Below, piece after piece: positions 1-64,000 of a stretch of DNA of 64,000 nt. This DNA comes from an uncultured Lachnospiraceae bacterium (GTDB lineage Bacteria; Bacillota; Clostridia; Lachnospirales; Lachnospiraceae). The stretch is taken from assembly GCA_947650005.1 (NCBI GenBank), contig CANSTU010000007.1, positions 1 to 64,000 on the forward strand, written 5' to 3'. A program made the translations under genes and the position numbers. The notes under the pieces were generated by a model, which was not told the origin of the DNA, made no database searches, and saw only the letters and a program-made list of their open reading frames with translations. The stretch's first letter is position 1. Each line of letters starts with the position of its first letter.

Positions 1-130
1 CAGCAGCCGGCCTGCAGAAAGGCAGGGACAGCCGCCGGATGGTCATGCGCTTGGCATGTAGGCCGGGGCCCTGGGGGCTGAACTCTGCCTTTCCAAAGGC
101 TTTCTGAAGGTGTATACTATCTATGAATTC

Positions 131-164
131 AATTTAAGCCGCTTGCGGCGTGATGGGAGGATCA
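131..164 (+). repeat. Leader hairpin-SD unit before the GH2 gene
   Basis: A short hairpin (GCCGCTTGCGGC) is followed by GTGATGGGAGG and then the ATG at 165. This is a short form of the leader repeat found throughout the window; its GGGAGG is the ribosome site that fixes the start at 165 rather than the upstream in-frame GTG at 150. Confidence 0.6.
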
Positions 165-2012
165 ATGAAAACAGGGATGCTTTGCTCCACCCGCTGGAGC
201 CATCAGGTGACAAATGAACAGGTATGGAAAGAATACCCTAGGCCCGCCATGGTCCGTTCCTCTTACTACAATCTGAACGGAGAATGGGACTATTGTTTTT
301 CCCGTACTACGCACAAACCGGAACATTTCATGGGCCGCATCCTAGTGCCCTTCTCTCCGGAAAGTCCTCTTTCCGGCGTTAAACGCCAACTTCTTCCTCA
401 TGAATTTCTGTGGTATCGCCGCCGTGCGCCCAGACCGTCCCTGAAAAAAGGCCATAGGCTGCTTCTCCACTTCGGAGCGGTTGACCAAAAATGCCGGATT
501 TTCATCGATGGGAAAACAGCCGGCAGCCATATTGGAGGATATCTGCCCTTTTCCTTGGATATCACGGACTTTCTGCCCGACGAAAACACTCCCGATTTTG
601 AACTGCTCCTGTGTGTACAAGATCTGAGCGATACCTCCTGGCACAGCCGCGGCAAGCAGAAGTTAAAACGAGGAGGCATGTTCTATACTGCCCAAAGCGG
701 AATCTGGCAGACTGTATGGATGGAGGAAGTCCCGGCTTCCCACATCTCCTCTGTCCGCATTACCCCGGACTTTGACCATGCCTGCTGCCGTATCCTGGTA
801 CATCTCACGGGAGATAAAAACGCCCCCCGCATCCTGCAGGCTTCCATACGGCCGGAAACAAAACAGGATGCGCTTCTGCGCGACCGCCCCTCGTTTCTCC
901 GCGGCCAAGCCCCGGACTCTGCCCTTTTTACCGTTTCCATCACTGCGGGCAGGGAAACAACCGTCTCCCTGCCCGATTTTCATCCCTGGACACCGGAGGA
1001 TCCCTTCCTCTACCACCTCACCCTGGAGACACAGGAAGACCGGGTGGAATGCTATTTCGCCATGCGCCAATGCGACATACGTACAGACAAACAGGGGCTC
1101 CCCAGACTATACCTAAACCACGTCCCCTATATGCAGACCGGTGTTTTGGACCAGGGCTATTGGCCGGACGGCCTCTACACCGCTCCCTGCGATGCGGCGC
1201 TTCAATACGATATCCTTACCATGAAAAGCTTAGGCTTCAACATGCTGCGCAAGCACATTAAAATTGAACCCCAGCGCTGGTATTACCACTGCGACAGGCT
1301 GGGCATGCTGGTCTGGCAGGACATGGTCTGCGGCGGCACTTCTTACCGCCACTGGTTTGTAACCTATCTTGCCACCCTTTTCAACGCCCTTCACCTCACC
1401 ATCCCGGATGGGCCGGCCAGTTACAGCCTCCTCTCACGTCGGGAAAAAGAGGGACGCAGGCAATTTTACCGCGAGATGAGAGACGCCGTCCGGACCCTTT
1501 TCAACCATCCTTCCATCGTCTGCTGGGTTCCTTTTAACGAAGGATGGGGGCAATTTGACGCCCAGAAAGCTGCCGACATTCTCCGTTCCCTCGATCCCTC
1601 CAGGCTGATCGACCATGCCAGCGGCTGGTTTGACCAGAAGGCCGGAGACCTGGCCAGCCTCCACTACTATTTCTTTTCCCTTAAAATACGCCCGGAAGCC
1701 GAACGCGCCCTGGCCCTTACGGAATTCGGCGGCTATACCTGGCATATCCCCCGCCACAGCTACAGCCGCAGACAATACGGCTACGGAAAATATAAGACCC
1801 GCGCCTCTTTGACCGCAGGATACCGAAAGCTCCTCACCCAAACCGTCCTTCCCGCCGTCAAAAGAGGGATCTCCGCCACTGTATACACCCAGCTGTCCGA
1901 TGTGGAAGACGAGGTAAACGGCCTGCTCACCTACGACCGGGAAATCCTGAAACCCGACGCTGACACAATCAGACACCTGAACCAGGCTCTCAAGGAGGCG
2001 CTCCGCCCCTAA
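165..2012 (+). CDS. Glycoside hydrolase family 2 (beta-galactosidase/glucuronidase type)
   Basis: Predicted retaining beta-glycosidase of about 615 residues. No signal peptide is seen, so it should act in the cytoplasm on imported oligosaccharides or glycosides. The N-terminal third is a GH2 jelly-roll sugar-binding domain (NLNGEWDYCF; HFGAVDQKCRIFIDG), followed by an Ig-like segment (about residues 190-310) and a TIM barrel. The acid/base Glu lies in PFNEGWGQFD (about residue 458) and the nucleophile Glu in LTEFGGYTW (about 519). The track start is a GTG at 150, but GGGAGG just before ATG 165 makes 165 the better start. The exact substrate cannot be told from sequence. The next + strand gene, proS, has its own promoter. 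Confidence 0.88.
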   Translation: MKTGMLCSTRWSHQVTNEQVWKEYPRPAMVRSSYYNLNGEWDYCFSRTTHKPEHFMGRILVPFSPESPLSGVKRQLLPHEFLWYRRRAPRPSLKKGHRLLLHFGAVDQKCRIFIDGKTAGSHIGGYLPFSLDITDFLPDENTPDFELLLCVQDLSDTSWHSRGKQKLKRGGMFYTAQSGIWQTVWMEEVPASHISSVRITPDFDHACCRILVHLTGDKNAPRILQASIRPETKQDALLRDRPSFLRGQAPDSALFTVSITAGRETTVSLPDFHPWTPEDPFLYHLTLETQEDRVECYFAMRQCDIRTDKQGLPRLYLNHVPYMQTGVLDQGYWPDGLYTAPCDAALQYDILTMKSLGFNMLRKHIKIEPQRWYYHCDRLGMLVWQDMVCGGTSYRHWFVTYLATLFNALHLTIPDGPASYSLLSRREKEGRRQFYREMRDAVRTLFNHPSIVCWVPFNEGWGQFDAQKAADILRSLDPSRLIDHASGWFDQKAGDLASLHYYFFSLKIRPEAERALALTEFGGYTWHIPRHSYSRRQYGYGKYKTRASLTAGYRKLLTQTVLPAVKRGISATVYTQLSDVEDEVNGLLTYDREILKPDADTIRHLNQALKEALRP

Positions 2013-2170
2013 AGCACAGCCGTTCTTTCCGTCCATCCCCACATGCTTCACGATATGATATTCACCGCTAAAGCGGCCTGAACCCATATCCCTGCTTTCC
2101 CGGCGGCCGCCCTCTTCCTTCTCACATCATTATCACCCAGGGCTATCCTTGTGTTTTCGAAAACCTAGCG

Positions 2171-2471
2171 CAGAGGAACCGCCTTTCAACAGCAGCTGCC
2201 CCAGCCTGCCGGGACTTTGCCCACAGTGAAACGGCCCAGGGAGAGGTGCGGAGGCCGTGCTATGTTTTTGAACGCATTTCACGCCATGGAGACGAGACAT
2301 GCTTCCCTGGAGGGGCGTTGCCCGACAGAAAAGCGGCCATGGCTCATCGAAACGCCCGACGCGACGGCGTTCAAAAACATAGCACGGGCTCCGCGCCTCT
2401 CCCTGGGCCGTTTTACTGCGGGCAAAGTCCCGGCAGACTGGGGCAGCTGCTGTTGAAAGGCGGTTCCTCTG
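2171..2471. repeat. Long palindromic element with conserved core, copy 1
   Basis: Arms 2171-2275 and 2367-2471 (105 bp each) are reverse complements with about 5 differences, 4 of them transitions. The 91-nt loop (2276-2366) carries a core shared with the elements at 33.7 kb and 57.6 kb: GCCATGgAgAcGAGAC, TGCTTCCC, GGAGGGGCG, CCCGAC, GGCTCaTCG. The arms show no similarity to the arms of the other two copies. It lies between the GH2 gene and the proS promoter. No credible protein is encoded; the track ORFs across it are palindrome artefacts. Confidence 0.85.
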
Positions 2472-2483
2472 TAACCTCCCCCA

Positions 2484-2512
2484 TTGACACCCATCCCCAT
2501 CTATGCTATTCT
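2484..2512 (+). promoter_or_regulatory. Promoter of the proS T-box transcript
   Basis: TTGACA at 2484-2489, a 17-bp spacer and TATTCT at 2507-2512. It starts 12 bp after the palindromic element and about 690 bp before proS, as expected for a long riboswitch leader. Confidence 0.7.
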
Positions 2513-2518
2513 AGGAAA

Positions 2519-2950
2519 AATCGATGGAATCTGTGCGGACCAGTCGCCGTTTCCATCCATGTCCCGCCTCAGGCCCATTTTTATTTTGCCTGCTGCCCGC
2601 GGGAAAAGGCGTTGAAGGGAAATAGTAGCTATTCCGAATGGCACAGAGAGAAGGCGGCCGGTGCGAGCCTTTGCGGACGGAATAGTAAACCCCTCCCGGA
2701 GCTGTGGGCCGAACCATCCAGCATTTTATGGATGCCAAGTAAGCTTCACCGGGTTCTCCCGTGACAGAGAAAGGTATCGGGCTCTGTCCCCGTACCGTGA
2801 GTGCGGATTATTCCGAATTTAGGTGGTACCACGGACGTATACGTTCGCCCTAAGCTTATCTTTATGTTTCTTAATTGTAGGACTTTCTTCAGAGGAATCC
2901 AAGGAAAGTTTTACACAAAGAGCGGGATAGGTGGAGGGCCTTTTTTATTT
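2519..2950 (+). ncRNA. T-box riboswitch leader of proS
   Basis: The T-box sequence is visible at 2817-2853: TTTAGGTGGTACCACGG, then CGTTCGCCCTAA. TTAGG can pair with CCTAA around the TGGTACC bulge that binds the tRNA acceptor end. GCCCT (2847-2851) can instead pair with AGGGC (about 2935) just before the T run at 2941-2946, giving a terminator. The regulated gene is prolyl-tRNA synthetase, so uncharged tRNA-Pro is the expected ligand. I could not place the specifier codon confidently. The 5' end is set from the promoter at 2484-2512. Confidence 0.8.
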
Positions 2951-3062
2951 CCCGCAACTTACAACGCCGCCTGCGCAGAGAAAAATCGCTTTGCGGCGCA
3001 AACATCCTCTGAACGCACAGAAGGCGTCCGATGCGCATTCTGGCGATCGAGGCATTGGGGAA

Positions 3063-3173
3063 GCGTGAAAGTTTTTCAATTTTTCATTCACCCTGATTGG
3101 TACACGCGCTGAAGCGCACAGATGGGATTACCCTGATTTGAGTGCGTGCCCTGCACGCAGATAGGAGTTAAGT
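3063..3173 (+). repeat. Two tandem leader hairpin-SD units before proS
   Basis: Unit 1 (about 3063-3130) begins GCGTGAAA and continues CCCTGATTGG, hairpin ACGCGCTGAAGCGC, AGATGGGATTA. Unit 2 (3131-3173) has CCCTGATTTG, hairpin GCGTGCCCTGCACGC, AGATAGGAGTTA. The two stems differ in sequence but both pair, which argues for a selected hairpin. GGAG of unit 2 serves as the Shine-Dalgarno for ATG 3174. Confidence 0.75.
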
Positions 3174-4928
3174 ATGAAACTGTCAGCATTGACTGGGGAG
3201 CGTTTTCGGGAAACTCCCTCCGATTGTGTCATTGAAAGCCACGCTTTCATGCTCCGGGGAGGGTATATGAAATACGTTGCAAACGGAATCTATTCCGTTC
3301 TGCCTCCCCTGAAACGGATCACGGACAAAATTGAAAGAATCATCCGAGAGGAAATGGATGCCTTAGGCGGACAGGAGGTTTTATTTCCCGTAGCGCTCCC
3401 CGCATCCCTCTGGGAAGAATCCGGCCGTCTGCAGACCGTGGGACGGGAGCTTTTGCGCTTCACTGACCGAGGCGGCGCCGATATGGTTCTGGGGATGACC
3501 CATGAGGAAGCAGCCGTCCATCTGGTACGGGAATATGCCTCCAGCCATTCCCGCTATCCTTTCATGATCTATCAGATACAGACCAAATTCCGGGACGAGG
3601 CCAGGCCCAGGGCCGGCCTGATCCGGGTAAGGGAGTTTATCATGAAAGACGCCTATTCCTTCCATACCTCCCAAGAAGACCTGGATGCCTTCTATCAGCG
3701 CTGCCTGCAGGCCTATGAGCGGATTTTCGCCCGCGCTGGAATTCCTCAGGTAGTTTCTGTCGCCTCGGATTCCGGCATGATGGGCGGCAGCCTTTCCCAC
3801 GAATTCATGCTGCTCACCTCCGCCGGGGAGGACAGCATCGTCCTCTGCCCGCACTGCGGATACCGCGCCAATATGGAAGCCGCGGAATGCATCGTTTCGG
3901 ACACCCCAAATCAGACGATGCAGGAGCTAGCGCCCATACACACACCGGATATCTGTACCATTCAGGATCTGTGCAGCCATTTGGACATACCGCCCAAAAA
4001 CCTATGCAAAGCCGTTGTCTATCAAAGGAACCGGGACGATTCCTACGTGATCGTTTTTCTGCGTGGGGATTTAGAAATCAATGAAACCAAACTCACCAAT
4101 CTCCTCGGGGAAGGGATTCATCCTGCCCTAATTACGGAGGATAGCGGCCTGGAAGCCGGTTTCATCGGCCCCTGCGGCCTCTCCTGCGAGAATCCTTCTT
4201 CTCCGAATGCAAAGCACACCGTGCTCTATGACCGATCCCTGCAGGGATCCTGCGGATTGGCCTGCGGAGCCAATCGGAAAGACTTCCATTTCACCGGGCT
4301 TTGCATGGAAAGGGACTGCCCCGATGTATGCTATCACGACCTGGCAAAGGCCGTTTTGGGAGGGACCTGTCCTGCCTGCCGGAAAATCGGCATCAAGGTT
4401 TCACGAGGAATCGAAGTGGGCAATATTTTTCAACTGGGCGCCAAATATACCCACGCAATGCACATGCAGTACATGGATGAAAACGGCGCCCTCAGGGAAC
4501 CTCTGATGGGCTGCTACGGCATCGGCATCGGACGCCTCGCCGCCTCCGTCTGTGAGGCGTCCCACGACGAATTCGGCCCCATCTGGCCCATCAGCATCGC
4601 CCCCTGGCAGGTTCATTTATGCTGTTTGAGAAGCGACAACGAACACGTACATTCTCAGGCGGACAGCCTGTATAATATGCTGCAAGAACAAGGGCTGGAG
4701 GTTCTCTACGACGACAGGGCCGTCAGCGCCGGCGTCATGTTTTCCGACGCAGATCTTCTGGGCGTACCCATACGGCTCACTGTGAGCCCCCGCAACTATA
4801 AGGAAGGGTGCGTGGAACTCTCCCTGCGTCAGGATAAATCCATTTCTGCCAAAATCCCGATGGACGAAGTCCTTCTCCGTGTTATGGAAACGATAAGCAG
4901 GCTGAAGGAGGAGTGCCGTCCGGCCTGA
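3174..4928 (+). CDS. proS: Prolyl-tRNA synthetase
   Basis: Class II aminoacyl-tRNA synthetase that charges tRNA-Pro; 584 residues, the usual bacterial length. The N-terminal catalytic part has TKFRDEARPRAGLIRVREF (motif 2) and a later GCYGIGIGRLAAS (motif 3, about residue 445). Between them lies the INS/YbaK-like editing insertion (about 225-400), and the last 100 residues match the anticodon-binding fold. It is the only gene of its transcription unit. Expression should depend on the T-box leader at 2519-2950 and on the two leader repeats that supply its ribosome site. An imperfect palindrome follows the stop. Confidence 0.96.
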   Translation: MKLSALTGERFRETPSDCVIESHAFMLRGGYMKYVANGIYSVLPPLKRITDKIERIIREEMDALGGQEVLFPVALPASLWEESGRLQTVGRELLRFTDRGGADMVLGMTHEEAAVHLVREYASSHSRYPFMIYQIQTKFRDEARPRAGLIRVREFIMKDAYSFHTSQEDLDAFYQRCLQAYERIFARAGIPQVVSVASDSGMMGGSLSHEFMLLTSAGEDSIVLCPHCGYRANMEAAECIVSDTPNQTMQELAPIHTPDICTIQDLCSHLDIPPKNLCKAVVYQRNRDDSYVIVFLRGDLEINETKLTNLLGEGIHPALITEDSGLEAGFIGPCGLSCENPSSPNAKHTVLYDRSLQGSCGLACGANRKDFHFTGLCMERDCPDVCYHDLAKAVLGGTCPACRKIGIKVSRGIEVGNIFQLGAKYTHAMHMQYMDENGALREPLMGCYGIGIGRLAASVCEASHDEFGPIWPISIAPWQVHLCCLRSDNEHVHSQADSLYNMLQEQGLEVLYDDRAVSAGVMFSDADLLGVPIRLTVSPRNYKEGCVELSLRQDKSISAKIPMDEVLLRVMETISRLKEECRPA

Positions 4929-4980
4929 ACTCGCATGGACAATGCCCAATCCGGGAATAACGGCCGCCCATGCATACCAA

Positions 4981-5137
4981 ACGCATGAACGGTGCAGTCT
5001 GCTCCGCCATCTCTTCCCTGTCTGCTCCTAAACCGCAGGCGAACGCGGTAGCCTCCTTTTTGACCGAATCCTACCGCATTCGCCTGCAATCCGGGAGCAG
5101 ACAGGCAGAGACAGCGGGCACGGCCGAACCATGCGTC
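4981..5137. terminator. Long imperfect palindrome between convergent proS and map
   Basis: The left part (4981-5051: ACGCATG, CTGTCTGCTCC, GCAGGCGAACGCGGTAG) is an imperfect reverse complement of the right part (5071-5137), with a loop of about 19 nt. Its place between two converging genes suggests a bidirectional terminator. There is no clear T run and it lacks the 85-nt core of the other long palindromes. Confidence 0.55.
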
Positions 5138-5190
5138 TGCCATTCCTCTATAGAAACGGATTCCTGTGGTCTCTCACCCCATTGTCTCCA

Positions 5191-5336
5191 TGACCCAATG
5201 CGCCAGAATCTCGCATCCCATTGCCCCCTTGGCTCAATGCGCCAGAATCTCGCACCCCATTTCCCCTTGGCTCAATGCGCCAGAATCTTGCACCCCATTT
5301 CCCCTTGGTTCAGTGCGCCAGAATCTCGCATCCCTC
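5191..5336. repeat. Tandem 38-39 bp repeat copied from the map 3' end
   Basis: Four copies of AATGCGCCAGAATCTCGCA plus CCCCATTTCCCCTTGG start near 5197, 5236, 5274 and 5312. Read on the minus strand, the copy at 5312 is the real end of map (codons for CEILAH and stop). The other three are downstream duplications, each repeating the ILAH codons; two repeat the TGA stop and the outermost reads TGG instead. Confidence 0.85.
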
Positions 5337-6182
5337 TTCAGTCACCAGAATCATGGCCTCCCACTGGGCGGACGGCTTCCCGTCCTCCGTATAGACGGTC
5401 CATCCGTCCTCGTCATCCACATAGATTTCTGCCGTCCCCATATTCACCATAGGCTCAATGGTAAAAATCATCCCAGGAACCATCAACATTTCCGTTCCCT
5501 TCGGCGCCACATAACTGACAAAGGGATCCTCATGGAATTCCAGCCCCACTCCGTGGCCGCCGATCTCCTCCACCACGCTGTAACCGTTTAACTTTGCATG
5601 GCTATTCACCGCATCCGCCATGTCTCCCAAAAAGGCCCAGGGTTTCACCGCGGCGATCCCCTTCTCCATACACTCCCTGGCCACGCGCACCAAGCGCGCA
5701 TCCTCCTCCTTCACGTTCCCTATACAGAACATTCTCGACGAGTCCCCGAAATATCCCCCGTAAATCGTGGACACATCCACATTTACGATATCCCCGTCTT
5801 TCAAAACCACCTTTTCACTCGGAATGCCATGACATACCTGGTTTCCAACGGATGTACATACACTTTTAGGGAATCCGTCATAGCCCAAAGGGGCCGGTAT
5901 TCCCCCCAGTTCCCTCGTTTTCTCGTCTACCATCCTGTCTATCTGCGCCGTAGTCATCCCTTCGCAAATCTGTTGTCCTACATAATCCAGAATAGAGGTA
6001 TTGATCCGGCCGCTTTTACGGATTCCCTCGATCTGCTGCGCGTTCTTTATCATCCCGTATCCCGGCACCATATATCCCTGCAGCTCGTAGTGCCGGATTT
6101 TCTCGTCAAAAGCCGCATGACACTGCTTGTATTTCCTGCCGCTTTTACACCAGCAAGGATCGTTCCTTCCCATTTTTAACAT
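5310..6182 (-). CDS. map: Type I methionine aminopeptidase with N-terminal SEC-C-like zinc motif
   Basis: Removes the initiator Met from new proteins; 290 residues. The N-terminus has a small Cys/His zinc motif (RNDPCWCKSGRKYKQCH, residues 5-21), as in clostridial MAPs that carry a SEC-C-type extension. The peptidase fold follows with the metal ligands in place: Asp in NVDVSTIYGGYFGDSS, His in GGHGVGLEFHEDP, Glu in FTIEPMV and Glu in QWEAMILVTEEG. The start at 6182 follows AGGGGATAGAG. The stop lies inside a tandem repeat that duplicates the last codons downstream. It converges with proS. Confidence 0.93.
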   Translation of the reverse strand: MLKMGRNDPCWCKSGRKYKQCHAAFDEKIRHYELQGYMVPGYGMIKNAQQIEGIRKSGRINTSILDYVGQQICEGMTTAQIDRMVDEKTRELGGIPAPLGYDGFPKSVCTSVGNQVCHGIPSEKVVLKDGDIVNVDVSTIYGGYFGDSSRMFCIGNVKEEDARLVRVARECMEKGIAAVKPWAFLGDMADAVNSHAKLNGYSVVEEIGGHGVGLEFHEDPFVSYVAPKGTEMLMVPGMIFTIEPMVNMGTAEIYVDDEDGWTVYTEDGKPSAQWEAMILVTEEGCEILAH

Positions 6183-6240
6183 CTCTATCCCCTCTCTATC
6201 GCAGGATTTGCTTGCGATACTGCCGCCAGTAAAGGTTTAA
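6183..6240 (-). repeat. Variant leader (GGCGGCAGTATCGCAAG type) before map
   Basis: On the minus strand: ACTGGCGGCAGTATCGCAAG, then TCCTGCGATA, then AGGGGATAGAG and ATG. The two ATCGCA/TGCGAT halves form a hairpin before the ribosome site. The same arrangement precedes the DUF6259-like gene near 53.2 kb, so this is a second leader type. Confidence 0.6.
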
Positions 6241-6318
6241 CGAAGATCCAAACCTGCTTCCATCTGCCTGCTTTATCAGGCACAAATCCATGGGTAACAA
6301 ATGGCTGAACCACCATTT

Positions 6319-8208
6319 TCAATCTATTTTCTCCGCCGTGATCTTCGCCGCCAGCTCCTCTAAATACATCCACCGTTCCATCTTTTCCTCCAGGGCTGCT
6401 TCCGCCTCTTCCTTTTCCAGCATCAGCCCGTTCAGTTTTGCATAATCCCTGGCAGCCTTTGCAATCTGCTCCTCTAAAGCTGAAATCCGTTCCTCTAGTT
6501 CGCCGATCTGTGCCTCTATGGTCTCATAATCCTTCTGTTCCTGATAGGAAAATTTCAGTTTCCTCGTTTTCATCGATTCGGGCTTTCCCCTTCCGGACGG
6601 GCCGTCCTTCCCCTTTCCTTCCGAAAACCGGCCCGAAGAAGCCGTCTCCGCCCGATCCTTTGCGCCGCCCTCCATCTGTCGGCGCAGCGCATAATCGGTA
6701 TATCCGCCCTCATACTGCCTCAGCCTTCCGCCCTCTTCAAATGCAAAAATCCGGCGTACCACCCGGTCGAGAAAATATCTGTCATGGGATACCGCGATCA
6801 CAATTCCATCAAAATTGTCCAGATAATCTTCCAGGATGGAAAGTGTAGTCACGTCCAGATCGTTGGTCGGCTCGTCCAGAATCAATACATTGGGGGCCTC
6901 CATCAACACCCGCAGCAGGTTCAGCCTCTTTTTCTCACCCCCGGAAAGCTTTCCGATCAGCCCGTATTGATCTTCCCCTGCGAACAGAAACCGTTCCAAC
7001 ATCTGGGAGGCGCTGATGCTTCCTTCGGCCGTACGCACATATTCCGCCGTATCCCGGATATAATCAATCACCCTTTTATCCGGATCCATGGCAGCTGCTG
7101 GCTGCATCTGCGGGCTGTCCAATTCCTGGGCATAATACCCGATCCTGATTGTCCCTCCCACCTTTATCTCTCCTCGGTCCGGCGCAAGCTGCCCTGTCAA
7201 AAGCTTCATGAGCGTGGTTTTACCACATCCGTTGGCGCCGATGAATCCCACCCTGTCCCCTTTTAAAAAGGTATAGGAAAAATCCTCTATCAGCTTCTTT
7301 TCCCCGTATGCCTTTCCAATATGGGACAGCTCTATCGTAGTTTTTCCCATCCGCGTCGTGGCTGAACTCATGTCCACACGGGCCTCCGCTGCCGGAGCCT
7401 GTCTGGAGGAGAGCTCCTCATATCTCTGGATCCGCGCCTTCTGTTTCGTGGAACGGGCCCGCGCGCCCCGCTGCATCCAGGCCAGCTCCACGCGCAGGAT
7501 GGACTGCCTTTTTCTCTCTCCCGCCGCTTCCCGCTCCATCCGCTCCGCTTTTCCCTTCAAATACTCCTCATAATTGCCTGGATAGGAATACAGTTTTCCT
7601 TGGTCGATCTCCACAATCCTCCCGGCAACGCTGTCCAGAAAATACCTGTCATGGGTCACCATCACCAACGTCCCCCTCCATTTTTTTAGGTATTCTTCCA
7701 GCCAATCCGACATTTCATTGTCCAGATGGTTTGTCGGCTCATCCAACACCAGGATATCCGATGGAAAAACAAGGGCGGCCACCAGGGCGAGGCGCTTCCG
7801 CTGTCCGCCGGAAAGTTCCCCGCAGGGCTGGTCAAAATCCGTTACGCCAAGCCGGGTAAGCATGGCCTTTACGTCGCTTTCCGTCACCCATGCACTGCCT
7901 TTTATTTCGCTCTTATCTCCCATCCCGGCCGCATTTTCCGCTGCCAAAACGCTCTCCAGCACCGTATCCTGTGGAGCGAATTTCGCTTCCTGGGACAGGA
8001 AACGTATCACCACATGGTTAGCGCAGGTCCTCTTCCCCCCATCCGGCTCTTCTTCCCCCGTCAACAGGCGGAGCAAAGTGGATTTTCCTGTTCCGTTAAT
8101 CCCGATCAGCCCTACCTTTTCCCCCTCCTGCAGATAAAAGGAAACATCATCCAACAGCTTCCTTTCCCCATAGGATTTCGATATCTGTTCCAATGTGAGT
8201 AAATTCAT
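6319..8208 (-). CDS. ABC-F family ATPase (Uup/YdiF-like)
   Basis: Soluble twin ABC ATPase of the ABC-F family; members act on the ribosome in translation control or antibiotic protection rather than in transport. About 629 residues. Domain 1 has Walker A GINGTGKST, signature LSGGQRKR and Walker B LVLDEPTNHLD; domain 2 has GANGCGKTT, LSGGEKKR and LILDEPTNDLD. An arginine-rich linker and a C-terminal coiled coil (IEAQIGELEERISALEEQI) complete the family plan. No membrane segment is present. The track starts at 8319, but MNLLTLEQISKSYG at 8208, after AGCAGGGAAC, is the likely start. Which ABC-F subfamily it belongs to is not clear. Confidence 0.9.
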   Translation of the reverse strand: MNLLTLEQISKSYGERKLLDDVSFYLQEGEKVGLIGINGTGKSTLLRLLTGEEEPDGGKRTCANHVVIRFLSQEAKFAPQDTVLESVLAAENAAGMGDKSEIKGSAWVTESDVKAMLTRLGVTDFDQPCGELSGGQRKRLALVAALVFPSDILVLDEPTNHLDNEMSDWLEEYLKKWRGTLVMVTHDRYFLDSVAGRIVEIDQGKLYSYPGNYEEYLKGKAERMEREAAGERKRQSILRVELAWMQRGARARSTKQKARIQRYEELSSRQAPAAEARVDMSSATTRMGKTTIELSHIGKAYGEKKLIEDFSYTFLKGDRVGFIGANGCGKTTLMKLLTGQLAPDRGEIKVGGTIRIGYYAQELDSPQMQPAAAMDPDKRVIDYIRDTAEYVRTAEGSISASQMLERFLFAGEDQYGLIGKLSGGEKKRLNLLRVLMEAPNVLILDEPTNDLDVTTLSILEDYLDNFDGIVIAVSHDRYFLDRVVRRIFAFEEGGRLRQYEGGYTDYALRRQMEGGAKDRAETASSGRFSEGKGKDGPSGRGKPESMKTRKLKFSYQEQKDYETIEAQIGELEERISALEEQIAKAARDYAKLNGLMLEKEEAEAALEEKMERWMYLEELAAKITAEKID

Positions 8209-8520
8209 GTTCCCTGCTGCCTTTCCACAAAATGTCTGTCCTAAAATTCCATTTCCCATTATGGCACAATTCAGGAAGAAATGCGAGACTTTCCTTTTCT
8301 CTTTAAGGGTCAAACGCATTCACACTTACTGTACATGCCCGACGGCTCTGCCCGGGAGGGAACCAAACAGCCTCTCTGCCCCCTGCGTCATCCCGTTTCG
8401 GCAGCTGCAGCATGTGGGGGATTCAGCGGGAAGCCTTTATGAAAAAAGACATGCTTTTTTTATTATATAATGGTATACTTACTGAGAAGTTGTGAGATAT
8501 GCTGCCAAGTCGGCGAATCG
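8209..8520. other. Intergenic region without gene
   Basis: Divergent spacer between the ABC-F gene and the SIMPL gene. It holds an A+T-rich stretch near 8457-8480 (TTATTATATAATGGTATACT) that may contain a promoter for the + strand gene. No ORF is credible here. Confidence 0.5.
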
Positions 8521-8639
8521 TCTCTGTTATCAAAGAGGCGCGCAGATGAGAGCACCCTGATTTGTCTGCCCGCTCAAGCGCGCAGATGGGATCGCCCTAA
8601 TTTATACGCGCGCTAAGGCGCGCAGATGGGAGCTAAATT
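8521..8639 (+). repeat. Three tandem leader hairpin-SD units before the SIMPL gene
   Basis: Units end GCGCGCAGATGAGAGCA (about 8554), GCGCGCAGATGGGATCG (8594) and GCGCGCAGATGGGAGCTAA (8634). The last two begin CCCTGATTTG and CCCTAATTTA and have a 40-bp period. The last unit supplies GGGAG before ATG 8640. Its third frame reads ALRRADGS and stop, the recurrent end of the leader peptide. Confidence 0.75.
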
Positions 8640-9455
8640 ATGAAAGAAAAACTCGTAGCAGTCCTCCTCGCTTCCTGCGTTGCATTAACTGCATGCAGCG
8701 CAGGCGGTTCCACACAACCGGTTCCTGACACGTCTTTACAGACAGACGTCGTTTCCTTACAGGATAGCGGAAACGGCCAGGCTGGCAGTTCTTTGCCTCG
8801 AACCGTCACCGTCAACAGCCGGGAGTCTGTGCATGTGGAACCCGATATCGCTGAGATCGTTTATTCCATTTCCACGCAAGCCGCGCAGGCCGCGGACTGT
8901 CAGCAGCAAAATTCGCAGGAGGTGGATCAGCTTTCCTCCCTTCTGAAGGAAATGGGCGTGGCAGAGGCTTCTATCCAAACCACGGATTATTATATGAATC
9001 CCCGATATGAATGGGTTAACGATGTCCGGCGTCTGGCCGGTTATGAAGCCTGCACCACCTTGACCGTCTCCGATATCCCCATGGAAGAGGCAGGCACGAT
9101 CTTGGCTGAATCCGTGAAAGCCGGGGTTAATCATATCCAGTCGATCTCCTATCTGTCCAGCCGCTATGATGAGGCCTACCGGGATGCGCTTGCCCTAGCG
9201 GTCAGCGCTGCCGCTGCCAAAGCGCAGTCCATGGCGGATGCCGCTGGATATAGCCTTGGACAGATTTCCTATATGCAGGAAACCAGTTCCTATTCCCAGG
9301 CCAGATATCAGGATAACGCCCTTATGGCCAGGAAACTGACGGACACCGGTGAGCAGGACAGCATAACCATCCTGCCCGGAGAATTGGAAATCGTTGCACA
9401 AGTCATAGTGGAGTATTGTCTGGAAGGAGGTTTGGATGAAAATAGTGGTCATTGA
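8640..9455 (+). CDS. SIMPL domain (DUF541) lipoprotein
   Basis: Predicted membrane-anchored lipoprotein of 271 residues. The signal peptide ends in a lipobox (ALTAC, Cys19), followed by a short low-complexity linker and a SIMPL/DUF541 domain from about residue 58 (RTVTVNSRESVHVEPDIAEI, IQTTDYYMNPRYEW, EACTTLTVSD). SIMPL proteins are periplasmic or surface proteins of uncertain role; the BP26 relatives form oligomeric channels. The start at 8640 is set by the leader-repeat GGGAG. The gene overlaps DUF3842 by 20 nt, so the two are probably cotranscribed and translationally coupled. Confidence 0.87.
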   Translation: MKEKLVAVLLASCVALTACSAGGSTQPVPDTSLQTDVVSLQDSGNGQAGSSLPRTVTVNSRESVHVEPDIAEIVYSISTQAAQAADCQQQNSQEVDQLSSLLKEMGVAEASIQTTDYYMNPRYEWVNDVRRLAGYEACTTLTVSDIPMEEAGTILAESVKAGVNHIQSISYLSSRYDEAYRDALALAVSAAAAKAQSMADAAGYSLGQISYMQETSSYSQARYQDNALMARKLTDTGEQDSITILPGELEIVAQVIVEYCLEGGLDENSGH

Positions 9456-9849
9456 CGGACAGGGAGGCCGTATGGGCAGTCTGCTCATGGAAAAGCTGAA
9501 AAAGGCTCCTCTTCCAGAAGCCGAAATCCATGCGGTGGGAACCAATTCCACTGCCACTGCAGCTATGATGAAAGCCGGAGCGGATTATGGGGCCACAGGC
9601 GAGAATCCCGTTCTGGTCGCCTGCCGGGACGCTGACTACATTATCGGACCTCTGGGCATTTTGGCTGCGGATTCCCTGCTGGGCGAGGTCACCCCTTCCA
9701 TGGCTGTTGCCATAGGCCGCAGCCGGGCACAGAAAATCCTTCTGCCTGTCAACCGATGCAATCACCATGTGGTCGGCGTGCAGAATTATTCCCTCTCAGC
9801 GCTGACAGAGCAGGCTATCTCAGACTTACTTACCTGCATCCGGGGATAA
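9436..9849 (+). CDS. DUF3842 family protein
   Basis: A 137-residue cytoplasmic protein that matches the DUF3842 family known from Firmicutes. The N-terminus has a Rossmann-like glycine-rich turn (MKIVVIDGQGGRMGSLLMEKL) and later GTNSTATAAMMKAGADYGATGEN and a Cys/His patch (NRCNHHVVGV). The family has no established reaction; the fold suggests nucleotide binding. The ribosome site GGAAGGAGG lies inside the 3' end of the SIMPL gene, so its translation is likely coupled to that gene. Confidence 0.85.
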   Translation: MKIVVIDGQGGRMGSLLMEKLKKAPLPEAEIHAVGTNSTATAAMMKAGADYGATGENPVLVACRDADYIIGPLGILAADSLLGEVTPSMAVAIGRSRAQKILLPVNRCNHHVVGVQNYSLSALTEQAISDLLTCIRG

Positions 9850-10044
9850 CGTTCACCTCTCCAACGGAATCCCCTTTTGCAATCTCCAAACGAATCTCCT
9901 GTATCAGCGCTTTTCCGGACTGGTGGCGCATCCTGTCCAACACCATTTGCCCCTATTTTCCTGCAAAGGTATGCATATCTGGATGCCATGGCTCATTCCG
10001 GCAGTTTTTCTGCGCATTCTACATCCCAAATACGGAGGCTTTCC

Positions 10045-11040
10045 ATGAAACAAAAGATTACCGCCATCCTCATGCTTTTTCTGCTCTGTCTGTCAATCGC
10101 AGGGATTTCCTATCAAGAATCCGCTCCCGACCAGGATTTCTACCTGCGTCCGTCCATACCCGTCGCTGCAGCTGCCGCTCCCCGCTCCGGACAGGCCAAT
10201 CCCTATCCAACCCTAAGCGTGCCCACTTGCATTACGAAGCTTATGGACACCTATTTCATTGTGGACTGTTATCATGACCAGATCATCTATAGCGATTCCC
10301 TTTCCCGCCCGTTAAAGGAATGGCGGGTGATGACCGACCAGATCAGCCGCGGCCATACGCTGGCCAGCGATGGGCTCGTCTATCTGGCAGATGATACGGA
10401 GAACCACAGCATCCTTGTATTTGAAAAAGCCGGATCTGAGTTCCGGCTCACGCAACGTTTCCCGGAAATCGGGATACGCCCCCACTTTGTGGTGTATGAT
10501 GAAAATACGGCGCTCTTCTACGCCCTCAGCTCCATGACCGGCGAAATCTACGTTTTTGAACGCCTCACGGATTCTACCCAGGTTGTCCTGAAGGATATCC
10601 GCCGGGTGGACAGCCTGAACGGCGTCTATGTCCGTTCGTTCACGATCCTAGAGGATGAGATCTATTTCGTATCCGGCAATTCCTCCATTCTTCGGGCCAG
10701 GCTTTCCGATCTGGAAATCTTGGAAGAATATCGGGTAGGAGCGGAAATCGCCGGCATGATCCAGATGGAAAAAATCGAGGAAGATTACTATATTACCGTA
10801 TCCACCGATCTGTATGGCAGCCAGGACTATGCCACGATCCTCCGCACTCCGGATCTGCATTCCCTGGCCACAGGCGGGTATGAAGACCTCTATTCTTTAT
10901 TCATCGGAGGAGGAACGCCATACTACATCGGGTATATGGACGGGCACTATTACTTAACCGAGCACCGTATCCCCCGCCATAGTGTATGGCAGTTTGATGT
11001 GGAAGGACGGGAAATCCAGAATATAAAGACCGTTTACTGA
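10045..11040 (+). CDS. Secreted protein with propeller-like repeats
   Basis: Unrecognised protein of 331 residues. It begins with a signal peptide or anchor (MKQKITAILMLFLLCLSIAGIS) followed by an Ala/Pro-rich linker. The rest has repeating strands of the type FIVDCYHDQIIY, LVYLADDTENHSILVF and TALFYALSSMTGEIYVF, which resemble blades of a beta-propeller. No catalytic motif is visible. ATG 10045 follows TACGGAGG at good spacing; the longer track start at 9877 runs through non-coding sequence. Its 3' end overlaps the convergent DMT gene by 7 nt. Confidence 0.6.
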   Translation: MKQKITAILMLFLLCLSIAGISYQESAPDQDFYLRPSIPVAAAAAPRSGQANPYPTLSVPTCITKLMDTYFIVDCYHDQIIYSDSLSRPLKEWRVMTDQISRGHTLASDGLVYLADDTENHSILVFEKAGSEFRLTQRFPEIGIRPHFVVYDENTALFYALSSMTGEIYVFERLTDSTQVVLKDIRRVDSLNGVYVRSFTILEDEIYFVSGNSSILRARLSDLEILEEYRVGAEIAGMIQMEKIEEDYYITVSTDLYGSQDYATILRTPDLHSLATGGYEDLYSLFIGGGTPYYIGYMDGHYYLTEHRIPRHSVWQFDVEGREIQNIKTVY

Positions 11041-11969
11041 GCCGTTTTCTCCGGCTCCCTTTTCTCCCCGTTCACCACACCGATCCCAATACACACCAGG
11101 ATCAAAGCGATGATTCCTGTCATCCCAAAAGCCTGGCTTCCTTCTCCCAGCAGCAGAGCGGAAAGCAGCACGCCGAAAACAGGATTCATGAATCCGAATA
11201 CGGACACCCTTCCCACCGGATTATATTTTAGCAGAATTCCCCATAACGTATAGGCAGCAGCGGAAATGAATGCCAGATATCCCAGCAGCATCCATCCTGC
11301 TGCCGGAACCGCCTGTACAGCCACACGGCCTCCGCCCGCCACTCCGCAGACGGTCAGCGCCACTCCTCCCAGGAAAAACTGATATCCGCTCAGCACCACC
11401 GGATTTTCCCTCTCGGAGTATTTCCGAATCATCCCTGACGAGAATGCATAACTGAGCGCGGAAAGCAGCAGGAAGCCTTCTCCCGTCAGGGAGAGGCCTC
11501 CGCCTAGATCGCCTCCGTTCCAATTGATCAATACCACTCCGGCAAATCCAATCAGGCATCCTGCCAGTTTTCTCATACTCATCTTTTCCATATGAAAAAC
11601 AGCTACAGCCACAAAAATCGATAAGAACACGTTGGAGGCTCCTATAATGGAAGACTTCACACCCGAAGCATGAGCCAGTCCAATATAGAAAAACAGATAT
11701 TGGGCAACCGTCTGTGCAAGACAGAGACGGAAAATCATGGGGAATGATCCCTTCTTTGGCCTGAGAATACGCCTTTGCAGAAGGCTTCCCAGAAAAATCA
11801 CCAACATCCCAGCCAGGGTGAACCTAAGGCCGGCAAACACAATCTGCGCCATGCTATCCTCTTGCGCAATGTCGAACAAGCCATAGCCTATCTTAATACA
11901 GGGAAATGCGCTTCCCCATAAAAAACAGCATATCAGCGCACAGCCAAATACCATCCCGGTTCGTTCCAT
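11034..11969 (-). CDS. DMT/EamA family transporter
   Basis: Integral membrane protein of about 311 residues with ten hydrophobic segments in two repeats, the EamA (RhaT/drug-metabolite) plan. Examples are GCALICCFLWGSAFPCIKIGYG at the N-terminus and AYTLWGILLKYNPVGRVSVFGFMNPVFGVLLSALLLGE in the second repeat. Such proteins export or exchange small metabolites; the substrate cannot be inferred. The track start is a GTG at 11987 with no ribosome site, so ATG 11969 after GTGGGAAAG is slightly preferred. It is a monocistronic gene convergent with the propeller-like gene. Confidence 0.85.
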   Translation of the reverse strand: MERTGMVFGCALICCFLWGSAFPCIKIGYGLFDIAQEDSMAQIVFAGLRFTLAGMLVIFLGSLLQRRILRPKKGSFPMIFRLCLAQTVAQYLFFYIGLAHASGVKSSIIGASNVFLSIFVAVAVFHMEKMSMRKLAGCLIGFAGVVLINWNGGDLGGGLSLTGEGFLLLSALSYAFSSGMIRKYSERENPVVLSGYQFFLGGVALTVCGVAGGGRVAVQAVPAAGWMLLGYLAFISAAAYTLWGILLKYNPVGRVSVFGFMNPVFGVLLSALLLGEGSQAFGMTGIIALILVCIGIGVVNGEKREPEKTAQ

Positions 11970-12078
11970 CCGTCTTTCCCACTTCACGTCCGCAAAAGCC
12001 CTTTCAAATTTAATCTCTCCGGCCCTCAGGAAGGGCTAAAGAATGCTATATGTCTTTATTATACACCTGCCTTTCCTG

Positions 12079-12570
12079 TTAGGAAAGATAATTTATAGGC
12101 TCTCGCATCAAATATTCCATTATACCAGAGATAAATTCCAGGTTCGTAGGCCTCTTTCTCTCCTCCTTTCCATAACCGAATAGCTTTTTCTGCAAAGAAG
12201 AATCTCCTTTCTTCCATGCCACTTCTATTGCATGCCTAATGGCATGTTCCACCTTGTCCGCATTCGTATGGTGTTTTCTGGCCACATCGGGATACAACCG
12301 TTTTGTGATACCATCCAATTCTCCCATATCATTGGCGCACATCTCAAAGGATGTTTTCAAATATTGGTAACCTTTCAGGTGAGAAGGTATGCCCAGTCTG
12401 GCAAGAAGCCCTTCCGCACGTTTTACCGAAAATCCTTTCTCCTTCCGAAAGGAATGGGGCACTCCGCGGGATAATACAATTTCTAGTTCTTCATCTTCCC
12501 GCATCATTTGGGCCAGATGACATAGATGAGACTGACTACAATCGGAAAGTGATACCCACATGTAACTCAT
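12079..12570 (-). CDS. Stand-alone Spo0A C-terminal DNA-binding domain protein
   Basis: A 163-residue protein whose C-terminal ~105 residues match the Spo0A effector domain: LLARLGIPSHLKGYQYLKTSFEMC, LYPDVARKHHTNADKVEHAIRHAIEVAW, ELFGYG-like LFGYGKEERKRPTNLEFISGIMEYL. The roughly 55 residues before it (MSYMWVSLSDCSQSHLCHLA) are not a receiver domain, so there is no phosphorylation site. It may therefore bind 0A-type boxes without phosphorelay control. The start follows GGGAGGAAAACATTT. It is divergent from the small XRE regulator at 12767, and an ATTGAC...GTCAAT inverted repeat lies in the shared spacer. Confidence 0.85.
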   Translation of the reverse strand: MSYMWVSLSDCSQSHLCHLAQMMREDEELEIVLSRGVPHSFRKEKGFSVKRAEGLLARLGIPSHLKGYQYLKTSFEMCANDMGELDGITKRLYPDVARKHHTNADKVEHAIRHAIEVAWKKGDSSLQKKLFGYGKEERKRPTNLEFISGIMEYLMREPINYLS

Positions 12571-12581
12571 AAATGTTTTCC

Positions 12582-12616
12582 TCCCATTGACATTTTCTAC
12601 AGTTGTATAGTCAATT
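12582..12616. promoter_or_regulatory. Inverted repeat in the spo0A-like/XRE spacer
   Basis: ATTGACATT and TAGTCAATTT form an ATTGAC/GTCAAT inverted repeat about 10-45 bp upstream of the spo0A-like start. The ATTGAC half read on the minus strand may be a -35 element, with TATATA-type sequence nearby. Its role as operator is a guess. Confidence 0.35.
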
Positions 12617-12766
12617 TACTTTATATATGTATTTTATCAGAAAATTCAAAATAGTAAAGGTACTGAATGGCACCACTTTAAAAATATTTTTAAATTAATG
12701 TAACTTATATGGCCCATAGGGGGATAAATATTTGTAACGGTATTTCAGCATGAAAGGGAGGAGTGT

Positions 12767-13045
12767 ATGAGCGGTATTATGTACGAAATGTTTCCGGAAG
12801 ACTTCCAGGAACGCAGACATCTTGCAGTCACATTAACAGGTCGTATATCTACACAGCTTTCTGTCCACAACTGGTCGCTGAGAATGTTGTCAGACAAATC
12901 AGGTGTCCCGTATGAGACCATCAAGAAGGTCGCCAACGGAAAGATCAGTAATCCATCTCTGAACAGTGTCCTGAAAATTGCATCCGCTTTTGGATGCACC
13001 GTTGACTATCTGGCTGGAAAGTCAGATAACAGTTCCACCTTTTGA
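12767..13045 (+). CDS. Small XRE-family HTH regulator
   Basis: A 92-residue DNA-binding protein. The helix-turn-helix covers about residues 28-82 (SLRMLSDKSGVPYETIKKVANGKISNPSLNSVLKIASAF), ending in the family signature GCTVDYLAG. There is no extra sensor domain. The ribosome site AAAGGGAGGAGTGT precedes ATG 12767. It is divergent from the Spo0A-domain gene, so the two may regulate each other or share a control region. A strong terminator follows the stop directly, so the gene is monocistronic. Confidence 0.85.
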   Translation: MSGIMYEMFPEDFQERRHLAVTLTGRISTQLSVHNWSLRMLSDKSGVPYETIKKVANGKISNPSLNSVLKIASAFGCTVDYLAGKSDNSSTF

Positions 13046-13048
13046 TGG

Positions 13049-13086
13049 GTTGCCGCCGGACGGAAAGTAGTCCTTCCGGCGGCAAC
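13049..13086 (+). terminator. Terminator of the XRE gene
   Basis: GTTGCCGCCGGA and TCCGGCGGCAAC form a 12-bp stem with a loop of about 14 nt, followed by TCTATTTTGGG. Confidence 0.8.
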
Positions 13087-13176
13087 TCTATTTTGGGATT
13101 TCCTTCCTCTTCTCCGGTCAGGAATCTGCGGGGAGCGAACAGGAACACTTTTTATCCAATATGCTAAATTCCTGTG

Positions 13177-13192
13177 TTTGACGGGCGTCAAA
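13177..13192. promoter_or_regulatory. Palindrome upstream of the FAD oxidoreductase promoter
   Basis: TTTGACGGGCGTCAAA is a perfect 7-2-7 palindrome 12 bp before the candidate -35 box, a plausible operator. Confidence 0.4.
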
Positions 13193-13203
13193 CCTGCGTC
13201 CTA

Positions 13204-13232
13204 TTGAATTCATTACGAGAATATGTTAAGAT
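13204..13232 (+). promoter_or_regulatory. Candidate promoter of the FAD oxidoreductase gene
   Basis: TTGAAT, 17-bp spacer, TAAGAT. A GATGCC/GGCATC hairpin then precedes the AAAGGA ribosome site. Confidence 0.5.
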
Positions 13233-13312
13233 AAGAATGCGGTATAGTCGGCAACGACTGTCCGCCCCTGAAACCGATGCCCTTTCGGCATCCAGAAAGG
13301 AATTCTATTCTT

Positions 13313-14884
13313 ATGAGAAAAGCTCTAATTATCGGCGGCGGCCCCGCAGGCCTTACCGCCGCATATGAGTTATTGAAAAGCGGGCAGTCCCTCGCGCCCT
13401 CCGAACGGTTTGAAGTCATCGTTTTAGAGGAAAGCGATCTGCTGGGCGGAATTTCCAGAACCGTGGAATACCACGGCAACCGCATGGACATGGGTGGTCA
13501 CCGCTTTTTTTCCAAGGATCCGAAGGTAAATGAATGGTGGCGCAGCATGCTCCCTCTCCAAGGTAAGCCTGCCTATGATGATATCATGCTCAACCGCACC
13601 CCTACCCTGGTTCCAGGTGGCCCTGATCCCCAAAAGACGGATCGTGTTATGCTGAATCGAAACCGGGTATCCCGCATCTATTATAATAGGAAGTTTTTCG
13701 ACTATCCCATTTCCCTCAAATGGGAAACCTTTAAAAATATGGGACTGGCAGCCACCATCCAGGCGGGATTCAGTTACCTGGGCAGCGTGCTCCACAAACG
13801 CAGGGAAGATTCCCTGGAAGACTTCTATATAAACAGGTTTGGACGCAAGCTCTACTCCATGTTTTTTGAGAAATATACGGAAAATCTGTGGGGCAGAAGT
13901 CCCAAAGAGATCGCTCCTGATTGGGGTGCGCAGAGGGCCAAAGGGCTTTCCGTCATGACCATCGTGCTGGACATGTTTCGCAAACGCTTTTCCCATAAGC
14001 AGGGCGGGCATGTGGAAACTTCCCTCATCGAGGAATTTAGCTATCCCAAATTGGGCCCCGGACAACTCTGGGACGTGACCGGAGAAGAGATCGAGAAGCT
14101 GGGCGGAAAGATTCTGCGCGGTTGTCGTGTGGTACGGTTCCGGAAAGAGAACGGCCACATCACATCCCTTACCTATGAAAAAGCCGGACAGGAATACGAA
14201 ATGGAGGGGGATATTTTCATTTCCTCCATGCCTTTAAAGGATCTGGTGGGCGGCATGAACGAAGTGCCCGAAAGGGAGGCTGCTATCGCAAAAGGTCTTC
14301 CTTACCGGGATTATATGACCCTGGGCGTCCTGGTTCCCAAACTGAATTTGGAAAATAAGACCAAAATCAAAACCATCAGCAACATTGTTCCCGATGATTG
14401 GATCTATGTCCATGACCGCACCGTATCTATGGGACGTTTTCAAATCTATAACAACTGGTCCCCTTATATGGTTAAGGATCTGGAGCATACCGTCTGGATC
14501 GGCCTGGAATATTTCTGTGCAGAGGGCGACTGGATGTGGAATATGACCGAACAGGAATTTTCGGACTTTGCCGTAAAAGAAATGGTTCAAATGGGCCTGA
14601 TCGACAGCACGGACGTGGTGATGGATACCCATATGGAACGGGTAAAGAAAGCCTATCCCGCTTATTTCGACACCTACAAGGACATCGATGTACTGCGCAG
14701 CTACTTGGATACCATCGACAACCTCTACTGTGTGGGACGCAACGGCCAGCACCGGTACAATAACATCGACCATTCCATGGTTACATCCTTTGAAACGGTG
14801 AAAAATATCCTGAACAATGTCCGAGAAAGGGACAACATCTGGAATGTGAATACGGAAAAGGAATATCTGGAATCCACCTCATGA
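13313..14884 (+). CDS. FAD-dependent oxidoreductase (amine oxidase/UDP-galactopyranose mutase-like)
   Basis: Predicted flavoprotein of 523 residues. The dinucleotide-binding turn is at the N-terminus ([21 protein letters not shown]), followed by the arginine-rich stretch of the NAD(P)-binding-like amine oxidase group ([26 protein letters not shown]). The C-terminal FAD-closing segment reads [29 protein letters not shown]. The family includes protoporphyrinogen oxidase-like enzymes and UDP-sugar mutases; the reaction here is unknown, though the surrounding membrane and radical SAM genes hint at envelope or polysaccharide work. ATG 13313 after AAAGGAATTC is preferred to the track start at 13277. 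A strong terminator follows. Confidence 0.78.
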
Positions 14885-14910
14885 GCGGAAAGATTTTTCT
14901 ATACAATACC

Positions 14911-14950
14911 AAAGCGGCAGCATTCCGTTGAACGAAATGCTGCCGCTTTT
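14911..14950 (+). terminator. Terminator after the FAD oxidoreductase gene
   Basis: AAAGCGGCAGCATT pairs with AATGCTGCCGCTTT in a perfect 14-bp stem ending in TTTTATT; it can work in both directions. Confidence 0.88.
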
Positions 14951-15008
14951 ATTGAATCTTTCTTCCTTGCCCTAGGGCGATTGACCCAAGGGACATGGCT
15001 TTCTTGAT

Positions 15009-15060
15009 TTGAATCCCCGCTAAACGGGCAGCTGAGGGACATTCGTGCGTTTAGCGCACG
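15009..15060 (+). repeat. Orphan leader hairpin-SD unit in a convergent spacer
   Basis: CTTGATTTGAATCCCCGCTAAACGGGCAGCTGAGGGA matches the leader repeat (broken here into TTGATTTG, hairpin CCCGCTAAACGGG, CAGCTGAGGGA). A second hairpin, GTGCGTTTAGCGCAC, follows. No + strand gene starts after it, so here it is not a ribosome site. Confidence 0.55.
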
Positions 15061-15092
15061 CGTCGTATCAGAAATAGGCCAACGGCTTAGGC

Positions 15093-16049
15093 CTATCTTC
15101 CGCCTTTCCGCTTCTTTTTCAGAATATCATTCACAATATCCATGCGCAGCCCTGCGTCAATGAAGTCGCAGTGTTTGCAGAAGGGGTAATTCTGCCTGCC
15201 GTCCTTCACCGCATTTCTCAGCTTCTGATATGCCGCGCTGTTCCAGGCTTCCTTAAGAGGCATGGTATTCAAATCCCCCACATCCGTGACCTCAAAGTTG
15301 TCGCAGCAACAGATCCCCAACTTACCGCCCGGCGTAATCCACATGTCTGTGTAGGGCATCAGGCAGGTCTCCTTGATCACCTTCTCCGTAGCCGCCTTAT
15401 TGGGCGCACTGCCCGCCCGGTTGGTGAGTACCTCCTTGAGGTAACGCATCTGGATCAGGATATCCACATCCTTGAATTCCTCCGGATGGGCTTTCACATA
15501 CTCGTAAATCACCTGGATATTGTCGTGGAATTTCATATCCAAACAGTAATTGTTGATGATGAGCTGATCCACATAGGGAACGATGGCTTTCACCTTATCC
15601 ACATCCAGCAACAGGCCATTGGTGGACATGAAAATAAATACATCCGGCAGCTGCTGCCTTGCATATTTATGGAATTCCACGATCCTGGTATCCAGCCACG
15701 GTTCGTTGTTCCCATAAAGAGTCAAATGCCCTTTATATCCCCAATCGCGAAGCTGATCAATGATGCTGTAATAGAGCTCCTCCGACATCCTGGCATAGGG
15801 CCGCTTCTCCGCGTTCTTATTTGCCGTACAGAATTCGCAGGTACTGTTGCAGCGGTTGATCGTCTCCAGATTGACCACATTGGGATGAGGAACCGTCTCG
15901 CTCTCCATAAAATACTTGATATATTCCCTCTGGGATTTTCCCCTGGTTAAAAACTGCAGGGTGAGATATCCCTCGCTCGCCAGCTTCGGAAAATATTTCC
16001 GCATATTCCATCCGAATTTTCCGGCGTAATTATGAACCCTGATCGGCAT
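15093..16049 (-). CDS. Radical SAM protein with SPASM-type C-terminus
   Basis: A 318-residue radical SAM enzyme. The [4Fe-4S]/SAM motif is CNSTCEFC (CxxxCxxC, about residues 69-76). A second Cys set at the C-terminus (CLMPYTDMWITPGGKLGICCCDN ... FCKHCDF) fits a SPASM or twitch domain that binds an auxiliary cluster. Such proteins modify peptides, sugars or cofactors; no precursor peptide was seen next to it, so the substrate is unknown. The ribosome site is AGGAGAGAT before ATG 16049. It faces the FAD gene tail to tail, and the DUF6044-like gene lies upstream in the same direction. Confidence 0.85.
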   Translation of the reverse strand: MPIRVHNYAGKFGWNMRKYFPKLASEGYLTLQFLTRGKSQREYIKYFMESETVPHPNVVNLETINRCNSTCEFCTANKNAEKRPYARMSEELYYSIIDQLRDWGYKGHLTLYGNNEPWLDTRIVEFHKYARQQLPDVFIFMSTNGLLLDVDKVKAIVPYVDQLIINNYCLDMKFHDNIQVIYEYVKAHPEEFKDVDILIQMRYLKEVLTNRAGSAPNKAATEKVIKETCLMPYTDMWITPGGKLGICCCDNFEVTDVGDLNTMPLKEAWNSAAYQKLRNAVKDGRQNYPFCKHCDFIDAGLRMDIVNDILKKKRKGGR

Positions 16050-16245
16050 CTTTCTATCTCTCCTTTGTCCTTTAGCGTTTCCTCTGTCGGGACGTGTTAT
16101 TCCTCGTTATGGCCAATGCGTTCACTCTTTTGCCCGCAGCGCATCTGGAAATCATTCCCTCAATCTGTACATTTTAGTTTAACATAGTTTTACCAGCCTG
16201 TCCATGCCCGCGCAGTTGAAAAAAAGCCTGAGGACAACCGCCGTT

Positions 16246-16307
16246 CCTGTTCCCGCGCCATCAGGATTCCGCCCGGAGGAGCTTCCTGTAAGGGGCGCGA
16301 GGACAGG
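16246..16307. terminator. Hairpin after the DUF6044-like gene
   Basis: CCTGTTCCCGCGCC pairs imperfectly with GGCGCGAGGACAGG around an inner CAGGA/TCCTG stem. It lies about 30 bp past the stop of the minus-strand membrane protein gene. It has no clear T run, so it is a weak terminator call. The remainder of the 16050-16336 spacer shows nothing else. Confidence 0.4.
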
Positions 16308-16336
16308 AGGCCACCGCTAAGCAGCAGTCCGGATGT

Positions 16337-18139
16337 CTACCGCATTTCATACACATAAACGGTATACGGAGAATCCCCATACCCGAATCCGCCCAGCAGT
16401 TCAAATCCGAGCTCTTGGGCATTGCTGATTTGAATCCGTGAGAACAGATATCTTCCGCCCAGCTCCCGGAACATCTCTCCGTCAATATACAGACGGTCGT
16501 CCGCTACCTCCATGGTACGCACCGGATTCCAAGTATTCTCCCCAGAGCCGGAGAACAGATAGGCTCTCGCTCCCCAGTCCCAAAAATAGTTGTCCCACTC
16601 CTCCACCTTCCTGGTAGCAGGCTCGATCATAGCGCCGAAACGCTCCTTGTATTCCTGCGGATAGAAACCCAGATAACCGTCCAGCGTGGCAATGCCGTTG
16701 TAGGAAAGGACGGCCGGATGAAATCCGTAGGCCGCAGCATACGCACCATCGTAGCCAATCTCCCGCTTGATCACGTTGAACAAGTCTTCCGAATAGAATT
16801 CCCTGAAATTCAAGTTTTCCACCTGGGTGTGTTTCACCAGACGATAGGCGTTGTAATAGCAGGTGCTGTAAAAATCGTTATACACCGCAGGGGTCAGTAC
16901 CACCACGCATAGCGCCACGAGGGTGAGTGCGCTGCCAATGGCCTTCCGATTCCTGTCATATAGGTATTTCACTGCCAAAAACAGCGCCGCATACCACAGA
17001 AAGGGGTTGAAAAACACCGTCCGGTTGAACTGAAAGCCCTTCAGGGGAGGAAGAAACCATTCAAACAGGTTCCGAAGCCCGCCCCAAAAGTAGAGCCCAT
17101 AGACCAGGCAGTTTGCTATGATAAAATAGAATACCAGGCAGAAGCCGTCAGTTAGTGCGCCTTTTTCTTTTTTCCACAGACGGCAATAGAGCCGATAAAG
17201 AAAAAAAAGCAGGCATACCGGCAGGACGAAACGGGTATGGGAAGGCTGGGCATGGAAAATTCCCAGGGCAAAGGCCTCCCAAACCGCTGCCAGGATCTGC
17301 GCCGCGTCATAGTTTCCTTCCACCATGGTGGAGCGCATAGTCACCACGTCCGAACACAGCATTTCATAGAATAGCCTGTATTCAAAGGCCACGTACCCTA
17401 AGGCCAACACAAACAGGGCGATCAAAAGCCGCATGTTTCGCACCCCGAAAAAGGAGCGAAGCTTTTTCCAAAGGCCCTTCGGAACATCCCTTCCAATCCG
17501 CCTCATTCTGCCGTAGTCCTGAATCCACAGGATCAAAACAGCCAAGGCCAGATAAGCCAAAAGGAAGAAACCGAAGTAGGAAAAATAGGAAAGAAGCGGA
17601 TAGAGGAACAGGAAGAAATAGTCAAGCCTGCTTTCTCCCCGGTAGATTCTGCGCAGCAGATAAATAGCCAGGGGGATGGACGAAAAAGCAATCCCGTAAG
17701 CTGGGAACAGAGGGCATAGCCCATAGATCAGGGCGCAGAGTGCAGCCGCAGGCTCATATTTTTTATAATCCGTTCCATACACATCCTTTGCCAGCAGCAA
17801 CACGGAAACCAGCGCCACCAGGATTTTCAGAAAATAGCCGCAAAGATAGGCCGCAAAGGGCGGCAATAGGAAGAAAAGGATATTGTACAGAGAGAATTCC
17901 GAACTCAGGCTGTTCCTGGTAATCCCTCCCAGAATGGGAACTGTCACAGCTTTCCCAAAAAAGGCGTCAGCATGCTTCATCGCCTGAAAATGTCCCATAA
18001 ACAGATCCAGGTTGTCATGCACCGCAATATAACTGCCCTCCCCGAAAAAAAGAAAGACCGCAGCCTCTCCCAGGATAACGGCCCCGATCAGATACCAATA
18101 CCATCCTTCTCTTATCTTCTGCATCCGTTCCTTCGCCAT
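16337..18139 (-). CDS. Polytopic membrane protein, DUF6044-like
   Basis: Integral membrane protein of about 600 residues with some ten to twelve hydrophobic segments in the first 410 residues (WYWYLIGAVILGEAAVFLFFGEG, ILFFLLPPFAAYLCGYFLKILVALVSVLLLAKDVYG) and a soluble C-terminal domain facing outward. The short Asp-containing loop after the first helix (SYIAVHDNLD) recalls GT-C type glycosyltransferases. It resembles DUF6044/YfhO-type proteins that decorate surface polymers; this is inferred from topology. ATG 18139, six bases after AAAGGA, is a better start than 18145. It is about 30 nt downstream of the Rrf2 gene and may be cotranscribed with it. Confidence 0.68.
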   Translation of the reverse strand: MAKERMQKIREGWYWYLIGAVILGEAAVFLFFGEGSYIAVHDNLDLFMGHFQAMKHADAFFGKAVTVPILGGITRNSLSSEFSLYNILFFLLPPFAAYLCGYFLKILVALVSVLLLAKDVYGTDYKKYEPAAALCALIYGLCPLFPAYGIAFSSIPLAIYLLRRIYRGESRLDYFFLFLYPLLSYFSYFGFFLLAYLALAVLILWIQDYGRMRRIGRDVPKGLWKKLRSFFGVRNMRLLIALFVLALGYVAFEYRLFYEMLCSDVVTMRSTMVEGNYDAAQILAAVWEAFALGIFHAQPSHTRFVLPVCLLFFLYRLYCRLWKKEKGALTDGFCLVFYFIIANCLVYGLYFWGGLRNLFEWFLPPLKGFQFNRTVFFNPFLWYAALFLAVKYLYDRNRKAIGSALTLVALCVVVLTPAVYNDFYSTCYYNAYRLVKHTQVENLNFREFYSEDLFNVIKREIGYDGAYAAAYGFHPAVLSYNGIATLDGYLGFYPQEYKERFGAMIEPATRKVEEWDNYFWDWGARAYLFSGSGENTWNPVRTMEVADDRLYIDGEMFRELGGRYLFSRIQISNAQELGFELLGGFGYGDSPYTVYVYEMR

Positions 18140-18174
18140 ATCCATTCCTTTCTATGCAACAAGGCGGCCGTAAC

Positions 18175-18621
18175 TCACATCGCGCCGTCCGCCGGATCCG
18201 TCCGCTCCTTATGCCGTCTGGCCAGATCAGCTATGGTAACGCCGTCCACCACGCCGTCTATGGCCTCTGCCAGGCGTTTCCAAATCTCCATCGTCTCGCA
18301 GGTATCCTGTCTCACACACTCCTGCCCTTCCTCGCATGGCTCCAGACAGGGCGCAGGATTCAAAGAGCCTTCCGTCAAACGGAGGATCTGCCCCACCGTA
18401 TATTCAGAAGGATCCCTGGCAAGCCGATAACCGCCTTGGGCGCCTCTTGTGCTACGCACAAAACCCGCCCTGTTCAATACGGCGATGATCTGTTCCAGAT
18501 ATTTTTCGGAGATTCCCTGCCTGTCCGCGATCTGCTTCACCTTAACATATGCTCCAGCATCATTGACCGCCAGATCCAGCATCACCCGGACCGCATATCT
18601 TCCCTTCGTCGAAATTCTCAT
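18175..18621 (-). CDS. Rrf2-family transcriptional regulator
   Basis: A 148-residue winged-helix regulator of the Rrf2 family (CymR/IscR relatives). It starts with the family signature MRISTKGRYAVRVMLDLAVND; the recognition region is VKQIADRQGISEKYLEQIIAVLNRAGFVRSTRGAQGGYRLAR. A C-terminal cluster of four cysteines (CLEPCEEGQECVRQDTC) could bind an Fe-S cluster or sense redox, as in IscR, whereas CymR senses O-acetylserine through CysK. Its place directly after metQ in a cysK-met block makes a CymR-like role in cysteine supply plausible. ATG 18621 matches the family N-terminus; the track start 18654 does not. Confidence 0.87.
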   Translation of the reverse strand: MRISTKGRYAVRVMLDLAVNDAGAYVKVKQIADRQGISEKYLEQIIAVLNRAGFVRSTRGAQGGYRLARDPSEYTVGQILRLTEGSLNPAPCLEPCEEGQECVRQDTCETMEIWKRLAEAIDGVVDGVTIADLARRHKERTDPADGAM

Positions 18622-18795
18622 GGCACCCATATCGCTTCCCCATGCCAGGCGCATCCTTATTGGACGCTGCGCTGTTAATCCCTTGTATTCGTTTCCACAC
18701 CCGTACGACCCGGAAGCAGAAAATCCGGGCTGCGAAGAACGCGCCCGGTATTTTCACATCCAGGGACAATGTTTGTCCTTTCCCGTTTTCTATGG

Positions 18796-19728
18796 TCAAT
18801 CTTCAAAAGGGACCACAGAACCCTGGTAGGTATCGTTGATAAACTTCTTGATTTCGTCGGACTTAAGCGCTTCCACCAGCGCTTTCACCCCTTCGTTGTT
18901 TTCATTTCCCTCTTTGACTGCAATCACGTTCACATAGGTCTGGATCGCATCGGAATCAGAGGTCTCCACCGCGAGCGCATCCGTGGCCGCGTTCAGGCCG
19001 GCTTCCAAGGCATAGTTGCCGTTGATCACCGCAAAATCGAAATCCGGAAGGCTTCTGGGAATCTGCGCCGCCTCCAATTCCACAAACTTGATGTTGTGGG
19101 GATTCTCTTTGATATCGTTTATGGTGGCCGTCATGCCCGCCCCGTCGTTCAGCGTGATCAGGCCCTGTTCCTGCAACAGAAGAAGCGCCCTCGCTTCGTT
19201 GGTGGTATCGTTGGGCACTGCCACCTCCGCGCCGTCTTCAATGGCCGACAGGTCGGATAGTTTCCCTGGATAAATGCCGATGGGCTCGTAATGGATGCCG
19301 CCCGCATTTACTAGATGGGTCCCCTTTTCCTCATTAAAGCTGTCCATATATGCGATGTGCTGGAAGTAGTTGGCGTCCATGTCTCCGCCTTCCACCACCT
19401 CATTGGGCTGCACATAGTCTGTAAACTCCGTTACTTCCAGTTCCCATCCCTTGTCTGCCAGCAGAGGCTTCGCCTGTTCCAGGATCTCCGCATGGGGTAC
19501 GCTGGTGGCGGCAACGGTAATCTTTCCTTTCCTTTCTACCGCTTCTTCCTCCCCCGCATCCGCGCTCTCGGCGGGCGCCTCGGATTCCTCCTCGGTCTGC
19601 TCAGGAGCCGCTTCATCGCTCTGCGCAGGCGCGGACGTCTTAGAAGAACCACAACCCGCGAGAAGCCCCGCCGTAAGTACTGCGGCAAGAATGAGTGACA
19701 CTGTTTTGCTTTTCATAATAATAACCAT
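18796..19728 (-). CDS. metQ: Methionine/cystine ABC transporter substrate-binding lipoprotein
   Basis: NlpA/MetQ family lipoprotein of 310 residues that delivers D/L-methionine or a related sulfur amino acid to MetNI. A signal peptide ends in the lipobox LLAGC (Cys26), followed by an acidic Glu/Ala-rich linker (about 30-62). The binding domain follows with ITVAATSVPHAEILEQAKPLL, DANYFQHIAYMDSFN and VAVPNDTTNEARALLLLQEQGLI. Either ATG 19728 or ATG 19716 may start it; GGAAAGG lies close to the first. A 22-codon upstream ORF with a strong ribosome site lies between it and metI. Confidence 0.93.
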   Translation of the reverse strand: MVIIMKSKTVSLILAAVLTAGLLAGCGSSKTSAPAQSDEAAPEQTEEESEAPAESADAGEEEAVERKGKITVAATSVPHAEILEQAKPLLADKGWELEVTEFTDYVQPNEVVEGGDMDANYFQHIAYMDSFNEEKGTHLVNAGGIHYEPIGIYPGKLSDLSAIEDGAEVAVPNDTTNEARALLLLQEQGLITLNDGAGMTATINDIKENPHNIKFVELEAAQIPRSLPDFDFAVINGNYALEAGLNAATDALAVETSDSDAIQTYVNVIAVKEGNENNEGVKALVEALKSDEIKKFINDTYQGSVVPFED

Positions 19729-19749
19729 GCCTTTCCGTAACCTGAGGAC

Positions 19750-19818
19750 TTAATTGCGAACGTAGTACGCTATGCCGCAGGCACAAATTGCGTGAGAAAA
19801 ATCTGTGATTTTTCTCAT
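19750..19818 (-). CDS. Possible 22-residue leader peptide before metQ
   Basis: ATG 19818 follows a strong ribosome site (GGAGGAGGATA). The ORF begins MRKITDFSHAICACG and stops 21 nt before metQ. The first codons sit in a hairpin (GAGAAAAATC/GATTTTTCTC). The uORF before the MATE gene is the same length and shares DFS with Cys residues, and a third ORF contains FSHAICA. It may be a real regulatory peptide or only a by-product of a repeated nucleotide element. Confidence 0.4.
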   Translation of the reverse strand: MRKITDFSHAICACGIAYYVRN

Positions 19819-19860
19819 TATCCTCCTCCGTTTCATCTGCCGCCTTTTAGCGGCATGATA
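19819..19860 (-). repeat. Leader hairpin-SD unit between metI and metQ
   Basis: On the minus strand: GATATCATGCCGCTAAAAGGCGGC, then AGATGAAACGGAGGAGG. The hairpin GCCGCTAAAAGGCGGC is followed by AGATG as in the main leader family. It serves the small ORF at 19750-19818. Confidence 0.55.
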
Positions 19861-19973
19861 TCCGAAATTGGCAGGCTGCAGGCCTCCCAATCTCCGATCT
19901 ATGAATCATCCGGCCCGAATTTCTGCGAATATCTTTTTCCCATTCCGGCCGGTAATCCGCCTCAGTCCTGCCG

Positions 19974-20639
19974 TCAGCCGGTGATCCGCTTATCCAGCCT
20001 TCTCGCCAGGCGCATACATATGGCCTGCATAATCTGTACCAGCGCCACCAAGAGCACCACAGTTACCATCATAATATCCACCTGGTATCGGTTATATCCG
20101 TATCGGATGGCGATATCTCCCAATCCGCCTCCTCCCACCGCTCCTGCCATGGCGGAATAGCCCAGGATGGTGCCCAGCGCAATGGCCAGATTCGATAGCA
20201 GGGAGGAACGGGCTTCCAACAGCATCACCTTGAGCACGATGGTGGGAATCCCTGCCCCCATGCTCTGCGCTGCTTCGATCACGCCCTTATCCACCTCCAG
20301 AAGGGAGGATTCCACCAGCCTGGCGATAAAAGGCGCTGCCGCCAGGGTTAACGGAACGATGGTGGCGCTGGGACCATAGCTTTTCCCAACGATCGCCCGG
20401 GTAAGGGGAATCACCAAAATCAGAAGAATCAGGAAGGGAATGCTGCGCATCACATTCACGACCATATCCAGAATGCGGTACAGCACACCGTTGGGCCGCA
20501 GTCCCTCTTTCCCGGAAACCACCAGGGCTACCCCGGCCGGAAGGCCGATCACATAGGCCAGCAGAGTGGAAACCAGCGTCATATAAACCGTGGCAAAAAT
20601 GCCTTCCACTATCATCATAATCGTTGCACTATTCCACAT
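19974..20639 (-). CDS. metI: Methionine ABC transporter permease
   Basis: Membrane subunit of the MetNIQ importer, 221 residues with five hydrophobic segments. The EAA loop that contacts MetN reads EAAQSMGAGIPTIVLKVMLLEA. Further family features are SIPFLILLILVIPLTRAIVG and the C-terminal LGDIAIRYGYNRYQVDIM. Its start overlaps the end of metN by 11 nt, so the two are translationally coupled. Confidence 0.95.
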   Translation of the reverse strand: MWNSATIMMIVEGIFATVYMTLVSTLLAYVIGLPAGVALVVSGKEGLRPNGVLYRILDMVVNVMRSIPFLILLILVIPLTRAIVGKSYGPSATIVPLTLAAAPFIARLVESSLLEVDKGVIEAAQSMGAGIPTIVLKVMLLEARSSLLSNLAIALGTILGYSAMAGAVGGGGLGDIAIRYGYNRYQVDIMMVTVVLLVALVQIMQAICMRLARRLDKRITG

Positions 20640-21642
20640 AATCGTCCAGCTCCTCCACCGTAAGTTTTCTTTCCTTTAGATATCGGATCATCCGTTCCGC
20701 CGTCTGGATATCCTCCGGAAGCTGCAGGACCATCTGCCCTCTGGCAATGCCGCCCACATCCTGGGTATCCGCCAGCAGGATGTTCACAGGCGCTTTACAC
20801 TCCAGCACCATATTGGCGATCACCGGCTCAAAGGAAGAATTCTCCGTGAACACGATACGCACGCAACGCCTGCTGTGCATCCGCGCTATGCCTCTCTCCC
20901 CCTGGAAAACGAGCTTTCTGGCTGCCTTGGACTTCGGCCTGGAAAACACCTCTTCCACCGTACCCTTCTCCGCAAGATTGCCGCTGTCAATGATGGCTAC
21001 ATGGCTGCAGATCTCTTGTACCACGCCCATCTCATGAGTGATAATGACGATGGTAATGCCATATTTCCGATTGATTTCTTTTAACAGTTCCAGGATGGAA
21101 CGAGTGGTGGTAGGATCCAAAGCGCTCGTGGCTTCATCGCACAGAAGGATCCGGGGATTCATGGCCAGAGAACGGGCGATCGCCACCCGTTGCTTCTGGC
21201 CGCCGGAAAGCTGGGACGGATAGGCATCCGCCTTCTCCGAAAGGCCGACAACCTTCAGAAACTCCCTGGCCTCCTGCCTGGCCTCTTTCTTCTTCTTTCC
21301 AAGGATCTCCAAGGAAAAACACACATTGTCCAAAACCGTCCGCTGCATCAGCAGATTAAAATGTTGGAAAATCATGGCCACGCTGTTGCGCACCTTCCGA
21401 AGTTCCCTGTCGCTGCATTCGGACAGTTCTACCCCATCGATGCAGACGGTGCCCTCCGTGGGCCTCTCCAGGAAATTCAGGCAGCGCACCAACGTACTCT
21501 TTCCCGCACCCGACATACCGATAATGCCGTAAATATCCCCTTTATGCACGTCCAAGCTGATATCCTTCAGCGCTTCCACCTGTCCGTCCCTGGTCTGGAA
21601 AGTTTTCGTTACATGTCGAATCTGTATCACAGGCGTTTCCAT
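20629..21642 (-). CDS. metN: Methionine ABC transporter ATP-binding protein
   Basis: ATPase subunit of MetNIQ, about 337 residues. Walker [10 protein letters not shown], signature [15 protein letters not shown], Walker [14 protein letters not shown] and switch His in IITHEMGVV are intact. The C-terminal NIL domain (about residues 255-337, ending [25 protein letters not shown]) is the regulatory methionine-binding domain of this family, so uptake should be inhibited by intracellular methionine. ATG 21642 ([15 protein letters not shown]) matches the family start better than 21660. It lies some 260 nt downstream of cysK. Confidence 0.95.
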
Positions 21643-21680
21643 CTTCGTCCGTTCCCCCATCGCCGCTTTAACGGGTTTCC
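21643..21680 (-). repeat. Short leader hairpin before metN
   Basis: On the minus strand: CCCGTTAAAGCGG followed by CGATGGGGGAACGGACGAAG and ATG. It resembles the hairpin and GATGGGNG part of the leader repeat. Confidence 0.45.
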
Positions 21681-21905
21681 CTTTTTCTCACAATGTCCGC
21701 CTTGTGCGGACACCTGTTTTTATCTCTTTTCTACGAACTGCCCAATAAGAACCAGGCTTTTCAATTTTTTTACACGTTTTCTATCATATCATACTTTTCT
21801 TCTGTCTGCAAACAGGAAACAAACTTTCTTAAAAACCATTTTCTGTTCCAAAGTCATTTCCTCAGGATCTCTTCCTCATAGGCCCGGCGTCCGCTTTCGT
21901 GAATC

Positions 21906-22847
21906 CTAACATTCCTCATCGTACAGAGGCGTGGACAGATAACGGTCCCCGGAATCGGGCAAAAGCGCCACAATAACTTTTCCCTTATTTTCCGCCCTTC
22001 CCGCCAACAGGGTAGCGGCATACAGCGCCGCTCCGGAAGTGATGCCGGTGAGGATTCCCTCCCGTTTCGCCAATTCCCGGCCCGTACGGAAGGCATCCTC
22101 ATTTTCCACGGCGATGATCTCATCATATATTTCCGTATCCAGGATAGACGGTATAAAGCCTGCGCCGATCCCCTGAAGGCCATGGGCTCCCGGCTGGCCG
22201 CCGGAAAGCACCGGCGAAGCGGCGGGTTCTACAGCCACCACCCGGACTGAGGGATTCTTTTCCTTTAAATAGCTTCCAACCCCCGTAATGGTTCCTCCCG
22301 TCCCCACGCCGGCCACAAAGATATCCACCTTTCCGTCCGTATCCTCCCAGATCTCAGGGCCCGTGGACTTTCTGTGTGCCTTGGCATTGGAGGGATTGTC
22401 AAACTGTCCCGGAAGAAAAGATCCCGAAATTTCTCTATTCAGCTCCTCTGCCCTGGCAATAGCGCCTTTCATCCCCTCAGCCCCCGGTGTAAGGACGATC
22501 TGCGCGCCATATGCCTTTAACAGTTTCCGGCGCTCCATACTCATGGTTTCCGGCAGGGTCAGAATGGTCCGATACCCCCTTGCAGCCGCAATGGCTGCCA
22601 GCCCTATGCCCGTATTTCCGCTGGTGGGCTCGATAATCGTCGCCCCCGGCTTCAGCAGGCCGGCTTCCTCCGCATCCAGAATCATCTGCAGGGCTGCCCT
22701 GTCCTTCACGCTTCCCGCAGGATTCAGATATTCCAGTTTCAGCAATATAACGGCATCCCTAATTCCCGCCGCCTTTTCATAATTCACAGGCTCCAAAAGC
22801 GGTGTTTTTCCGATCAGCTCCCACACGCTCTTTTTCAACTTCGCCAT
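21906..22847 (-). CDS. cysK: Cysteine synthase (O-acetylserine sulfhydrylase)
   Basis: PLP enzyme that makes cysteine from O-acetylserine and sulfide; 313 residues. The PLP lysine is in [11 protein letters not shown] (about residue 46); the substrate loop is [12 protein letters not shown], the phosphate loop [12 protein letters not shown], and the C-terminal PLP-ring contact is in [12 protein letters not shown]. The start [17 protein letters not shown] at 22847 follows a leader hairpin with GGGAGCGA; the track start at 22877 lies inside that leader. It has a strong promoter with a palindromic site and leads into metNIQ and an Rrf2 regulator, a typical sulfur-amino-acid regulon. Confidence 0.95.
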
Positions 22848-22882
22848 ATTCGCTCCCATCTGCGTTTTTATGCGCATTTATT
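22848..22882 (-). repeat. Leader hairpin-SD unit before cysK
   Basis: On the minus strand: TGCGCATAAAAACGCAGATGG continues as GAGCGAAT and ATG. The stem TGCG/CGCA and the CAGATGGGAG end match the leader repeat. Confidence 0.6.
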
Positions 22883-22896
22883 TCCTTTTTTCTATT

Positions 22897-22913
22897 CATA
22901 CTATTTCAGTATG
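22897..22913. promoter_or_regulatory. Palindromic operator-like site before cysK
   Basis: CATACTATTTCAGTATG is a 6-5-6 perfect palindrome just downstream of the -10 box, well placed for a repressor such as the Rrf2 protein at 18175. Confidence 0.55.
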
Positions 22914-22927
22914 ATTATTTTGAATCG

Positions 22928-22956
22928 AATATACACCCATTCCCTTTTCCTGTCAA
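22928..22956 (-). promoter_or_regulatory. Promoter of cysK
   Basis: TTGACA (22956-22951), exact 17-bp spacer, TATATT (22933-22928) on the minus strand. Confidence 0.8.
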
Positions 22957-23104
22957 GAGGCCAATCGGCACATTCGGGCGTCTGCCATACGCTGTCCTTC
23001 CGCCTTTCTCTGAATCAGGAACGGATAACCTCTGTGGTGTAAAACCGGATTTCCAATGCTTTGGCGCATTTATTCTTCCTCCCTTGCACCGAGGAACTGG
23101 GCGA

Positions 23105-24409
23105 TCAGTACCGTAAAGCCGCCCTGGCCGCCCCCGCCGCTGCTTCTTCCTGCGTTTCTCCGATAACCACCTTCATGCCAAATCGGCCGGCCACTTCCTG
23201 CGCCAGAAGCGGATTCTTTCTGATTCCGTTTCCGCTGGCCACGATCTCCTGTTTTCCCTTCCTGATTTCAGCTGGGAAACGCTCATACAGCCGGTACAGC
23301 TCATCCGCCATTCCCCGCACATAGGCTCGAATTAGATCCGCAGGATGGAACGTATCGAAGGTCAAGCCATTCATCCCTCCCAATTCCCCGGTATTTTCCG
23401 CTCCGTCTCCCCGCTCTCCGTACAGAAGCGGTCGGATCCGCAGCGCGGTATCCCTTTTCCCACCTCCCAGCCGCGCCATGGTTTCGTAAGCGTTGACCCG
23501 TTCCCCGGTAAAGGCCTCCACCGTTTCCTCAAAAAAAGCCGCAAGCCTCTCATACACCTTCCCGCCGTTCAGAGAAGCGCCCACGTAGAGATAGCCGCTT
23601 CCGAAAAACGGCCTGATCTCCACGCCCTGTGCGGGCATCAAGCGGCTGTCAAATACGGAAACCTGGGATCCCGTGCCCACGTTAATGCTCACCTGCTCCT
23701 CCGGACGATCGACTGCGCCGTAGAAACTGGCCTGATTATCACCGACGGCACAGCAAACCGGAACGCCCTCCCAATCTCCTGCACGTTCTCCCTTTCGGCT
23801 TAATTCGGGATAAAAGCCCACGTCCACACCGGTGCGCGCCAATCTATCCAGGACAAAGCCCCCTTTTCCCAAATCGAATCCGCCAAATCCTGCCGCCATG
23901 GATTCCTCCACCAGCGGCGCTTTCCTTCCGGTCAGCCGCATGGCCACATAGTCTCCGATTCCCGCAAACCGTTCTGCCCCTTCCGGAATCCGCCCTTTTT
24001 TCCCTAGATAAAAATGGGTCACCGTCCCATATCCGGAATACAGGGGCAGCCCGGTGTGCAGACGCAGGAAGGCTTCATAGCTCATGCCGTCCCCCATATG
24101 CTCTTTTCCCTTTTCATCTTTCCACGTATACAGCGGCGAGACCGCCCGCCCCTCCCCATCTATGTATACAATCCCATGCATCTGGCTGGAGATACCAACA
24201 GCATCGATCCGCGACGCCCCAAAGCCCTTCTGCTCCGCCTCCGCCAGCATGTCCATCACTTTATCGATAATCGCCTCCGGATCCTGCTCAAACGTCCCGT
24301 CCAAAAAGGTGTTCTGCCTGTTCGTCACAAAGGGAAGTCCCTCCGCCCCTTCTTCATATCCTGCCATACATATGGAAGTGGTTCCTATATCGATTCCCAA
24401 AGCCCTCAT
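23105..24409 (-). CDS. FGGY-family carbohydrate kinase (sedoheptulokinase-like)
   Basis: Cytoplasmic sugar kinase of about 434 residues with the two actin-like FGGY domains. The N-terminal phosphate loop is GIDIGTTSICMAGY, the substrate region VGISSQMHGIVYID, and the catalytic Asp is in CCAVGDNQASFYGAV. The second adenosine/phosphate part reads SINVGTGSQVSVF and VASGNGIRKNPLLAQEVA. The GTGSQ variant and overall spacing recall sedoheptulokinase (SHPK) rather than xylulokinase or glycerol kinase, but the substrate is not certain. MRALGID at 24409 after GGGAGGAAGAT is the likely start. Confidence 0.85.
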   Translation of the reverse strand: MRALGIDIGTTSICMAGYEEGAEGLPFVTNRQNTFLDGTFEQDPEAIIDKVMDMLAEAEQKGFGASRIDAVGISSQMHGIVYIDGEGRAVSPLYTWKDEKGKEHMGDGMSYEAFLRLHTGLPLYSGYGTVTHFYLGKKGRIPEGAERFAGIGDYVAMRLTGRKAPLVEESMAAGFGGFDLGKGGFVLDRLARTGVDVGFYPELSRKGERAGDWEGVPVCCAVGDNQASFYGAVDRPEEQVSINVGTGSQVSVFDSRLMPAQGVEIRPFFGSGYLYVGASLNGGKVYERLAAFFEETVEAFTGERVNAYETMARLGGGKRDTALRIRPLLYGERGDGAENTGELGGMNGLTFDTFHPADLIRAYVRGMADELYRLYERFPAEIRKGKQEIVASGNGIRKNPLLAQEVAGRFGMKVVIGETQEEAAAGAARAALRY

Positions 24410-24673
24410 ATCTTCCTCCCACATAATCGTATATCAAATCCTGCCGCGCTGCACGCTTTCACGTCGGCTTGTCACGCTCCTTATCGTATCATAAAACGGC
24501 AGACTTGTCATCTTTCAGGGCAGCAACGATTGAAGCGGTGTTCCCCGTAGCCCCTATCTTTATCGGTGTACAAACCACCGCCCTTCTGCTATAATTGGGA
24601 AAACACCGATACATGCCAGGCCACGGCCGCTGTTATGACGCCGTGGCCGGCCGGGACGCAGAAAGGCGGCATT

Positions 24674-25621
24674 ATGGACAGTCTGAATAGAAAAAAAAGA
24701 GCGGTCGTTTCCCTGGGCCACCAGGCTCTGGGCTATACCACCACGGAACAATGGGATGCGGTCAAAACCACGGCAAAAGCGCTTGCCGATCTGGTGGAAG
24801 CGGGCTATCAGCTCACCATCACGCACAGCAACGGCCCCCAGGTGAGCATGATACATAAGGCTATGACGGAGCTGCGCCGGGTTTATATCGATTATACGCC
24901 CGCTCCCATGTGCGTATGCAATGCCATGAGCCAGGGCTATGTGGGCTATGATATCCAGAATTCCCTGCGGGCCGAACTGCTCAGCCGCGGCATCTCTACA
25001 CCGGTGAGTGCCATTCTCACACAAGTGACCGTGGATCCCTATGACGAAGCATTCTATGAACCCACCAAGCGTATCGGCCGCCATATGTCGGTCGAGGACG
25101 CTGAAATTGAACTGAAAAAGGGAAACTATGTAGTGGAAGAACCTGGGAAAGGATTCCGGCGCATCGTAGCCGCTCCCAAGCCCATTGACATCCTGGAAAT
25201 CGAGGCCATCCGCACCTTGGCCGAAGCCGATCAGGTTGTCATTGCCTGCGGCGGGGGAGGCATCCCTGTCATCCCGCAGGAACATGCCCTAAAAGGCGCC
25301 TCCGCCGTTATCGAAAAGGATTGCATCGCAGGAAAGCTGGCCATCGATTTGCAGGCCGATTCTCTCATGATCCTCACGGGTGTGAAGCAGGTTTATAAGG
25401 ACTACCGAAAGGAAACGGAAGCTCCCATACGTTCCATGACCGTATCCCAGGCCAGGGCCTATGCGCAGGACGGACAATTTGAGCCGGGAACCATGCTTCC
25501 TAAAATCGAAGCAGCCATCTCCTATCTGGAGGCAGTGCCCTCCGGGGATGTGCTGATCACCTCCTTGGACTGCGTGTCGGACGCCATCCTCCACAGGATG
25601 GGGACGCGGATTACGCCATAA
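24674..25621 (+). CDS. Carbamate kinase-like protein (variant GHQA loop)
   Basis: Amino acid kinase family protein of 315 residues related to carbamate kinase, which makes ATP from carbamoyl phosphate. Conserved parts are THSNGPQVSMI, GGGGIPV, ASAVIEKDCIAGKLA, ILTGV and GTMLPKIEAAISYLE. The N-terminal phosphate-binding motif, normally ALGGNAL, reads SLGHQALG: the second Gly and the Asn are replaced by His-Gln. This may define a subfamily with another carboxyl or carbamoyl substrate. ATG 24674 (MDSLNRKKRAVVSLG) is the natural start; the track ORF extends 36 codons upstream into the promoter region. The HAD gene follows by 61 nt. Confidence 0.82.
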   Translation: MDSLNRKKRAVVSLGHQALGYTTTEQWDAVKTTAKALADLVEAGYQLTITHSNGPQVSMIHKAMTELRRVYIDYTPAPMCVCNAMSQGYVGYDIQNSLRAELLSRGISTPVSAILTQVTVDPYDEAFYEPTKRIGRHMSVEDAEIELKKGNYVVEEPGKGFRRIVAAPKPIDILEIEAIRTLAEADQVVIACGGGGIPVIPQEHALKGASAVIEKDCIAGKLAIDLQADSLMILTGVKQVYKDYRKETEAPIRSMTVSQARAYAQDGQFEPGTMLPKIEAAISYLEAVPSGDVLITSLDCVSDAILHRMGTRITP

Positions 25622-25682
25622 ACTCGGCCGCTTGTATTGTTGGCATGGATGGAAGCGCTTGCGTAGCGGAATGAGAGGAAAT

Positions 25683-26336
25683 ATGAAGCGGGTTATACTT
25701 TTTGATTTCGACTATACTCTGGGTGATTCCACGGACGGGATCGTGGAAAGCATCAGCCATGCGCTGTATAAAATGAACCTGCCATGTCCCTCCAGGGATG
25801 CCATCACAAAAACCATCGGCCTGTCCCTGGCCAGGACTTATGAGGCGTTGACCGGAGAAAAAGAAGAAAAGAAAATCCGAACCTTTGAAGGATATTTTCA
25901 GGAAAAGGCCGACGAAGTCATGGTCTCCAGCGCCGCTCTCTATCACGGTGTCCCGAAGCTGCTGGAAACTTTGCACGAGAAGGGGATCGAAACTGGTATT
26001 GTCACCACTAAATACCATCGGCGGATCCAGGAGATTCTAACCGTAAACGCAGTGGAGCGGCTCGTGGACGCCATTGTCGGCGGAGACGACGTGAAGCGCC
26101 CCAAACCCGATCCGGAAGGAATCCTGAGCCTGCAGGAACGGTTTGACATTCCCCCGAAGGAAATGTTGTACGTGGGCGACAGCGTCGTGGACGCCCAGGC
26201 GGCGCAGGCCGCCCATGTGGACTTCATCGCTGTTTTAACGGGTACATCCACGCCAGAGGAACTCCGGGCATATCCATGCCTTCACATTCTTAGAGCTGTC
26301 GAAGAGTTAATGGCTCTGACAGAGCTTTTTCCCTAA
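25683..26336 (+). CDS. HAD hydrolase (phosphoglycolate phosphatase-like)
   Basis: HAD-superfamily phosphatase of 217 residues. The nucleophile motif is LFDFDYTLGDST (motif I, DxDxT), followed by a helical cap domain (about 15-85), motif II in TGIVTTKY, Lys in VKRPKPDPEG (motif III) and the acidic pair in MLYVGDSVVDAQAA (motif IV). This is the Gph/PgmB-like group acting on small sugar or glycolate phosphates. ATG 25683 after GAGAGGAAAT is chosen; the track start 25632 is upstream of the ribosome site. It ends before a strong convergent terminator. Confidence 0.88.
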   Translation: MKRVILFDFDYTLGDSTDGIVESISHALYKMNLPCPSRDAITKTIGLSLARTYEALTGEKEEKKIRTFEGYFQEKADEVMVSSAALYHGVPKLLETLHEKGIETGIVTTKYHRRIQEILTVNAVERLVDAIVGGDDVKRPKPDPEGILSLQERFDIPPKEMLYVGDSVVDAQAAQAAHVDFIAVLTGTSTPEELRAYPCLHILRAVEELMALTELFP

Positions 26337-26390
26337 CGGCTCTGCCAGAACTTTTCCTAAATCAACAAAATCAACAAGTTATTCAGAAAT

Positions 26391-26427
26391 GGGCAGCGGA
26401 CATCATTTTGCCATGCGTCCGCTGCCC
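26391..26427. terminator. Bidirectional terminator between HAD and LspA-like genes
   Basis: GGGCAGCGGAC and GTCCGCTGCCC make a perfect 11-bp stem with a 15-nt loop, followed by GTCTTTCC, between converging genes. Confidence 0.8.
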
Positions 26428-26452
26428 GTCTTTCCGCCCTATTGTGAGGAAT

Positions 26453-26926
26453 CTATCTCTTGCGGCATTCCATGTTCCCTTTCAAAGATACCATCAACGC
26501 CCCGATCAGAATGCAAAAATCCGAAATATTAAATACGATTCGCCGCAGCGGCTTCCACTTCACGGGAAAGCTGAAATAATCCACCACGTATTTCCGCTTC
26601 AGCCTGTCGTAAGTATTGCTGTACGCTCCGCCCAGCAGCAGGGAAAGGCCGGCCTTCATCCATCCGTTCCCGCGCCCAGTCAAGGTTATGGCAAATCCGA
26701 GGGTTAGTGCACTTGTCAGCAGCAGGGAAAGACCGGCCACAGCTGCGCTGTGTGCGCTTCCCACATCGAGGCAGGCTCCTTTATTGTGATACTTCCGTAC
26801 CAAAATCATGCCTCCCAGGATCCTTTTTTCCGTCCCGGCCTGCACGTTCCTCTCCACATGTTTTTTTAAAAACAGCTCCCCGCCGAAAATGGCCGCTGGG
26901 ATTCCCACATAGAAATATTTCATCAT
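26453..26926 (-). CDS. Signal peptidase II-like (LspA family) protein
   Basis: Membrane protein of 157 residues with about four hydrophobic segments. It matches the LspA fold that cleaves prolipoprotein signal peptides: YHNKGACLD stands for the conserved NxGAAF region, and both catalytic Asp motifs are present as YDRLKRKYVVDYFSF and VFNISDFCILIGA. The spacing is typical, but the sequence differs from standard LspA (Ser-Asn-Thr-Tyr in place of GNxxD), so it may be a divergent paralogue. It is cotranscribed with the sugar isomerase gene 37 nt upstream. Confidence 0.72.
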   Translation of the reverse strand: MMKYFYVGIPAAIFGGELFLKKHVERNVQAGTEKRILGGMILVRKYHNKGACLDVGSAHSAAVAGLSLLLTSALTLGFAITLTGRGNGWMKAGLSLLLGGAYSNTYDRLKRKYVVDYFSFPVKWKPLRRIVFNISDFCILIGALMVSLKGNMECRKR

Positions 26927-26963
26927 TGAAATCGCTCCTGCCGTACCGCAGCGCGTCCGGCCC

Positions 26964-27782
26964 TTATATCAGCTCCTCCAGCATCCGTTTCGCCGCGAGG
27001 ATATCCTTCTTTTGTTCCTCACCTTCGATCTCACGCTCAATTGTGATATCCCCATCATAACCGATTTCTTTCAGTCTGGCAATAAAAGCGGGATAATTTA
27101 CCTTTCCCTTGCCCAGAGGCATTTCCTCTCCCAGGCAATGTCCGTCCGTGGGATAGCATCCGTCCTTTCCATGGATACCCATCACATATTCCCCAAACAC
27201 ATCCAATGCGTCCACAGGATTCGCCTTCCCATACATGATCAGGTTCGCCGGATCCAGATTGACGCCCAGATTATCCATGCCGATATCCTCAATCGCACGC
27301 TTCAGCGTCACCGGCGTCTCCTGTCCTGTCTCAAAAAGGAACCTCTGCCCGTTCTCCCTGCATTTTCCGGCCAGCTGCCTCAGACACGCCAATACCGCAG
27401 GGTACCTGGGATCGTGGGGATTTTCAGGCATATAGCCTACGTGGGTGACCAGATCCCGCACGCCGATTAAACGGGCAAAATCCGACCCTTCCAGCAGCAT
27501 GGAAAGCCTCTGAAAACGAAACGCCTCCGGCACCAAGCCCAATGTCTCCTGCCCGTCATAAAAATCCCACACCTTCGGCCCTTCCCAGCCACACCAGAAG
27601 GCGGTAACGCATACGCCGTACCGTTCCATGGCCTCCCGCACCCTCTTCGCGGTCTCTTCCGTTAAAAGCTCCCTTTCCCAGCATACCAGCTGGCAGCTTT
27701 CCATTCCCATTTCCACCAGTTCCCGAAAGCTGTCCTCCAACACGCAGTCCCCGGCCAGCCTTACAATCACTCCTACGCGCAT
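26964..27782 (-). CDS. Sugar phosphate isomerase/epimerase (xylose isomerase-like TIM barrel)
   Basis: A 272-residue AP-endonuclease-2-like TIM barrel protein. Metal ligands typical of the family are visible: Glu in RFLFETGQET, Asp in GVNLDPANLIMYG, His in YVMGIHGKDGCYP and Glu in GDITIEREIEG. Such proteins isomerise or epimerise keto sugars, including inositol-type substrates. The Gfo/Idh dehydrogenase just upstream on the same strand supports a role in a sugar or inositol oxidation-isomerisation pathway. ATG 27782 (MRVGVIVRL) after AACGGGAGGAGCT is the start; the track start 27818 lies in the leader. Confidence 0.85.
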   Translation of the reverse strand: MRVGVIVRLAGDCVLEDSFRELVEMGMESCQLVCWERELLTEETAKRVREAMERYGVCVTAFWCGWEGPKVWDFYDGQETLGLVPEAFRFQRLSMLLEGSDFARLIGVRDLVTHVGYMPENPHDPRYPAVLACLRQLAGKCRENGQRFLFETGQETPVTLKRAIEDIGMDNLGVNLDPANLIMYGKANPVDALDVFGEYVMGIHGKDGCYPTDGHCLGEEMPLGKGKVNYPAFIARLKEIGYDGDITIEREIEGEEQKKDILAAKRMLEELI

Positions 27783-27816
27783 AGCTCCTCCCGTTCTGCC
27801 GCTCCCAGCGGCTGTC
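27783..27816 (-). repeat. Leader hairpin-SD before the isomerase gene
   Basis: On the minus strand: AGCCGCTGGGAGCGGCAGAA, then CGGGAGGAGCT and ATG. Hairpin CCGCT/AGCGG and CGGGAGG match the leader pattern. Confidence 0.5.
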
Positions 27817-27929
27817 AACCACCATCTTTAACCAATTTCTTTCCTTATTTTACTGCATTCCTCTTTGGCGCATACTGAATCCACATCCTGGCTCCTCCAC
27901 CTGCGCCGTTTTGCCTCTTTCATGCGGCA

Positions 27930-29000
27930 TCACCCGTTCGACTTATGCCCCTTTATATATTCCCTGGCGGCTTCCAGTTCCTCCAGTCCCAGCAATACCG
28001 ATTTGACGCCCTCTTCCAATGGCGCCCTGCGCATTTCTTTCCCTGACCGCAGGCATTCCAGGAAATATCTGATTTCCGTATAATAGGGCCCCAGGTCAGA
28101 CAGATTAATGCCGGAAACCGCATCCTGCATCTGATCATCCTTTTTCAGCTCCGGCGCAAATACCTTTCCGTCCTTCTCATATACCAGCAAAGCAGGATCC
28201 TTTGTCCCGTTATAGATCACCGTCGCCTCCTCAAAGCTGGCGCGGAAGGAAGGCTCAAAGGCCACCGCCGGGCTCACATCCCAAAGTCCCTCTGCCACCG
28301 CGAAAATATCCTTGAACTGATAATCCGTAATCACCTGATTGATCAGACCGGTATCGAAAGACGCAGCCTTTACCGTGAAGGAATCCGGTTCCCCCAGCAT
28401 ATATCTCAAAAAGTCCAGATCATGGATATGCAGATCCAGCACCACGCTCCCGCTCTTTTCCTCATCCATGAACCAGTTTTCAAATCCCCAGGCCGCCTTA
28501 CGGCTGAGACGCTGCATCACCACGGATTTCAGCTTCCCATAGGTCTGTTTTTCATAGATTTCTTTCAGGTAACGGTATTCCGCAAAGGAACGTACCACCT
28601 GGCCCACCATCACCTTCACTCCGGTTTCCCTTTGGGTCTGCAGAAGCAGTTCTCCTTCTTCTTTGCTCAGGCAGACCGGTTTTTCGATGAAAACATGACA
28701 ACCCTTCTTCATGGCGCGCACAGCGTGATCCGCATGCAGGTAGCTGGGAAGGCAGATGTGCACGATATCCGGCGATTCGTTCTCCAACAGCTCCATGCCC
28801 GTTCCATATTTATGTACCCCGGGCCATACTGCCGCTCCCTTTTCCAGACATTCTTCCCTGCAGTCGGCTATGGCGATCATTTCCACGTCCATCTCATCGG
28901 ACAGAGCCTTCAATGCCAGGTTGTGCGTCCCTCCCATTCCGCCGCATCCGATTAATGCTACCGTCAGTTTCCGAGTAATTGCATTCTCCCGTTCTCCCAT
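27930..29000 (-). CDS. Gfo/Idh/MocA family oxidoreductase
   Basis: NAD(P)-dependent dehydrogenase of about 356 residues. The N-terminal Rossmann fold starts KLTVALIGCGGMGGTHNLALKAL; the family motif CHVFIEKPVCLS holds the catalytic-region Lys. The C-terminal substrate domain includes SGSVVLDLHIHDLDFLRYMLGEPDS, where the Asp and His are the usual catalytic pair. MGERENAITRKL at 29000, after AAAGGAGGAAAAGAAA, is the start; the track ORF begins 31 codons earlier inside the promoter. It leads the short operon with the TIM-barrel isomerase and the LspA-like gene. Confidence 0.9.
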   Translation of the reverse strand: MGERENAITRKLTVALIGCGGMGGTHNLALKALSDEMDVEMIAIADCREECLEKGAAVWPGVHKYGTGMELLENESPDIVHICLPSYLHADHAVRAMKKGCHVFIEKPVCLSKEEGELLLQTQRETGVKVMVGQVVRSFAEYRYLKEIYEKQTYGKLKSVVMQRLSRKAAWGFENWFMDEEKSGSVVLDLHIHDLDFLRYMLGEPDSFTVKAASFDTGLINQVITDYQFKDIFAVAEGLWDVSPAVAFEPSFRASFEEATVIYNGTKDPALLVYEKDGKVFAPELKKDDQMQDAVSGINLSDLGPYYTEIRYFLECLRSGKEMRRAPLEEGVKSVLLGLEELEAAREYIKGHKSNG

Positions 29001-29057
29001 TTTCTTTTCCTCCTTTATCCTGTGGCTTTTTTGCCCTATGGTCTCCTGTCGTCCTTC

Positions 29058-29082
29058 TATTTGTACTATCCCATTACAAATA
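29058..29082. promoter_or_regulatory. Operator-like palindrome before the Gfo/Idh gene
   Basis: TATTTGTA, 9 bp, TACAAATA: a perfect 8-9-8 inverted repeat overlapping the expected transcription start. Confidence 0.6.
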
Positions 29083-29083
29083 C

Positions 29084-29112
29084 ACACTATCATATACGGC
29101 GGAGCCTGTCAA
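29084..29112 (-). promoter_or_regulatory. Promoter of the Gfo/Idh operon
   Basis: TTGACA (29112-29107), 17-bp spacer, TAGTGT (29089-29084) on the minus strand, next to the palindrome at 29058-29082. Confidence 0.55.
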
Positions 29113-29462
29113 CTGCGTTATTTTCTCTTCCATCTGCGTTCTTTATTAACGCCCTCCGGTCAAGGTCGGCCGAATGTTTCTTTCTCTTGGCCCTTTCTAT
29201 AATCATATGCTGGAAAAAAGCCCGACGCCGGAAGGCGCAGACGCTATCCCACATCCCGCATCCGCGGCGTCCGATTCCCCTCCCGAAGCGCTCGCTTCGC
29301 GCCAAACGGGATCCTGTCAAGAGCATGAGAGGTGACAATTTAAAAGCGCTGCCTAAAATCATTTGTAAATATACATTGCAAATAACAATTATCTGATTTA
29401 AAATCAAAGATGCAACTCTAAATTTGGAGAAATGCTTCATAATTTGTAATTATGAGGGTTAT
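29113..29462. other. Intergenic region without gene
   Basis: Divergent spacer between the Gfo/Idh promoter and the MATE leader. It becomes A+T-rich after 29335. Several track ORFs cross it, but none has a ribosome site or recognisable content. Confidence 0.5.
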
Positions 29463-29512
29463 ATCCTGATTTAAGCGCCTGTTGAAGCAGGCAGACAGGC
29501 GTTAGATTAAGA
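29463..29512 (+). repeat. Leader hairpin unit before a small ORF upstream of MATE
   Basis: TCCTGATTTAAGCGCCTG begins a standard unit with hairpin GCCTGTTGAAGCAGGC and CAGACAGGCGTTAG. The ORF at 29513 begins right after it. A second hairpin, GCCTGCTTCTACAGGC, lies at about 29547-29562. Confidence 0.6.
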
Positions 29513-29638
29513 ATGTTTTTGCATCTATTTTTCAGCCGTGAATTGATGCCTGCTTCTACAGGCACGGAGGGTTCGTGTGAAATAAGCCCGATGGCTTGTT
29601 TTTCACACGCAATTTGCGCCGCAGACGGCCCAAATTGA
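29513..29638 (+). CDS. Possible 41-residue leader ORF
   Basis: ATG 29513 to TGA 29638, beginning MFLHLFFSRELMPASTG and containing CFSHAICAADGPN at its end. The FSHAICA string also occurs in the metQ leader ORF. The ribosome site is weak. It may only be a reading of a repeated leader element. Confidence 0.25.
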   Translation: MFLHLFFSRELMPASTGTEGSCEISPMACFSHAICAADGPN

Positions 29639-29645
29639 ATCACAG

Positions 29646-29714
29646 ATGAGAAATTGCATGCGCGATTTCTCGTCGCGCTGCCGCGCAGGAGGCGGTATGA
29701 AAGGATTCTTATGA
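29646..29714 (+). CDS. Possible 22-residue leader peptide coupled to MATE
   Basis: ATG 29646 opens a 22-codon ORF (MRNCMRDFSSRCRAGGG...) whose TGA overlaps the MATE ATG as ATGA. It has the same length as the metQ leader ORF and also shows DFS plus Cys. GAGAAATTGCATGCGCGATTTCTC in its first codons folds into a hairpin. Coupling to MATE translation is plausible. Confidence 0.4.
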   Translation: MRNCMRDFSSRCRAGGGMKGFL

Positions 29715-31075
29715 AAGAGAAAAAATCGGAAGTGATGGTGAACAAGAAGGAATTTTATAATAATCTGTCCAGGCTCGCCCTGCCGATCGCGCTTCAAAGC
29801 CTGATGCTCGCATCGGTGGCTGCCGGCGACGCGCTGATGCTCGGGAAAGTCGCGCAAGATGAGATGACAGCCGTTTCGCTGGCAACACAGATCCAGTTCG
29901 TCCAGAACATGTTCCTTGCGGCTATCACAGGGGCCGGAGCCATCCTCGGCGCCCAGTATTGGGGAAAAGGCGACAGGCATACCTTGGAGGATCTTTTTAA
30001 CATGATGCTTCGGTTTTGCGGAGCGGTGTCCATCCTGTTCTTCCTGGCATGCGAATGGATGCCGGAACTGCTCATGCATATTTTTACCCACGATGATCCG
30101 CTGATCGCCCTGGGCAGCTCCTATCTGCGCATTGCAGGCTGGTCCTATCTGCTTACGGGAATATCCCAATGCTATCTGACGATGATGAAGGTATCGGATC
30201 ATGTAAAGCCCGGCGCAATCATCAGTTCCTGCGCGGTGCTTCTGAACATATGCCTGAATGCAGTATTTATATTCGGACTGCTGGGCGCGCCGAGAATGCA
30301 GGCAAGGGGAGCCGCCCTTGCCACTACGATTTCCCGTATCGTAGAGCTGGCCCTATGTATCTTCGTATCGTCGAAATCGTCTTATATCCGTCCGGCCTTT
30401 GAGAGATTTTTCAAACTGCCAAAGCTGCTGAAAGCGGATTTTATCAAACAGTGCCTTCCTCTTATGGGAGGTTCGTTATGCTGGGGGATCGGGTTTACCT
30501 CCTATACTGCGATCATGGGACATATGGGGTCGGATGCAGCGGCGGCGAACTCCGTATCGGCCGTTGTCCGGGATCTGATCTGCTGCATGTGTAACGGGAT
30601 CGGCAGTGCAGCAGGGATCATGGTGGGAAATGAGCTCGGAGCCGGACGCCTTGAGCTGGGAAAAGCCTATGGGATAAAGCTCAAGAATATTTCTTATGTC
30701 ATCGGTTTTCTATCCACCGCTTTGGTGCTAGCGGTAACGCCGCTGATCGTACGGATGGTGATCCTGACAGACCAGGCGCAGGGGTATCTTACGGGAATGA
30801 TGGTGATCATGTCCATCTACATGATCGGACGGTGTGTCAATACCGTCACCATAAACGGCGTGTTGGACGGCGGCGGCGATACGTTGTTCGATATGTACAG
30901 CCTGATCGTCTGTATGTGGATCATAGCCATTCCTCTGGCCCTCCTGGGCGCGTTTGTCCTGCATTGGTCGCCGCTAGCAGTTTATGCCTGTACTTGTCTG
31001 GACGAGGTGGGTAAGATCCCTTGGGTAATGATTCGGTTTAAGAAGTACAAGTGGGTCCAGGATCTGACACGGTAG
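29711..31075 (+). CDS. MATE family efflux transporter
   Basis: Cation-coupled multidrug/metabolite exporter of 454 residues with twelve hydrophobic segments in two six-helix halves, as usual for the family. The N-terminal region reads FYNNLSRLALPIALQSLMLASVAAGDALMLGKV; the second half starts near LPLMGGSLCWGIGFTSYTAIMGHMGSDAAAANSV. The start is ATG 29711, because the track start (29654) reads through the leader; TGA of a 22-codon ORF overlaps it. An exact substrate cannot be named. It is followed by the ROK gene in the same direction, which has its own promoter. Confidence 0.9.
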   Translation: MKEKKSEVMVNKKEFYNNLSRLALPIALQSLMLASVAAGDALMLGKVAQDEMTAVSLATQIQFVQNMFLAAITGAGAILGAQYWGKGDRHTLEDLFNMMLRFCGAVSILFFLACEWMPELLMHIFTHDDPLIALGSSYLRIAGWSYLLTGISQCYLTMMKVSDHVKPGAIISSCAVLLNICLNAVFIFGLLGAPRMQARGAALATTISRIVELALCIFVSSKSSYIRPAFERFFKLPKLLKADFIKQCLPLMGGSLCWGIGFTSYTAIMGHMGSDAAAANSVSAVVRDLICCMCNGIGSAAGIMVGNELGAGRLELGKAYGIKLKNISYVIGFLSTALVLAVTPLIVRMVILTDQAQGYLTGMMVIMSIYMIGRCVNTVTINGVLDGGGDTLFDMYSLIVCMWIIAIPLALLGAFVLHWSPLAVYACTCLDEVGKIPWVMIRFKKYKWVQDLTR

Positions 31076-31176
31076 ATCCACACCCAGGCGAGCATAGGAC
31101 AACCTTGCGTGGGCCATTCCTGCGTTTAGCGTATCAGGGAAGCGGGCAGGGCCAGTGTAGGAGCCTACGTTCCTGG

Positions 31177-31205
31177 TTGCAACTTTCCATCTAACCTGCT
31201 ATAAT
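31177..31205 (+). promoter_or_regulatory. Promoter of the ROK gene at 31258
   Basis: TTGCAA, 17-bp spacer, TATAAT. Confidence 0.7.
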
Positions 31206-31257
31206 TCGATTAATAAGATGATATTACAATTATGGCTACAACCGGAAAGAAGGCGAT

Positions 31258-32517
31258 ATGAAGCTTGTCAACCAGCAATTGATCAAAAATACGAACCTGA
31301 AGCTGCTCTACAATTCGGTGTTTCACAACCGGGGCATATCCAGGGCCGATCTCGCAAGGCAGACCGGGTTGAGCCGGACGGCCGTATCCGCTCTGGTGGA
31401 CGAGCTGGCCGAGGCTGGTTTTGTCCGGGACGCCGGTTCCTCTGCGGGCTGGGAAGAGATGCAGCGGATGGCCGGCTGCGCAAATCTTTCTTCCGCCGTA
31501 GCGGAAAACGCTTCCGGTGCACGGCGGAAAGCCGGACGCAAACCCAACAGCCTGGAACTTTGTTCCGGAAACTATTATGTGCTGGTTTTCGGCTGGGAGA
31601 CGGACTCCGTCCAGGTGCATCTGGCCGATATTTCAGGCGCCGTTTCCCGGCATGAAGAAATTGGAAAGGGATCTTCCGATTCCTATATACAGTTGTGCCG
31701 GACATGGCTGGACGGGCTTCTCGCTTCCACAGTCACCAGGCGGCAGCTTCTTGGCATCTGTTTTGTCCTGCCTGCCATGCTCGATCCTACGGAACGTACG
31801 GCTTTTTCCACAACAGTCAGTCTGGAATATGACGGCGGCGGTGAAGGGGTCTTTTCCCGCCTTCAGGAAGCCTTTCCGGAACATGCCGTGGCCGTACTCA
31901 ATGATACGGCCTGCGCCGCTTATGCGGAAAAGGTCTATACGGGGGTTACGGAAAAGGATTTTGCTTTCATCCGGTTTGACCGAGGAATCGGCGCTGCCCT
32001 GTTCATTCAGGATCGGCTTCTGGGCGACGCCTGCGCATCCCACACCCAGTTCGGCCATTTCAGCATCTCTCCCGACGGGCCTCCCTGCGCCTGCGGGAAT
32101 CGGGGTTGCCTGGAAATGCTGCTTCGGGAAGACAGGCTGCCAGAACGGCTTCCCCAGAAGAACATCCCCCTCACCTATGAAAGTTTGGGGCAGTCTGCGC
32201 TGTACGGGGATACGGCCTCCATGCAGACCATCCGGGACATGGCCTTTGAATTTTCCCTTGCCCTGGCCAATCTGGTCTGCCTGGTGCATCCATCCCTTAT
32301 CGTACTCGGCGGCAGAATCCGCCGCCTGGGCCCTTTTTTCCTGGAAGAGGTCCGCAGGGCACTGACCGAACACAGCTTTCATAAAATGACGGATACGCTC
32401 CGGCTTCGCTATAGCATCCTGGACTCCAATGCCTGCTATAACGGGGCCATGAAATATTTTTTTGATCGTCACTACCAGTTCACAGCCAATATGGAACACA
32501 CCTTTTTTATTGGCTGA
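31258..32517 (+). CDS. ROK-family transcriptional regulator
   Basis: NagC/XylR-type sugar-responsive repressor of 419 residues. The winged helix-turn-helix is N-terminal (NRGISRADLARQTGLSRTAVSALVDELAEAGFV). The ROK domain follows, with the zinc motif CACGNRGC intact and the second lobe LANLVCLVHPSLIVLGG. An Ala/Gly-rich insertion (about residues 62-95) between the DNA-binding part and the ROK fold is longer than usual. The kinase catalytic Asp region reads IRFDRGIGAALFI. It directly precedes a Gfo/Idh dehydrogenase gene that it may control. ATG 31258 follows AAGAAGGCGAT. Confidence 0.88.
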   Translation: MKLVNQQLIKNTNLKLLYNSVFHNRGISRADLARQTGLSRTAVSALVDELAEAGFVRDAGSSAGWEEMQRMAGCANLSSAVAENASGARRKAGRKPNSLELCSGNYYVLVFGWETDSVQVHLADISGAVSRHEEIGKGSSDSYIQLCRTWLDGLLASTVTRRQLLGICFVLPAMLDPTERTAFSTTVSLEYDGGGEGVFSRLQEAFPEHAVAVLNDTACAAYAEKVYTGVTEKDFAFIRFDRGIGAALFIQDRLLGDACASHTQFGHFSISPDGPPCACGNRGCLEMLLREDRLPERLPQKNIPLTYESLGQSALYGDTASMQTIRDMAFEFSLALANLVCLVHPSLIVLGGRIRRLGPFFLEEVRRALTEHSFHKMTDTLRLRYSILDSNACYNGAMKYFFDRHYQFTANMEHTFFIG

Positions 32518-32590
32518 GTCCAAACCTTTGCTGCGCTTGGCAACGGTTCATTGCAGACGGATGCCCGAGGCGGCAGAACGAAAGAAACAA

Positions 32591-32634
32591 GCCTGATTTG
32601 AACGCCCGCTGGTGCGGGCAGACGGGAGCAAAAT
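32591..32634 (+). repeat. Leader hairpin-SD unit before Gfo/Idh (32635)
   Basis: GCCTGATTTGAACG, hairpin GCCCGCTGGTGCGGGC, AGACGGGAGCAAAAT. The peptide frame ends RADGSKI and its TGA overlaps the ATG of the dehydrogenase (ATATGAG), a clear coupling layout. Confidence 0.75.
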
Positions 32635-33714
32635 ATGAGTAAATTGAGAATTGCAATCATGGGCTGCGGAAGGATCTCTGCATCCTACGCTGCCGCTTTT
32701 CGGCAGCTTCAAGAAACCGTCCAGTTAATCTGTGCCGTGGATATCGATATCCTAAAAGCAAAGGCTTTTGCCGAACCCTTCGGCGCGGCTTACGGAACCT
32801 GTTTTGAAGATCTGGAAAAACAGCAGATCGACGTACTTCATCTGTGCCTTCCCCACTATCTCCACGCCCCCATGGCCGTCCGGGCCATGCAGGCAGGGAT
32901 GCATGTGCTCACGGAAAAGCCCGTGGCAATGACTTTGCAGGAGGCGGACCAGATGGCCAAAGCCGCAAAGCAGACTGGAAAAAAACTGGGCGTGATTTTT
33001 CAGACCCGTTATGAGGAAAGCGTGATCACGCTGCGCAGGATGATACAGGAGGGAGCCTTTGGCAGGATTCTAAGCGCCCGTTCTTTTCTCACCTGGAACC
33101 GTCCCTATTCCTATTATGAGGGCAGCGACTGGAAAGGCACCTGGGAACGGGAGGGCGGCGGCGTGCTCATCGATCAGGCTATTCACAGCATCGACCGCGT
33201 CCGCCACATGCTGGGAAGTGAAGTGGAATGGATCGATGGAAGCATCCACAACCACTGCCATGACCGCCTGCTGGTGGAGGATAGTGCGGAAGCGGCCATC
33301 CGCTTCAAAAATGGCTGTATCTACAGCCTCTATGCCTGCAATTCCTATGCAGACGATGTTCCCATCTACCTAGAATTCTTTGGAGAAAAAGGCCGCTGCG
33401 GTCTACGGCAGGATGTGGGATTCTATGAGCTCGATGGAAAAATGCACACCATTCCCGTGACTACGCAGACGCCCGACGGAGCGTCTTCCGCCACGCCCTC
33501 CTATTGGGGCGAGAGCCATCCGAAGCAGCTTCTGGATTTCTATACCAGCGTCCTTTCTGATACGCCCGTTGCTGTGGATGTAGAAGAAGGACGGCGCACC
33601 CTGGAGATCATCAAAGGGATTTATCTTTCCTCCCTGAAAAGGGGACGGATTTATCTGCCCTTTGAAGATGTAAAGTATTGCGGTCTGAATCAAATCCAGA
33701 CACAGACGCCATAA
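32635..33714 (+). CDS. Gfo/Idh/MocA family oxidoreductase
   Basis: NAD(P)-dependent sugar dehydrogenase-type protein of 359 residues. Rossmann start LRIAIMGCGRISASYAAAFRQL, family motif HVLTEKPVAMTLQEAD, and catalytic-region GGGVLIDQAIHSIDRVRHMLG with Asp and His. It is a different member of the family from the one at 27930. It lies 117 nt after the ROK regulator and probably shares its transcript or regulation. The start is fixed by GGGAG of the leader repeat, and translation may be coupled to the leader peptide. The long palindromic element copy 2 follows the stop. Confidence 0.92.
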   Translation: MSKLRIAIMGCGRISASYAAAFRQLQETVQLICAVDIDILKAKAFAEPFGAAYGTCFEDLEKQQIDVLHLCLPHYLHAPMAVRAMQAGMHVLTEKPVAMTLQEADQMAKAAKQTGKKLGVIFQTRYEESVITLRRMIQEGAFGRILSARSFLTWNRPYSYYEGSDWKGTWEREGGGVLIDQAIHSIDRVRHMLGSEVEWIDGSIHNHCHDRLLVEDSAEAAIRFKNGCIYSLYACNSYADDVPIYLEFFGEKGRCGLRQDVGFYELDGKMHTIPVTTQTPDGASSATPSYWGESHPKQLLDFYTSVLSDTPVAVDVEEGRRTLEIIKGIYLSSLKRGRIYLPFEDVKYCGLNQIQTQTP

Positions 33715-33736
33715 CCGGATTTCTCCTTATCTCCAC

Positions 33737-34054
33737 GCCAAACACAAAAACGGTTCGATAACACTCCCTTTGGGCCCCTCCCAGGATGCGGGTGGAAACG
33801 GTACGCTCCGGCACGATAGAAAGGGGGAGGTCATGGATCTTTTCAGGTGCCTTCATGCCATGAAGAGGAGACCTGCTTCCCAGGAGGGGCGCCCCCGACT
33901 GGGAGGCGTCCTGGGCTCCTCGGAATGTCGGGCGTGAGCGCGACCGAAAAGATCCATGGCTTTCCTCCTTTCTTCCGTACCGGAGCGTACCGTTTCCATC
34001 TGCATCCTGGAAGGGGCCCAAAGGGAGTGTTATCGAACCGTCCTTGCGTTTGGC
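33737..34054. repeat. Long palindromic element with conserved core, copy 2
   Basis: Arms 33737-33846 and 33945-34054 (about 110 bp) are reverse complements with roughly a dozen differences, mostly transitions. The loop (33847-33944, 98 nt) has the same core as copies 1 and 3: GCCATGaAgAgGAGACC, TGCTTCCC, GGAGGGGCG, CCGACtG, GGCTCcTCGG. The arms differ completely from those of copy 1. It sits between the convergent Gfo/Idh and ABC permease genes and leaves only 11-22 bp to either. Confidence 0.85.
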
Positions 34055-34065
34055 ATCCTCCTTTC

Positions 34066-34842
34066 TCATGATCCGGTGGACTTGAATTTTCTGATTCCCA
34101 CCCGGTACAGGGCATAGGACGGTATCACAAACAGGAGAGACAAGAGCGGACAGAGCACATAGAACAACCCTGTCTTTCTGTCGATCAGGTACAGCAGGGG
34201 ATAATACTGGAACAGGGCCAGCGGAACCATGAAGGTCAAAACCTTCAGGATCTCCTTACCATACACGGAAAACGGATATTGGCCGAATTTCCTGGAACCG
34301 TAGGTGAACACGGTCAGGAAATCCATGGACTCGATCAGGAAAAAACTGAAGGAAGCCGTCATCAGAAACAACGCAAAGAACACGATGCTCCCGCAAATGA
34401 TCATCAGGGCCAGCACGAACATTTTATCCACTGTCCACCGGATTCCGCTCGTCCTTACCGCATAGGCCAGCACGATGACCGCCTGAATGGTAAGCCCCAG
34501 TCGCGTGAAGTCTGTATTGGGCGCCAGAACCTGCATCAAGATGCTTCTGGGCCGCACCATGATACGGTCAAAGCTTCCGTCACCGAGTATTCTGGAAAAG
34601 GAAGCCAGGCCGCCCCCGAACAGTTCTCCGATGGAAAAGGACAGCATCACCACCGAAAAGCACAATAATACTTCCTGAAAGGAAAAATCATCCACCCGGT
34701 CGATTCTCCCAAAAAGGAACGCAATGCTGAAGAAAGAAGCAAAAGCCGTAAGAAACTGGCCAAAAGTCGCCAACAAAAACGAGGCCTTGTACTGCATTTG
34801 GCTCTTCAGCTGCATTCCAAAATAACTCATGTATAATCTCAT
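34066..34842 (-). CDS. ABC-2 type transporter permease
   Basis: Membrane subunit of 258 residues with six hydrophobic segments. It resembles the COG3694/ABC-2 group of exporter permeases that pair with the COG4587 type (gene at 35048) and a COG4586 ATPase (35848). Recognisable parts are YFGMQLKSQMQYKASFLLATFGQFLTAF and SIGELFGGGLASFSRILGDGSFDRIMVRPRS. The heterodimeric exporter may move lipids, peptides or polymers; the substrate is unknown. GAAAGGTAAAGTTGAT precedes ATG 34842. Three leader repeat units separate it from the upstream permease. Confidence 0.83.
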   Translation of the reverse strand: MRLYMSYFGMQLKSQMQYKASFLLATFGQFLTAFASFFSIAFLFGRIDRVDDFSFQEVLLCFSVVMLSFSIGELFGGGLASFSRILGDGSFDRIMVRPRSILMQVLAPNTDFTRLGLTIQAVIVLAYAVRTSGIRWTVDKMFVLALMIICGSIVFFALFLMTASFSFFLIESMDFLTVFTYGSRKFGQYPFSVYGKEILKVLTFMVPLALFQYYPLLYLIDRKTGLFYVLCPLLSLLFVIPSYALYRVGIRKFKSTGS

Positions 34843-34872
34843 ATCAACTTTACCTTTCTACAGCCTGCCTTC

Positions 34873-35047
34873 CTGTAAACTCCCCTCTGCCCGCTTTAGC
34901 GGGCACTCTATTCAGGATCGGGAAATCTCTGATTTCACGTTAACTCCCCTCTGTCCACTTTTAGAGGGCACTCGCGTCAAAATTTTGATCCCATCCGCCT
35001 GCTGTGGCAGGCATACAAGTCTGGACCGGGAAATCGCAGATTTCATG
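34873..35047 (-). repeat. Three leader repeat units between the two ABC-2 permease genes
   Basis: On the minus strand the first unit starts right at the stop of the upstream permease (TAACATGAAATCTGCGATTT), with hairpin GCCTGCCACAGCAGGC and GGATGGGATC. The second has GTGCCCTCTAAAAGTGGAC and AGAGGGGAGTTAA. The third starts CGTGAAATCAGAGATTT and has hairpin GCCCGCTAAAGCGGGC and AGAGGGGAGTT. The three stems differ in sequence and the middle one is weak. Confidence 0.75.
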
Positions 35048-35851
35048 TTAGCCGCCCTGAACCACCACTCGTTTCAGGGCACAGCCCATGCAGATCCTTC
35101 CTAAAAGATAGAGCGCCGCCAGCCAGAACAGTTGAAATACGATGCCCCACACCGCCTCCATCCCGTTAACCGTTCCTGCAAAAATCTGCAGAGGCATATT
35201 CTGCATGGCGGCAAAAGGAAGCAGCTTCACCACTGCCAGGATCTTTTCCGGAAAGAATACCAGAGGGATTTCCCCTCCGGAAAGAAAGGATACCACGGCC
35301 GTCACGATGATCCGCACGCCCCGCTGGGAAATGATATAAAACAGGGAAATATACATGAGCATGGCAAATGCCACCACCACCAGAAAGGCCAACAAAGCGG
35401 ATAGGAGAAATAGGGCCAGCTGCCAAACCGGAATCTGCAGGGTGAGCCGGTAAGGTTTCGGCATGAGAGCCGCCAGAAAGACGAGAGGCAGACAGTTTAC
35501 GGCCGTGAATGCCACGCGGTTGGCCGCTGACTGGCTGAACCATTTGCCGTACAGCCCGATGGGCCGCACCAAGTCATATACCACGGCGCCGCTGCTGATC
35601 GCAGTATAGATCTCTTCGTCTGAGAATACCACGGTGAACAGAATAATGATGATCTGCCGCATCCATACATAGGATACGAGTTGAGAAAACTCCATGGGCA
35701 GGCGGAGCGCATCCGTGCGGTAGATCGCCGCATATACCAGTATTTCCATTATGCCAAACACATAATTTTTCAGGATATGCCCGATCAGCGCTCCCCGATA
35801 TTGCAGGCTGTTGATAAAACGGATCCGAAATAGAGAAGCATATTTTTTCAT
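35048..35851 (-). CDS. ABC-2 type transporter permease
   Basis: Second membrane subunit of the exporter, 267 residues with six hydrophobic segments. Typical parts are YRGALIGHILKNYVFGIMEILVYAAIY, AISSGAVVYDLVRPIGLYGKWFSQSAANRV and FLSGGEIPLVFFPEKILAVVKLLPFAAM, the last being characteristic of this permease pair. Its ATG overlaps the stop of the ATPase gene (ATGA), so it is translationally coupled. The downstream partner permease is separated by three leader repeats. Confidence 0.85.
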   Translation of the reverse strand: MKKYASLFRIRFINSLQYRGALIGHILKNYVFGIMEILVYAAIYRTDALRLPMEFSQLVSYVWMRQIIIILFTVVFSDEEIYTAISSGAVVYDLVRPIGLYGKWFSQSAANRVAFTAVNCLPLVFLAALMPKPYRLTLQIPVWQLALFLLSALLAFLVVVAFAMLMYISLFYIISQRGVRIIVTAVVSFLSGGEIPLVFFPEKILAVVKLLPFAAMQNMPLQIFAGTVNGMEAVWGIVFQLFWLAALYLLGRICMGCALKRVVVQGG

Positions 35852-36822
35852 ATTCGATATTCCTTATATAATTCCGCAACGATCTCCTCCGCGGAGAGAT
35901 CGGAAACCGTGATGTCCAGAAGCTCCGTCCGGGAAGCCAGATAGGAAATCGCCTCGGATACCGCGAGCACGTCCGGATCCAGGGACAGGATCAGCTTTCC
36001 GTTCTGTTCCTCCTTCTTCACCATTCCCTCCGGGAAATCCGCGATTTTTCCCCGGTGTTCCACAGTCAGCGTCTTTTGGCTGCCCGCATGCTTTTTCAAT
36101 TCCTCCAGGCTCCCGTCCATCAGGATCCGGCCTTTTCCGATCAACAAGATCCGGGAGGCCAGCGCTTCGATATCCTGCATATCATGGGTGGTCAGCACCA
36201 CTGTGACCTTCTGATCCGCATTTATTTCCTTTATGAATCTTCGCACCGCAATCTTAGATACCGCATCCAGTCCAATCGTAGGCTCATCCAGGAACAGCAC
36301 TTTCGGGTCGTGCAACAGGGAAGCCGCGATTTCGCACCGCATCCTCTGCCCCAGGCTTAAGTTTCTGGCCGGCGTTTTTAGAAGTTCTCCCAGATCCAGC
36401 AGCTGCGTCAAGCGATCCACATTTTTCCGATAGACCTGTCGATCGATTTTATAGATGTCCCGCAGCAGTTCAAAACTGTCGATTACCGGCACATCCCACC
36501 ACAACTGGCTCCTCTGCCCGAAAACCACTCCGATCTCCCGGACATGGGCAATTCTTTCCTTATAAGGGATACGCCCGTTTATAACGCACTCCCCCTTATC
36601 CGGCGTAAGCACCCCGCACATGACTTTAATGGTGGTACTCTTACCCGCGCCGTTCGGCCCGATATAACCCACGATTTCTCCGTCTCCCACCGTAAAGCTC
36701 ACGTCGTTGAGCGCATGGATATCCGTATATTCCCTGGAAAAAAAGGATTTGACGGCATTTCCAAAGCCTGCCTGCCGCTTTGCCACACGGTAGGTCTTTC
36801 TGATGTTACGAAATTCGATCAC
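35848..36822 (-). CDS. ABC exporter ATP-binding protein
   Basis: ATPase of about 324 residues for the two ABC-2 permeases downstream. Walker A GYIGPNGAGKST, signature NLSLGQRMRCEIAAS, Walker B VLFLDEPTIGLD and switch His in VLTTHDMQDIEAL are intact. The Q-loop neighbourhood IGVVFGQRSQLWWDVPVIDSF is typical of the COG4586 group. The track start is ATG 36864, but GTG 36822 (VIEFRNIRKTY) follows a strong AAAGGAGGAGG and fits the family start. The upstream ATG at 36864 is preceded by a curious ATG-TAA minimal ORF. Confidence 0.9.
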   Translation of the reverse strand: MIEFRNIRKTYRVAKRQAGFGNAVKSFFSREYTDIHALNDVSFTVGDGEIVGYIGPNGAGKSTTIKVMCGVLTPDKGECVINGRIPYKERIAHVREIGVVFGQRSQLWWDVPVIDSFELLRDIYKIDRQVYRKNVDRLTQLLDLGELLKTPARNLSLGQRMRCEIAASLLHDPKVLFLDEPTIGLDAVSKIAVRRFIKEINADQKVTVVLTTHDMQDIEALASRILLIGKGRILMDGSLEELKKHAGSQKTLTVEHRGKIADFPEGMVKKEEQNGKLILSLDPDVLAVSEAISYLASRTELLDITVSDLSAEEIVAELYKEYRI

Positions 36823-36867
36823 ACTTTCCTCCTCCTTTCTTTGAAAACATATCTCCCGAGACATTTA

Positions 36868-37000
36868 CATCCTAACTCCCATCTGCCTGTTTTAGCAGGT
36901 AGACAAATCGTGATCCGGTAATCGCTGATTTCACACGCTCTCCCGCTTGCCCGCTTTAACGGACACCCAAATCATGATCGGGTAATCGCTGATTTCACGC
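36868..37000 (-). repeat. Two leader repeat units between the LytTR gene and the ABC ATPase gene
   Basis: On the minus strand, unit 1 (GCGTGAAATCAGCGATTACC...) begins inside the LytTR gene and provides its last codons (VKSAITRS, stop). Unit 2 starts GTGTGAAATCAGCGATTACC, has hairpin ACCTGCTAAAACAGGC and AGATGGGAGTTAG, and encodes an uninterrupted 20-residue peptide (MKSAITGSRF...KQADGS). It is followed by ATGTAAATG. Confidence 0.8.
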
Positions 37001-37724
37001 TATTTTCCAAATATTGATGGATCATTCCCCTGATCTCGTTGCTGCGCGCGCGCCCCAGCGAAAAACGTTCCCCGTTTTGCATCACCAGTTCCCTTACCGT
37101 CACGCGTTTCATCTTTTCCGCGTTGATCACAAGCCCTCTGTTCACCTGTATGAATTGCGCATGGCCTTTCAGTTCCTTTTGAACCATATAGAGAGATCTG
37201 CGTTCAGAGATCTCCCGATAGGTTCCCGGCGTTTCCTCCAGAATAAAAACCGTATTTTTGGCTCTCTTTTCGATGTATACAATGTCGTTGATCCTTACCT
37301 TCTCTATATGTTCCGGCGTATGGATGAGATAGTACTTCTTTCTGTTTTCAGCCAGTACGTTCCGAGCCCTCGAAAGAAAAGCATCCCATACCTCGTCCAT
37401 ACTGTTCTTCAGCAGATAGTCAAAAGCATGCACCCGATAACCATCCAGGGCGTATTCTGGACGGGCAGAGACGAAAACGAGAGGCATTCTGCTGCCTCCC
37501 GCTCGAAGTCGTTCCGCCAGTTCTATCCCCGGCGTCTCCGGCATTTGTACCTCCACAAAGCACAGGTCATATGTGCTTCCCTCTTCCAGGCTCTTTAGAA
37601 ATTCGGAGGCGCGTTCACAGATCACGGCTCTTGCCTGTTCTCCCCATTCCGATTCTTCTTCGACTTTTTTTCGTAATCTCTGTGCAAATTGCAGGTCATT
37701 TTCAATCACCGCGATCCTGTACAT
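36972..37724 (-). CDS. LytTR-type response regulator lacking the phosphoacceptor Asp
   Basis: About 250 residues: a receiver domain (1-125) and a LytTR DNA-binding domain (about 140-240; NDIVYIEKRAKNTVFI, FIQVNRGLVINAEKM, SLGRARSNEIRGMI). In the receiver the strand-3 Asp is replaced by Glu (LCFVEVQMPETPG, Glu58) and the acidic pocket reads VIENDLQ; the switch Lys in FDYLLKN is kept. Glu at this place often mimics phosphorylation, so it may be active without a kinase, and no histidine kinase gene is adjacent. It leads the ABC exporter operon. Its C-terminal SVKSAITRS comes from a leader repeat unit. ATG 37724 after GGGATAGGAAA is the start. Confidence 0.87.
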   Translation of the reverse strand: MYRIAVIENDLQFAQRLRKKVEEESEWGEQARAVICERASEFLKSLEEGSTYDLCFVEVQMPETPGIELAERLRAGGSRMPLVFVSARPEYALDGYRVHAFDYLLKNSMDEVWDAFLSRARNVLAENRKKYYLIHTPEHIEKVRINDIVYIEKRAKNTVFILEETPGTYREISERRSLYMVQKELKGHAQFIQVNRGLVINAEKMKRVTVRELVMQNGERFSLGRARSNEIRGMIHQYLENSVKSAITRS

Positions 37725-37859
37725 TTTCCTATCCCTCCTATCCCGGCATTCTCCGCGTAACAAGTTTTCATCCGCCTGCCCAAAATCTGCTTCGGATTGG
37801 ATATGAGATCCTTTCTTTACATCATATCGGACAGGAATACGCCATGGGCCTGAGTTTTT

Positions 37860-37888
37860 ATCTTACCATGCTCCCTTGGGATACGCAA
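37860..37888 (-). promoter_or_regulatory. Candidate promoter of the LytTR-ABC operon
   Basis: TTGCGT (37888-37883), 17-bp spacer, TAAGAT (37865-37860) on the minus strand. Apart from this and the hairpin at 37998-38020, the 37725-38075 spacer shows no gene. Confidence 0.45.
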
Positions 37889-37997
37889 GAGGCCGGGAAC
37901 GAATCATGCTTTTTCTGTCCTCGAAAATGCAACTTTTTTTATACGGCCATGGACCAATATATGAAAACCGTTTCCATACCCTCATACACATAGAAAT

Positions 37998-38020
37998 GGA
38001 GAAGGCCTCTGGCCCTCTCC
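37998..38020 (-). terminator. Terminator after the NahK-like gene
   Basis: On the minus strand, GGAGAGGGCC, loop AGA, GGCCTTCTCC forms a 10-bp stem with one G-U pair, then ATTTCT. Confidence 0.6.
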
Positions 38021-38075
38021 ACCCGTTTACCGCTCCATCTGTCTCCCCAGATCGTCCCAGACCAATTTTCTTAAA

Positions 38076-39209
38076 TCAGTCTGATTCCCGCACGCGCTCT
38101 ACGATCTTTACCATCTCCTCCCACTTTTCTTCCATATCCCGCACCAGCTTAAACTGAGTGCGCGCCCGATCCAGGTTATGTTCCTCCCGGTGAATCCGAA
38201 AATAAGTATCCCCCTGGAGATAATCCGTAAGAAAGCGCATGCCGCACTCCAAGGTCATCAACTTGGCGCCCATGGGCAGCATATGGATCTCCTGCTCCGT
38301 CAAGCTGCCGTCACAGCCCTTCAGATATCCCCTCGTATAGGCCTCAAACAGCTCCAGGCTACAGGAGATCTGATCCAAATCCTTCTCATCCTCTGCACCC
38401 GTGCTCGCTCCGAAACGTATGGCATCCCCGAAATCGTACAGCGCAGAACCCGGCATTACGGTGTCCAGGTCGATGACGCAGATCCCTTTTCCTGTAACCG
38501 CATCAAAGAGAATATTGTTCAACTTGGTATCATTATGGGTTACACGAAGGGGAAGGCTGCCGTCCGCCAAGCAGGCGCTGATGGCGGACAGGTCGGCTTC
38601 CCGTTCCCTGATAAAGCGGATTTCTTCCGCCACACGCTCCGCCCTGCCGCATACATCTTCCCGCACCGCCTGGTTAAAATCCTCATATCTGCTGGGCGTA
38701 TGATGAAAGTTTGGGATTACCTCATGCAGGCTGGCCGCCGGAAAATCAGCCAGCAGACGCTGAAAGTTCCCGAATGCAAACGCACTGCTGTAGAGATCTT
38801 CTGGCTTTTCCACATTCTCCAGACATATCGTATCTTCTATAAACAGATACATTCTCCAGTAGTTCCCATACGCATCCTCCAGCAGTGTTCCGCCGCTTTG
38901 CAGGGGGACCAAACTCAAGGTTTCCCGCAGAGGATCACCACCGCTTCGTGCGCTCTTCTTTCTCAAAAAAGAGGTAACGTTCTCGATATTCTCCGTCAGA
39001 AACCAAGGATTTTTAAATACATCCGTATTGATTCGCTGCAAGATATACCTCCGCCGTTCTCCTGTATCCAAACGGAAGCAGACCTTGTATGTCTCATTGA
39101 TGTGGCCGTTTCCATGGGGCCCTATTTCTTCCAAAACCCCCTCTGTCTGAAACGCAGGAACCACCTGCGCCCGGATTTCTTCCATTTCCAATTTTTCTTT
39201 CCTGCTCAC
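38076..39209 (-). CDS. Phosphotransferase family kinase (N-acetylhexosamine 1-kinase-like)
   Basis: Aminoglycoside-phosphotransferase-fold sugar kinase of about 377 residues. The N-terminal lobe has GHINETYKVCFR and YILQRINTDVFKNPWFLTENIENV, wording typical of NahK-like kinases that phosphorylate N-acetylhexosamines at C1. The catalytic loop is VTHNDTKLNNILFD and the metal motif is ICVIDLDTVMPGSALYDFGDAIR. The start at 39209 is a GTG after AGAGGGAAGAAATC; ATG 39185 is an alternative. It probably acts in salvage of host-derived amino sugars. It is preceded on the same strand by the polyphosphate kinase-like gene. Confidence 0.85.
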   Translation of the reverse strand: MSRKEKLEMEEIRAQVVPAFQTEGVLEEIGPHGNGHINETYKVCFRLDTGERRRYILQRINTDVFKNPWFLTENIENVTSFLRKKSARSGGDPLRETLSLVPLQSGGTLLEDAYGNYWRMYLFIEDTICLENVEKPEDLYSSAFAFGNFQRLLADFPAASLHEVIPNFHHTPSRYEDFNQAVREDVCGRAERVAEEIRFIREREADLSAISACLADGSLPLRVTHNDTKLNNILFDAVTGKGICVIDLDTVMPGSALYDFGDAIRFGASTGAEDEKDLDQISCSLELFEAYTRGYLKGCDGSLTEQEIHMLPMGAKLMTLECGMRFLTDYLQGDTYFRIHREEHNLDRARTQFKLVRDMEEKWEEMVKIVERVRESD

Positions 39210-39245
39210 GATTTCTTCCCTCTCATTCTACCGCCTCGGGCGGCC
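39210..39245 (-). repeat. Leader hairpin-SD before the NahK-like gene
   Basis: On the minus strand: GGCCGCCCGAGGCGGTAGAA, then TGAGAGGGAAG. Hairpin CCGCC/GGCGG followed by a purine-rich ribosome site. Confidence 0.4.
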
Positions 39246-39374
39246 TTTTCTTTCCGTTCGCATTCTCCGCATATATGCAGGCGCCGCTTATCTTCCCGTA
39301 TCAATCAGGAGTTATAAGCTTACGCCTATGCCTGCAACGTCCTTTCCACAGGCATCATATGCAGCGCTTTGCGC

Positions 39375-40847
39375 TTATTTATCCAGCACCTTTTCCAGTT
39401 CTCCGATTACGATTTTCAACGCCTTAATCCGGGCATATTTCTTGTCCACGGACTCCAAAACATGCCAGGGCGCGTAAACGGTGCTTGTCTTTAGCAGCAT
39501 TTCATTCACCGCCGCCTCATAGGAATCCCATTTTTCCCGGTTCCGCCAGTCTTCGTCAGTGATTTTCCAACGTTTTTCCGGCGTATTCTGTCGTTCGTTG
39601 AATCGTTCCAATTGCGTATCTTTATCGATCTGTACCCAAAACTTGATCACAACTGCGCCCCAGTCCGTCAGTTCCTTTTCAAACTCATTGATTTCATTGT
39701 AGGCGCGCTGCCAGTCGTTTGTACTGCAGAATCCCTCCAACCGTTCCACCATCACCCGTCCGTACCAGGTCCGGTCAAAAATGGCGATATGTCCGGTCTT
39801 AGGCAGACGCATCCAGAACCGCCACAGATAATGCCTGGCCTTCTCCGCAGGCTCCGGGCTGGCAATGGGGTGCACCTCAAATCCCCTGGGATCCAGCGCC
39901 CCTGTGATCCGCTTGATGTTTCCGCCCTTTCCAGCCGCATCCCAGCCCTCATAGGCAATAATCAGCGGCACCCGCTTCCGGTATAGACGATTATGAAGTT
40001 CTCCCAGCTTCTTCTGCAGCCGATCCAGTTCTTTCCGGTATTGCGCCTCTTCCATCTGCTTATCCAGCGGGATTTCCGCGAGCCTGGGGATTTTTTTCAG
40101 CGGCCAGGTATTGGCCAGAAGCGGAACCGCAAGGGCATGGTTGGCCAATGCCGTCTCGATGCCCTGACACATTGCTTCCAACACCTGAAGCTGCGCCCAC
40201 TTCCGGGAAGCCGCATCCACGATATACCAGGGTGCTGCCGGTACATGGGTATCCTTCAGACAACGTTCAAACACCTTCCTGCATTTCCCATAGTGCCGGT
40301 TCTGCCACCGGTCCTGTCCGCTCACGCGCCACGCCGTATCTTTGTCGGCCAGCAGGGCATCCAGCCTTTCCGTCTGCTCCTCTTCGCTGATCTGGAAGAA
40401 AAATTTGAGCACCAAATATCCATTGTCCGTTAGCTGTCTTTCAAACCTTTTTATGCTCTCGATCCTGGCGGAATATCCCTTTCCCATCAGTTTTCCGTCC
40501 AGTACCTCTCCAGCAGTCTGTTCGATCCATCCCCCGTCCAGGAAGGTAAATTTCCCCGCCTCCGGAAGCTGGGCAAAATAGCGGTACAAAAAAGGTCTGC
40601 GCAATTCGTCCTCCGTGGGCGATGCCATGGTGGCAACCTTGAAATGCCTGGGATCAATATTCCGGATGATCTTTCCGATGGTGCTTCCCTTTCCAGCCGC
40701 GCCCCAGCCCTCGAACAAAACCAGCACGGGCAGGCCCCGTTCCTTGATCACCTGCTGCATCCCGTAGAGGCGGGTCCTGGCATCCTCCAGCCTTTTTTGC
40801 ACTTCCTTTCCTTCCGGCTTTTCTTCCAGATATAATTCCTTCAGCAT
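39375..40847 (-). CDS. pap: Polyphosphate:AMP phosphotransferase (fused PPK2 domains)
   Basis: Tandem PPK2 protein of 490 residues that transfers phosphate between polyphosphate and AMP/ADP. Each half has a Walker A motif, LFEGWGAAGKGSTIGK near residue 45 and AYEGWDAAGKGGNIKR near residue 300, and a lid/Walker B region (FLDGGWIEQ; IFDRTWYGR). Domain 2 keeps the canonical WDAAGKGG sequence while domain 1 is altered, as in class II PPK2 proteins that phosphorylate AMP, so domain 2 is probably catalytic. The gene is single, with an A+T-rich spacer before it. Confidence 0.9.
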   Translation of the reverse strand: MLKELYLEEKPEGKEVQKRLEDARTRLYGMQQVIKERGLPVLVLFEGWGAAGKGSTIGKIIRNIDPRHFKVATMASPTEDELRRPFLYRYFAQLPEAGKFTFLDGGWIEQTAGEVLDGKLMGKGYSARIESIKRFERQLTDNGYLVLKFFFQISEEEQTERLDALLADKDTAWRVSGQDRWQNRHYGKCRKVFERCLKDTHVPAAPWYIVDAASRKWAQLQVLEAMCQGIETALANHALAVPLLANTWPLKKIPRLAEIPLDKQMEEAQYRKELDRLQKKLGELHNRLYRKRVPLIIAYEGWDAAGKGGNIKRITGALDPRGFEVHPIASPEPAEKARHYLWRFWMRLPKTGHIAIFDRTWYGRVMVERLEGFCSTNDWQRAYNEINEFEKELTDWGAVVIKFWVQIDKDTQLERFNERQNTPEKRWKITDEDWRNREKWDSYEAAVNEMLLKTSTVYAPWHVLESVDKKYARIKALKIVIGELEKVLDK

Positions 40848-40985
40848 CTTCCTCTCCTTCCGCCGCCCGTAACAGCCTATCCATCCGGGAGCTCTATGCG
40901 GCAGCCTGGTTCCTATGCCGCTACCTTTATTTCTATTTTATCATATCCTTTCCAGGAAAAAAATATGGGAATTCGTATCTTTTTC

Positions 40986-41014
40986 TTGCACCCAACCCTC
41001 TTTTCCACTATCAT
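40986..41014 (+). promoter_or_regulatory. Promoter of the lipoprotein gene at 41188
   Basis: TTGCAC, 17-bp spacer, TATCAT. Confidence 0.55.
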
Positions 41015-41089
41015 TAGGGAATACCGATCATTCCTGCAGGCGGAATCCGCCGAATGAAAAAGCGCCCAAGTCAAGGCATCCAGCTATGC

Positions 41090-41187
41090 AGGCAACGCGG
41101 AATATCTGAATTGGAATGCCTGCCTGCACAGGCAAAGCGAACTGTTGGGCTGGAAAGATCCGCTTACGCGGACAAAGGAGAATCGAA
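41090..41187 (+). repeat. Two leader-type hairpins before the lipoprotein gene
   Basis: The first, ATCTGAATTGGAATGCCTG followed by CCTGCACAGGCAAAGCG, is degenerate. The second, ATCCGCTTACGCGGAC followed by AAAGGAGAATCGAA, carries the ribosome site for the TTG start at 41188. Confidence 0.6.
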
Positions 41188-42783
41188 TTGAAGAAAAAAG
41201 ACAGGAACTCTTTCATGAGCTGCAGAACGCCAAATTTGTACGACAACAGGCCGCAGGATATGGACGCCCGAGGCGGCCAAACAGCCCGGAAGGCGTGTCC
41301 GTTCGGATGGCTTCCCGCAGGGCTCCTCCGGATGGCTCCATTCCTTCTACTGCTTCTTGCCACAGCCTGTATACCCGCCTGCGGCAGGCAGGATCCTTCT
41401 GCGGATGCCGGCATTCAGTCCCCAGAGGCTTCACAGGAGGATACATCCACGCCGGAAGGTTCCGCCCCGGATGCGGACGTAAATGTCCCCTCCGACCCGG
41501 CCTTTGCTGAAATTCCGAATATGCCCGATGGGGAGACGGGAAACTGGAGCAGGGAAATCCAGGTCTCCAATCCCGGACAGGGCTATTTCTATAACGGAGA
41601 AGGTCCGGCAGACAGCCCGGATGCTTTGCAGCTGGAGCTTCTTACTGAAAAGCCCAATGCCATAACCGACGTGGAAGATTGGTTCGATGCCAACGGCCTG
41701 CCGGATCTGACCGTTCCCGTACCCAATCCGGATTGGAACGAGGCGGGTAATCTGCCTTCGCACATTCCCGAAACGCTGGACAACGGCCTGCGCATCATTC
41801 AGCTGGGAACGGATGAATCCTACGAGTACGCCCTCTACGGAGAGCAGTTTTGGGATGCCTATGTTCTTTGCATTTATGACCGGAGCGCACTTTCCCTTCT
41901 GAGCACGCTGGACTTTTCCGCCTATCGCCATGGAACCCAGGAAAGCGGCCTGGAACAGCGGATCTGGTGGGCCAGAGTATGCGACGACATGCTCGTTTTC
42001 TCCGTAGGCCATGGAACATATGCGGATAGCATGCCCTATCATGCCTACCTTGCGGCGGTCAGCCTGGCAGACGGCTCGCTTCTGTGGAAATCGGAGCCCT
42101 TGGTCAGCAATGCCTATAATTTTGAGATCATAGAAGATGAAATCCTCAGCGGCTATGGTTTCACCGCCGAAGACGACTATCTCTATCAGCTGGATCTGCA
42201 CACGGGGCGCATCCTGAATCAGCTGCCCGTGAAGTCAAAGCCGGATTATCTCATCCGGCTGGGCGATACGCTTTATGTGCGGACTTACAATACCAATTAT
42301 ACGTTCCGGATCTCCGGTTTTGAAGACGGCATGCAGGAAGCTCCGAGCGCTCCTCCCAACGTTGCCCTCACCGACGCATTGTCCAGTACCCTCAACCTTT
42401 TTGAACTTTGCCCCTCTTCTTATACCTGGACACACCTGCTGGGAGAAGAGGCAGTCTCTTCCGTTGCCTGCGGCATCCATCCGTTGGACTATCCCTTCGA
42501 GGATCAGACATTAACCCTGCCCCACTACAACGGCATGGATTCCGTCAGCTACTATTTATCCTGTGACATCCAGCCGGATCTTATTCTGCTGCGCGCATGG
42601 GACAGCGCAGACGCAGGATCCGACCAAAACGGCGAAGCAGAGCCCCTCTCCATACAGATCCAAGAAAATTTCCTGCCGCTTGTCCCGAACAGGATCTATG
42701 AAGCCACCCTGGTCTGGGAAGATGAGAAACTCCAGGAACGCTGTTTCTGCGGCAACGCCTCTTACATTTTTGCCACGAAATAG
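41188..42783 (+). CDS. Lipoprotein with PQQ/beta-propeller-like repeats
   Basis: Surface lipoprotein of about 531 residues. A TTG at 41188, eight bases after AAAGGAG, is the likely start. A polar N-terminus of about 45 residues precedes a hydrophobic stretch and lipobox (MAPFLLLLLATACIPACGRQ). An acidic linker follows, then repeats such as YHAYLAAVSLADGSLLWKSEPLV and YLYQLDLHTGRILNQLPVKS that look like PQQ-type propeller blades. No enzyme motif is visible; it may be an assembly or sensing protein. It is monocistronic and ends at a perfect palindromic terminator. Confidence 0.65.
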   Translation: MKKKDRNSFMSCRTPNLYDNRPQDMDARGGQTARKACPFGWLPAGLLRMAPFLLLLLATACIPACGRQDPSADAGIQSPEASQEDTSTPEGSAPDADVNVPSDPAFAEIPNMPDGETGNWSREIQVSNPGQGYFYNGEGPADSPDALQLELLTEKPNAITDVEDWFDANGLPDLTVPVPNPDWNEAGNLPSHIPETLDNGLRIIQLGTDESYEYALYGEQFWDAYVLCIYDRSALSLLSTLDFSAYRHGTQESGLEQRIWWARVCDDMLVFSVGHGTYADSMPYHAYLAAVSLADGSLLWKSEPLVSNAYNFEIIEDEILSGYGFTAEDDYLYQLDLHTGRILNQLPVKSKPDYLIRLGDTLYVRTYNTNYTFRISGFEDGMQEAPSAPPNVALTDALSSTLNLFELCPSSYTWTHLLGEEAVSSVACGIHPLDYPFEDQTLTLPHYNGMDSVSYYLSCDIQPDLILLRAWDSADAGSDQNGEAEPLSIQIQENFLPLVPNRIYEATLVWEDEKLQERCFCGNASYIFATK

Positions 42784-42803
42784 AAGCCTCCTTCCCACAT
42801 AAA

Positions 42804-42863
42804 ACGGGAGGAAAGGATCGGCTGCGCATCACATAAGGGGCGTCGCCGATCCTTTCCTCCCGT
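42804..42863. terminator. Perfect palindromic terminator between convergent genes
   Basis: ACGGGAGGAAAGGATCGGC and its exact reverse complement form a 19-bp stem with a 22-nt loop between the lipoprotein and DeoR genes. The loop has no similarity to the 85-nt core of the long palindromes. Confidence 0.75.
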
Positions 42864-42883
42864 CTTCGCGTCTGCAGAATGGG

Positions 42884-43672
42884 CTATAGTATATTCTTTT
42901 CCAGGCCCGCCGCCACCAGCCGCACGCCCCTGTCCGCAAATCCCTGTGCCACATCCTCCGGCACGTGCCAGTCGGTGACCAGCACATCCACCCCCTCCGG
43001 CGGAGCGATGAGCACCATGGAATCATCGCCAAATTTGCTGTAATCTATCAATACGTACTTTTCTTTAGAGATGGTAAGGATCTTCCGCTTTAATTCCGCC
43101 TCTCCCAGCGTGGGCGTAGAAAATCCCCGTTCCAGGCTGAAATGGTTCGCACTGAGGAAACTCTTATCGAAAAACAGTCCGTTCAATACCTGCCCGGCGA
43201 GGTAACCCACGCAGGAATAAATATTTGTCCGCAGCTCACCGCCGATAATGATGCTTCGGATATCCTCTGCCTTGGCCAATTCCAAGGCCACACGAATATT
43301 GTTGGTACAGGCCACCACATTCCTCTTCGGCCCTTCCACGATCTGCCTTGCCAATTCCAGCGTGGTTGTCCCGCTGTCTAGGAACACCGCATCCCCGTCC
43401 CCGATGAGGTCATAGGCCTCCCTGGCGATCTCCCGCTTCTCCGCGATATTGCGGATCTCATTCTCCTGATGGGAGAATTCCCGCAGCGACCCATAGGCGC
43501 TCACTGCCCCGCCCCAGGTACGCTTCAACACACCCTCCTGTTCCATCCCTGTCAAAAGCTTCCGCACTGAAACCTCGGAAAGGCAGAGCGCCTCCGAAAG
43601 TTCTGCAACCGAAATGGAGGAGCGAACCTGCAGCTGCCCCAATATGTATTTCCGCCGTTCTTCCTGATTCAT
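42884..43672 (-). CDS. DeoR-family transcriptional regulator
   Basis: Sugar-phosphate-responsive repressor of 262 residues. The N-terminal winged helix is SSISVAELSEALCLSEVSVRKLLTGMEQEGVLKRTWGGAV. The DeoR sensor domain follows, with DAVFLDSGTTTLELARQI, ACTNNIRVALELA and the DYSKFGDDSMVLIAP signature. It is divergent from the glycerol-1-phosphate dehydrogenase gene, which is its likely target. MNQEERRKYILGQL at 43672 after AAAGGGATTG is preferred to the track start at 43693. Confidence 0.9.
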   Translation of the reverse strand: MNQEERRKYILGQLQVRSSISVAELSEALCLSEVSVRKLLTGMEQEGVLKRTWGGAVSAYGSLREFSHQENEIRNIAEKREIAREAYDLIGDGDAVFLDSGTTTLELARQIVEGPKRNVVACTNNIRVALELAKAEDIRSIIIGGELRTNIYSCVGYLAGQVLNGLFFDKSFLSANHFSLERGFSTPTLGEAELKRKILTISKEKYVLIDYSKFGDDSMVLIAPPEGVDVLVTDWHVPEDVAQGFADRGVRLVAAGLEKNIL

Positions 43673-43730
43673 CGCGCAATCCCTTTCTTCCAACGGTCTT
43701 TATAAATACCGTTGCTTTTATATTGTTATC

Positions 43731-43760
43731 ATTATATCTCATTCTCCCTCTCTCTTTCAA
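43731..43760 (-). promoter_or_regulatory. Promoter of the DeoR gene
   Basis: TTGAAA (43760-43755), 18-bp spacer, TATAAT (43736-43731) on the minus strand. Confidence 0.6.
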
Positions 43761-43829
43761 GTATTCTTTCCTTTTCTTACTTTATTTTACGTTTCTTTCG
43801 ATTTTATTATGAATTATTTTCATTTTCTA

Positions 43830-43858
43830 TGGACAATGTCTCGCCTGCGTACTATAAT
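43830..43858 (+). promoter_or_regulatory. Promoter of the glycerol-1-phosphate dehydrogenase gene
   Basis: TGGACA, 17-bp spacer, TATAAT, followed by ATTAATTAGATATAG. A degenerate hairpin (TGCCCGTATAAACGGACA) lies at about 43919-43936 in the leader. Confidence 0.7.
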
Positions 43859-44000
43859 AATTAATTAGATATAGCTCTTATTCGGGCTATTTATCTAGCT
43901 AAAACGTTTATTTCCATTTGCCCGTATAAACGGACATCCCCATAACAATCCAGGGTTGTAAGTAATACAGCCCCATTCCATTCAAAATAGGAGGTTTTTC

Positions 44001-45251
44001 ATGATTATTGACAGCGCGAAATTAAACGGCCCCTGTTCCTGCGGCAGAAGCCATGAAATGGTAACAAAAGAAGCCGTCATCGAGCCCGGCTGCATGAAGC
44101 GGCTCGACCAATATACGGCCAAATACGGCCTCGCCGGAAAATGTGCGGCCATCTATGATGAGAATACCTACCACGCCCAAAATGGTATCCACCCTTCCGT
44201 CGACCAGGAAATCATCCTGAATCCGGAAAATTTGCATGCCAATGAGATCGCCGTAGGCAAGGTGCAAGAGCAGCTGGCAGAGGATATCGATTATCTGATC
44301 GCCGTGGGAAGCGGAACCATCCATGATACCACGCGCTACTGTGCCAACCAGAGGGGAATCCCCTTTATTTCCTGCCCAACCGCGGCCAGCGTGGACGGAT
44401 TCTGCTCCACCGTCTCCGCCATGACCTGGAAGGGCTATAAGAAAACCATGCCCGGCGTTGCTCCCGTTTTCGTCCTGGCAGACATCGATATCATTAAGGA
44501 GGCCCCTCTCCATCTGGCGCTCAGCGGAGCAGGAGACATTTTCGGGAAATATACGGCCCTGGCAGACTGGGAGGTCGCCCATGCCCTCACCGGAGAATAT
44601 CTGTGTCCCGAAATCGAAAGGATGACGCGGGATGCAGTGGAAGCCGTTACTTCCTGCTGCACCGGGCTCGTTGCAAAGGAGGAAAAGTCCTTTGAACAGC
44701 TTACATACGGTCTGATTCTTTCCGGCCTTGCCATGCAGCTCATGGGAAATTCCCGTCCCGCCTCAGGCTGCGAACACCACGTTTCCCACCTCATCGAGAT
44801 GGGTCCCGCCGCATTCCCCTTCCGCTCCGACGCCCTGCATGGGGAAAAGGTGGGTGTGGGAACCATTCTCGCCTCTCGGGCCTATCATGAATTGGCCGAG
44901 ATCAAAGATATCCGTCCCCATGTACATCCCTATGCATTCCCTGACCAGACCGAGCTGGAGCCCTTTTACGGAACCGCACTCTATCCCTCCGTGGTGGAGG
45001 AAAACACGCCGGACTGCATGAAAGATGTGACTCCGGAAATGTTAGTCGCTGCCTGGCCCAAAATCCGGGAAATCGTTTCCTCCATCCCAACGGCGGAGGA
45101 ACTGGACAATTTATATCAGAAAATCGGGGCGAAATGCACTCTAGAAGATATCCAGGTTCCCTCCGACAGTCTGGAGGATCTACTCCATTTCTCCCCCAGC
45201 GCGCGCAACCGGCTCACACTGATGAGGGTGCGGTGGATGATTTCACGCTAA
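44001..45251 (+). CDS. egsA: sn-glycerol-1-phosphate dehydrogenase (AraM/EgsA-like)
   Basis: NAD(P)-dependent metal dehydrogenase of 416 residues that forms sn-glycerol-1-phosphate from dihydroxyacetone phosphate; in Bacillus AraM supplies G1P for an ether lipid precursor. The nucleotide site is AVGSGTIHDTTRYCA, then PTAASVDGFCSTVSAM. Metal ligands are Asp in SGAGDIFGKYTALADWE and His in SGCEHHVSHLIEM and SDALHGEKVGVG. The start follows ATAGGAGGTTTTTC. The last codons (ATTTCACGCTAA, ISR and stop) are antisense to the start of a leader repeat unit. A DeoR regulator is divergent. Confidence 0.9.
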   Translation: MIIDSAKLNGPCSCGRSHEMVTKEAVIEPGCMKRLDQYTAKYGLAGKCAAIYDENTYHAQNGIHPSVDQEIILNPENLHANEIAVGKVQEQLAEDIDYLIAVGSGTIHDTTRYCANQRGIPFISCPTAASVDGFCSTVSAMTWKGYKKTMPGVAPVFVLADIDIIKEAPLHLALSGAGDIFGKYTALADWEVAHALTGEYLCPEIERMTRDAVEAVTSCCTGLVAKEEKSFEQLTYGLILSGLAMQLMGNSRPASGCEHHVSHLIEMGPAAFPFRSDALHGEKVGVGTILASRAYHELAEIKDIRPHVHPYAFPDQTELEPFYGTALYPSVVEENTPDCMKDVTPEMLVAAWPKIREIVSSIPTAEELDNLYQKIGAKCTLEDIQVPSDSLEDLLHFSPSARNRLTLMRVRWMISR

Positions 45252-45287
45252 CTCCTGTCGGCCCGCTTTAGCGGGAGTTTTCACAAT
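45240..45287 (-). repeat. Orphan leader repeat at the 3' end of egsA
   Basis: On the minus strand: CCCGCTAAAGCGGGCCGAC, then AGGAGTTAGCGTGAAATCA. This is the end of one unit and the beginning of the next. It overlaps the last codons of the + strand gene and has no minus-strand gene start near it. Confidence 0.65.
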
Positions 45288-45428
45288 ATGGAGCGGACAC
45301 GCAATAGACCGCTATGGTAATTATGACAACTTTTCCATCGCTGTCTATTGCGTGAATTTCCTAGTTTCTAACGGTTCTATTCCATCCGAAGCTATTTTTC
45401 TCGCATGCCTTATGCTGTTGCCAGATTC

Positions 45429-46886
45429 TCACTCATTCTCTGCATTTTCCTCGGATTGTGTATCCTCCATATGGATTTCTACCCTGTATTTTCCGTCCTT
45501 TTTAAACGTTATGCGGTTTTCCACCTTCCCATTTATCCGCATAGACGCGATACGGCTTCCCGCTCCTGTTAAATGGATGTCCAATACCGCATCCCGGAAA
45601 CGGATTCCCTCCAACACGGCCGGTCCGAACCCCTCCGGAAGACAGGGCCGGAAGGTAATCCCTTCCTCCCCCAGCGTAATTCCGAACACGCCGAATACGA
45701 TCGCGCGGATAAATCCCGTGGCTGACCAGGCCTGATTCGGCACCGATTTCCAGGATCGTCCGCACTGCCATCCGCCGTCCGCCTTTCCGGTTCCCGCATG
45801 ATAAATCTCGCTGAAGGTTCCGCCGTCCGCCTGTGCCAGGCAGGCCAGGTTCCGAATTTCTTCCCCCACGATCTTATCATAACCATACTTTGCAGCTGCC
45901 GTCACAAAGTAACCGTTGACAAAAGGCCAGATGATATTATTATGGCGCAGCGGTTTTTCCTCCGATGAAATCCCGGCAAAGGGAGGCCAGATGGAAACCA
46001 ACCCCCTCTGACTTCTATAGCAGCCCTGAAGGATCCGTTCCGCCTGCCTGCCGTCACACACGTCAAAGAGGATGGCAAAAGAAATCCCGCATCCCTCCTG
46101 AGAATCGTCCGTACTCCCATCCGGATAGAGGAAATAGGAATAACATCCCGAAGCCTCCCTCCAAAGATACCTGTTGATCGCATCCCGGAGCGCATCCGCA
46201 CGCTTTTGGTATCTCTTCGCCCTTTCTGCGCCCCCCGTGAGCGCCGTCATCCGCTCCAGGATACGGTACGCATGATAATACAGGCAATTGGTGCTCAACG
46301 TCATGATCTGCCCCGGGCCGGGATGGTCTCCCACAAAGGAGGAAAGATTTCCCTCCTCATGCAATGAGGCGGGATAACCGGCGATTCCATCGTTGAAAAA
46401 GGAGCCTCCCGTGAACAGCCCGAATGCCGGATGAAGCTGCTTCTCCTCCAGCATGGCAATGGAATTCTCCGCCGTCTCACAGGCTGACGCCAAAAACTGT
46501 GAATCCCCAGTTGCCAAATAATACGTCCATGCACCCGTCACCCAGACCACCTTATCCCAGCTCTGGTCATCCATCTGGAAACATAGCTTTCCGTCTATCC
46601 TTTCGCAGACCGCCCACAGGGTATCCCTGGCCACCTCAGGCTCCAGAAAACAGGCCGCATTCATCACATTCACCGCCGCATCCCTGGTCCAGGGCGTGGG
46701 ATAGTCTCCCCCGGCCCGGATCATAAGCCCAGGTTCCTCTGCCAGAAGGCCTGTTTTATTGTACTCTTCCCTGGGGCAAGGCACCGTGTTGATCCGCAGC
46801 AGGTTTTCGAGCGCCCAGCCCCAGGCCTGCTCCACCACTTCGTTCTTCATCGCCAATATGGGGCAAACTTCCTTTTGTTTTTCCAT
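45429..46886 (-). CDS. (alpha/alpha)6-barrel glycosidase
   Basis: Cytoplasmic protein of about 485 residues with the six-hairpin glycosidase look. PTPWTRDAAVNVMNAACFLEPEVARDTLWAV near the N-terminus resembles the catalytic-face loop of GH15/GH63-type enzymes, and QDDQSWDKVVWVTGAWTYYLATGD-like sequence follows. The C-terminal beta-sandwich (about 420-485) includes LEGIRFRDAVLDIHLTGAGS. Likely acid/base and base residues cannot be assigned safely, so neither the family nor the substrate is fixed. ATG 46886, four bases after GGGAGG, is the likely start; the track start lies in the leader. It is driven by the promoter at 47108. Confidence 0.68.
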   Translation of the reverse strand: MEKQKEVCPILAMKNEVVEQAWGWALENLLRINTVPCPREEYNKTGLLAEEPGLMIRAGGDYPTPWTRDAAVNVMNAACFLEPEVARDTLWAVCERIDGKLCFQMDDQSWDKVVWVTGAWTYYLATGDSQFLASACETAENSIAMLEEKQLHPAFGLFTGGSFFNDGIAGYPASLHEEGNLSSFVGDHPGPGQIMTLSTNCLYYHAYRILERMTALTGGAERAKRYQKRADALRDAINRYLWREASGCYSYFLYPDGSTDDSQEGCGISFAILFDVCDGRQAERILQGCYRSQRGLVSIWPPFAGISSEEKPLRHNNIIWPFVNGYFVTAAAKYGYDKIVGEEIRNLACLAQADGGTFSEIYHAGTGKADGGWQCGRSWKSVPNQAWSATGFIRAIVFGVFGITLGEEGITFRPCLPEGFGPAVLEGIRFRDAVLDIHLTGAGSRIASMRINGKVENRITFKKDGKYRVEIHMEDTQSEENAENE

Positions 46887-46922
46887 CATGCCTCCCATCC
46901 GCCCGCTTTACAGGAGCGGGCT
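46887..46922 (-). repeat. Leader hairpin-SD before the (alpha/alpha)6 glycosidase
   Basis: On the minus strand: AAGCCCGCTCCTGTAAAGCG continues GGCGGATGGGAGGCATG. The hairpin stem CCCGCT/AGCGGG and GATGGGAG match the leader family. Confidence 0.65.
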
Positions 46923-46927
46923 TTCTT

Positions 46928-47098
46928 CCTAGCTTCCGCGGTCCGTAAACGGCATCTCCTGCAGCACAGAAAGACCTTTCATGATTCCATTGCGGACAAT
47001 GTTTTCCAGCTTCAAAATCTCGTATGTATTCTTATTGATCTCGTCTTTAGGAGTAGCCGTCATCCCCACCAACGGAACGTCTAAATAACGGAAATATC
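46928..47098 (-). pseudogene. Remnant of a type I restriction enzyme R subunit
   Basis: An open stretch of some 56 codons without a proper start reads YFRYLDVPLVGMTATP, KDEINKNTYEILKLEN and then a C-terminal piece ending LQEMPFTDRGS and stop. VGxTATPKDEIdKNTY is the helicase motif III region of HsdR proteins. The rest of a protein of about 800-1000 residues is missing, and the two joined pieces seem to come from different parts, so it is an internally deleted fragment. It now lies between a promoter and the glycosidase gene as untranslated leader. No hsdS or hsdM is in the window. Confidence 0.6.
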
Positions 47099-47107
47099 CC
47101 GGTATTT

Positions 47108-47135
47108 ATTATAAATTGATAAGTTCCTCTGTCAA
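47108..47135 (-). promoter_or_regulatory. Promoter upstream of the HsdR remnant and glycosidase
   Basis: TTGACA (47135-47130), 16-bp spacer, TATAAT (47113-47108) on the minus strand. It directly abuts the remnant, so the remnant should be transcribed as a leader of the glycosidase gene. Confidence 0.65.
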
Positions 47136-47225
47136 GGCAAATATATACTTTTCAGTCCTGCATTTTGTACGGAGCCTTCCACAAAACAGATTTTGTTGTA
47201 AAAAACGAGCCGCTAAACCATTCAT

Positions 47226-47276
47226 ACACGCTAACTCTCCATACCTGCTTTGGCAGGCATAAATTCACGGTTAAAA
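47226..47276 (-). repeat. Leader repeat upstream of the HsdR remnant
   Basis: On the minus strand: TTAACCGTGAATTTATGCC, hairpin GCCTGCCAAAGCAGGT, ATGGAGAGTTAGCGTG. No intact gene starts at this unit; it may once have preceded the restriction gene. The remaining 47277-47437 stretch shows nothing. Confidence 0.55.
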
Positions 47277-47437
47277 AATGGCTGTAAAGACATTTTCCAA
47301 TCTATCCCCTCCATCCGGACAAAGGATGCCTCCAAAAAGAAAACGTCTCCAAGCTTTTATTCTTGAAAACGTTCCCTTCCTGATAAAATATTTTATTTAC
47401 ATCTTTTTTACCTGCTCATACGGCCTCCCCCGCTTCC

Positions 47438-48811
47438 TCACCAATTCAGCTCCGGCAAGATCTCTTTCTGTCTTTCGCACATCTCATCGATGAGCGCCAC
47501 CGCATTATGATAATTTGATATCGTGGGATCCAGCAACATAGCTTGGAGCAGCTTGTTTCTAGATCCTTCCAAACAAGCCTCTATCACCAGCTGATGGATT
47601 GCGCCCTGCTGATTGATCATCGCGGTAACGGCAGGCGGAAGGGCTTCCATCTGTATGGGTTCTATCCCCTTCCCGCTCACTGTGCATGGGCACTCCACGC
47701 ACATGTCCTCCATAACTCCCGGAATCTGCCCTTTGTTCAGGAGATTGACCGCCGGGATCCGAATCAGCCGGTCGAAAGCGATCGCCTCGATAATGGGGAC
47801 ACCATACTCGCCGGATTTCTTCAATCCGTCCTTTCCGATCCGGAACGTTTCCCGGTACTCCGTTTCCTTATCCTTGTCCCTCTCGGTAAACGGGATGCCC
47901 GTGGGGTTGGAGCAAAAATCATATACGAACTGGGGCGGCTTCTTCGTTTCCCAGGGTTTATCCGTTACGGGATCAAAGAAATACTGGATCTTGGTGCTGG
48001 CAAGGAATGCATCGCTCCATGCGATATACTCCCCGCAGTGATTGGTTCCCGGATAGGGATACAGCCCATAGATCCGCATCATCGTCCTGGACAGGGCGAC
48101 TTCATCCCAGCTTGCCAGCCAGTGACTCTCTCTTTCCTTTTTCCGAAGGAGCGGATATAAATCCTCTCCCGAATGTCTATCCTTTATAGACGTGATCCAT
48201 CCAAAATGGTTGAGGCCATATCCCACCACATCCAGTTCATCAGCATTCCGTTCCAGCAGAGCTGCGATCTGATCCACTCCCATGGAAAATCCATGACAGA
48301 GTCCCACCGCGTGTATCTTTGTCTGTTTCAGTATTGCTTCCACGAGCTTTGCTTCCGGGTTCGTATAGTTGAGCAGCCATGCATTCGGACAGAGCGCTTC
48401 CATACGATGGGCGATATGGAGCATGGGAGGCAGATTGCGCAGCGTATGGAACATGCCGCCCGGACCTCCGTTCTCCCCATATACCTGTCTGAACCCATAA
48501 CGCCTGGGAATATGGAAATCCATGGACCAATAATGATATCGATCCACCTCAATTGCCGCTATAACAAAGTCCGCACCTGTCAACGCCTCATCCAGATCGG
48601 TCGTTGCCGACAAACTCAGCTCTCTTTGCGCATAATCTACCAACTCCCTGGCGAAAGTATGGCTAACCGCCAAGGCATGTTCATCGATATCCATCAGGCA
48701 CACTTCCAGATCTAGGGTGTTCAATGCTTCGTTTAACAGGATATCCTGTAGGGTCGCAGGCGTGAAGCAGCAGCTTCCGGCGCCTATCATGACGATCTTC
48801 AGACCTTTCAT
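47438..48811 (-). CDS. Glycoside hydrolase family 4
   Basis: NAD+- and Mn2+-dependent glycosidase of 457 residues, the GH4 plan. The N-terminal Rossmann fold is KIVMIGAGSCCFTPATLQDILL. The metal-binding Cys and His are in HAVGLCHGFSMG and VVGYGLNHFGWI, and NYTNPEAKLVEAI is another family signature. GH4 includes alpha-galactosidases, alpha-glucosidases, 6-phospho-glycosidases and LplD-type alpha-galacturonidases. The neighbouring LplA/LplB/LplC-like transporter suggests the LplD side, by context only. It lies downstream of the PfkB gene and has two leader repeats before it. Confidence 0.92.
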   Translation of the reverse strand: MKGLKIVMIGAGSCCFTPATLQDILLNEALNTLDLEVCLMDIDEHALAVSHTFARELVDYAQRELSLSATTDLDEALTGADFVIAAIEVDRYHYWSMDFHIPRRYGFRQVYGENGGPGGMFHTLRNLPPMLHIAHRMEALCPNAWLLNYTNPEAKLVEAILKQTKIHAVGLCHGFSMGVDQIAALLERNADELDVVGYGLNHFGWITSIKDRHSGEDLYPLLRKKERESHWLASWDEVALSRTMMRIYGLYPYPGTNHCGEYIAWSDAFLASTKIQYFFDPVTDKPWETKKPPQFVYDFCSNPTGIPFTERDKDKETEYRETFRIGKDGLKKSGEYGVPIIEAIAFDRLIRIPAVNLLNKGQIPGVMEDMCVECPCTVSGKGIEPIQMEALPPAVTAMINQQGAIHQLVIEACLEGSRNKLLQAMLLDPTISNYHNAVALIDEMCERQKEILPELNW

Positions 48812-48963
48812 CTTTAACTCCCATCTGCGCGCTTTAGCGCACGTACAAATCAGGGGAAGGGAAAGATTTGATCAATCTTTCACTCCTTCCATCTATGTTA
48901 CCCTTCCTGCCCGCTTTATCGGGCGCTCTCACCAAAATCGAGAAATCGACGCCTTCACGCTAA
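48812..48963 (-). repeat. Two leader repeat units between PfkB and GH4
   Basis: On the minus strand, unit 1 has AGCGTGAAGGCGTCGATT, hairpin GCCCGATAAAGCGGGC and AGGAAGGGTAAC. Unit 2 has GTGAAAGATTGATCAAATC, CCCCTGATTTG, hairpin GTGCGCTAAAGCGCGC and AGATGGGAGTTAA before the GH4 ATG. The peptide frame of unit 2 ends VRALKRADGS and stop. Confidence 0.78.
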
Positions 48964-49022
48964 CCTTCCCGACGCGTCCTTTCATGCAGGCAATTTCTCC
49001 TTTGCTATCCATTTTTCCGATA

Positions 49023-50201
49023 TCAGGAAGAGATGCTAACATCCTCTCCCGCGGCCTGTATCCCGTCCATAACCAATTCCTGTTCCCAATTCAGCAGATA
49101 ATCCGCTATCTCCGTCCTGGACGCGCTGTGCCCATGGGTGACGTAATATCCGCTGGCTGCATTTCCTACCACCATGGCTGATTCCATGTCCAGACCGTGT
49201 ATCAGCCCGAACAACAAGCCCGCGTTAAAATTATCCCCTCCCCCAGTGGAGCAGTTTGGCTCTTTGATGAACCGGGTCATCACACACGCTTCTTTCTCTC
49301 CGTCCATCCCATAGGCCCGATCCGGCAAGTGGATGAAAAGGGACTCTAATCCGCAGTATTCCCGGATCCTCCTGGCCATTTCAGCTTCCTTTCCCATGGC
49401 TCCTCCGTTTCCCGCAGGCGCCTCATCCAAAGTCAGTATTTCTCCAGTCGCCTGGAATTCATTCGCGTTCAGGCTCAAGGTCACCGCAAAATAGCGGGAA
49501 AATGAGTGGATCAATCCCAGCATGTCTAGGATATCCGTTCTGCCCCTGCAGGAACAGTCCGAAAGATCCAGAAACATCCGTTTTCTCTCTCCAGACCGAA
49601 CCTGCGGGAAAATATTTTCAAGAAATCCTCTCCAGATATCACTGCACCCCCGCAGCTCGCTCCAGTTCATGAAAGCAAGGATATCCGCCCCCTCCACGTA
49701 CCGCACCAGCCGCTCTTCTCCTATCCGGGTTTCCAGAAGCCGGTAATCCATTTCATTGATCTCCGAATTATCGCTCAGCATCACTTTTCCGTCGGAAAAT
49801 TCCAGGGCCGAACACTGCCCGGGGGCGCCGATACTGACAAGCTTCAGGTTCTGGTGGTTTCTTGCGAAAACATCCATCACCTGCGGATAGCCGAATGCTC
49901 CCACACAAGTAGTCTCTATCCCCATCCCGGCCAGCGCATCGGCAAACAGAAAGGCATTTCCTCCCGATTTGCGCAGTTCCCGGCTCAGTTCAATCGAACA
50001 CCCCTTCCGCGCCTTTCCCTGCAGGTATTTCCCGAATTCAGCGATCGTGGAGAAATATGCATGGTTTCCATATGTATCGTGTTCTGAGATGGGCCTTACG
50101 ATCGCATCCACGAATCCGTCAAAACCGGCGAATACCCTGAATCCGCTCCCCTCAGTCATTTCCGACAGCTGCTTTTCCGCCCGAATCACCTTTTCCAGCA
50201 A
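49023..50201 (-). CDS. PfkB-family carbohydrate kinase
   Basis: Ribokinase-fold sugar kinase of about 390 residues. The N-terminus has FRVFAGFDGFVDAIVRP and the catalytic motif NCSTGGGDNFNAGLLFG holds the base Asp near the C-terminus; the Gly-Gly region KSGGNAFLFADALAGMG is also typical. Two starts are possible. TTG 50201 follows a near-perfect AAGGAGGG at seven bases; ATG 50246 overlaps the NagB-like stop and has no clear ribosome site. TTG is preferred. Within the cluster it probably phosphorylates a sugar freed by the glycosidases, before the NagB-like enzyme or after it. Confidence 0.87.
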   Translation of the reverse strand: MLEKVIRAEKQLSEMTEGSGFRVFAGFDGFVDAIVRPISEHDTYGNHAYFSTIAEFGKYLQGKARKGCSIELSRELRKSGGNAFLFADALAGMGIETTCVGAFGYPQVMDVFARNHQNLKLVSIGAPGQCSALEFSDGKVMLSDNSEINEMDYRLLETRIGEERLVRYVEGADILAFMNWSELRGCSDIWRGFLENIFPQVRSGERKRMFLDLSDCSCRGRTDILDMLGLIHSFSRYFAVTLSLNANEFQATGEILTLDEAPAGNGGAMGKEAEMARRIREYCGLESLFIHLPDRAYGMDGEKEACVMTRFIKEPNCSTGGGDNFNAGLLFGLIHGLDMESAMVVGNAASGYYVTHGHSASRTEIADYLLNWEQELVMDGIQAAGEDVSISS

Positions 50202-50238
50202 TAATATCCCTCCTTTTCTTGCTGGGATCTCCTGTTTC

Positions 50239-50994
50239 TCAGTCATCCGCAGCCGCCTTGTCACAATAGATCGATGCATTCTCAAACTCATAGACCGCTG
50301 TCGCCGGCAGGTCGGCCTGAAAACAGGATGCATCCCGTATTTTCCTGCATATATCCCTCTTTTTCTCTCCGCTGATCATCAGCACGCTTCTCCTTGCTTC
50401 CCTAAAGTCCGCCAGGCCCAATGTCAGTCCCGCGCCCAAAGCCGTTGCCTTCTTAAAATACTTCTGGCCCACATCGGCCGTTATTGCATCCAGTGCAGCG
50501 ACGTGCGCCCTTTCGTCCAGCCCGGTCCCCGGCTCGTTTAAAGCAAGATGCCCATTCATCCCCACTCCCAGCACCAGATGATCGATCGTGCCGTAACGAG
50601 AATTTTTCCTAATAAAATCTGCAGCCCTCTCACACTCCCTGGCCTGATCCTGCGCTTTCCCATCCCAAAGGAATACCCGGTCAGCCGGATAATCCACTTT
50701 GGACAGGAATTCCGTCTCGAGCAGCCACCCGCAGCTTCCTTCCGTAGCGGCATCCATGCCAGTCCACTCATCCATAGCCACAAAACTTGCTTCGGAAAGG
50801 TCCATCTCTCCCGCCCGAAAACGTCTGACCAGTTCCCGAAACACACCCAGGGAAGTATGGCCGGCCGCGATGCACAAAAGCTGTCTGGAATTTTCCTTCA
50901 GACTGTCTATGATCTCGGCCGCCGCTTTCTGGCACATCTCCTCCTGGCTTGGAAAAACGATGAGTTCCGTCTTCTCTTCCCGCTTCGTTTTCAT
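50239..50994 (-). CDS. NagB-like amino-sugar phosphate isomerase/deaminase
   Basis: Glucosamine/galactosamine-6-phosphate isomerase family protein of 251 residues. The general base region is SFVAMDEWTGMD, and the ring-opening motif, normally GxGxDGHxAFNEP, reads GVGMNGHLALNEPGT, so the Asp of DGH is Asn while His and Glu remain. That version fits AgaI/galactosamine-6-phosphate isomerase-like proteins better than classic NagB. MKTKREEKTELIVF at 50994 after GGGGAGGAATCTTTTC is the start; the track start 51183 lies inside the preceding glycosidase gene. It suggests that an amino sugar or ketose phosphate is the substrate of this cluster. Confidence 0.85.
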   Translation of the reverse strand: MKTKREEKTELIVFPSQEEMCQKAAAEIIDSLKENSRQLLCIAAGHTSLGVFRELVRRFRAGEMDLSEASFVAMDEWTGMDAATEGSCGWLLETEFLSKVDYPADRVFLWDGKAQDQARECERAADFIRKNSRYGTIDHLVLGVGMNGHLALNEPGTGLDERAHVAALDAITADVGQKYFKKATALGAGLTLGLADFREARRSVLMISGEKKRDICRKIRDASCFQADLPATAVYEFENASIYCDKAAADD

Positions 50995-51077
50995 GAAAAG
51001 ATTCCTCCCCTTCCTTCTCGTCTCTATACTGCATACCCGCAGTTCATGTGATCCTCTTCCGACGGGAAATGCCTCCC

Positions 51078-53207
51078 TCAAGAAATCCATACAGCGCGCA
51101 GAGGCGGTATCCGAAGGAGCCCTTCGTGCGGCCTCCCTTCCTCCTTTGGAGACGTATAGACCGTATGGTGCTCCACGATGCACTGCTGTTCATGGGACAG
51201 GAAATTCACGATAACCTGTCTGCATTCCCCGCTTCCATCCTGCCACCTGGAGGTGAGCAGCGCGGGATAAACCTCCGTACCGCCGCCGCATAGATAAAGC
51301 GTGTAGTCCTCCACGCCCTCCAGCACATAGGGCTTGACCATGCGGCCCTTATGCAGAAACCTCCCATATGCCCGCCTCCACGCGTTCAGCTCCCGGATCA
51401 GCGTCAAGATCGGTTTCTGTTTTGGCATCACAGCGTCCCAGGGAACGTCCCATCCCCAATTGATCACGCCTTTATCGCCCAATGTTATGGTGAGCATATC
51501 GCCCGCCACAAAAGAATAGGCAAGACGGAAAAGCGCAGAATCTTTATTCTTTTCCGGAGCCAGGGCTTCATGGATAATGCACTGGTTCCCCATGAAATTG
51601 TTCACATATTCATGAAATAGATAGGCATAGGCCGGAACCGGCTTCCCAGCGAAGAAGGCGAAATTATAACGCAGGTCATTAAAAGGCAGCCACTCGATGA
51701 ATGGTTCCGCGCAGGCGCACTCGCATCCGATCACCAGATCCCGTCCTGCCTTCTTTAGATCCTCCCGGACTTTTTGGAAAATCCGTATCATGGCTTCATT
51801 CTGCCACAGCCCCGGCCCTCCTGGATGCCCATGCTCTTCCCCGTAGCACAGCGGGCCTTGCCCTCCCAAATTTTGATCAAAATATTGGGCATAGTCACAC
51901 CCGCTCTCCGCAATGGACACAATTTCATCGGATACGATCCGGTCGACTTTTTCCTGCCAGGGACACATGTCCAGGCCGTATCGTATCTCGTCGCCAATCA
52001 CCCTTGACTGCTCGATCGTGCCGGCAGGTGTGCGACAGATCAGGCCTTCATCGTACCGGTCGGACAGATCCAGCGACGGATCCAGGGTACTCTTAACCGT
52101 CCAGCCGATCCCGCTGCAGTAGACTCCCACCAGGTTTCCCTGCTCATGGACTGCTTCCACAAATTCCGTAAACGCCTGCTCTCCTCCGAATGGAGGCCAT
52201 ACATAGGGCGGCGCCCATGGCGCGGTGCCCTCCCAGTGCATCGGGAGCACCAGGAGCCGACTGTCAGTTTCCCTGGCGTATTTCTCGGCAAAGGGAAGGA
52301 TGTTCCGATAGGGATAATAGAGATTGGGCGTCATATCCCCATGATCCACGGTCCCTCTGATCGGGTACAACATGACCACCGGGGACTGCTCCATCCAGCT
52401 TGGAAGTTCGCTCTTCCCCAAAAGTTTCTGTGGCATGGGCACATTTTTCTCCATCCAGCTCCGATACAGCTGCGCCCCGTCATGCCAATCCCCCGCAAAT
52501 CCCGCGGTCACCATGTCGAAGTCCATGGCATAACTGCCCCTTCTGCCTTCCGTAAACAGACGGAATTCCAAGGCGATTCCGTCCTTTTCTTCCCGGAATT
52601 CCACGGTTTTCGGATGATGCTTTCCGTCGTGGGCGGCAAAATAGAGCCCCTTCTCCCCATCGTAAAATGCCATAAACTGCATGGGGCAGCTTCCGGGATA
52701 GAAACCGCCAAAACTTCCCGATTGCCCACCGATCTCCTCGTAAGGGATCTGGGATGCCGCCCGCCTCTTCGTCGTCCCAATGAGCACGCCCTCCATGGCA
52801 GGCCAGAATAGCTCATATTCACCCCCATCCCCTTTCAGGCGGTTCGGCACCGTGATCTGGGGAAACTCCTGCCATTCCAGCCTCAGTCCGGTATTATTTT
52901 CCGTTTGCAGATTCCATCCAAAACCATTTTCTTCCTTTTTTTCTATTTGGACAGCGGCATCCAGCGATCCGGCAATGTTCCTATATCTTATGGTGCACCC
53001 ATCCGGCCTGTGCTCCCACGTGACCTCTTGCGCTTCCAGGGAAGTATGATAAATCCCCTTTCCCTCTTCATCCAGCAGCTTCAATGTGAACAGCGGCCTG
53101 TTTTCTCCCCCCGATGCGCAGACTTCTTTTCCGTTTATCCTATAGGAAAGAATCGACCCCTTCGCTTCCGACAACAGCAAGTCACAGTTTCCGTTTGTCA
53201 GTCTCAT
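51078..53207 (-). CDS. DUF6259-like putative glycosidase
   Basis: Cytoplasmic protein of about 709 residues with no signal peptide. The N-terminal half is a galactose-mutarotase-like beta-sandwich (MRLTNGNCDLLLSEAKGSIL, FGGFYPGSCPMQFMAFYDGEKGLYFAAHDGKHH). The central region is a TIM barrel similar to the GH-D/GH36-like clan: YPYRNILPFAEKYARETDSRLLVLPMHWEGTAPWAPPY, CDYAQYFDQNLGG and GCECACAEPFIEWLPFNDL. A small C-terminal sandwich closes it. I place it near DUF6259 from memory; candidate catalytic Asp/Glu lie in YFDQN and CAEPF. MRLTNG at 53207 after AGGGGAGATAAGG is the start. Confidence 0.65.
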   Translation of the reverse strand: MRLTNGNCDLLLSEAKGSILSYRINGKEVCASGGENRPLFTLKLLDEEGKGIYHTSLEAQEVTWEHRPDGCTIRYRNIAGSLDAAVQIEKKEENGFGWNLQTENNTGLRLEWQEFPQITVPNRLKGDGGEYELFWPAMEGVLIGTTKRRAASQIPYEEIGGQSGSFGGFYPGSCPMQFMAFYDGEKGLYFAAHDGKHHPKTVEFREEKDGIALEFRLFTEGRRGSYAMDFDMVTAGFAGDWHDGAQLYRSWMEKNVPMPQKLLGKSELPSWMEQSPVVMLYPIRGTVDHGDMTPNLYYPYRNILPFAEKYARETDSRLLVLPMHWEGTAPWAPPYVWPPFGGEQAFTEFVEAVHEQGNLVGVYCSGIGWTVKSTLDPSLDLSDRYDEGLICRTPAGTIEQSRVIGDEIRYGLDMCPWQEKVDRIVSDEIVSIAESGCDYAQYFDQNLGGQGPLCYGEEHGHPGGPGLWQNEAMIRIFQKVREDLKKAGRDLVIGCECACAEPFIEWLPFNDLRYNFAFFAGKPVPAYAYLFHEYVNNFMGNQCIIHEALAPEKNKDSALFRLAYSFVAGDMLTITLGDKGVINWGWDVPWDAVMPKQKPILTLIRELNAWRRAYGRFLHKGRMVKPYVLEGVEDYTLYLCGGGTEVYPALLTSRWQDGSGECRQVIVNFLSHEQQCIVEHHTVYTSPKEEGRPHEGLLRIPPLRAVWIS

Positions 53208-53270
53208 CCTTATCTCCCCTGCATATCGCAAGCGGATCTTGCGATACTGCCGCTAATAATGAGTTTGAAA
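53208..53270 (-). repeat. Variant leader (AGCGGCAGTATCGCAAG type) before the DUF6259-like gene
   Basis: On the minus strand: TTAGCGGCAGTATCGCAAG, then ATCCGCTTGCGATATGC, then AGGGGAGATAAGG and ATG. It matches the map leader at 6183-6240 in order and spacing. Confidence 0.6.
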
Positions 53271-53343
53271 CGAAGTTTCAAACGTTTCCCTTTGCCCGTT
53301 TCGTTTCCTCGGAAGGAGGAAGCAAGCCCCCTTCATTATGATT

Positions 53344-53381
53344 GGCTCCCATCTGCACCCAAGATGCGCTCTCAAGTCAGG
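53344..53381 (-). repeat. Leader repeat unit after the LplA-like gene
   Basis: On the minus strand: CCTGACTTGAGAGCGCATC, then TTGGGTGCAGATGGGAGCC. It is a single unit between the lipoprotein stop and the variant leader of the next gene. No start codon follows at ribosome-site distance with a long ORF. Confidence 0.6.
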
Positions 53382-53394
53382 ACGATTGAAAATA

Positions 53395-55164
53395 TTAGTT
53401 TGCTCTTTCCTCATAGTCCCGATGTGCTGCATCGAACAATGCGATCATCTCTTCTTCCACCATATCGAAGCCCAGCTCCCGGAACTTAGCAATCATACTG
53501 TCCTTTTCCTTTTGAAATTCCTCATCGGAGGATGCAAAGATCAGCTTGGCGATGTTAGAAGCCAGATAGTCTTCCGCCTCTGCCGATATCAGGCTGGCTT
53601 CCTCTGACAGACTACCCAGGGAAGCGACCTTCAACGCTCCTTCCGCCGTCGTGATATCGGTCACAGTCCCTTCCTCAATCCACTTCTCGTAAACCTGGCC
53701 CGGGTAGAAAAGGTCAGAACCAAAATCCTGGGCAAAGGCGCGTTCCGCCGCGTTGACGGTTTGAGAAATGAATTCCGCTCCGGTCGTCAAATCCACCGGA
53801 TACCCGTCGTCCAAGACGATATTTCCAGAAGACATACACCCCTTGCAAAGGGCATCCCCTGTCCTGTCTCTTCTATATTCGTTCTGCGCACCATTCCTAT
53901 AGGCATCCATCATCGGTCCGATCAATTGGGGAACGCCGTCTACCACATCCCAGTCCTCTCCCTGCACGCCGTTTAGCAGGAAACGGGAGCCCTCCGGCGA
54001 ATCGATATAGTCCAGAACCTGCATGGCACGCTCCGGATATGGGCAGCTCGCGCTGATGGCTCTGGACGCTTCCATCTGATATCCGGCAGGATACGCCATA
54101 GCATAGGTCTCGTTCACATTGGGAAAGGCTGTGCCGGGCAGATAGGTCATGACCGCTTCCTCTCCCAACAGGGAAGGATCCAACGGACCCGGTGAATAAA
54201 TGGTAGCGATGTATTTTCCCGTTGCCACCTTGTCATCATACTGTGCAACCTTCTGCATCAGTCCGTCCGGGTCGAACAGCCCCATCTGGTATGCCTTGTT
54301 AAAGAATGCCATACCGTCCCAATAGACGCTGTCCCCATCGGTATAGTTGTTCACCAATTCCCCGGTCACCCGGTCATAAGAGAATCCGGTCTTCGTATCC
54401 ATCAGCCCATACATGAACGGATAGCAGATATAATAGGGCCATGTTCCCCAGTCCGTAAAGGAACCGAAGCAGTAGATGTCATTTTCTCCAGTCCTCTCCC
54501 GCTCATAGTCCTGCATTGCTTTCAGTACGTTGAGAAAATCATCCTGTGACCTGATCTCGGGAGAACCGATCTGTTTGTAGATGTCATAACGCGCCCTAAA
54601 TCCGATATCCGCATTTCTGCGGGGTATGCTACCTGCATCCGATACATTTGTAGGCAGCCCATAGATCTTATCCCCGTTCTCCTTATCCCTGACCGCCTCC
54701 AAAGCATCCGGGATATTTGCCTTGATATGCTGACCGTATTCATCCAGCAGATCATCCAGAGGAAGGATCCCGCCGGAAGCGATCAAGGCCTCCACAGATC
54801 CCGGCGTATTCGTGGTCAGCAGAATAATATCCGTCAAATCTCCTCCAGCGCACATCAGCGCATAGCTGTCCGCGTCATAGATCACGAATTCCAGTTCCAC
54901 TCCGGTCACTTCCTTCAGCCTTTGCAGGAACAGGTTCTTATCCGTATGAATGCCGTTTCCATAATCGCTGTAGGGAACCCCAAAGGTTAAAGTGATCGGC
55001 TCCCTATCCGCTCCGGCTTCTCCTTCCTCCACCATCCCGCTTCCCTGGCCCGAACTATCAGCCTGCCCCTTTTCGTCCGTTCCTCCGCCGCAGGCTACAG
55101 CTGACAGGGCCATCATCAGCCCAAGCCCCAATGCCATGAAACGTTTCCATCCACTCCCCTTCAT
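53395..55164 (-). CDS. Extracellular solute-binding lipoprotein (LplA-like)
   Basis: ABC-importer binding lipoprotein of 589 residues, the large LplA/YtcQ type. A signal peptide ends in the lipobox LSAVAC (Cys25), followed by a Gly/Ser-rich linker. The binding domain begins PITLTFGVPYSDYGNG and includes GLPTNVSDAGSIPRRNADIGFRARYDIYKQIGSP and the closing IAKFRELGFDMVEEEMIALFDAA. It captures oligosaccharides for the permeases at 55374 and 56325. GAGAGGGAAA precedes the ATG, and a GCCGCATGGAGCGGC hairpin lies just before that. No transporter ATPase is in the cluster, so a shared MsmK-like ATPase elsewhere is likely. Confidence 0.9.
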   Translation of the reverse strand: MKGSGWKRFMALGLGLMMALSAVACGGGTDEKGQADSSGQGSGMVEEGEAGADREPITLTFGVPYSDYGNGIHTDKNLFLQRLKEVTGVELEFVIYDADSYALMCAGGDLTDIILLTTNTPGSVEALIASGGILPLDDLLDEYGQHIKANIPDALEAVRDKENGDKIYGLPTNVSDAGSIPRRNADIGFRARYDIYKQIGSPEIRSQDDFLNVLKAMQDYERERTGENDIYCFGSFTDWGTWPYYICYPFMYGLMDTKTGFSYDRVTGELVNNYTDGDSVYWDGMAFFNKAYQMGLFDPDGLMQKVAQYDDKVATGKYIATIYSPGPLDPSLLGEEAVMTYLPGTAFPNVNETYAMAYPAGYQMEASRAISASCPYPERAMQVLDYIDSPEGSRFLLNGVQGEDWDVVDGVPQLIGPMMDAYRNGAQNEYRRDRTGDALCKGCMSSGNIVLDDGYPVDLTTGAEFISQTVNAAERAFAQDFGSDLFYPGQVYEKWIEEGTVTDITTAEGALKVASLGSLSEEASLISAEAEDYLASNIAKLIFASSDEEFQKEKDSMIAKFRELGFDMVEEEMIALFDAAHRDYEERAN

Positions 55165-55200
55165 TTTCCCTCTCTTTCCGCCGCTCCATGCGGCTTTCCA
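55165..55200 (-). repeat. Leader hairpin-SD before the LplA-like gene
   Basis: On the minus strand: AAAGCCGCATGGAGCGGCGG, then AAAGAGAGGGAAA and ATG. Confidence 0.5.
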
Positions 55201-55373
55201 CCCTCAAGGACTCCCGTATTCTGTGCGGTTCCTGTCCACCTTTATCTATCCGTGGGAATACCGGTTTTATCCGCATCCCCACTCTTTCATGCAGGAGGAA
55301 TCCTCCTTTTGCATAAAATTCCCCATTCCTGTCAAAGCCAGCGAATTTGAGGAAGCAGGAAGCTACATTATTT

Positions 55374-56276
55374 TCACCCCTTCACCGCCCCCATCATGAT
55401 CCCCTTGGTAAAATATTTCTGGGCAAACGGGTATACCAGCATGATCGGTATGGCAGCCACCATAATGGCCACCATCTGTACGCTCTGCGAAGTAATGTTG
55501 CTCGTCCGGCCCGCCGTCGCTGCGGCTCCGTTCTTGATGCTCTGAGCGATCCTGTCCGCACTTTTCAGAAAATTGTACAGGATCAGCTGAATCGTCTGAA
55601 GCTTACCATCCCGTACCAGGAAGAAATTGTCCTGCCACCGGTTCCACTGCCCCACCGCACAATAGACAGTACAGGTGGCCAGAATCGGCTTGGAAAGGGG
55701 GAGAATAATTCGGAAAAGGATGTCAAAAAATCCCGCCCCCTCCAGCTCGGCGGCTTCCTCCATGCTCTCCGGGATCTGCTCCATATAGGTTTTCATAAGA
55801 ATCATGAAATATGCGTCAATGGCGCCCGGAATGATATACAAAAGAAAGCTGTTATCCAGATGATAGGTCTTCATCAGGATATACCAGGGAATCATGCCCG
55901 CGCTGATATACATGGTAATCACCGTATATCGATATACGAATTTCCTTCCCACCATTTCCTTTCTCGTTACAAGGAAGGCCAAAATAGCTGTGCAGATGAT
56001 CGTGATCGCCGTTCCGATCGTGGTTCTGGCCACGGATATTAGGAAAGCGGACGCAATATCGTTATTCTCGAACAGCTGCCGGTAAGTCTCCAAACTAAAT
56101 CCCTTCGGCCAAAACCAGACCCCCGTCCTCGCCAGGCCCGGATCCGAAATGGAATAAATAAAAATATAATAAAAGGGATAGGCGCACAGAATGGTAAATG
56201 ACACGATGAAAATACGGCATACCGCACCATAGATGCATTCTCCCAAATCCCGCTCCCCTCTTCTTTTCTTTCTCAT
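55374..56276 (-). CDS. Sugar ABC transporter permease, LplC/MsmG-like
   Basis: Membrane subunit of the CUT1-type importer, 300 residues with six hydrophobic segments. The EAA loop contacting the ATPase reads EEAAELEGAGFFDILFRIILPLSKPIL. The C-terminus YFTKGIMMGAVKG is the typical ending of LplC proteins. It follows the LplB-like gene by 48 nt and precedes the binding lipoprotein gene. The ribosome site is AAAGGAGTTGTGCC before ATG 56276. Confidence 0.94.
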   Translation of the reverse strand: MRKKRRGERDLGECIYGAVCRIFIVSFTILCAYPFYYIFIYSISDPGLARTGVWFWPKGFSLETYRQLFENNDIASAFLISVARTTIGTAITIICTAILAFLVTRKEMVGRKFVYRYTVITMYISAGMIPWYILMKTYHLDNSFLLYIIPGAIDAYFMILMKTYMEQIPESMEEAAELEGAGFFDILFRIILPLSKPILATCTVYCAVGQWNRWQDNFFLVRDGKLQTIQLILYNFLKSADRIAQSIKNGAAATAGRTSNITSQSVQMVAIMVAAIPIMLVYPFAQKYFTKGIMMGAVKG

Positions 56277-56324
56277 GGCACAACTCCTTTCTTCCTGTTT
56301 GCCCGGCCGGATGGCTCCCGTGTG

Positions 56325-57251
56325 TCAGATCAAGGAATACCCGCGGACTTTTTTTGAAATCCAGTTTACAAGACCCAGCATAAAGATACTTACCACGGAC
56401 TTGAGCATACCGATTACGATGGAATAGGAATACAGCCCCGCCCTGAATGCAATCTTGTATACATAGTAATCGAGAACCTCGATCCTGTCCGACACCATGC
56501 TGCTCCAGAAAACATAATACTGTTCAAACCCGTTGCTCAGTAAATTGCTGATGCTAAGAAGCAGCAGTACCAGAAAGGTAGGCATGATCCCCGGAATCGT
56601 GATGTGCCTGATCAGCTGAAGCTTATTGGCTCCGTCCACCTTTGCCGCATCATAAAGCTCCGCGTCGATGCCCGTTATCGCCGCCAGGTAGATGATGCTG
56701 TCCCAGCCCAGGTTCTTCCAGATACTGAGAGCCAGTTGAAATCCCCATACATGCTCCCCGTCTGCGATCAAGCCTCCAGGAGAGGTCGGTAAATGCAGCA
56801 TTCCCAGAATCTGATTAAACAGCCCGTGCGCCGAAAAAACAGTGAACGCCACGCCGAACACCACGATCCAGCTGATAAAATTGGGCAGCGTAGCCACCGT
56901 CTGCACCACCTTCTGCGTCCTCTTCCCGCGTATCTCGTTCAGCATGATCGCAAATGCCACGGGAAGCGGCGACGCCGCCAGATTCAGAAGGCTCATAGCC
57001 AGTGTGTTACGCAAGACCCGGATGATCTGATCATCCTGAAATAATCGGATGAAATTCTTCATGCCCACGAACTTCGCATCCGTGTAAAACTGCCCCACCT
57101 TATAATCTGCAAAGGCATAATACCAGCCCAGAAGAGGCGCATAAGAAAAGGCAAAAATAAAAACCATGAACGGTATTGCCATGAACAGATATCTTATCCC
57201 CCGCCTCTTATGGCCATCCATTTTCCCCCATACCACTGATCTTTTTTTCAC
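56325..57251 (-). CDS. Sugar ABC transporter permease, LplB-like
   Basis: First gene of the sugar cluster, a permease of about 308 residues with six hydrophobic segments (IRYLFMAIPFMVFIFAFSYAPLLGWYYAFADYK). The EAA loop is DAAKVDGANKLQLIRHITIPGIMPTFLVLLLL. The track ORF starts at 57332, but its first 27 codons read through the leader repeat (LVDLSACQGGQMG); GTG 57251, right after GGGAGTTCAT, is the likely start. It is transcribed from a strong promoter with a ROK-type operator and should be controlled by the ROK protein at 57913. Confidence 0.93.
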   Translation of the reverse strand: MKKRSVVWGKMDGHKRRGIRYLFMAIPFMVFIFAFSYAPLLGWYYAFADYKVGQFYTDAKFVGMKNFIRLFQDDQIIRVLRNTLAMSLLNLAASPLPVAFAIMLNEIRGKRTQKVVQTVATLPNFISWIVVFGVAFTVFSAHGLFNQILGMLHLPTSPGGLIADGEHVWGFQLALSIWKNLGWDSIIYLAAITGIDAELYDAAKVDGANKLQLIRHITIPGIMPTFLVLLLLSISNLLSNGFEQYYVFWSSMVSDRIEVLDYYVYKIAFRAGLYSYSIVIGMLKSVVSIFMLGLVNWISKKVRGYSLI

Positions 57252-57294
57252 ATGAACTCCCATCTGCCCGCCTTGGCAGGCGCTCAAATCAACC
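57252..57294 (-). repeat. Leader hairpin-SD unit before the LplB-like gene
   Basis: On the minus strand: GGTTGATTTGAGCGCCTGCC, then AAGGCGGGCAGATGGGAGTT and CAT-GTG. It belongs to the first transcript of the sugar cluster, so it is downstream of a strong promoter. Confidence 0.7.
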
Positions 57295-57374
57295 AAAAGA
57301 AACTCCCATTCCTGGAAAACAACAGATTCCACGATATGCCCCTTTTTCTTTATGATTGCCTCACATCAATTATT

Positions 57375-57389
57375 TAACTAACTTAGTTA
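57375..57389. promoter_or_regulatory. Operator of the sugar cluster (ROK type)
   Basis: TAACTAACTTAGTTA is a perfect 7-1-7 palindrome just downstream of the -10 box of the LplB-like promoter. It is the kind of A+T-rich site bound by XylR/NagC-type repressors. Confidence 0.7.
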
Positions 57390-57402
57390 TTTAATTTACT
57401 TT

Positions 57403-57431
57403 ATTATAGCCTGCTCTTTTTTTAATGTCAA
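57403..57431 (-). promoter_or_regulatory. Promoter of the sugar transport/catabolism cluster
   Basis: Consensus TTGACA (57431-57426), exact 17-bp spacer, consensus TATAAT (57408-57403) on the minus strand. Confidence 0.9.
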
Positions 57432-57625
57432 CAGATTTCTCATTTTTATGTATTTATATTTATGTATGCGGTTTTCGGCAAAGTGCAACGGTTCAAACAA
57501 GCCTAATTTGTTACATATCCAGCCATCAATCCCTCTGTTCAATGCCCCGCTGGATGTATGGCCGCCGCTACTGCCCAGTTACAATTTACGCTTCCTTGAC
57601 GTTTTGCAAATAGGTTAGAAAACCA

Positions 57626-57830
57626 GCCGGAGAGGCGAATCCCGCGGCAGGAGAGAGGCGGCGACGCCCTATTTTTGAGTGAATTTCGCGCCCTGTAAAT
57701 GAGACCTGTTTTCCTCGAAAGCCGTTTCCCTACAGGGAAGCGTTCAGGGCTCATCGCATTGTCCGGCGCGATGGCGCTCAGAAACAGGGCATGGCCGCTT
57801 CGCTCTTGTCACGGGACTCGCCTCTCCGGC
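57626..57830. repeat. Long palindromic element with conserved core, copy 3
   Basis: Arms 57626-57681 and 57775-57830 (56 bp each) are reverse complements with 11 differences, 9 of them transitions; a more degenerate pairing seems to continue outward. The loop (57682-57774, 93 nt) carries the shared core: GCCCTGtAaAtGAGACC, TGtTTtCC, CCCtACaG, GGCTCaTCG. It lies between the ROK gene and the promoter of the sugar cluster. The more diverged arms suggest an older copy. The rest of the 57432-57912 spacer shows no gene. Confidence 0.78.
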
Positions 57831-57912
57831 GTCCGTTCCCCAGTCTATACATGGCCCCAGTTCAGTAACCGATTGAAATATAAACTGCCAACCGGTTATT
57901 CTCATGCAGCCG

Positions 57913-59061
57913 TCATCCATCAACCCCTTCCATCAGGATCTCTCTGATCTTCCTGTCGATCAGCAGCCATGCCATTCCCACCAGCCCCACATCTTCCGAA
58001 CTTTCCCTGCACACAGGCGTATGCCCTCCATACATATCGCTGAGGCATCTGTTGACGGAATCAATCAGCGGCTGCCCCAGCGCCTCCACCATTTTTCCGC
58101 CTAAAATCACATTCTTACAATCCAAGCAGGCATTTATGTTATGGATGCACAGCGCGATCGTCCTGTCCATATAATGGCATATCTCTTCCCGTTCCTTCAG
58201 GGACAGCGGACGCCCGGAATTGATCACGTTTACGCCAAAGTTTTTCTCGATACTCCTCTGCCCAATCACATTTTCCAGCCATCCAGCCTCCTGTCCGTTG
58301 CACTGATAGTCCAGATCAAAGATCGTACTGCCGATCTCCCCACACATATATCGGCTGCCCCGTCTGAGCTTTCCGTCCAGGATGAGGCCCGCGCCCAATC
58401 CCGTACCGATGGAAACGAACAAAATATCATCCTTTTCTCTATATCCCCCGCTTCGGAACTCTCCGATTGCCTGCGCGTTGGTATCGTTTTCCACCATCAC
58501 GATCAGTTTATTCCCTGAAGACAACTCCTCCATATCCGGCACCATGGACAGCTCATCTTCCCGGCTTATCAAAGGCGCATTTGAGATCAGCTTCTTATCG
58601 TCGTCATAGATCACAGGTAGAGCGATTCCTAAGCCGAAAATCTGTTTCCTGGAAATACCTGCTTTTTTCAACAGGTCATCGATTAATTCCCTTTTGATTC
58701 GTTCCATGATATAGCTATAATCCGGTTTTATGCGTATCGTATCCTTGCAGAGAACCTTTCCAAGTATATCGACAATGCCCATACTGAGAAAATCGCCTTC
58801 CAGCACAAAACTGACTGCATACATATGCCGTGTGTTGATCTGAAGCATATGCGGTCTCCTGCCAATCGCCGTCTCCACTTCCCCCAGCATCACCACCAGC
58901 TCTTTTTCCAACAGGAAATTGATAATCTTAATCACCGTGGGAGGACTGATACCGGTCTGCTTCGTAATCTCCGCTTTTGATATCCTTTCCGTATTTTTTA
59001 TCAGTTGATAGACCTGCTGTCGGTTCATATACTTCAGATGGGACGCCACATATGTGTTCAT
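57913..59061 (-). CDS. ROK-family transcriptional repressor lacking the zinc-binding cysteines
   Basis: NagC/XylR-type regulator of 382 residues, probably the repressor of the adjacent sugar cluster. The winged helix is TERISKAEITKQTGISPPTVIKIINFLLEKELV. In the ROK fold, ATP-type loops remain (SIGTGLGAGLILDG), but the usual CxCGxxGC zinc motif is replaced by LDYQCNGQEAGWLENVI, leaving one Cys. The sugar-binding Glu in CGEIGS is kept. It is transcribed divergently from nothing; its own promoter carries a TTAATTAATTAA palindrome similar to the cluster operator, which suggests autoregulation. AAGAGAGGAGAACC precedes the ATG. Confidence 0.88.
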   Translation of the reverse strand: MNTYVASHLKYMNRQQVYQLIKNTERISKAEITKQTGISPPTVIKIINFLLEKELVVMLGEVETAIGRRPHMLQINTRHMYAVSFVLEGDFLSMGIVDILGKVLCKDTIRIKPDYSYIMERIKRELIDDLLKKAGISRKQIFGLGIALPVIYDDDKKLISNAPLISREDELSMVPDMEELSSGNKLIVMVENDTNAQAIGEFRSGGYREKDDILFVSIGTGLGAGLILDGKLRRGSRYMCGEIGSTIFDLDYQCNGQEAGWLENVIGQRSIEKNFGVNVINSGRPLSLKEREEICHYMDRTIALCIHNINACLDCKNVILGGKMVEALGQPLIDSVNRCLSDMYGGHTPVCRESSEDVGLVGMAWLLIDRKIREILMEGVDG

Positions 59062-59125
59062 GGTTCTCCTCTCTTTTGCTTTTCCTATGCTATCCGCTAC
59101 AGGAATATGGGGTTATTTTCCTATC

Positions 59126-59137
59126 TTAATTAATTAA
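59126..59137. promoter_or_regulatory. Palindrome at the ROK promoter
   Basis: TTAATTAATTAA overlaps the -10 box of the ROK gene and resembles the TAACTAACTTAGTTA operator of the sugar cluster; possible autoregulatory site. Confidence 0.5.
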
Positions 59138-59164
59138 ATTATCGTATCTTCCCAATAAAGTCAA
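59136..59164 (-). promoter_or_regulatory. Promoter of the ROK repressor gene
   Basis: TTGACT (59164-59159), 17-bp spacer, TAATTT (59141-59136) on the minus strand. Confidence 0.65.
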
Positions 59165-59186
59165 TCTTTTCCCGGCAATCCACAGA

Positions 59187-59243
59187 ACAAACGCATGAAT
59201 GTCCTGGCTGGCCCTTAAGCCTCTGCGACATTCATGCGTTTGT
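59187..59243 (-). terminator. Terminator-like perfect hairpin after the DsbA-like gene
   Basis: ACAAACGCATGAATGTC pairs with GACATTCATGCGTTTGT, a 17-bp perfect stem with a 23-nt loop, followed on the minus strand by TCTG. Confidence 0.65.
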
Positions 59244-59335
59244 CCTCGACAATTCTTTTTTGTATATTTTCAGAGAATCCATACAAACCATAGATCGGCC
59301 GCGCGTCTATCCCGGCATCTTCTTTCCGGCGCTCG

Positions 59336-60022
59336 TCAGCCGCATCCATCCACCCCACAGCAAAAACCAGCCCTTTTCCCTTCTTCCGATGTCTCTCCCT
59401 CCGGCGCATTGCCTCCAGATCTCTTTTCCTCCTGCCGCAAAATCTCCGCCATCTCCTGCCTGGTGTATCTCTCCACGCTTATCCTATTCCCGTTGATATA
59501 AATTGTTGGAACCGTTTTCACCCGGAGCACGTCCTTTGCATACGCCACCGCTTCTTTTTCCTTTGCACAATAGGCTCCTTCCAGCAAGGCTGCGCGGTAC
59601 TCTTTTCCGTCCAGCCCAATCTTTTCAGCCAAACGGACGAGCACCTCCAAATCTCCGATATCACTTTCTTCTATAAAATAAGCCCGATACATGAGATCAT
59701 TATATTCATCCCCGCAATTCTTCTCACAAGCAAAATACCATCCCTCAAAAGCAAGCCGCGTATAGGGACGGGGAATCACAGCAGGAGGAAGCTTCATATC
59801 CAGCCCCAGTTCCCTCGCAGGTTCCACCAGAATCTTGTAATGCGCCTTCCTGTTCTCATCATGATAGGTATCCACCCGCTCCTTTGGCTCCTCGGTCAGT
59901 TCAAATGGCTGCGTGCGGATCCGGGCCTCAATCCCGGTTTCCCCAAGGGCCTGCTCTATTGCCTCTTTGGCTACCAGGCAGTATGGGCAGACATAATCCG
60001 TTACCATTAAAATGTCCAGCAT
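59336..60022 (-). CDS. DsbA-family thiol oxidoreductase (FrnE-like) with Cys-rich tail
   Basis: Cytoplasmic thioredoxin-fold protein of 228 residues without signal peptide. The active site is DYVCPYCLVAK (CPYC, residues 12-15), and the cis-Pro loop is VKTVPTIYING; the helical insertion between them is as in the FrnE/2-hydroxychromene isomerase-like group. The C-terminal tail after a charged linker ends GFCCGVDGCG, with three Cys, which is unusual and could bind metal or form a second redox site. AAAGGAGAACT precedes the ATG. It lies downstream of glgP but a long hairpin (60048-60114) separates them. Confidence 0.88.
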   Translation of the reverse strand: MLDILMVTDYVCPYCLVAKEAIEQALGETGIEARIRTQPFELTEEPKERVDTYHDENRKAHYKILVEPARELGLDMKLPPAVIPRPYTRLAFEGWYFACEKNCGDEYNDLMYRAYFIEESDIGDLEVLVRLAEKIGLDGKEYRAALLEGAYCAKEKEAVAYAKDVLRVKTVPTIYINGNRISVERYTRQEMAEILRQEEKRSGGNAPEGETSEEGKRAGFCCGVDGCG

Positions 60023-60047
60023 AGTTCTCCTTTCCCAACGAATACGT

Positions 60048-60114
60048 ATGCTCCTTTTCCGGTAAGTGGCTGGCGTTCCCGCGTTTATCCCACCTCTGCC
60101 CGGAAAAGGAGCAT
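60048..60114 (-). terminator. Terminator-like hairpin after glgP
   Basis: ATGCTCCTTTTCCGG and its exact reverse complement form a 15-bp stem around a 37-nt loop, just past the glgP stop. Confidence 0.6.
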
Positions 60115-60126
60115 ATTACTTAAGGA

Positions 60127-62616
60127 TTATTTCGACTTTGTATCCTTCTTAGGCAGCACCAACTTGTCCAAGTGCCAGATCTCATCCACGTATTCCTGGA
60201 TGGTACGGTCGGAGCTGAATTTACCACAACATGCCACATTCAGAATCGCGCTTCTGGCCCATGCCTTCTCGTCGCGGTAAGCGGCCTCCACCCTGTTCTG
60301 CGTTTCCGCATATGCCTTGAAATCCTTCAGGATAAAGTACATGTCCGCTTTGGATGTGCTCTGGGTGTTCAGCAGAGAATTATACAGCGGACGGAACAGC
60401 TCCGTATCATAGGGAGCAAAGGTTCCGTTAATCAATTCCATCAATACCCTGCGCACATCAGGGTCGTTATTGAAAATATCCATGGGATAGTAACCGCCGT
60501 AGTTCTCGTATTGGATTACCTCATCGGAACTCAGGCCGAAGAGGAATACGTTCTCTTCTCCCACTTCCTCCACGATCTCCACATTGGCGCCGTCCATGGT
60601 GCCCAACGTAAGCGCGCCATTGAGCATGAACTTCATATTACCCGTACCGGAAGCCTCTTTGCTGGCCGTAGAAATCTGCTCGGACACATCCGCAGCCGCA
60701 AAAATCCATTCCGCATTGGACACCTTATAATCTTCGATAAATACCACCTTAATCCTGCCGCCGATGGCCGGGTCGTTGTTCACCACATCCGCCACTGCAT
60801 TGATCAGTTTAATGGTCAGTTTCGCCGTGTGGTAACCCGCCGCCGCCTTGGCGCCAAAGATAAACGTCCTGGGATAGAAATCCCTTTCCGGATGATCTTT
60901 GAGTTCATTATACAGATAAATGATATGCAGGATGTTGAGAAGCTGCCTCTTGTACTCATGGAGCCGCTTCACCTGTACGTCGAAGATGGAACGGGGATCC
61001 ACCTCTACACCGTTGTGCTCCTGGATATATTTGGCCAGGCGCACCTTGTTGCGGTATTTGATGTTCATGAATTCCTTCTGTGCCTTCTCATCGTCTGCAT
61101 AGATCTTTAAACCGCCGATCTTAGACAAATCCGTGATCCAGTCGCTTCCCACATGATCCGTAACCCATCCCGCCAGAAGCGGATTGCCATGGAGCAGGAA
61201 CCTTCTCTGGGTAATGCCGTTTGTCTTATTATTGAATTTCTCCGGCATCATTTCATAGAAATCTTTCAGTTCCTGGTGTTTGAGGATCTCCGTATGCAGC
61301 TTGGCCACCCCGTTTACGGAATAACCTGCTACGATAGCCAGATGCGCCATCTTCACCTGACCGTCATAGATAATAGCCATCTTGGCAATCTTGTTCTGAT
61401 CCCCTGGATACTGCCTAGCCACCTGATCCACAAACCTGCGGTTGATTTCCTCCACAATCTGATAGATCCTGGGCAGAAGCCTTGAAAACAGCTCGATAGG
61501 CCATTTTTCCAGTGCTTCTGACATGATCGTATGATTGGTGTAGGCACAGGTCTTCGTGGTCACGTTCCACGCCTCTTCCCAGGACAGATAATAGTCGTCC
61601 ATCAGGATCCGCATCAGTTCCGCGATCGCCACCGTGGGATGGGTATCATTGAGCTGGAAAGTCACCTTCTCATGGAATTTCCTGATGTCATCGTGGGATC
61701 TCATATACTTGGCCACCGCGGCCTGCACGGAAGCGGAAATGAAGAAATACTGCTGTTTTAAGCGCAATTCCTTTCCCGCATAATGGTTATCGTTGGGATA
61801 GAGCACCTCCACGATATTCTTGGCCAGATTTTCCTGTTCCACCGCCTTCTGGTAGTCCCCTTTATCGAAGGAATCCAGATGGAAACACTCCACTGCCTCC
61901 GCATCCCAGATGCGCAGGGTATTTACGAGGCCGCTGCCATATCCAACAATGGGCATATCGTAAGGCACGGCTTTCACGGACTGATATCCTTCCTGCTTAA
62001 AACAGTTGCGGCCGTTCTCATCCGCATAGACTCTCACATAGCCGCCGAATTTTACTTCCTTGGCATATTCCGGGCGGCGCAGTTCAAAGGGATTTCCGTC
62101 TGCCAGCCAGTTGTCCGGCACTTCTATCTGGAAACCGTCCCGAATCTGCTGCTTGAACATCCCGTAACGATAGCGGATGCCGCAACCATAGGCTTCATAA
62201 CCCAGTGTGGCCAGGGAATCCAGGAAGCAGGCCGCCAAACGGCCCAGACCGCCATTGCCCAACGCCGCATCCGGCTCCTGATCCTCCACCCGATTGATAT
62301 CCAGGCCCAGTTCCTCCAGAGCCTCCGCCACGCCCTCATAAGCCTGCAGATTGATCAGATTGTTGCCCAACGCACGTCCCATCAGGAATTCCATGGACAT
62401 ATAATACACCATCTTGGGATCCTGCTTCTCGAATTCCCGCTGGCTTTCCATCCAGTTATCCACAATCTCATCCTTGATGGTATACGCCACAGCCTGGAAT
62501 ACCTGCTGTTGCGTGGCCTCCTCAAGGGTTTTGCGATACAGAGTTTTTACATTGTCTCTGACATCTTTCTTAAAAAGTTCTTTGTCGAAGTTCCGGGATG
62601 TTGTTCTATTGAGCAT
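60127..62616 (-). CDS. glgP: Glycogen/maltodextrin phosphorylase
   Basis: PLP enzyme of 829 residues that releases glucose-1-phosphate from alpha-1,4-glucans. The N-terminal part has EFLMGRALGNNLINLQAY and the glycine-rich AALGNGGLGRLAACFLDSLATLGY; the PLP lysine is in EASGTGNMKFMLNGALTLGTMDGANVEI. The length matches the family. The start overlaps the ileS end by 11 nt, and its GAAGGAGGA ribosome site is part of the ileS coding sequence, so it is cotranscribed and coupled to ileS. Confidence 0.97.
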   Translation of the reverse strand: MLNRTTSRNFDKELFKKDVRDNVKTLYRKTLEEATQQQVFQAVAYTIKDEIVDNWMESQREFEKQDPKMVYYMSMEFLMGRALGNNLINLQAYEGVAEALEELGLDINRVEDQEPDAALGNGGLGRLAACFLDSLATLGYEAYGCGIRYRYGMFKQQIRDGFQIEVPDNWLADGNPFELRRPEYAKEVKFGGYVRVYADENGRNCFKQEGYQSVKAVPYDMPIVGYGSGLVNTLRIWDAEAVECFHLDSFDKGDYQKAVEQENLAKNIVEVLYPNDNHYAGKELRLKQQYFFISASVQAAVAKYMRSHDDIRKFHEKVTFQLNDTHPTVAIAELMRILMDDYYLSWEEAWNVTTKTCAYTNHTIMSEALEKWPIELFSRLLPRIYQIVEEINRRFVDQVARQYPGDQNKIAKMAIIYDGQVKMAHLAIVAGYSVNGVAKLHTEILKHQELKDFYEMMPEKFNNKTNGITQRRFLLHGNPLLAGWVTDHVGSDWITDLSKIGGLKIYADDEKAQKEFMNIKYRNKVRLAKYIQEHNGVEVDPRSIFDVQVKRLHEYKRQLLNILHIIYLYNELKDHPERDFYPRTFIFGAKAAAGYHTAKLTIKLINAVADVVNNDPAIGGRIKVVFIEDYKVSNAEWIFAAADVSEQISTASKEASGTGNMKFMLNGALTLGTMDGANVEIVEEVGEENVFLFGLSSDEVIQYENYGGYYPMDIFNNDPDVRRVLMELINGTFAPYDTELFRPLYNSLLNTQSTSKADMYFILKDFKAYAETQNRVEAAYRDEKAWARSAILNVACCGKFSSDRTIQEYVDEIWHLDKLVLPKKDTKSK

Positions 62617-64000
62617 TTCCTTCCTCCTTCTCTATTCCGATCATAACCTTTTCTCCGTTCACGTTCCATTCCTTCTGGATTTTTAGGCCTTCTCCTGCGC
62701 CGATGGACTCAGCAAGCACCTTGCCTGCAATCACTTCCCGATTGGCGGAAGCGATTTGCGCGATCTTTTCATTTCCGGCAAAGGACACCCGGATATGATC
62801 CATTACTTCTAGTCCGGAATCCTTTCTCATGGTCTGGATCTTGCTGATGATCTCGTATACGAAGCCTTCCTCAATCAATTCGTCCGACAAATTGGTATCC
62901 AGCACCACCGTCAGCTGATTGTCCGCCTCGGATACATATCCCTCTTTCTGGGACATCTCGATGAGCAGGTCTTCTTTTGTCAGGCGCACCTCCACGCCGT
63001 TCACCTCAAAGGCCAAAGCCCCGTTTTCATTCAGCTCATCCATGGCCGCGTTTCCGTCCAGAGCGGACAGGGTTTTCTGGATGCCGCCCAGCTGTTTGCC
63101 GTACTTCGGCCCCACTGTGCGCAGCTGCGGTTTGAAGGTATAAGTGGTGAAATCTCTCACGTCCTGTGTGAAAACCACTTTCTTCACATTCAGCTCCTCT
63201 TCCACAATTTCTTTATAGAAGTCATCCAACGCGCCACTCGCCTTCACAAACATGGTGCCAATAGGCTGGCGGTTCTTGATGTTGGCGGTATTCCTGCAGG
63301 CGCGTCCCATGACCACCAGCTTCACCACCTCGTCCATATCCTTTTCCAGCTTTTCATCCACCTGCGCCGCATCCGCCGCGGGGAAGTCGCACAGATGCAC
63401 GCTTTCCAAAGCTGCCTTATCCAGGCTTCTCACCAAGTTCTGATAGATTTCCTCAGCCATGAAGGGAATCATGGGCGCGCACAGCTTGGACAATGTCACC
63501 AGCGCGGTATACAGGGTCATATAGGCGTTGATCTTATCCTGCTCCATGCCCTTAGCCCAGAAACGTTCCCTGCTTCTTCTCACATACCAGTTACTGCATT
63601 CGTCCACGAAATCCTGCAATGCCCTGGCTGCCTCCGGAATCTGGTAGCCGTCCAAGCGGGTGTCCACCTCAGTAATCAGCGTGTTCAGACGGCTTAAGAG
63701 CCATTTATCCATCACGGACAATTTGTCATATTCCAGCGTATATTGTGAAGCGTCGAAGCCGTCGATATTGGCGTATAACACGAAGAAAGCATAAGTGTTC
63801 CAAAGCGTTCCCATGAACTTCCTCTGCCCTTCCACCACCGCTTTGCCGTGGAAACGGCTGGGCAGCCAGGGCGCGCTGCTGGAATAGAAATACCAGCGTA
63901 TCGCGTCAGCCCCGTAATCCCGCAGGGCGTCGAAGGGATCGATGGCGTTCCCCTTGGACTTACTCATCTTCTGTCCGTTCTCATCCTGCACAAGCCCCAG
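62606..64000 (-). CDS. ileS: Isoleucyl-tRNA synthetase, C-terminal part (runs off the window)
   Basis: The 3' 465 codons of a class I synthetase; the 5' part lies beyond position 64000. The ATP-binding motif KMSKSKGN is near the visible beginning, followed by the anticodon-binding domain (DKWLLSRLNTLITEVDTRL, YVRRSRERFWAKG). The C-terminal region (VRDFTTYTFKPQLRTVGPKYGKQLGG) resembles the type-2 IleS found in many Clostridia and eukaryote-like enzymes, which is usually insensitive to mupirocin; that is inferred from the motif. No C-terminal zinc ribbon is seen. It is cotranscribed with glgP. Confidence 0.93.
   Translation of the reverse strand: MGLVQDENGQKMSKSKGNAIDPFDALRDYGADAIRWYFYSSSAPWLPSRFHGKAVVEGQRKFMGTLWNTYAFFVLYANIDGFDASQYTLEYDKLSVMDKWLLSRLNTLITEVDTRLDGYQIPEAARALQDFVDECSNWYVRRSRERFWAKGMEQDKINAYMTLYTALVTLSKLCAPMIPFMAEEIYQNLVRSLDKAALESVHLCDFPAADAAQVDEKLEKDMDEVVKLVVMGRACRNTANIKNRQPIGTMFVKASGALDDFYKEIVEEELNVKKVVFTQDVRDFTTYTFKPQLRTVGPKYGKQLGGIQKTLSALDGNAAMDELNENGALAFEVNGVEVRLTKEDLLIEMSQKEGYVSEADNQLTVVLDTNLSDELIEEGFVYEIISKIQTMRKDSGLEVMDHIRVSFAGNEKIAQIASANREVIAGKVLAESIGAGEGLKIQKEWNVNGEKVMIGIEKEEGNAQ

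Follow-up and report, generated by a model that had tools for sequence, protein, structure and literature searches.

The window analysed here (64,000 nucleotides of contig CANSTU010000007.1, from an uncultured Lachnospiraceae bacterium) contains three copies of a hairpin, and raises the question of whether a stem near the hairpin tip, whose two sides change in step between the copies, marks an RNA fold. An earlier note had claimed this for the interval 2282-2366, which covers no more than the tip of a hairpin 301 bp in length. Every copy consists of a long inverted repeat with a conserved ~90-nt core at its tip. Cores were compared by using a gapless alignment of 34 core rows from the source genome (A2, assembled without the pattern used for the family-wide record scan described below), 83 cores from many genera (A5), and 221 distinct cores. 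The parts of the hairpins are as follows.

2171-2471: copy 1, whole hairpin, 301 bp; fold −255.7 kcal/mol, z = −23.8
2171-2275 (+): copy 1, left arm, 105 nt, 95% complementary to 2367-2471, with 91 nt between the arms
2367-2471 (+): copy 1, right arm, complementary to the left arm
2265-2380 (+): copy 1, conserved core (116-column alignment A2, covariance model R1); 108.2 bits in the source-genome search with R1
2280-2285 (+): 5' side of helix P2, partner 2358-2363; two A.C mismatches in copy 1
2286-2290 (+): 5' internal loop ATGGA; A, T, G and A in 219-221 of 221 cores, fourth base variable
2291-2296 (+): 5' side of helix P3, the stem of the earlier note, partner 2343-2348; paired at 97.1% (A2) and 99.4% (A5)
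2301-2309 (+): 5' side of helix P4, partner 2326-2334; two A.C mismatches in copy 1; supersedes a TCCC/GGGG mini-stem
2310-2325 (+): apex, from alignment A2; a GA/GA internal loop, for which we infer tandem G.A pairing, then a short terminal stem-loop (2312-2315/2320-2323)
2343-2348 (+): 3' side of helix P3, partner 2291-2296
2349-2357 (+): 3' internal loop, family consensus GGAATGTYY; GGAATG conserved but for the second base (221 cores)
33737-34054 (+): copy 2, whole hairpin, arms 33737-33828/33963-34054 (89%); fold −252.2 kcal/mol, z = −22.1
57626-57830 (+): copy 3, whole hairpin, shorter and further decayed than copies 1 and 2, arms 57626-57679/57777-57830 (81%); fold z = −9.4

Several other features were recorded beside copy 1. 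A promoter-like sequence (TTGACA-17-TATTCT) lies just beyond it at 2484-2512, and a prolyl-tRNA synthetase-like gene (3174-4928) is preceded by a T-box leader (2603-2855, plus strand; RF00230, 98.5 bits). Downstream of this gene there is a separate inverted repeat (5017-5105, 35-nt arms and a 19-nt loop) with no core match. A methionine aminopeptidase-like gene (5310-6182, minus strand) with a SEC-C-like start has four tandem 38-39-nt repeats (...CAATGCGCCAGAATCTCGCACCCCATT...) at its 3' end, at 5178-5342.

The stem was found to be real and to covary. In copy 1, GACGAG (2291-2296) lies opposite CTCATC (2343-2348) with a single C.A mismatch; in copy 2, every base of GAGGAG (33865-33870) is paired with CTCCTC (33916-33921); and in copy 3, AATGAG (57698-57703) forms five pairs with CTCATC plus one A.C mismatch. 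The three window copies alone are weak support, and depth is supplied by the ~75-80 genomic places that carry the core. In A2, the stem occupies columns 27-32 and 79-84 and takes U-A, C-G and G-C all at one pair, and P3 shows 31 two-sided changes in three pairs in A5. For A2 as a whole, 94.8% of pair cells pair and two-sided changes occur at 19 of the 36 pairs. Covariation, as sought in a structured RNA, exceeded both controls: the A2 score was 0.320 versus 0.140 for shuffled data (0 of 500 shuffles reached the observed value), and when the partners were shifted by 1-3 columns, pairing fell from 95% to 38-47%. P2 and P3 were 97.2% Watson-Crick in the 221 distinct cores, versus 75.8% when shuffled. 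Covariation is confirmed in that the deeper-alignment test was run and all three sets of cores covary. By itself it is no proof of a working RNA, as a DNA hairpin or cruciform fits equally well; the earlier note's step from a covarying stem to an RNA fold is thus not secured, arm-copying in DNA also fitting the data. Its TCCC/GGGG mini-stem was a misreading, and family-wide the CCC pairs with a distal GGG to form P4.

In the source genome (3.59 Mb, 138 contigs), ~40 core matches were obtained by blastn and the ~75-80 core places by using R1 (non-overlapping rows, some cut by contig ends). An apparent flipping of the asymmetric internal loop between copies was rejected: it was a blastn orientation artefact arising from the near-palindromic core, and the copies all agreed once a profile was used. 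Contigs of this assembly often end inside the element (e.g. C10, C29, C33, C53, C87, C118, and C133), and because many do so, the true copy number and neighbouring gene order are probably under-reported. Relatives were found in 11 of the 299 genomes sampled from the bacterial family (source included), covering a handful of other genera, with 8-23 copies in several of the relative-bearing genomes. Records were also scanned using a zero-chance sequence pattern, which gave at least 119 matches in records titled Roseburia, Hungatella, Coprococcus comes, Blautia, Hespellia, Lachnotalea, and unnamed Lachnospiraceae. A few of these matches carry other titles, including one Alistipes record that was taken as a mis-binned MAG. 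An order-wide search returned the core only from Lachnospiraceae. The single match elsewhere in the phylum, in genome G1016 at 9.5e-6, was a terminator-like hairpin and not a relative, and no member was found in the phages, plasmids, and viral contigs searched. As sampled, the repeat family was shown to be limited to Lachnospiraceae. Rfam 15 had no family at gathering score for the window hairpins or 13 relative loci (a sub-threshold MIR918 match reflects hairpin shape only), and no description of such a Lachnospiraceae family was found in the open-access literature searched. It appears to be a previously undescribed and unlisted repeat family.

Within the core, unpaired ATGnA, GAC, and GnAATG are near-invariant in the 221 cores, although cores picked by the record-scan pattern have many loop bases fixed by that pattern, so that part of this invariance is sample choice. 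In A2, which was found without the pattern, most of the same loop bases stand at 90% or above. P2 varies freely, one of its pairs taking each of the four Watson-Crick types. Because the unpaired loop bases are nearly invariant over the 221 cores, the folded tip seems to be under selection.

The arms gave a different kind of signal. In the source genome, they are 80-165 bp long, with a within-copy identity of 95-97% for most of the 90 nt nearest the core and near-random identity between copies; the core is 82% alike. The 14 longest-matching pairs, which have copies in common and are not independent, contained 387 in-step arm substitutions (213 transitions and 174 transversions) versus 152 one-arm changes, as well as 288 in-step indel columns, some of which are arm-length differences. 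Isolated mismatches were counted in 230 elements as G.T 106 and A.C 118 in the arms and G.T 21 and A.C 17 in the core. The strand asymmetry expected of wobble pairing is absent in the arms and in most core mismatches; in P2 and P3, the two best-aligned core helices, G.T exceeds A.C by 23 to 10 (221 cores, sequences not independent), a weak pointer to RNA. A tRNA wobble control gave G.T 4 and A.C 0 from 7 tRNAs only, which is too small. In-step transversions and indels, the lack of a G.U bias, and random orientation to genes agree with gene conversion or template switching in DNA. Switching of template from one inverted-repeat arm to the other yields compensatory patterns at the DNA level (PMC8794818, PMC8604942). 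Hairpins are reported to arise and persist through such a process while acquiring multi-base compensatory changes (PMC8794818), and the arms of inverted repeats are reported to become homogenised by it (PMC8604942). For most of the matched changes, arm-to-arm copying in DNA is the apparent source. Strong arm copying is specific to the source genome, since arms in the other genomes examined are just 73-86% alike. De novo formation of arms from flanking target DNA was rejected as the main source, the arms of the longest-matching copies being homologous (~72-83%). Loss of SbcCD was likewise rejected as the reason that long palindromes are tolerated; SbcD is present in the source genome.

Evidence of precise insertion was obtained from one relative genome, G211, in which 16 core copies have identical ends (TAGGYAATTGCGAAAC...GTTTCGCAATTRCCTA), unrelated flanks, and duplicated targets. 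Many elements carry TAGGYAATTGCGAAAC at both ends as terminal inverted repeats (TIRs), and the ends were found 171 times, bounding forms of 286, 331-335, 131, and 55-62 bp. Target duplications of at least 8 bp, mostly 9-13 bp, flank 17 of 20 elements versus 0.5% of random pairs. The 131- and 55-62-bp TIR-bounded deletion forms lack the core and also carry target duplications; insertion in G211 therefore does not require the core in cis. Outer ends are not clearly common to the source-genome copies and the target duplication signal there is not above background (mean score 4.87 versus 4.45 for mismatched flanks), so mobility in that genome rests on dispersal and on the relatives. The elements are short (~200-400 bp), non-coding, multi-copy, dispersed, and intergenic in the window, which together with the TIRs and target duplications of G211 are features of a MITE. 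Copy 2 occupies most of the gap between converging genes (stops at 33714 and 34066). Its left-hand gene is 86% conserved in a genome of the same genus (G002), where the element is absent from the 3' flank; the right-hand gene differs there, and the locus therefore cannot be counted as a clean empty site.

Two related end motifs recur in other genera, and the element end sequences for finding transposases by their ends are GGTAATTGCGAAAC and GATTCGGGTGTCAAAAGCCC. In several genera, hairpins occur as inverted pairs, always (−)...(+) and 240-740 nt apart. Record CAJTGF (loci L208, L218, L222, and L271) holds two-hairpin composites with a common right end (...CCGGTTTATCCGGGTTAGG) and left end (TTAGACCCTTAAG...), the middle of which looks non-coding and is itself partly inverted-repeat. 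In a search of PF01609 genes in G211, no transposase with matching ends was found: none of the five genes, which are of the IS4 type, had the ends. The segment C3:181569-184613 of G211 was rejected as an autonomous element, being two separate copies around pantothenate genes. In G211, AGGAG or GGAGG (Shine-Dalgarno) lies just outside one end of 13 of 20 elements versus 10% at random (L193-L203, L142-L156). A strict 5'-leader regulator was rejected for this genome, the Shine-Dalgarno sequence being on either side of the elements and the orientation not fixed.

The rival reading closest to the earlier note is that read-through from neighbouring genes yields the core as a structured RNA (e.g. a processing, stability, or binding element), and that selection on RNA pairing made the covariation. 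Variable helices around fixed, purine-rich internal-loop bases would suit such an RNA, as would the G.T excess in P2 and P3. Many copies are probably transcribed, judging from the Shine-Dalgarno adjacency in G211 and from short gene distances in the source genome, where gene ends face the element at medians of 15 and 37 nt. However, G.T equals A.C in the arms and in core mismatches elsewhere, orientation to flanking genes is random (++ 12, −− 16, −+ 16, and +− 10), transversions and indels change in step, and the arms differ between copies, so that no common promoter is evident. We regard this reading as possible but rather unlikely.

Other readings fared less well. Long hairpins close to the ends of genes commonly serve as terminators, and each arm has one 7-bp terminator-like match, as would be expected if the hairpin were a chance or ordinary terminator-like inverted repeat and the three copies unrelated. 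This is already refuted by the copy number and the gapless alignment, to which the core similarity among the window copies (E = 1.7e-15 and 1.3e-10) and the fold z-scores (about −24, −22, and −9) can be added. Similarly, a folded tip with conserved unpaired bases, and inverted pairs in several genera that recall BIMEs, could point to a REP/RAYT-type repeat, a short palindrome mobilised by a Y1 tyrosine transposase through recognition of folded single-stranded DNA. The element is 150-400 bp long and in G211 has TIRs and 9-13-bp target duplications, which RAYT-moved REPs are not known to make. Such an origin is improbable.

The preferred reading, to which we give a probability of roughly 0.7, is that the stem belongs to the tip of a MITE-like mobile foldback element spread through Lachnospiraceae, classed as non-autonomous on account of the exact common ends and target duplications in G211. 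It builds on the dispersal of the copies, the precise ends and target duplications in that one relative, and the structure and covariation of the core. A predicted transposase would act in trans at the outer ends and move the element. In the source genome, template switching or gene conversion would copy one arm onto the other in DNA, keeping the arms alike and generating most of the covariation seen there. The unpaired core bases would be held by selection because something recognises the folded tip, whether this is read-through RNA or DNA in an extruded or single-stranded form. A speculative extension, which we hold to be doubtful, is that the structured tip is a passenger of several foldback transposons with differing ends throughout Lachnospiraceae, its loops being read in the folded state by a dedicated factor and its arms re-copied, so that each copy has a near-perfect private 100-bp stem.

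This appears to be a mobile repeat family that is abundant in common gut bacteria, with Coprococcus, Roseburia, Blautia, and Hungatella records among them. Given that many contigs here end inside the element, it is probably a cause of breaks in many short-read assemblies. The family also offers a clear natural example of how DNA arm-copying can give rise to strong, shuffle-proof covariation, and calls for caution in covariation-based RNA discovery. The invariant loops still call for explanation.

Known hairpin-type bacterial MITEs include ERIC/IRU, RUP, Correia/NEMIS, and the Yersinia palindromic sequence (reviewed in PMC2229807). Like these, the present family is short, non-coding, multi-copy, and intergenic, forms one long stem-loop, and has TIRs and target duplications (in G211). 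Unlike these, its arms are almost wholly different between copies of one genome and near-perfect within each copy, a single structured core persists over many genera with differing ends, and inverted pairs are frequent. With REP/BIME sequences and their RAYTs (PMC2817692) it shares palindromic intergenic repeats and, in some genomes, inverted pairing, but it is much longer and has the TIRs and 9-13-bp target duplications of G211. Conserved loops and covarying helices are shared with the structured RNA families of Rfam 15, although none matches at gathering score. In-step multi-base changes of inverted-repeat arms are shared with hairpins maintained by template switching (PMC8794818, PMC8604942); those studies cover RNA genes and short coding inverted repeats, whereas the hairpins described here are a dispersed mobile family with arms of 80-165 bp.
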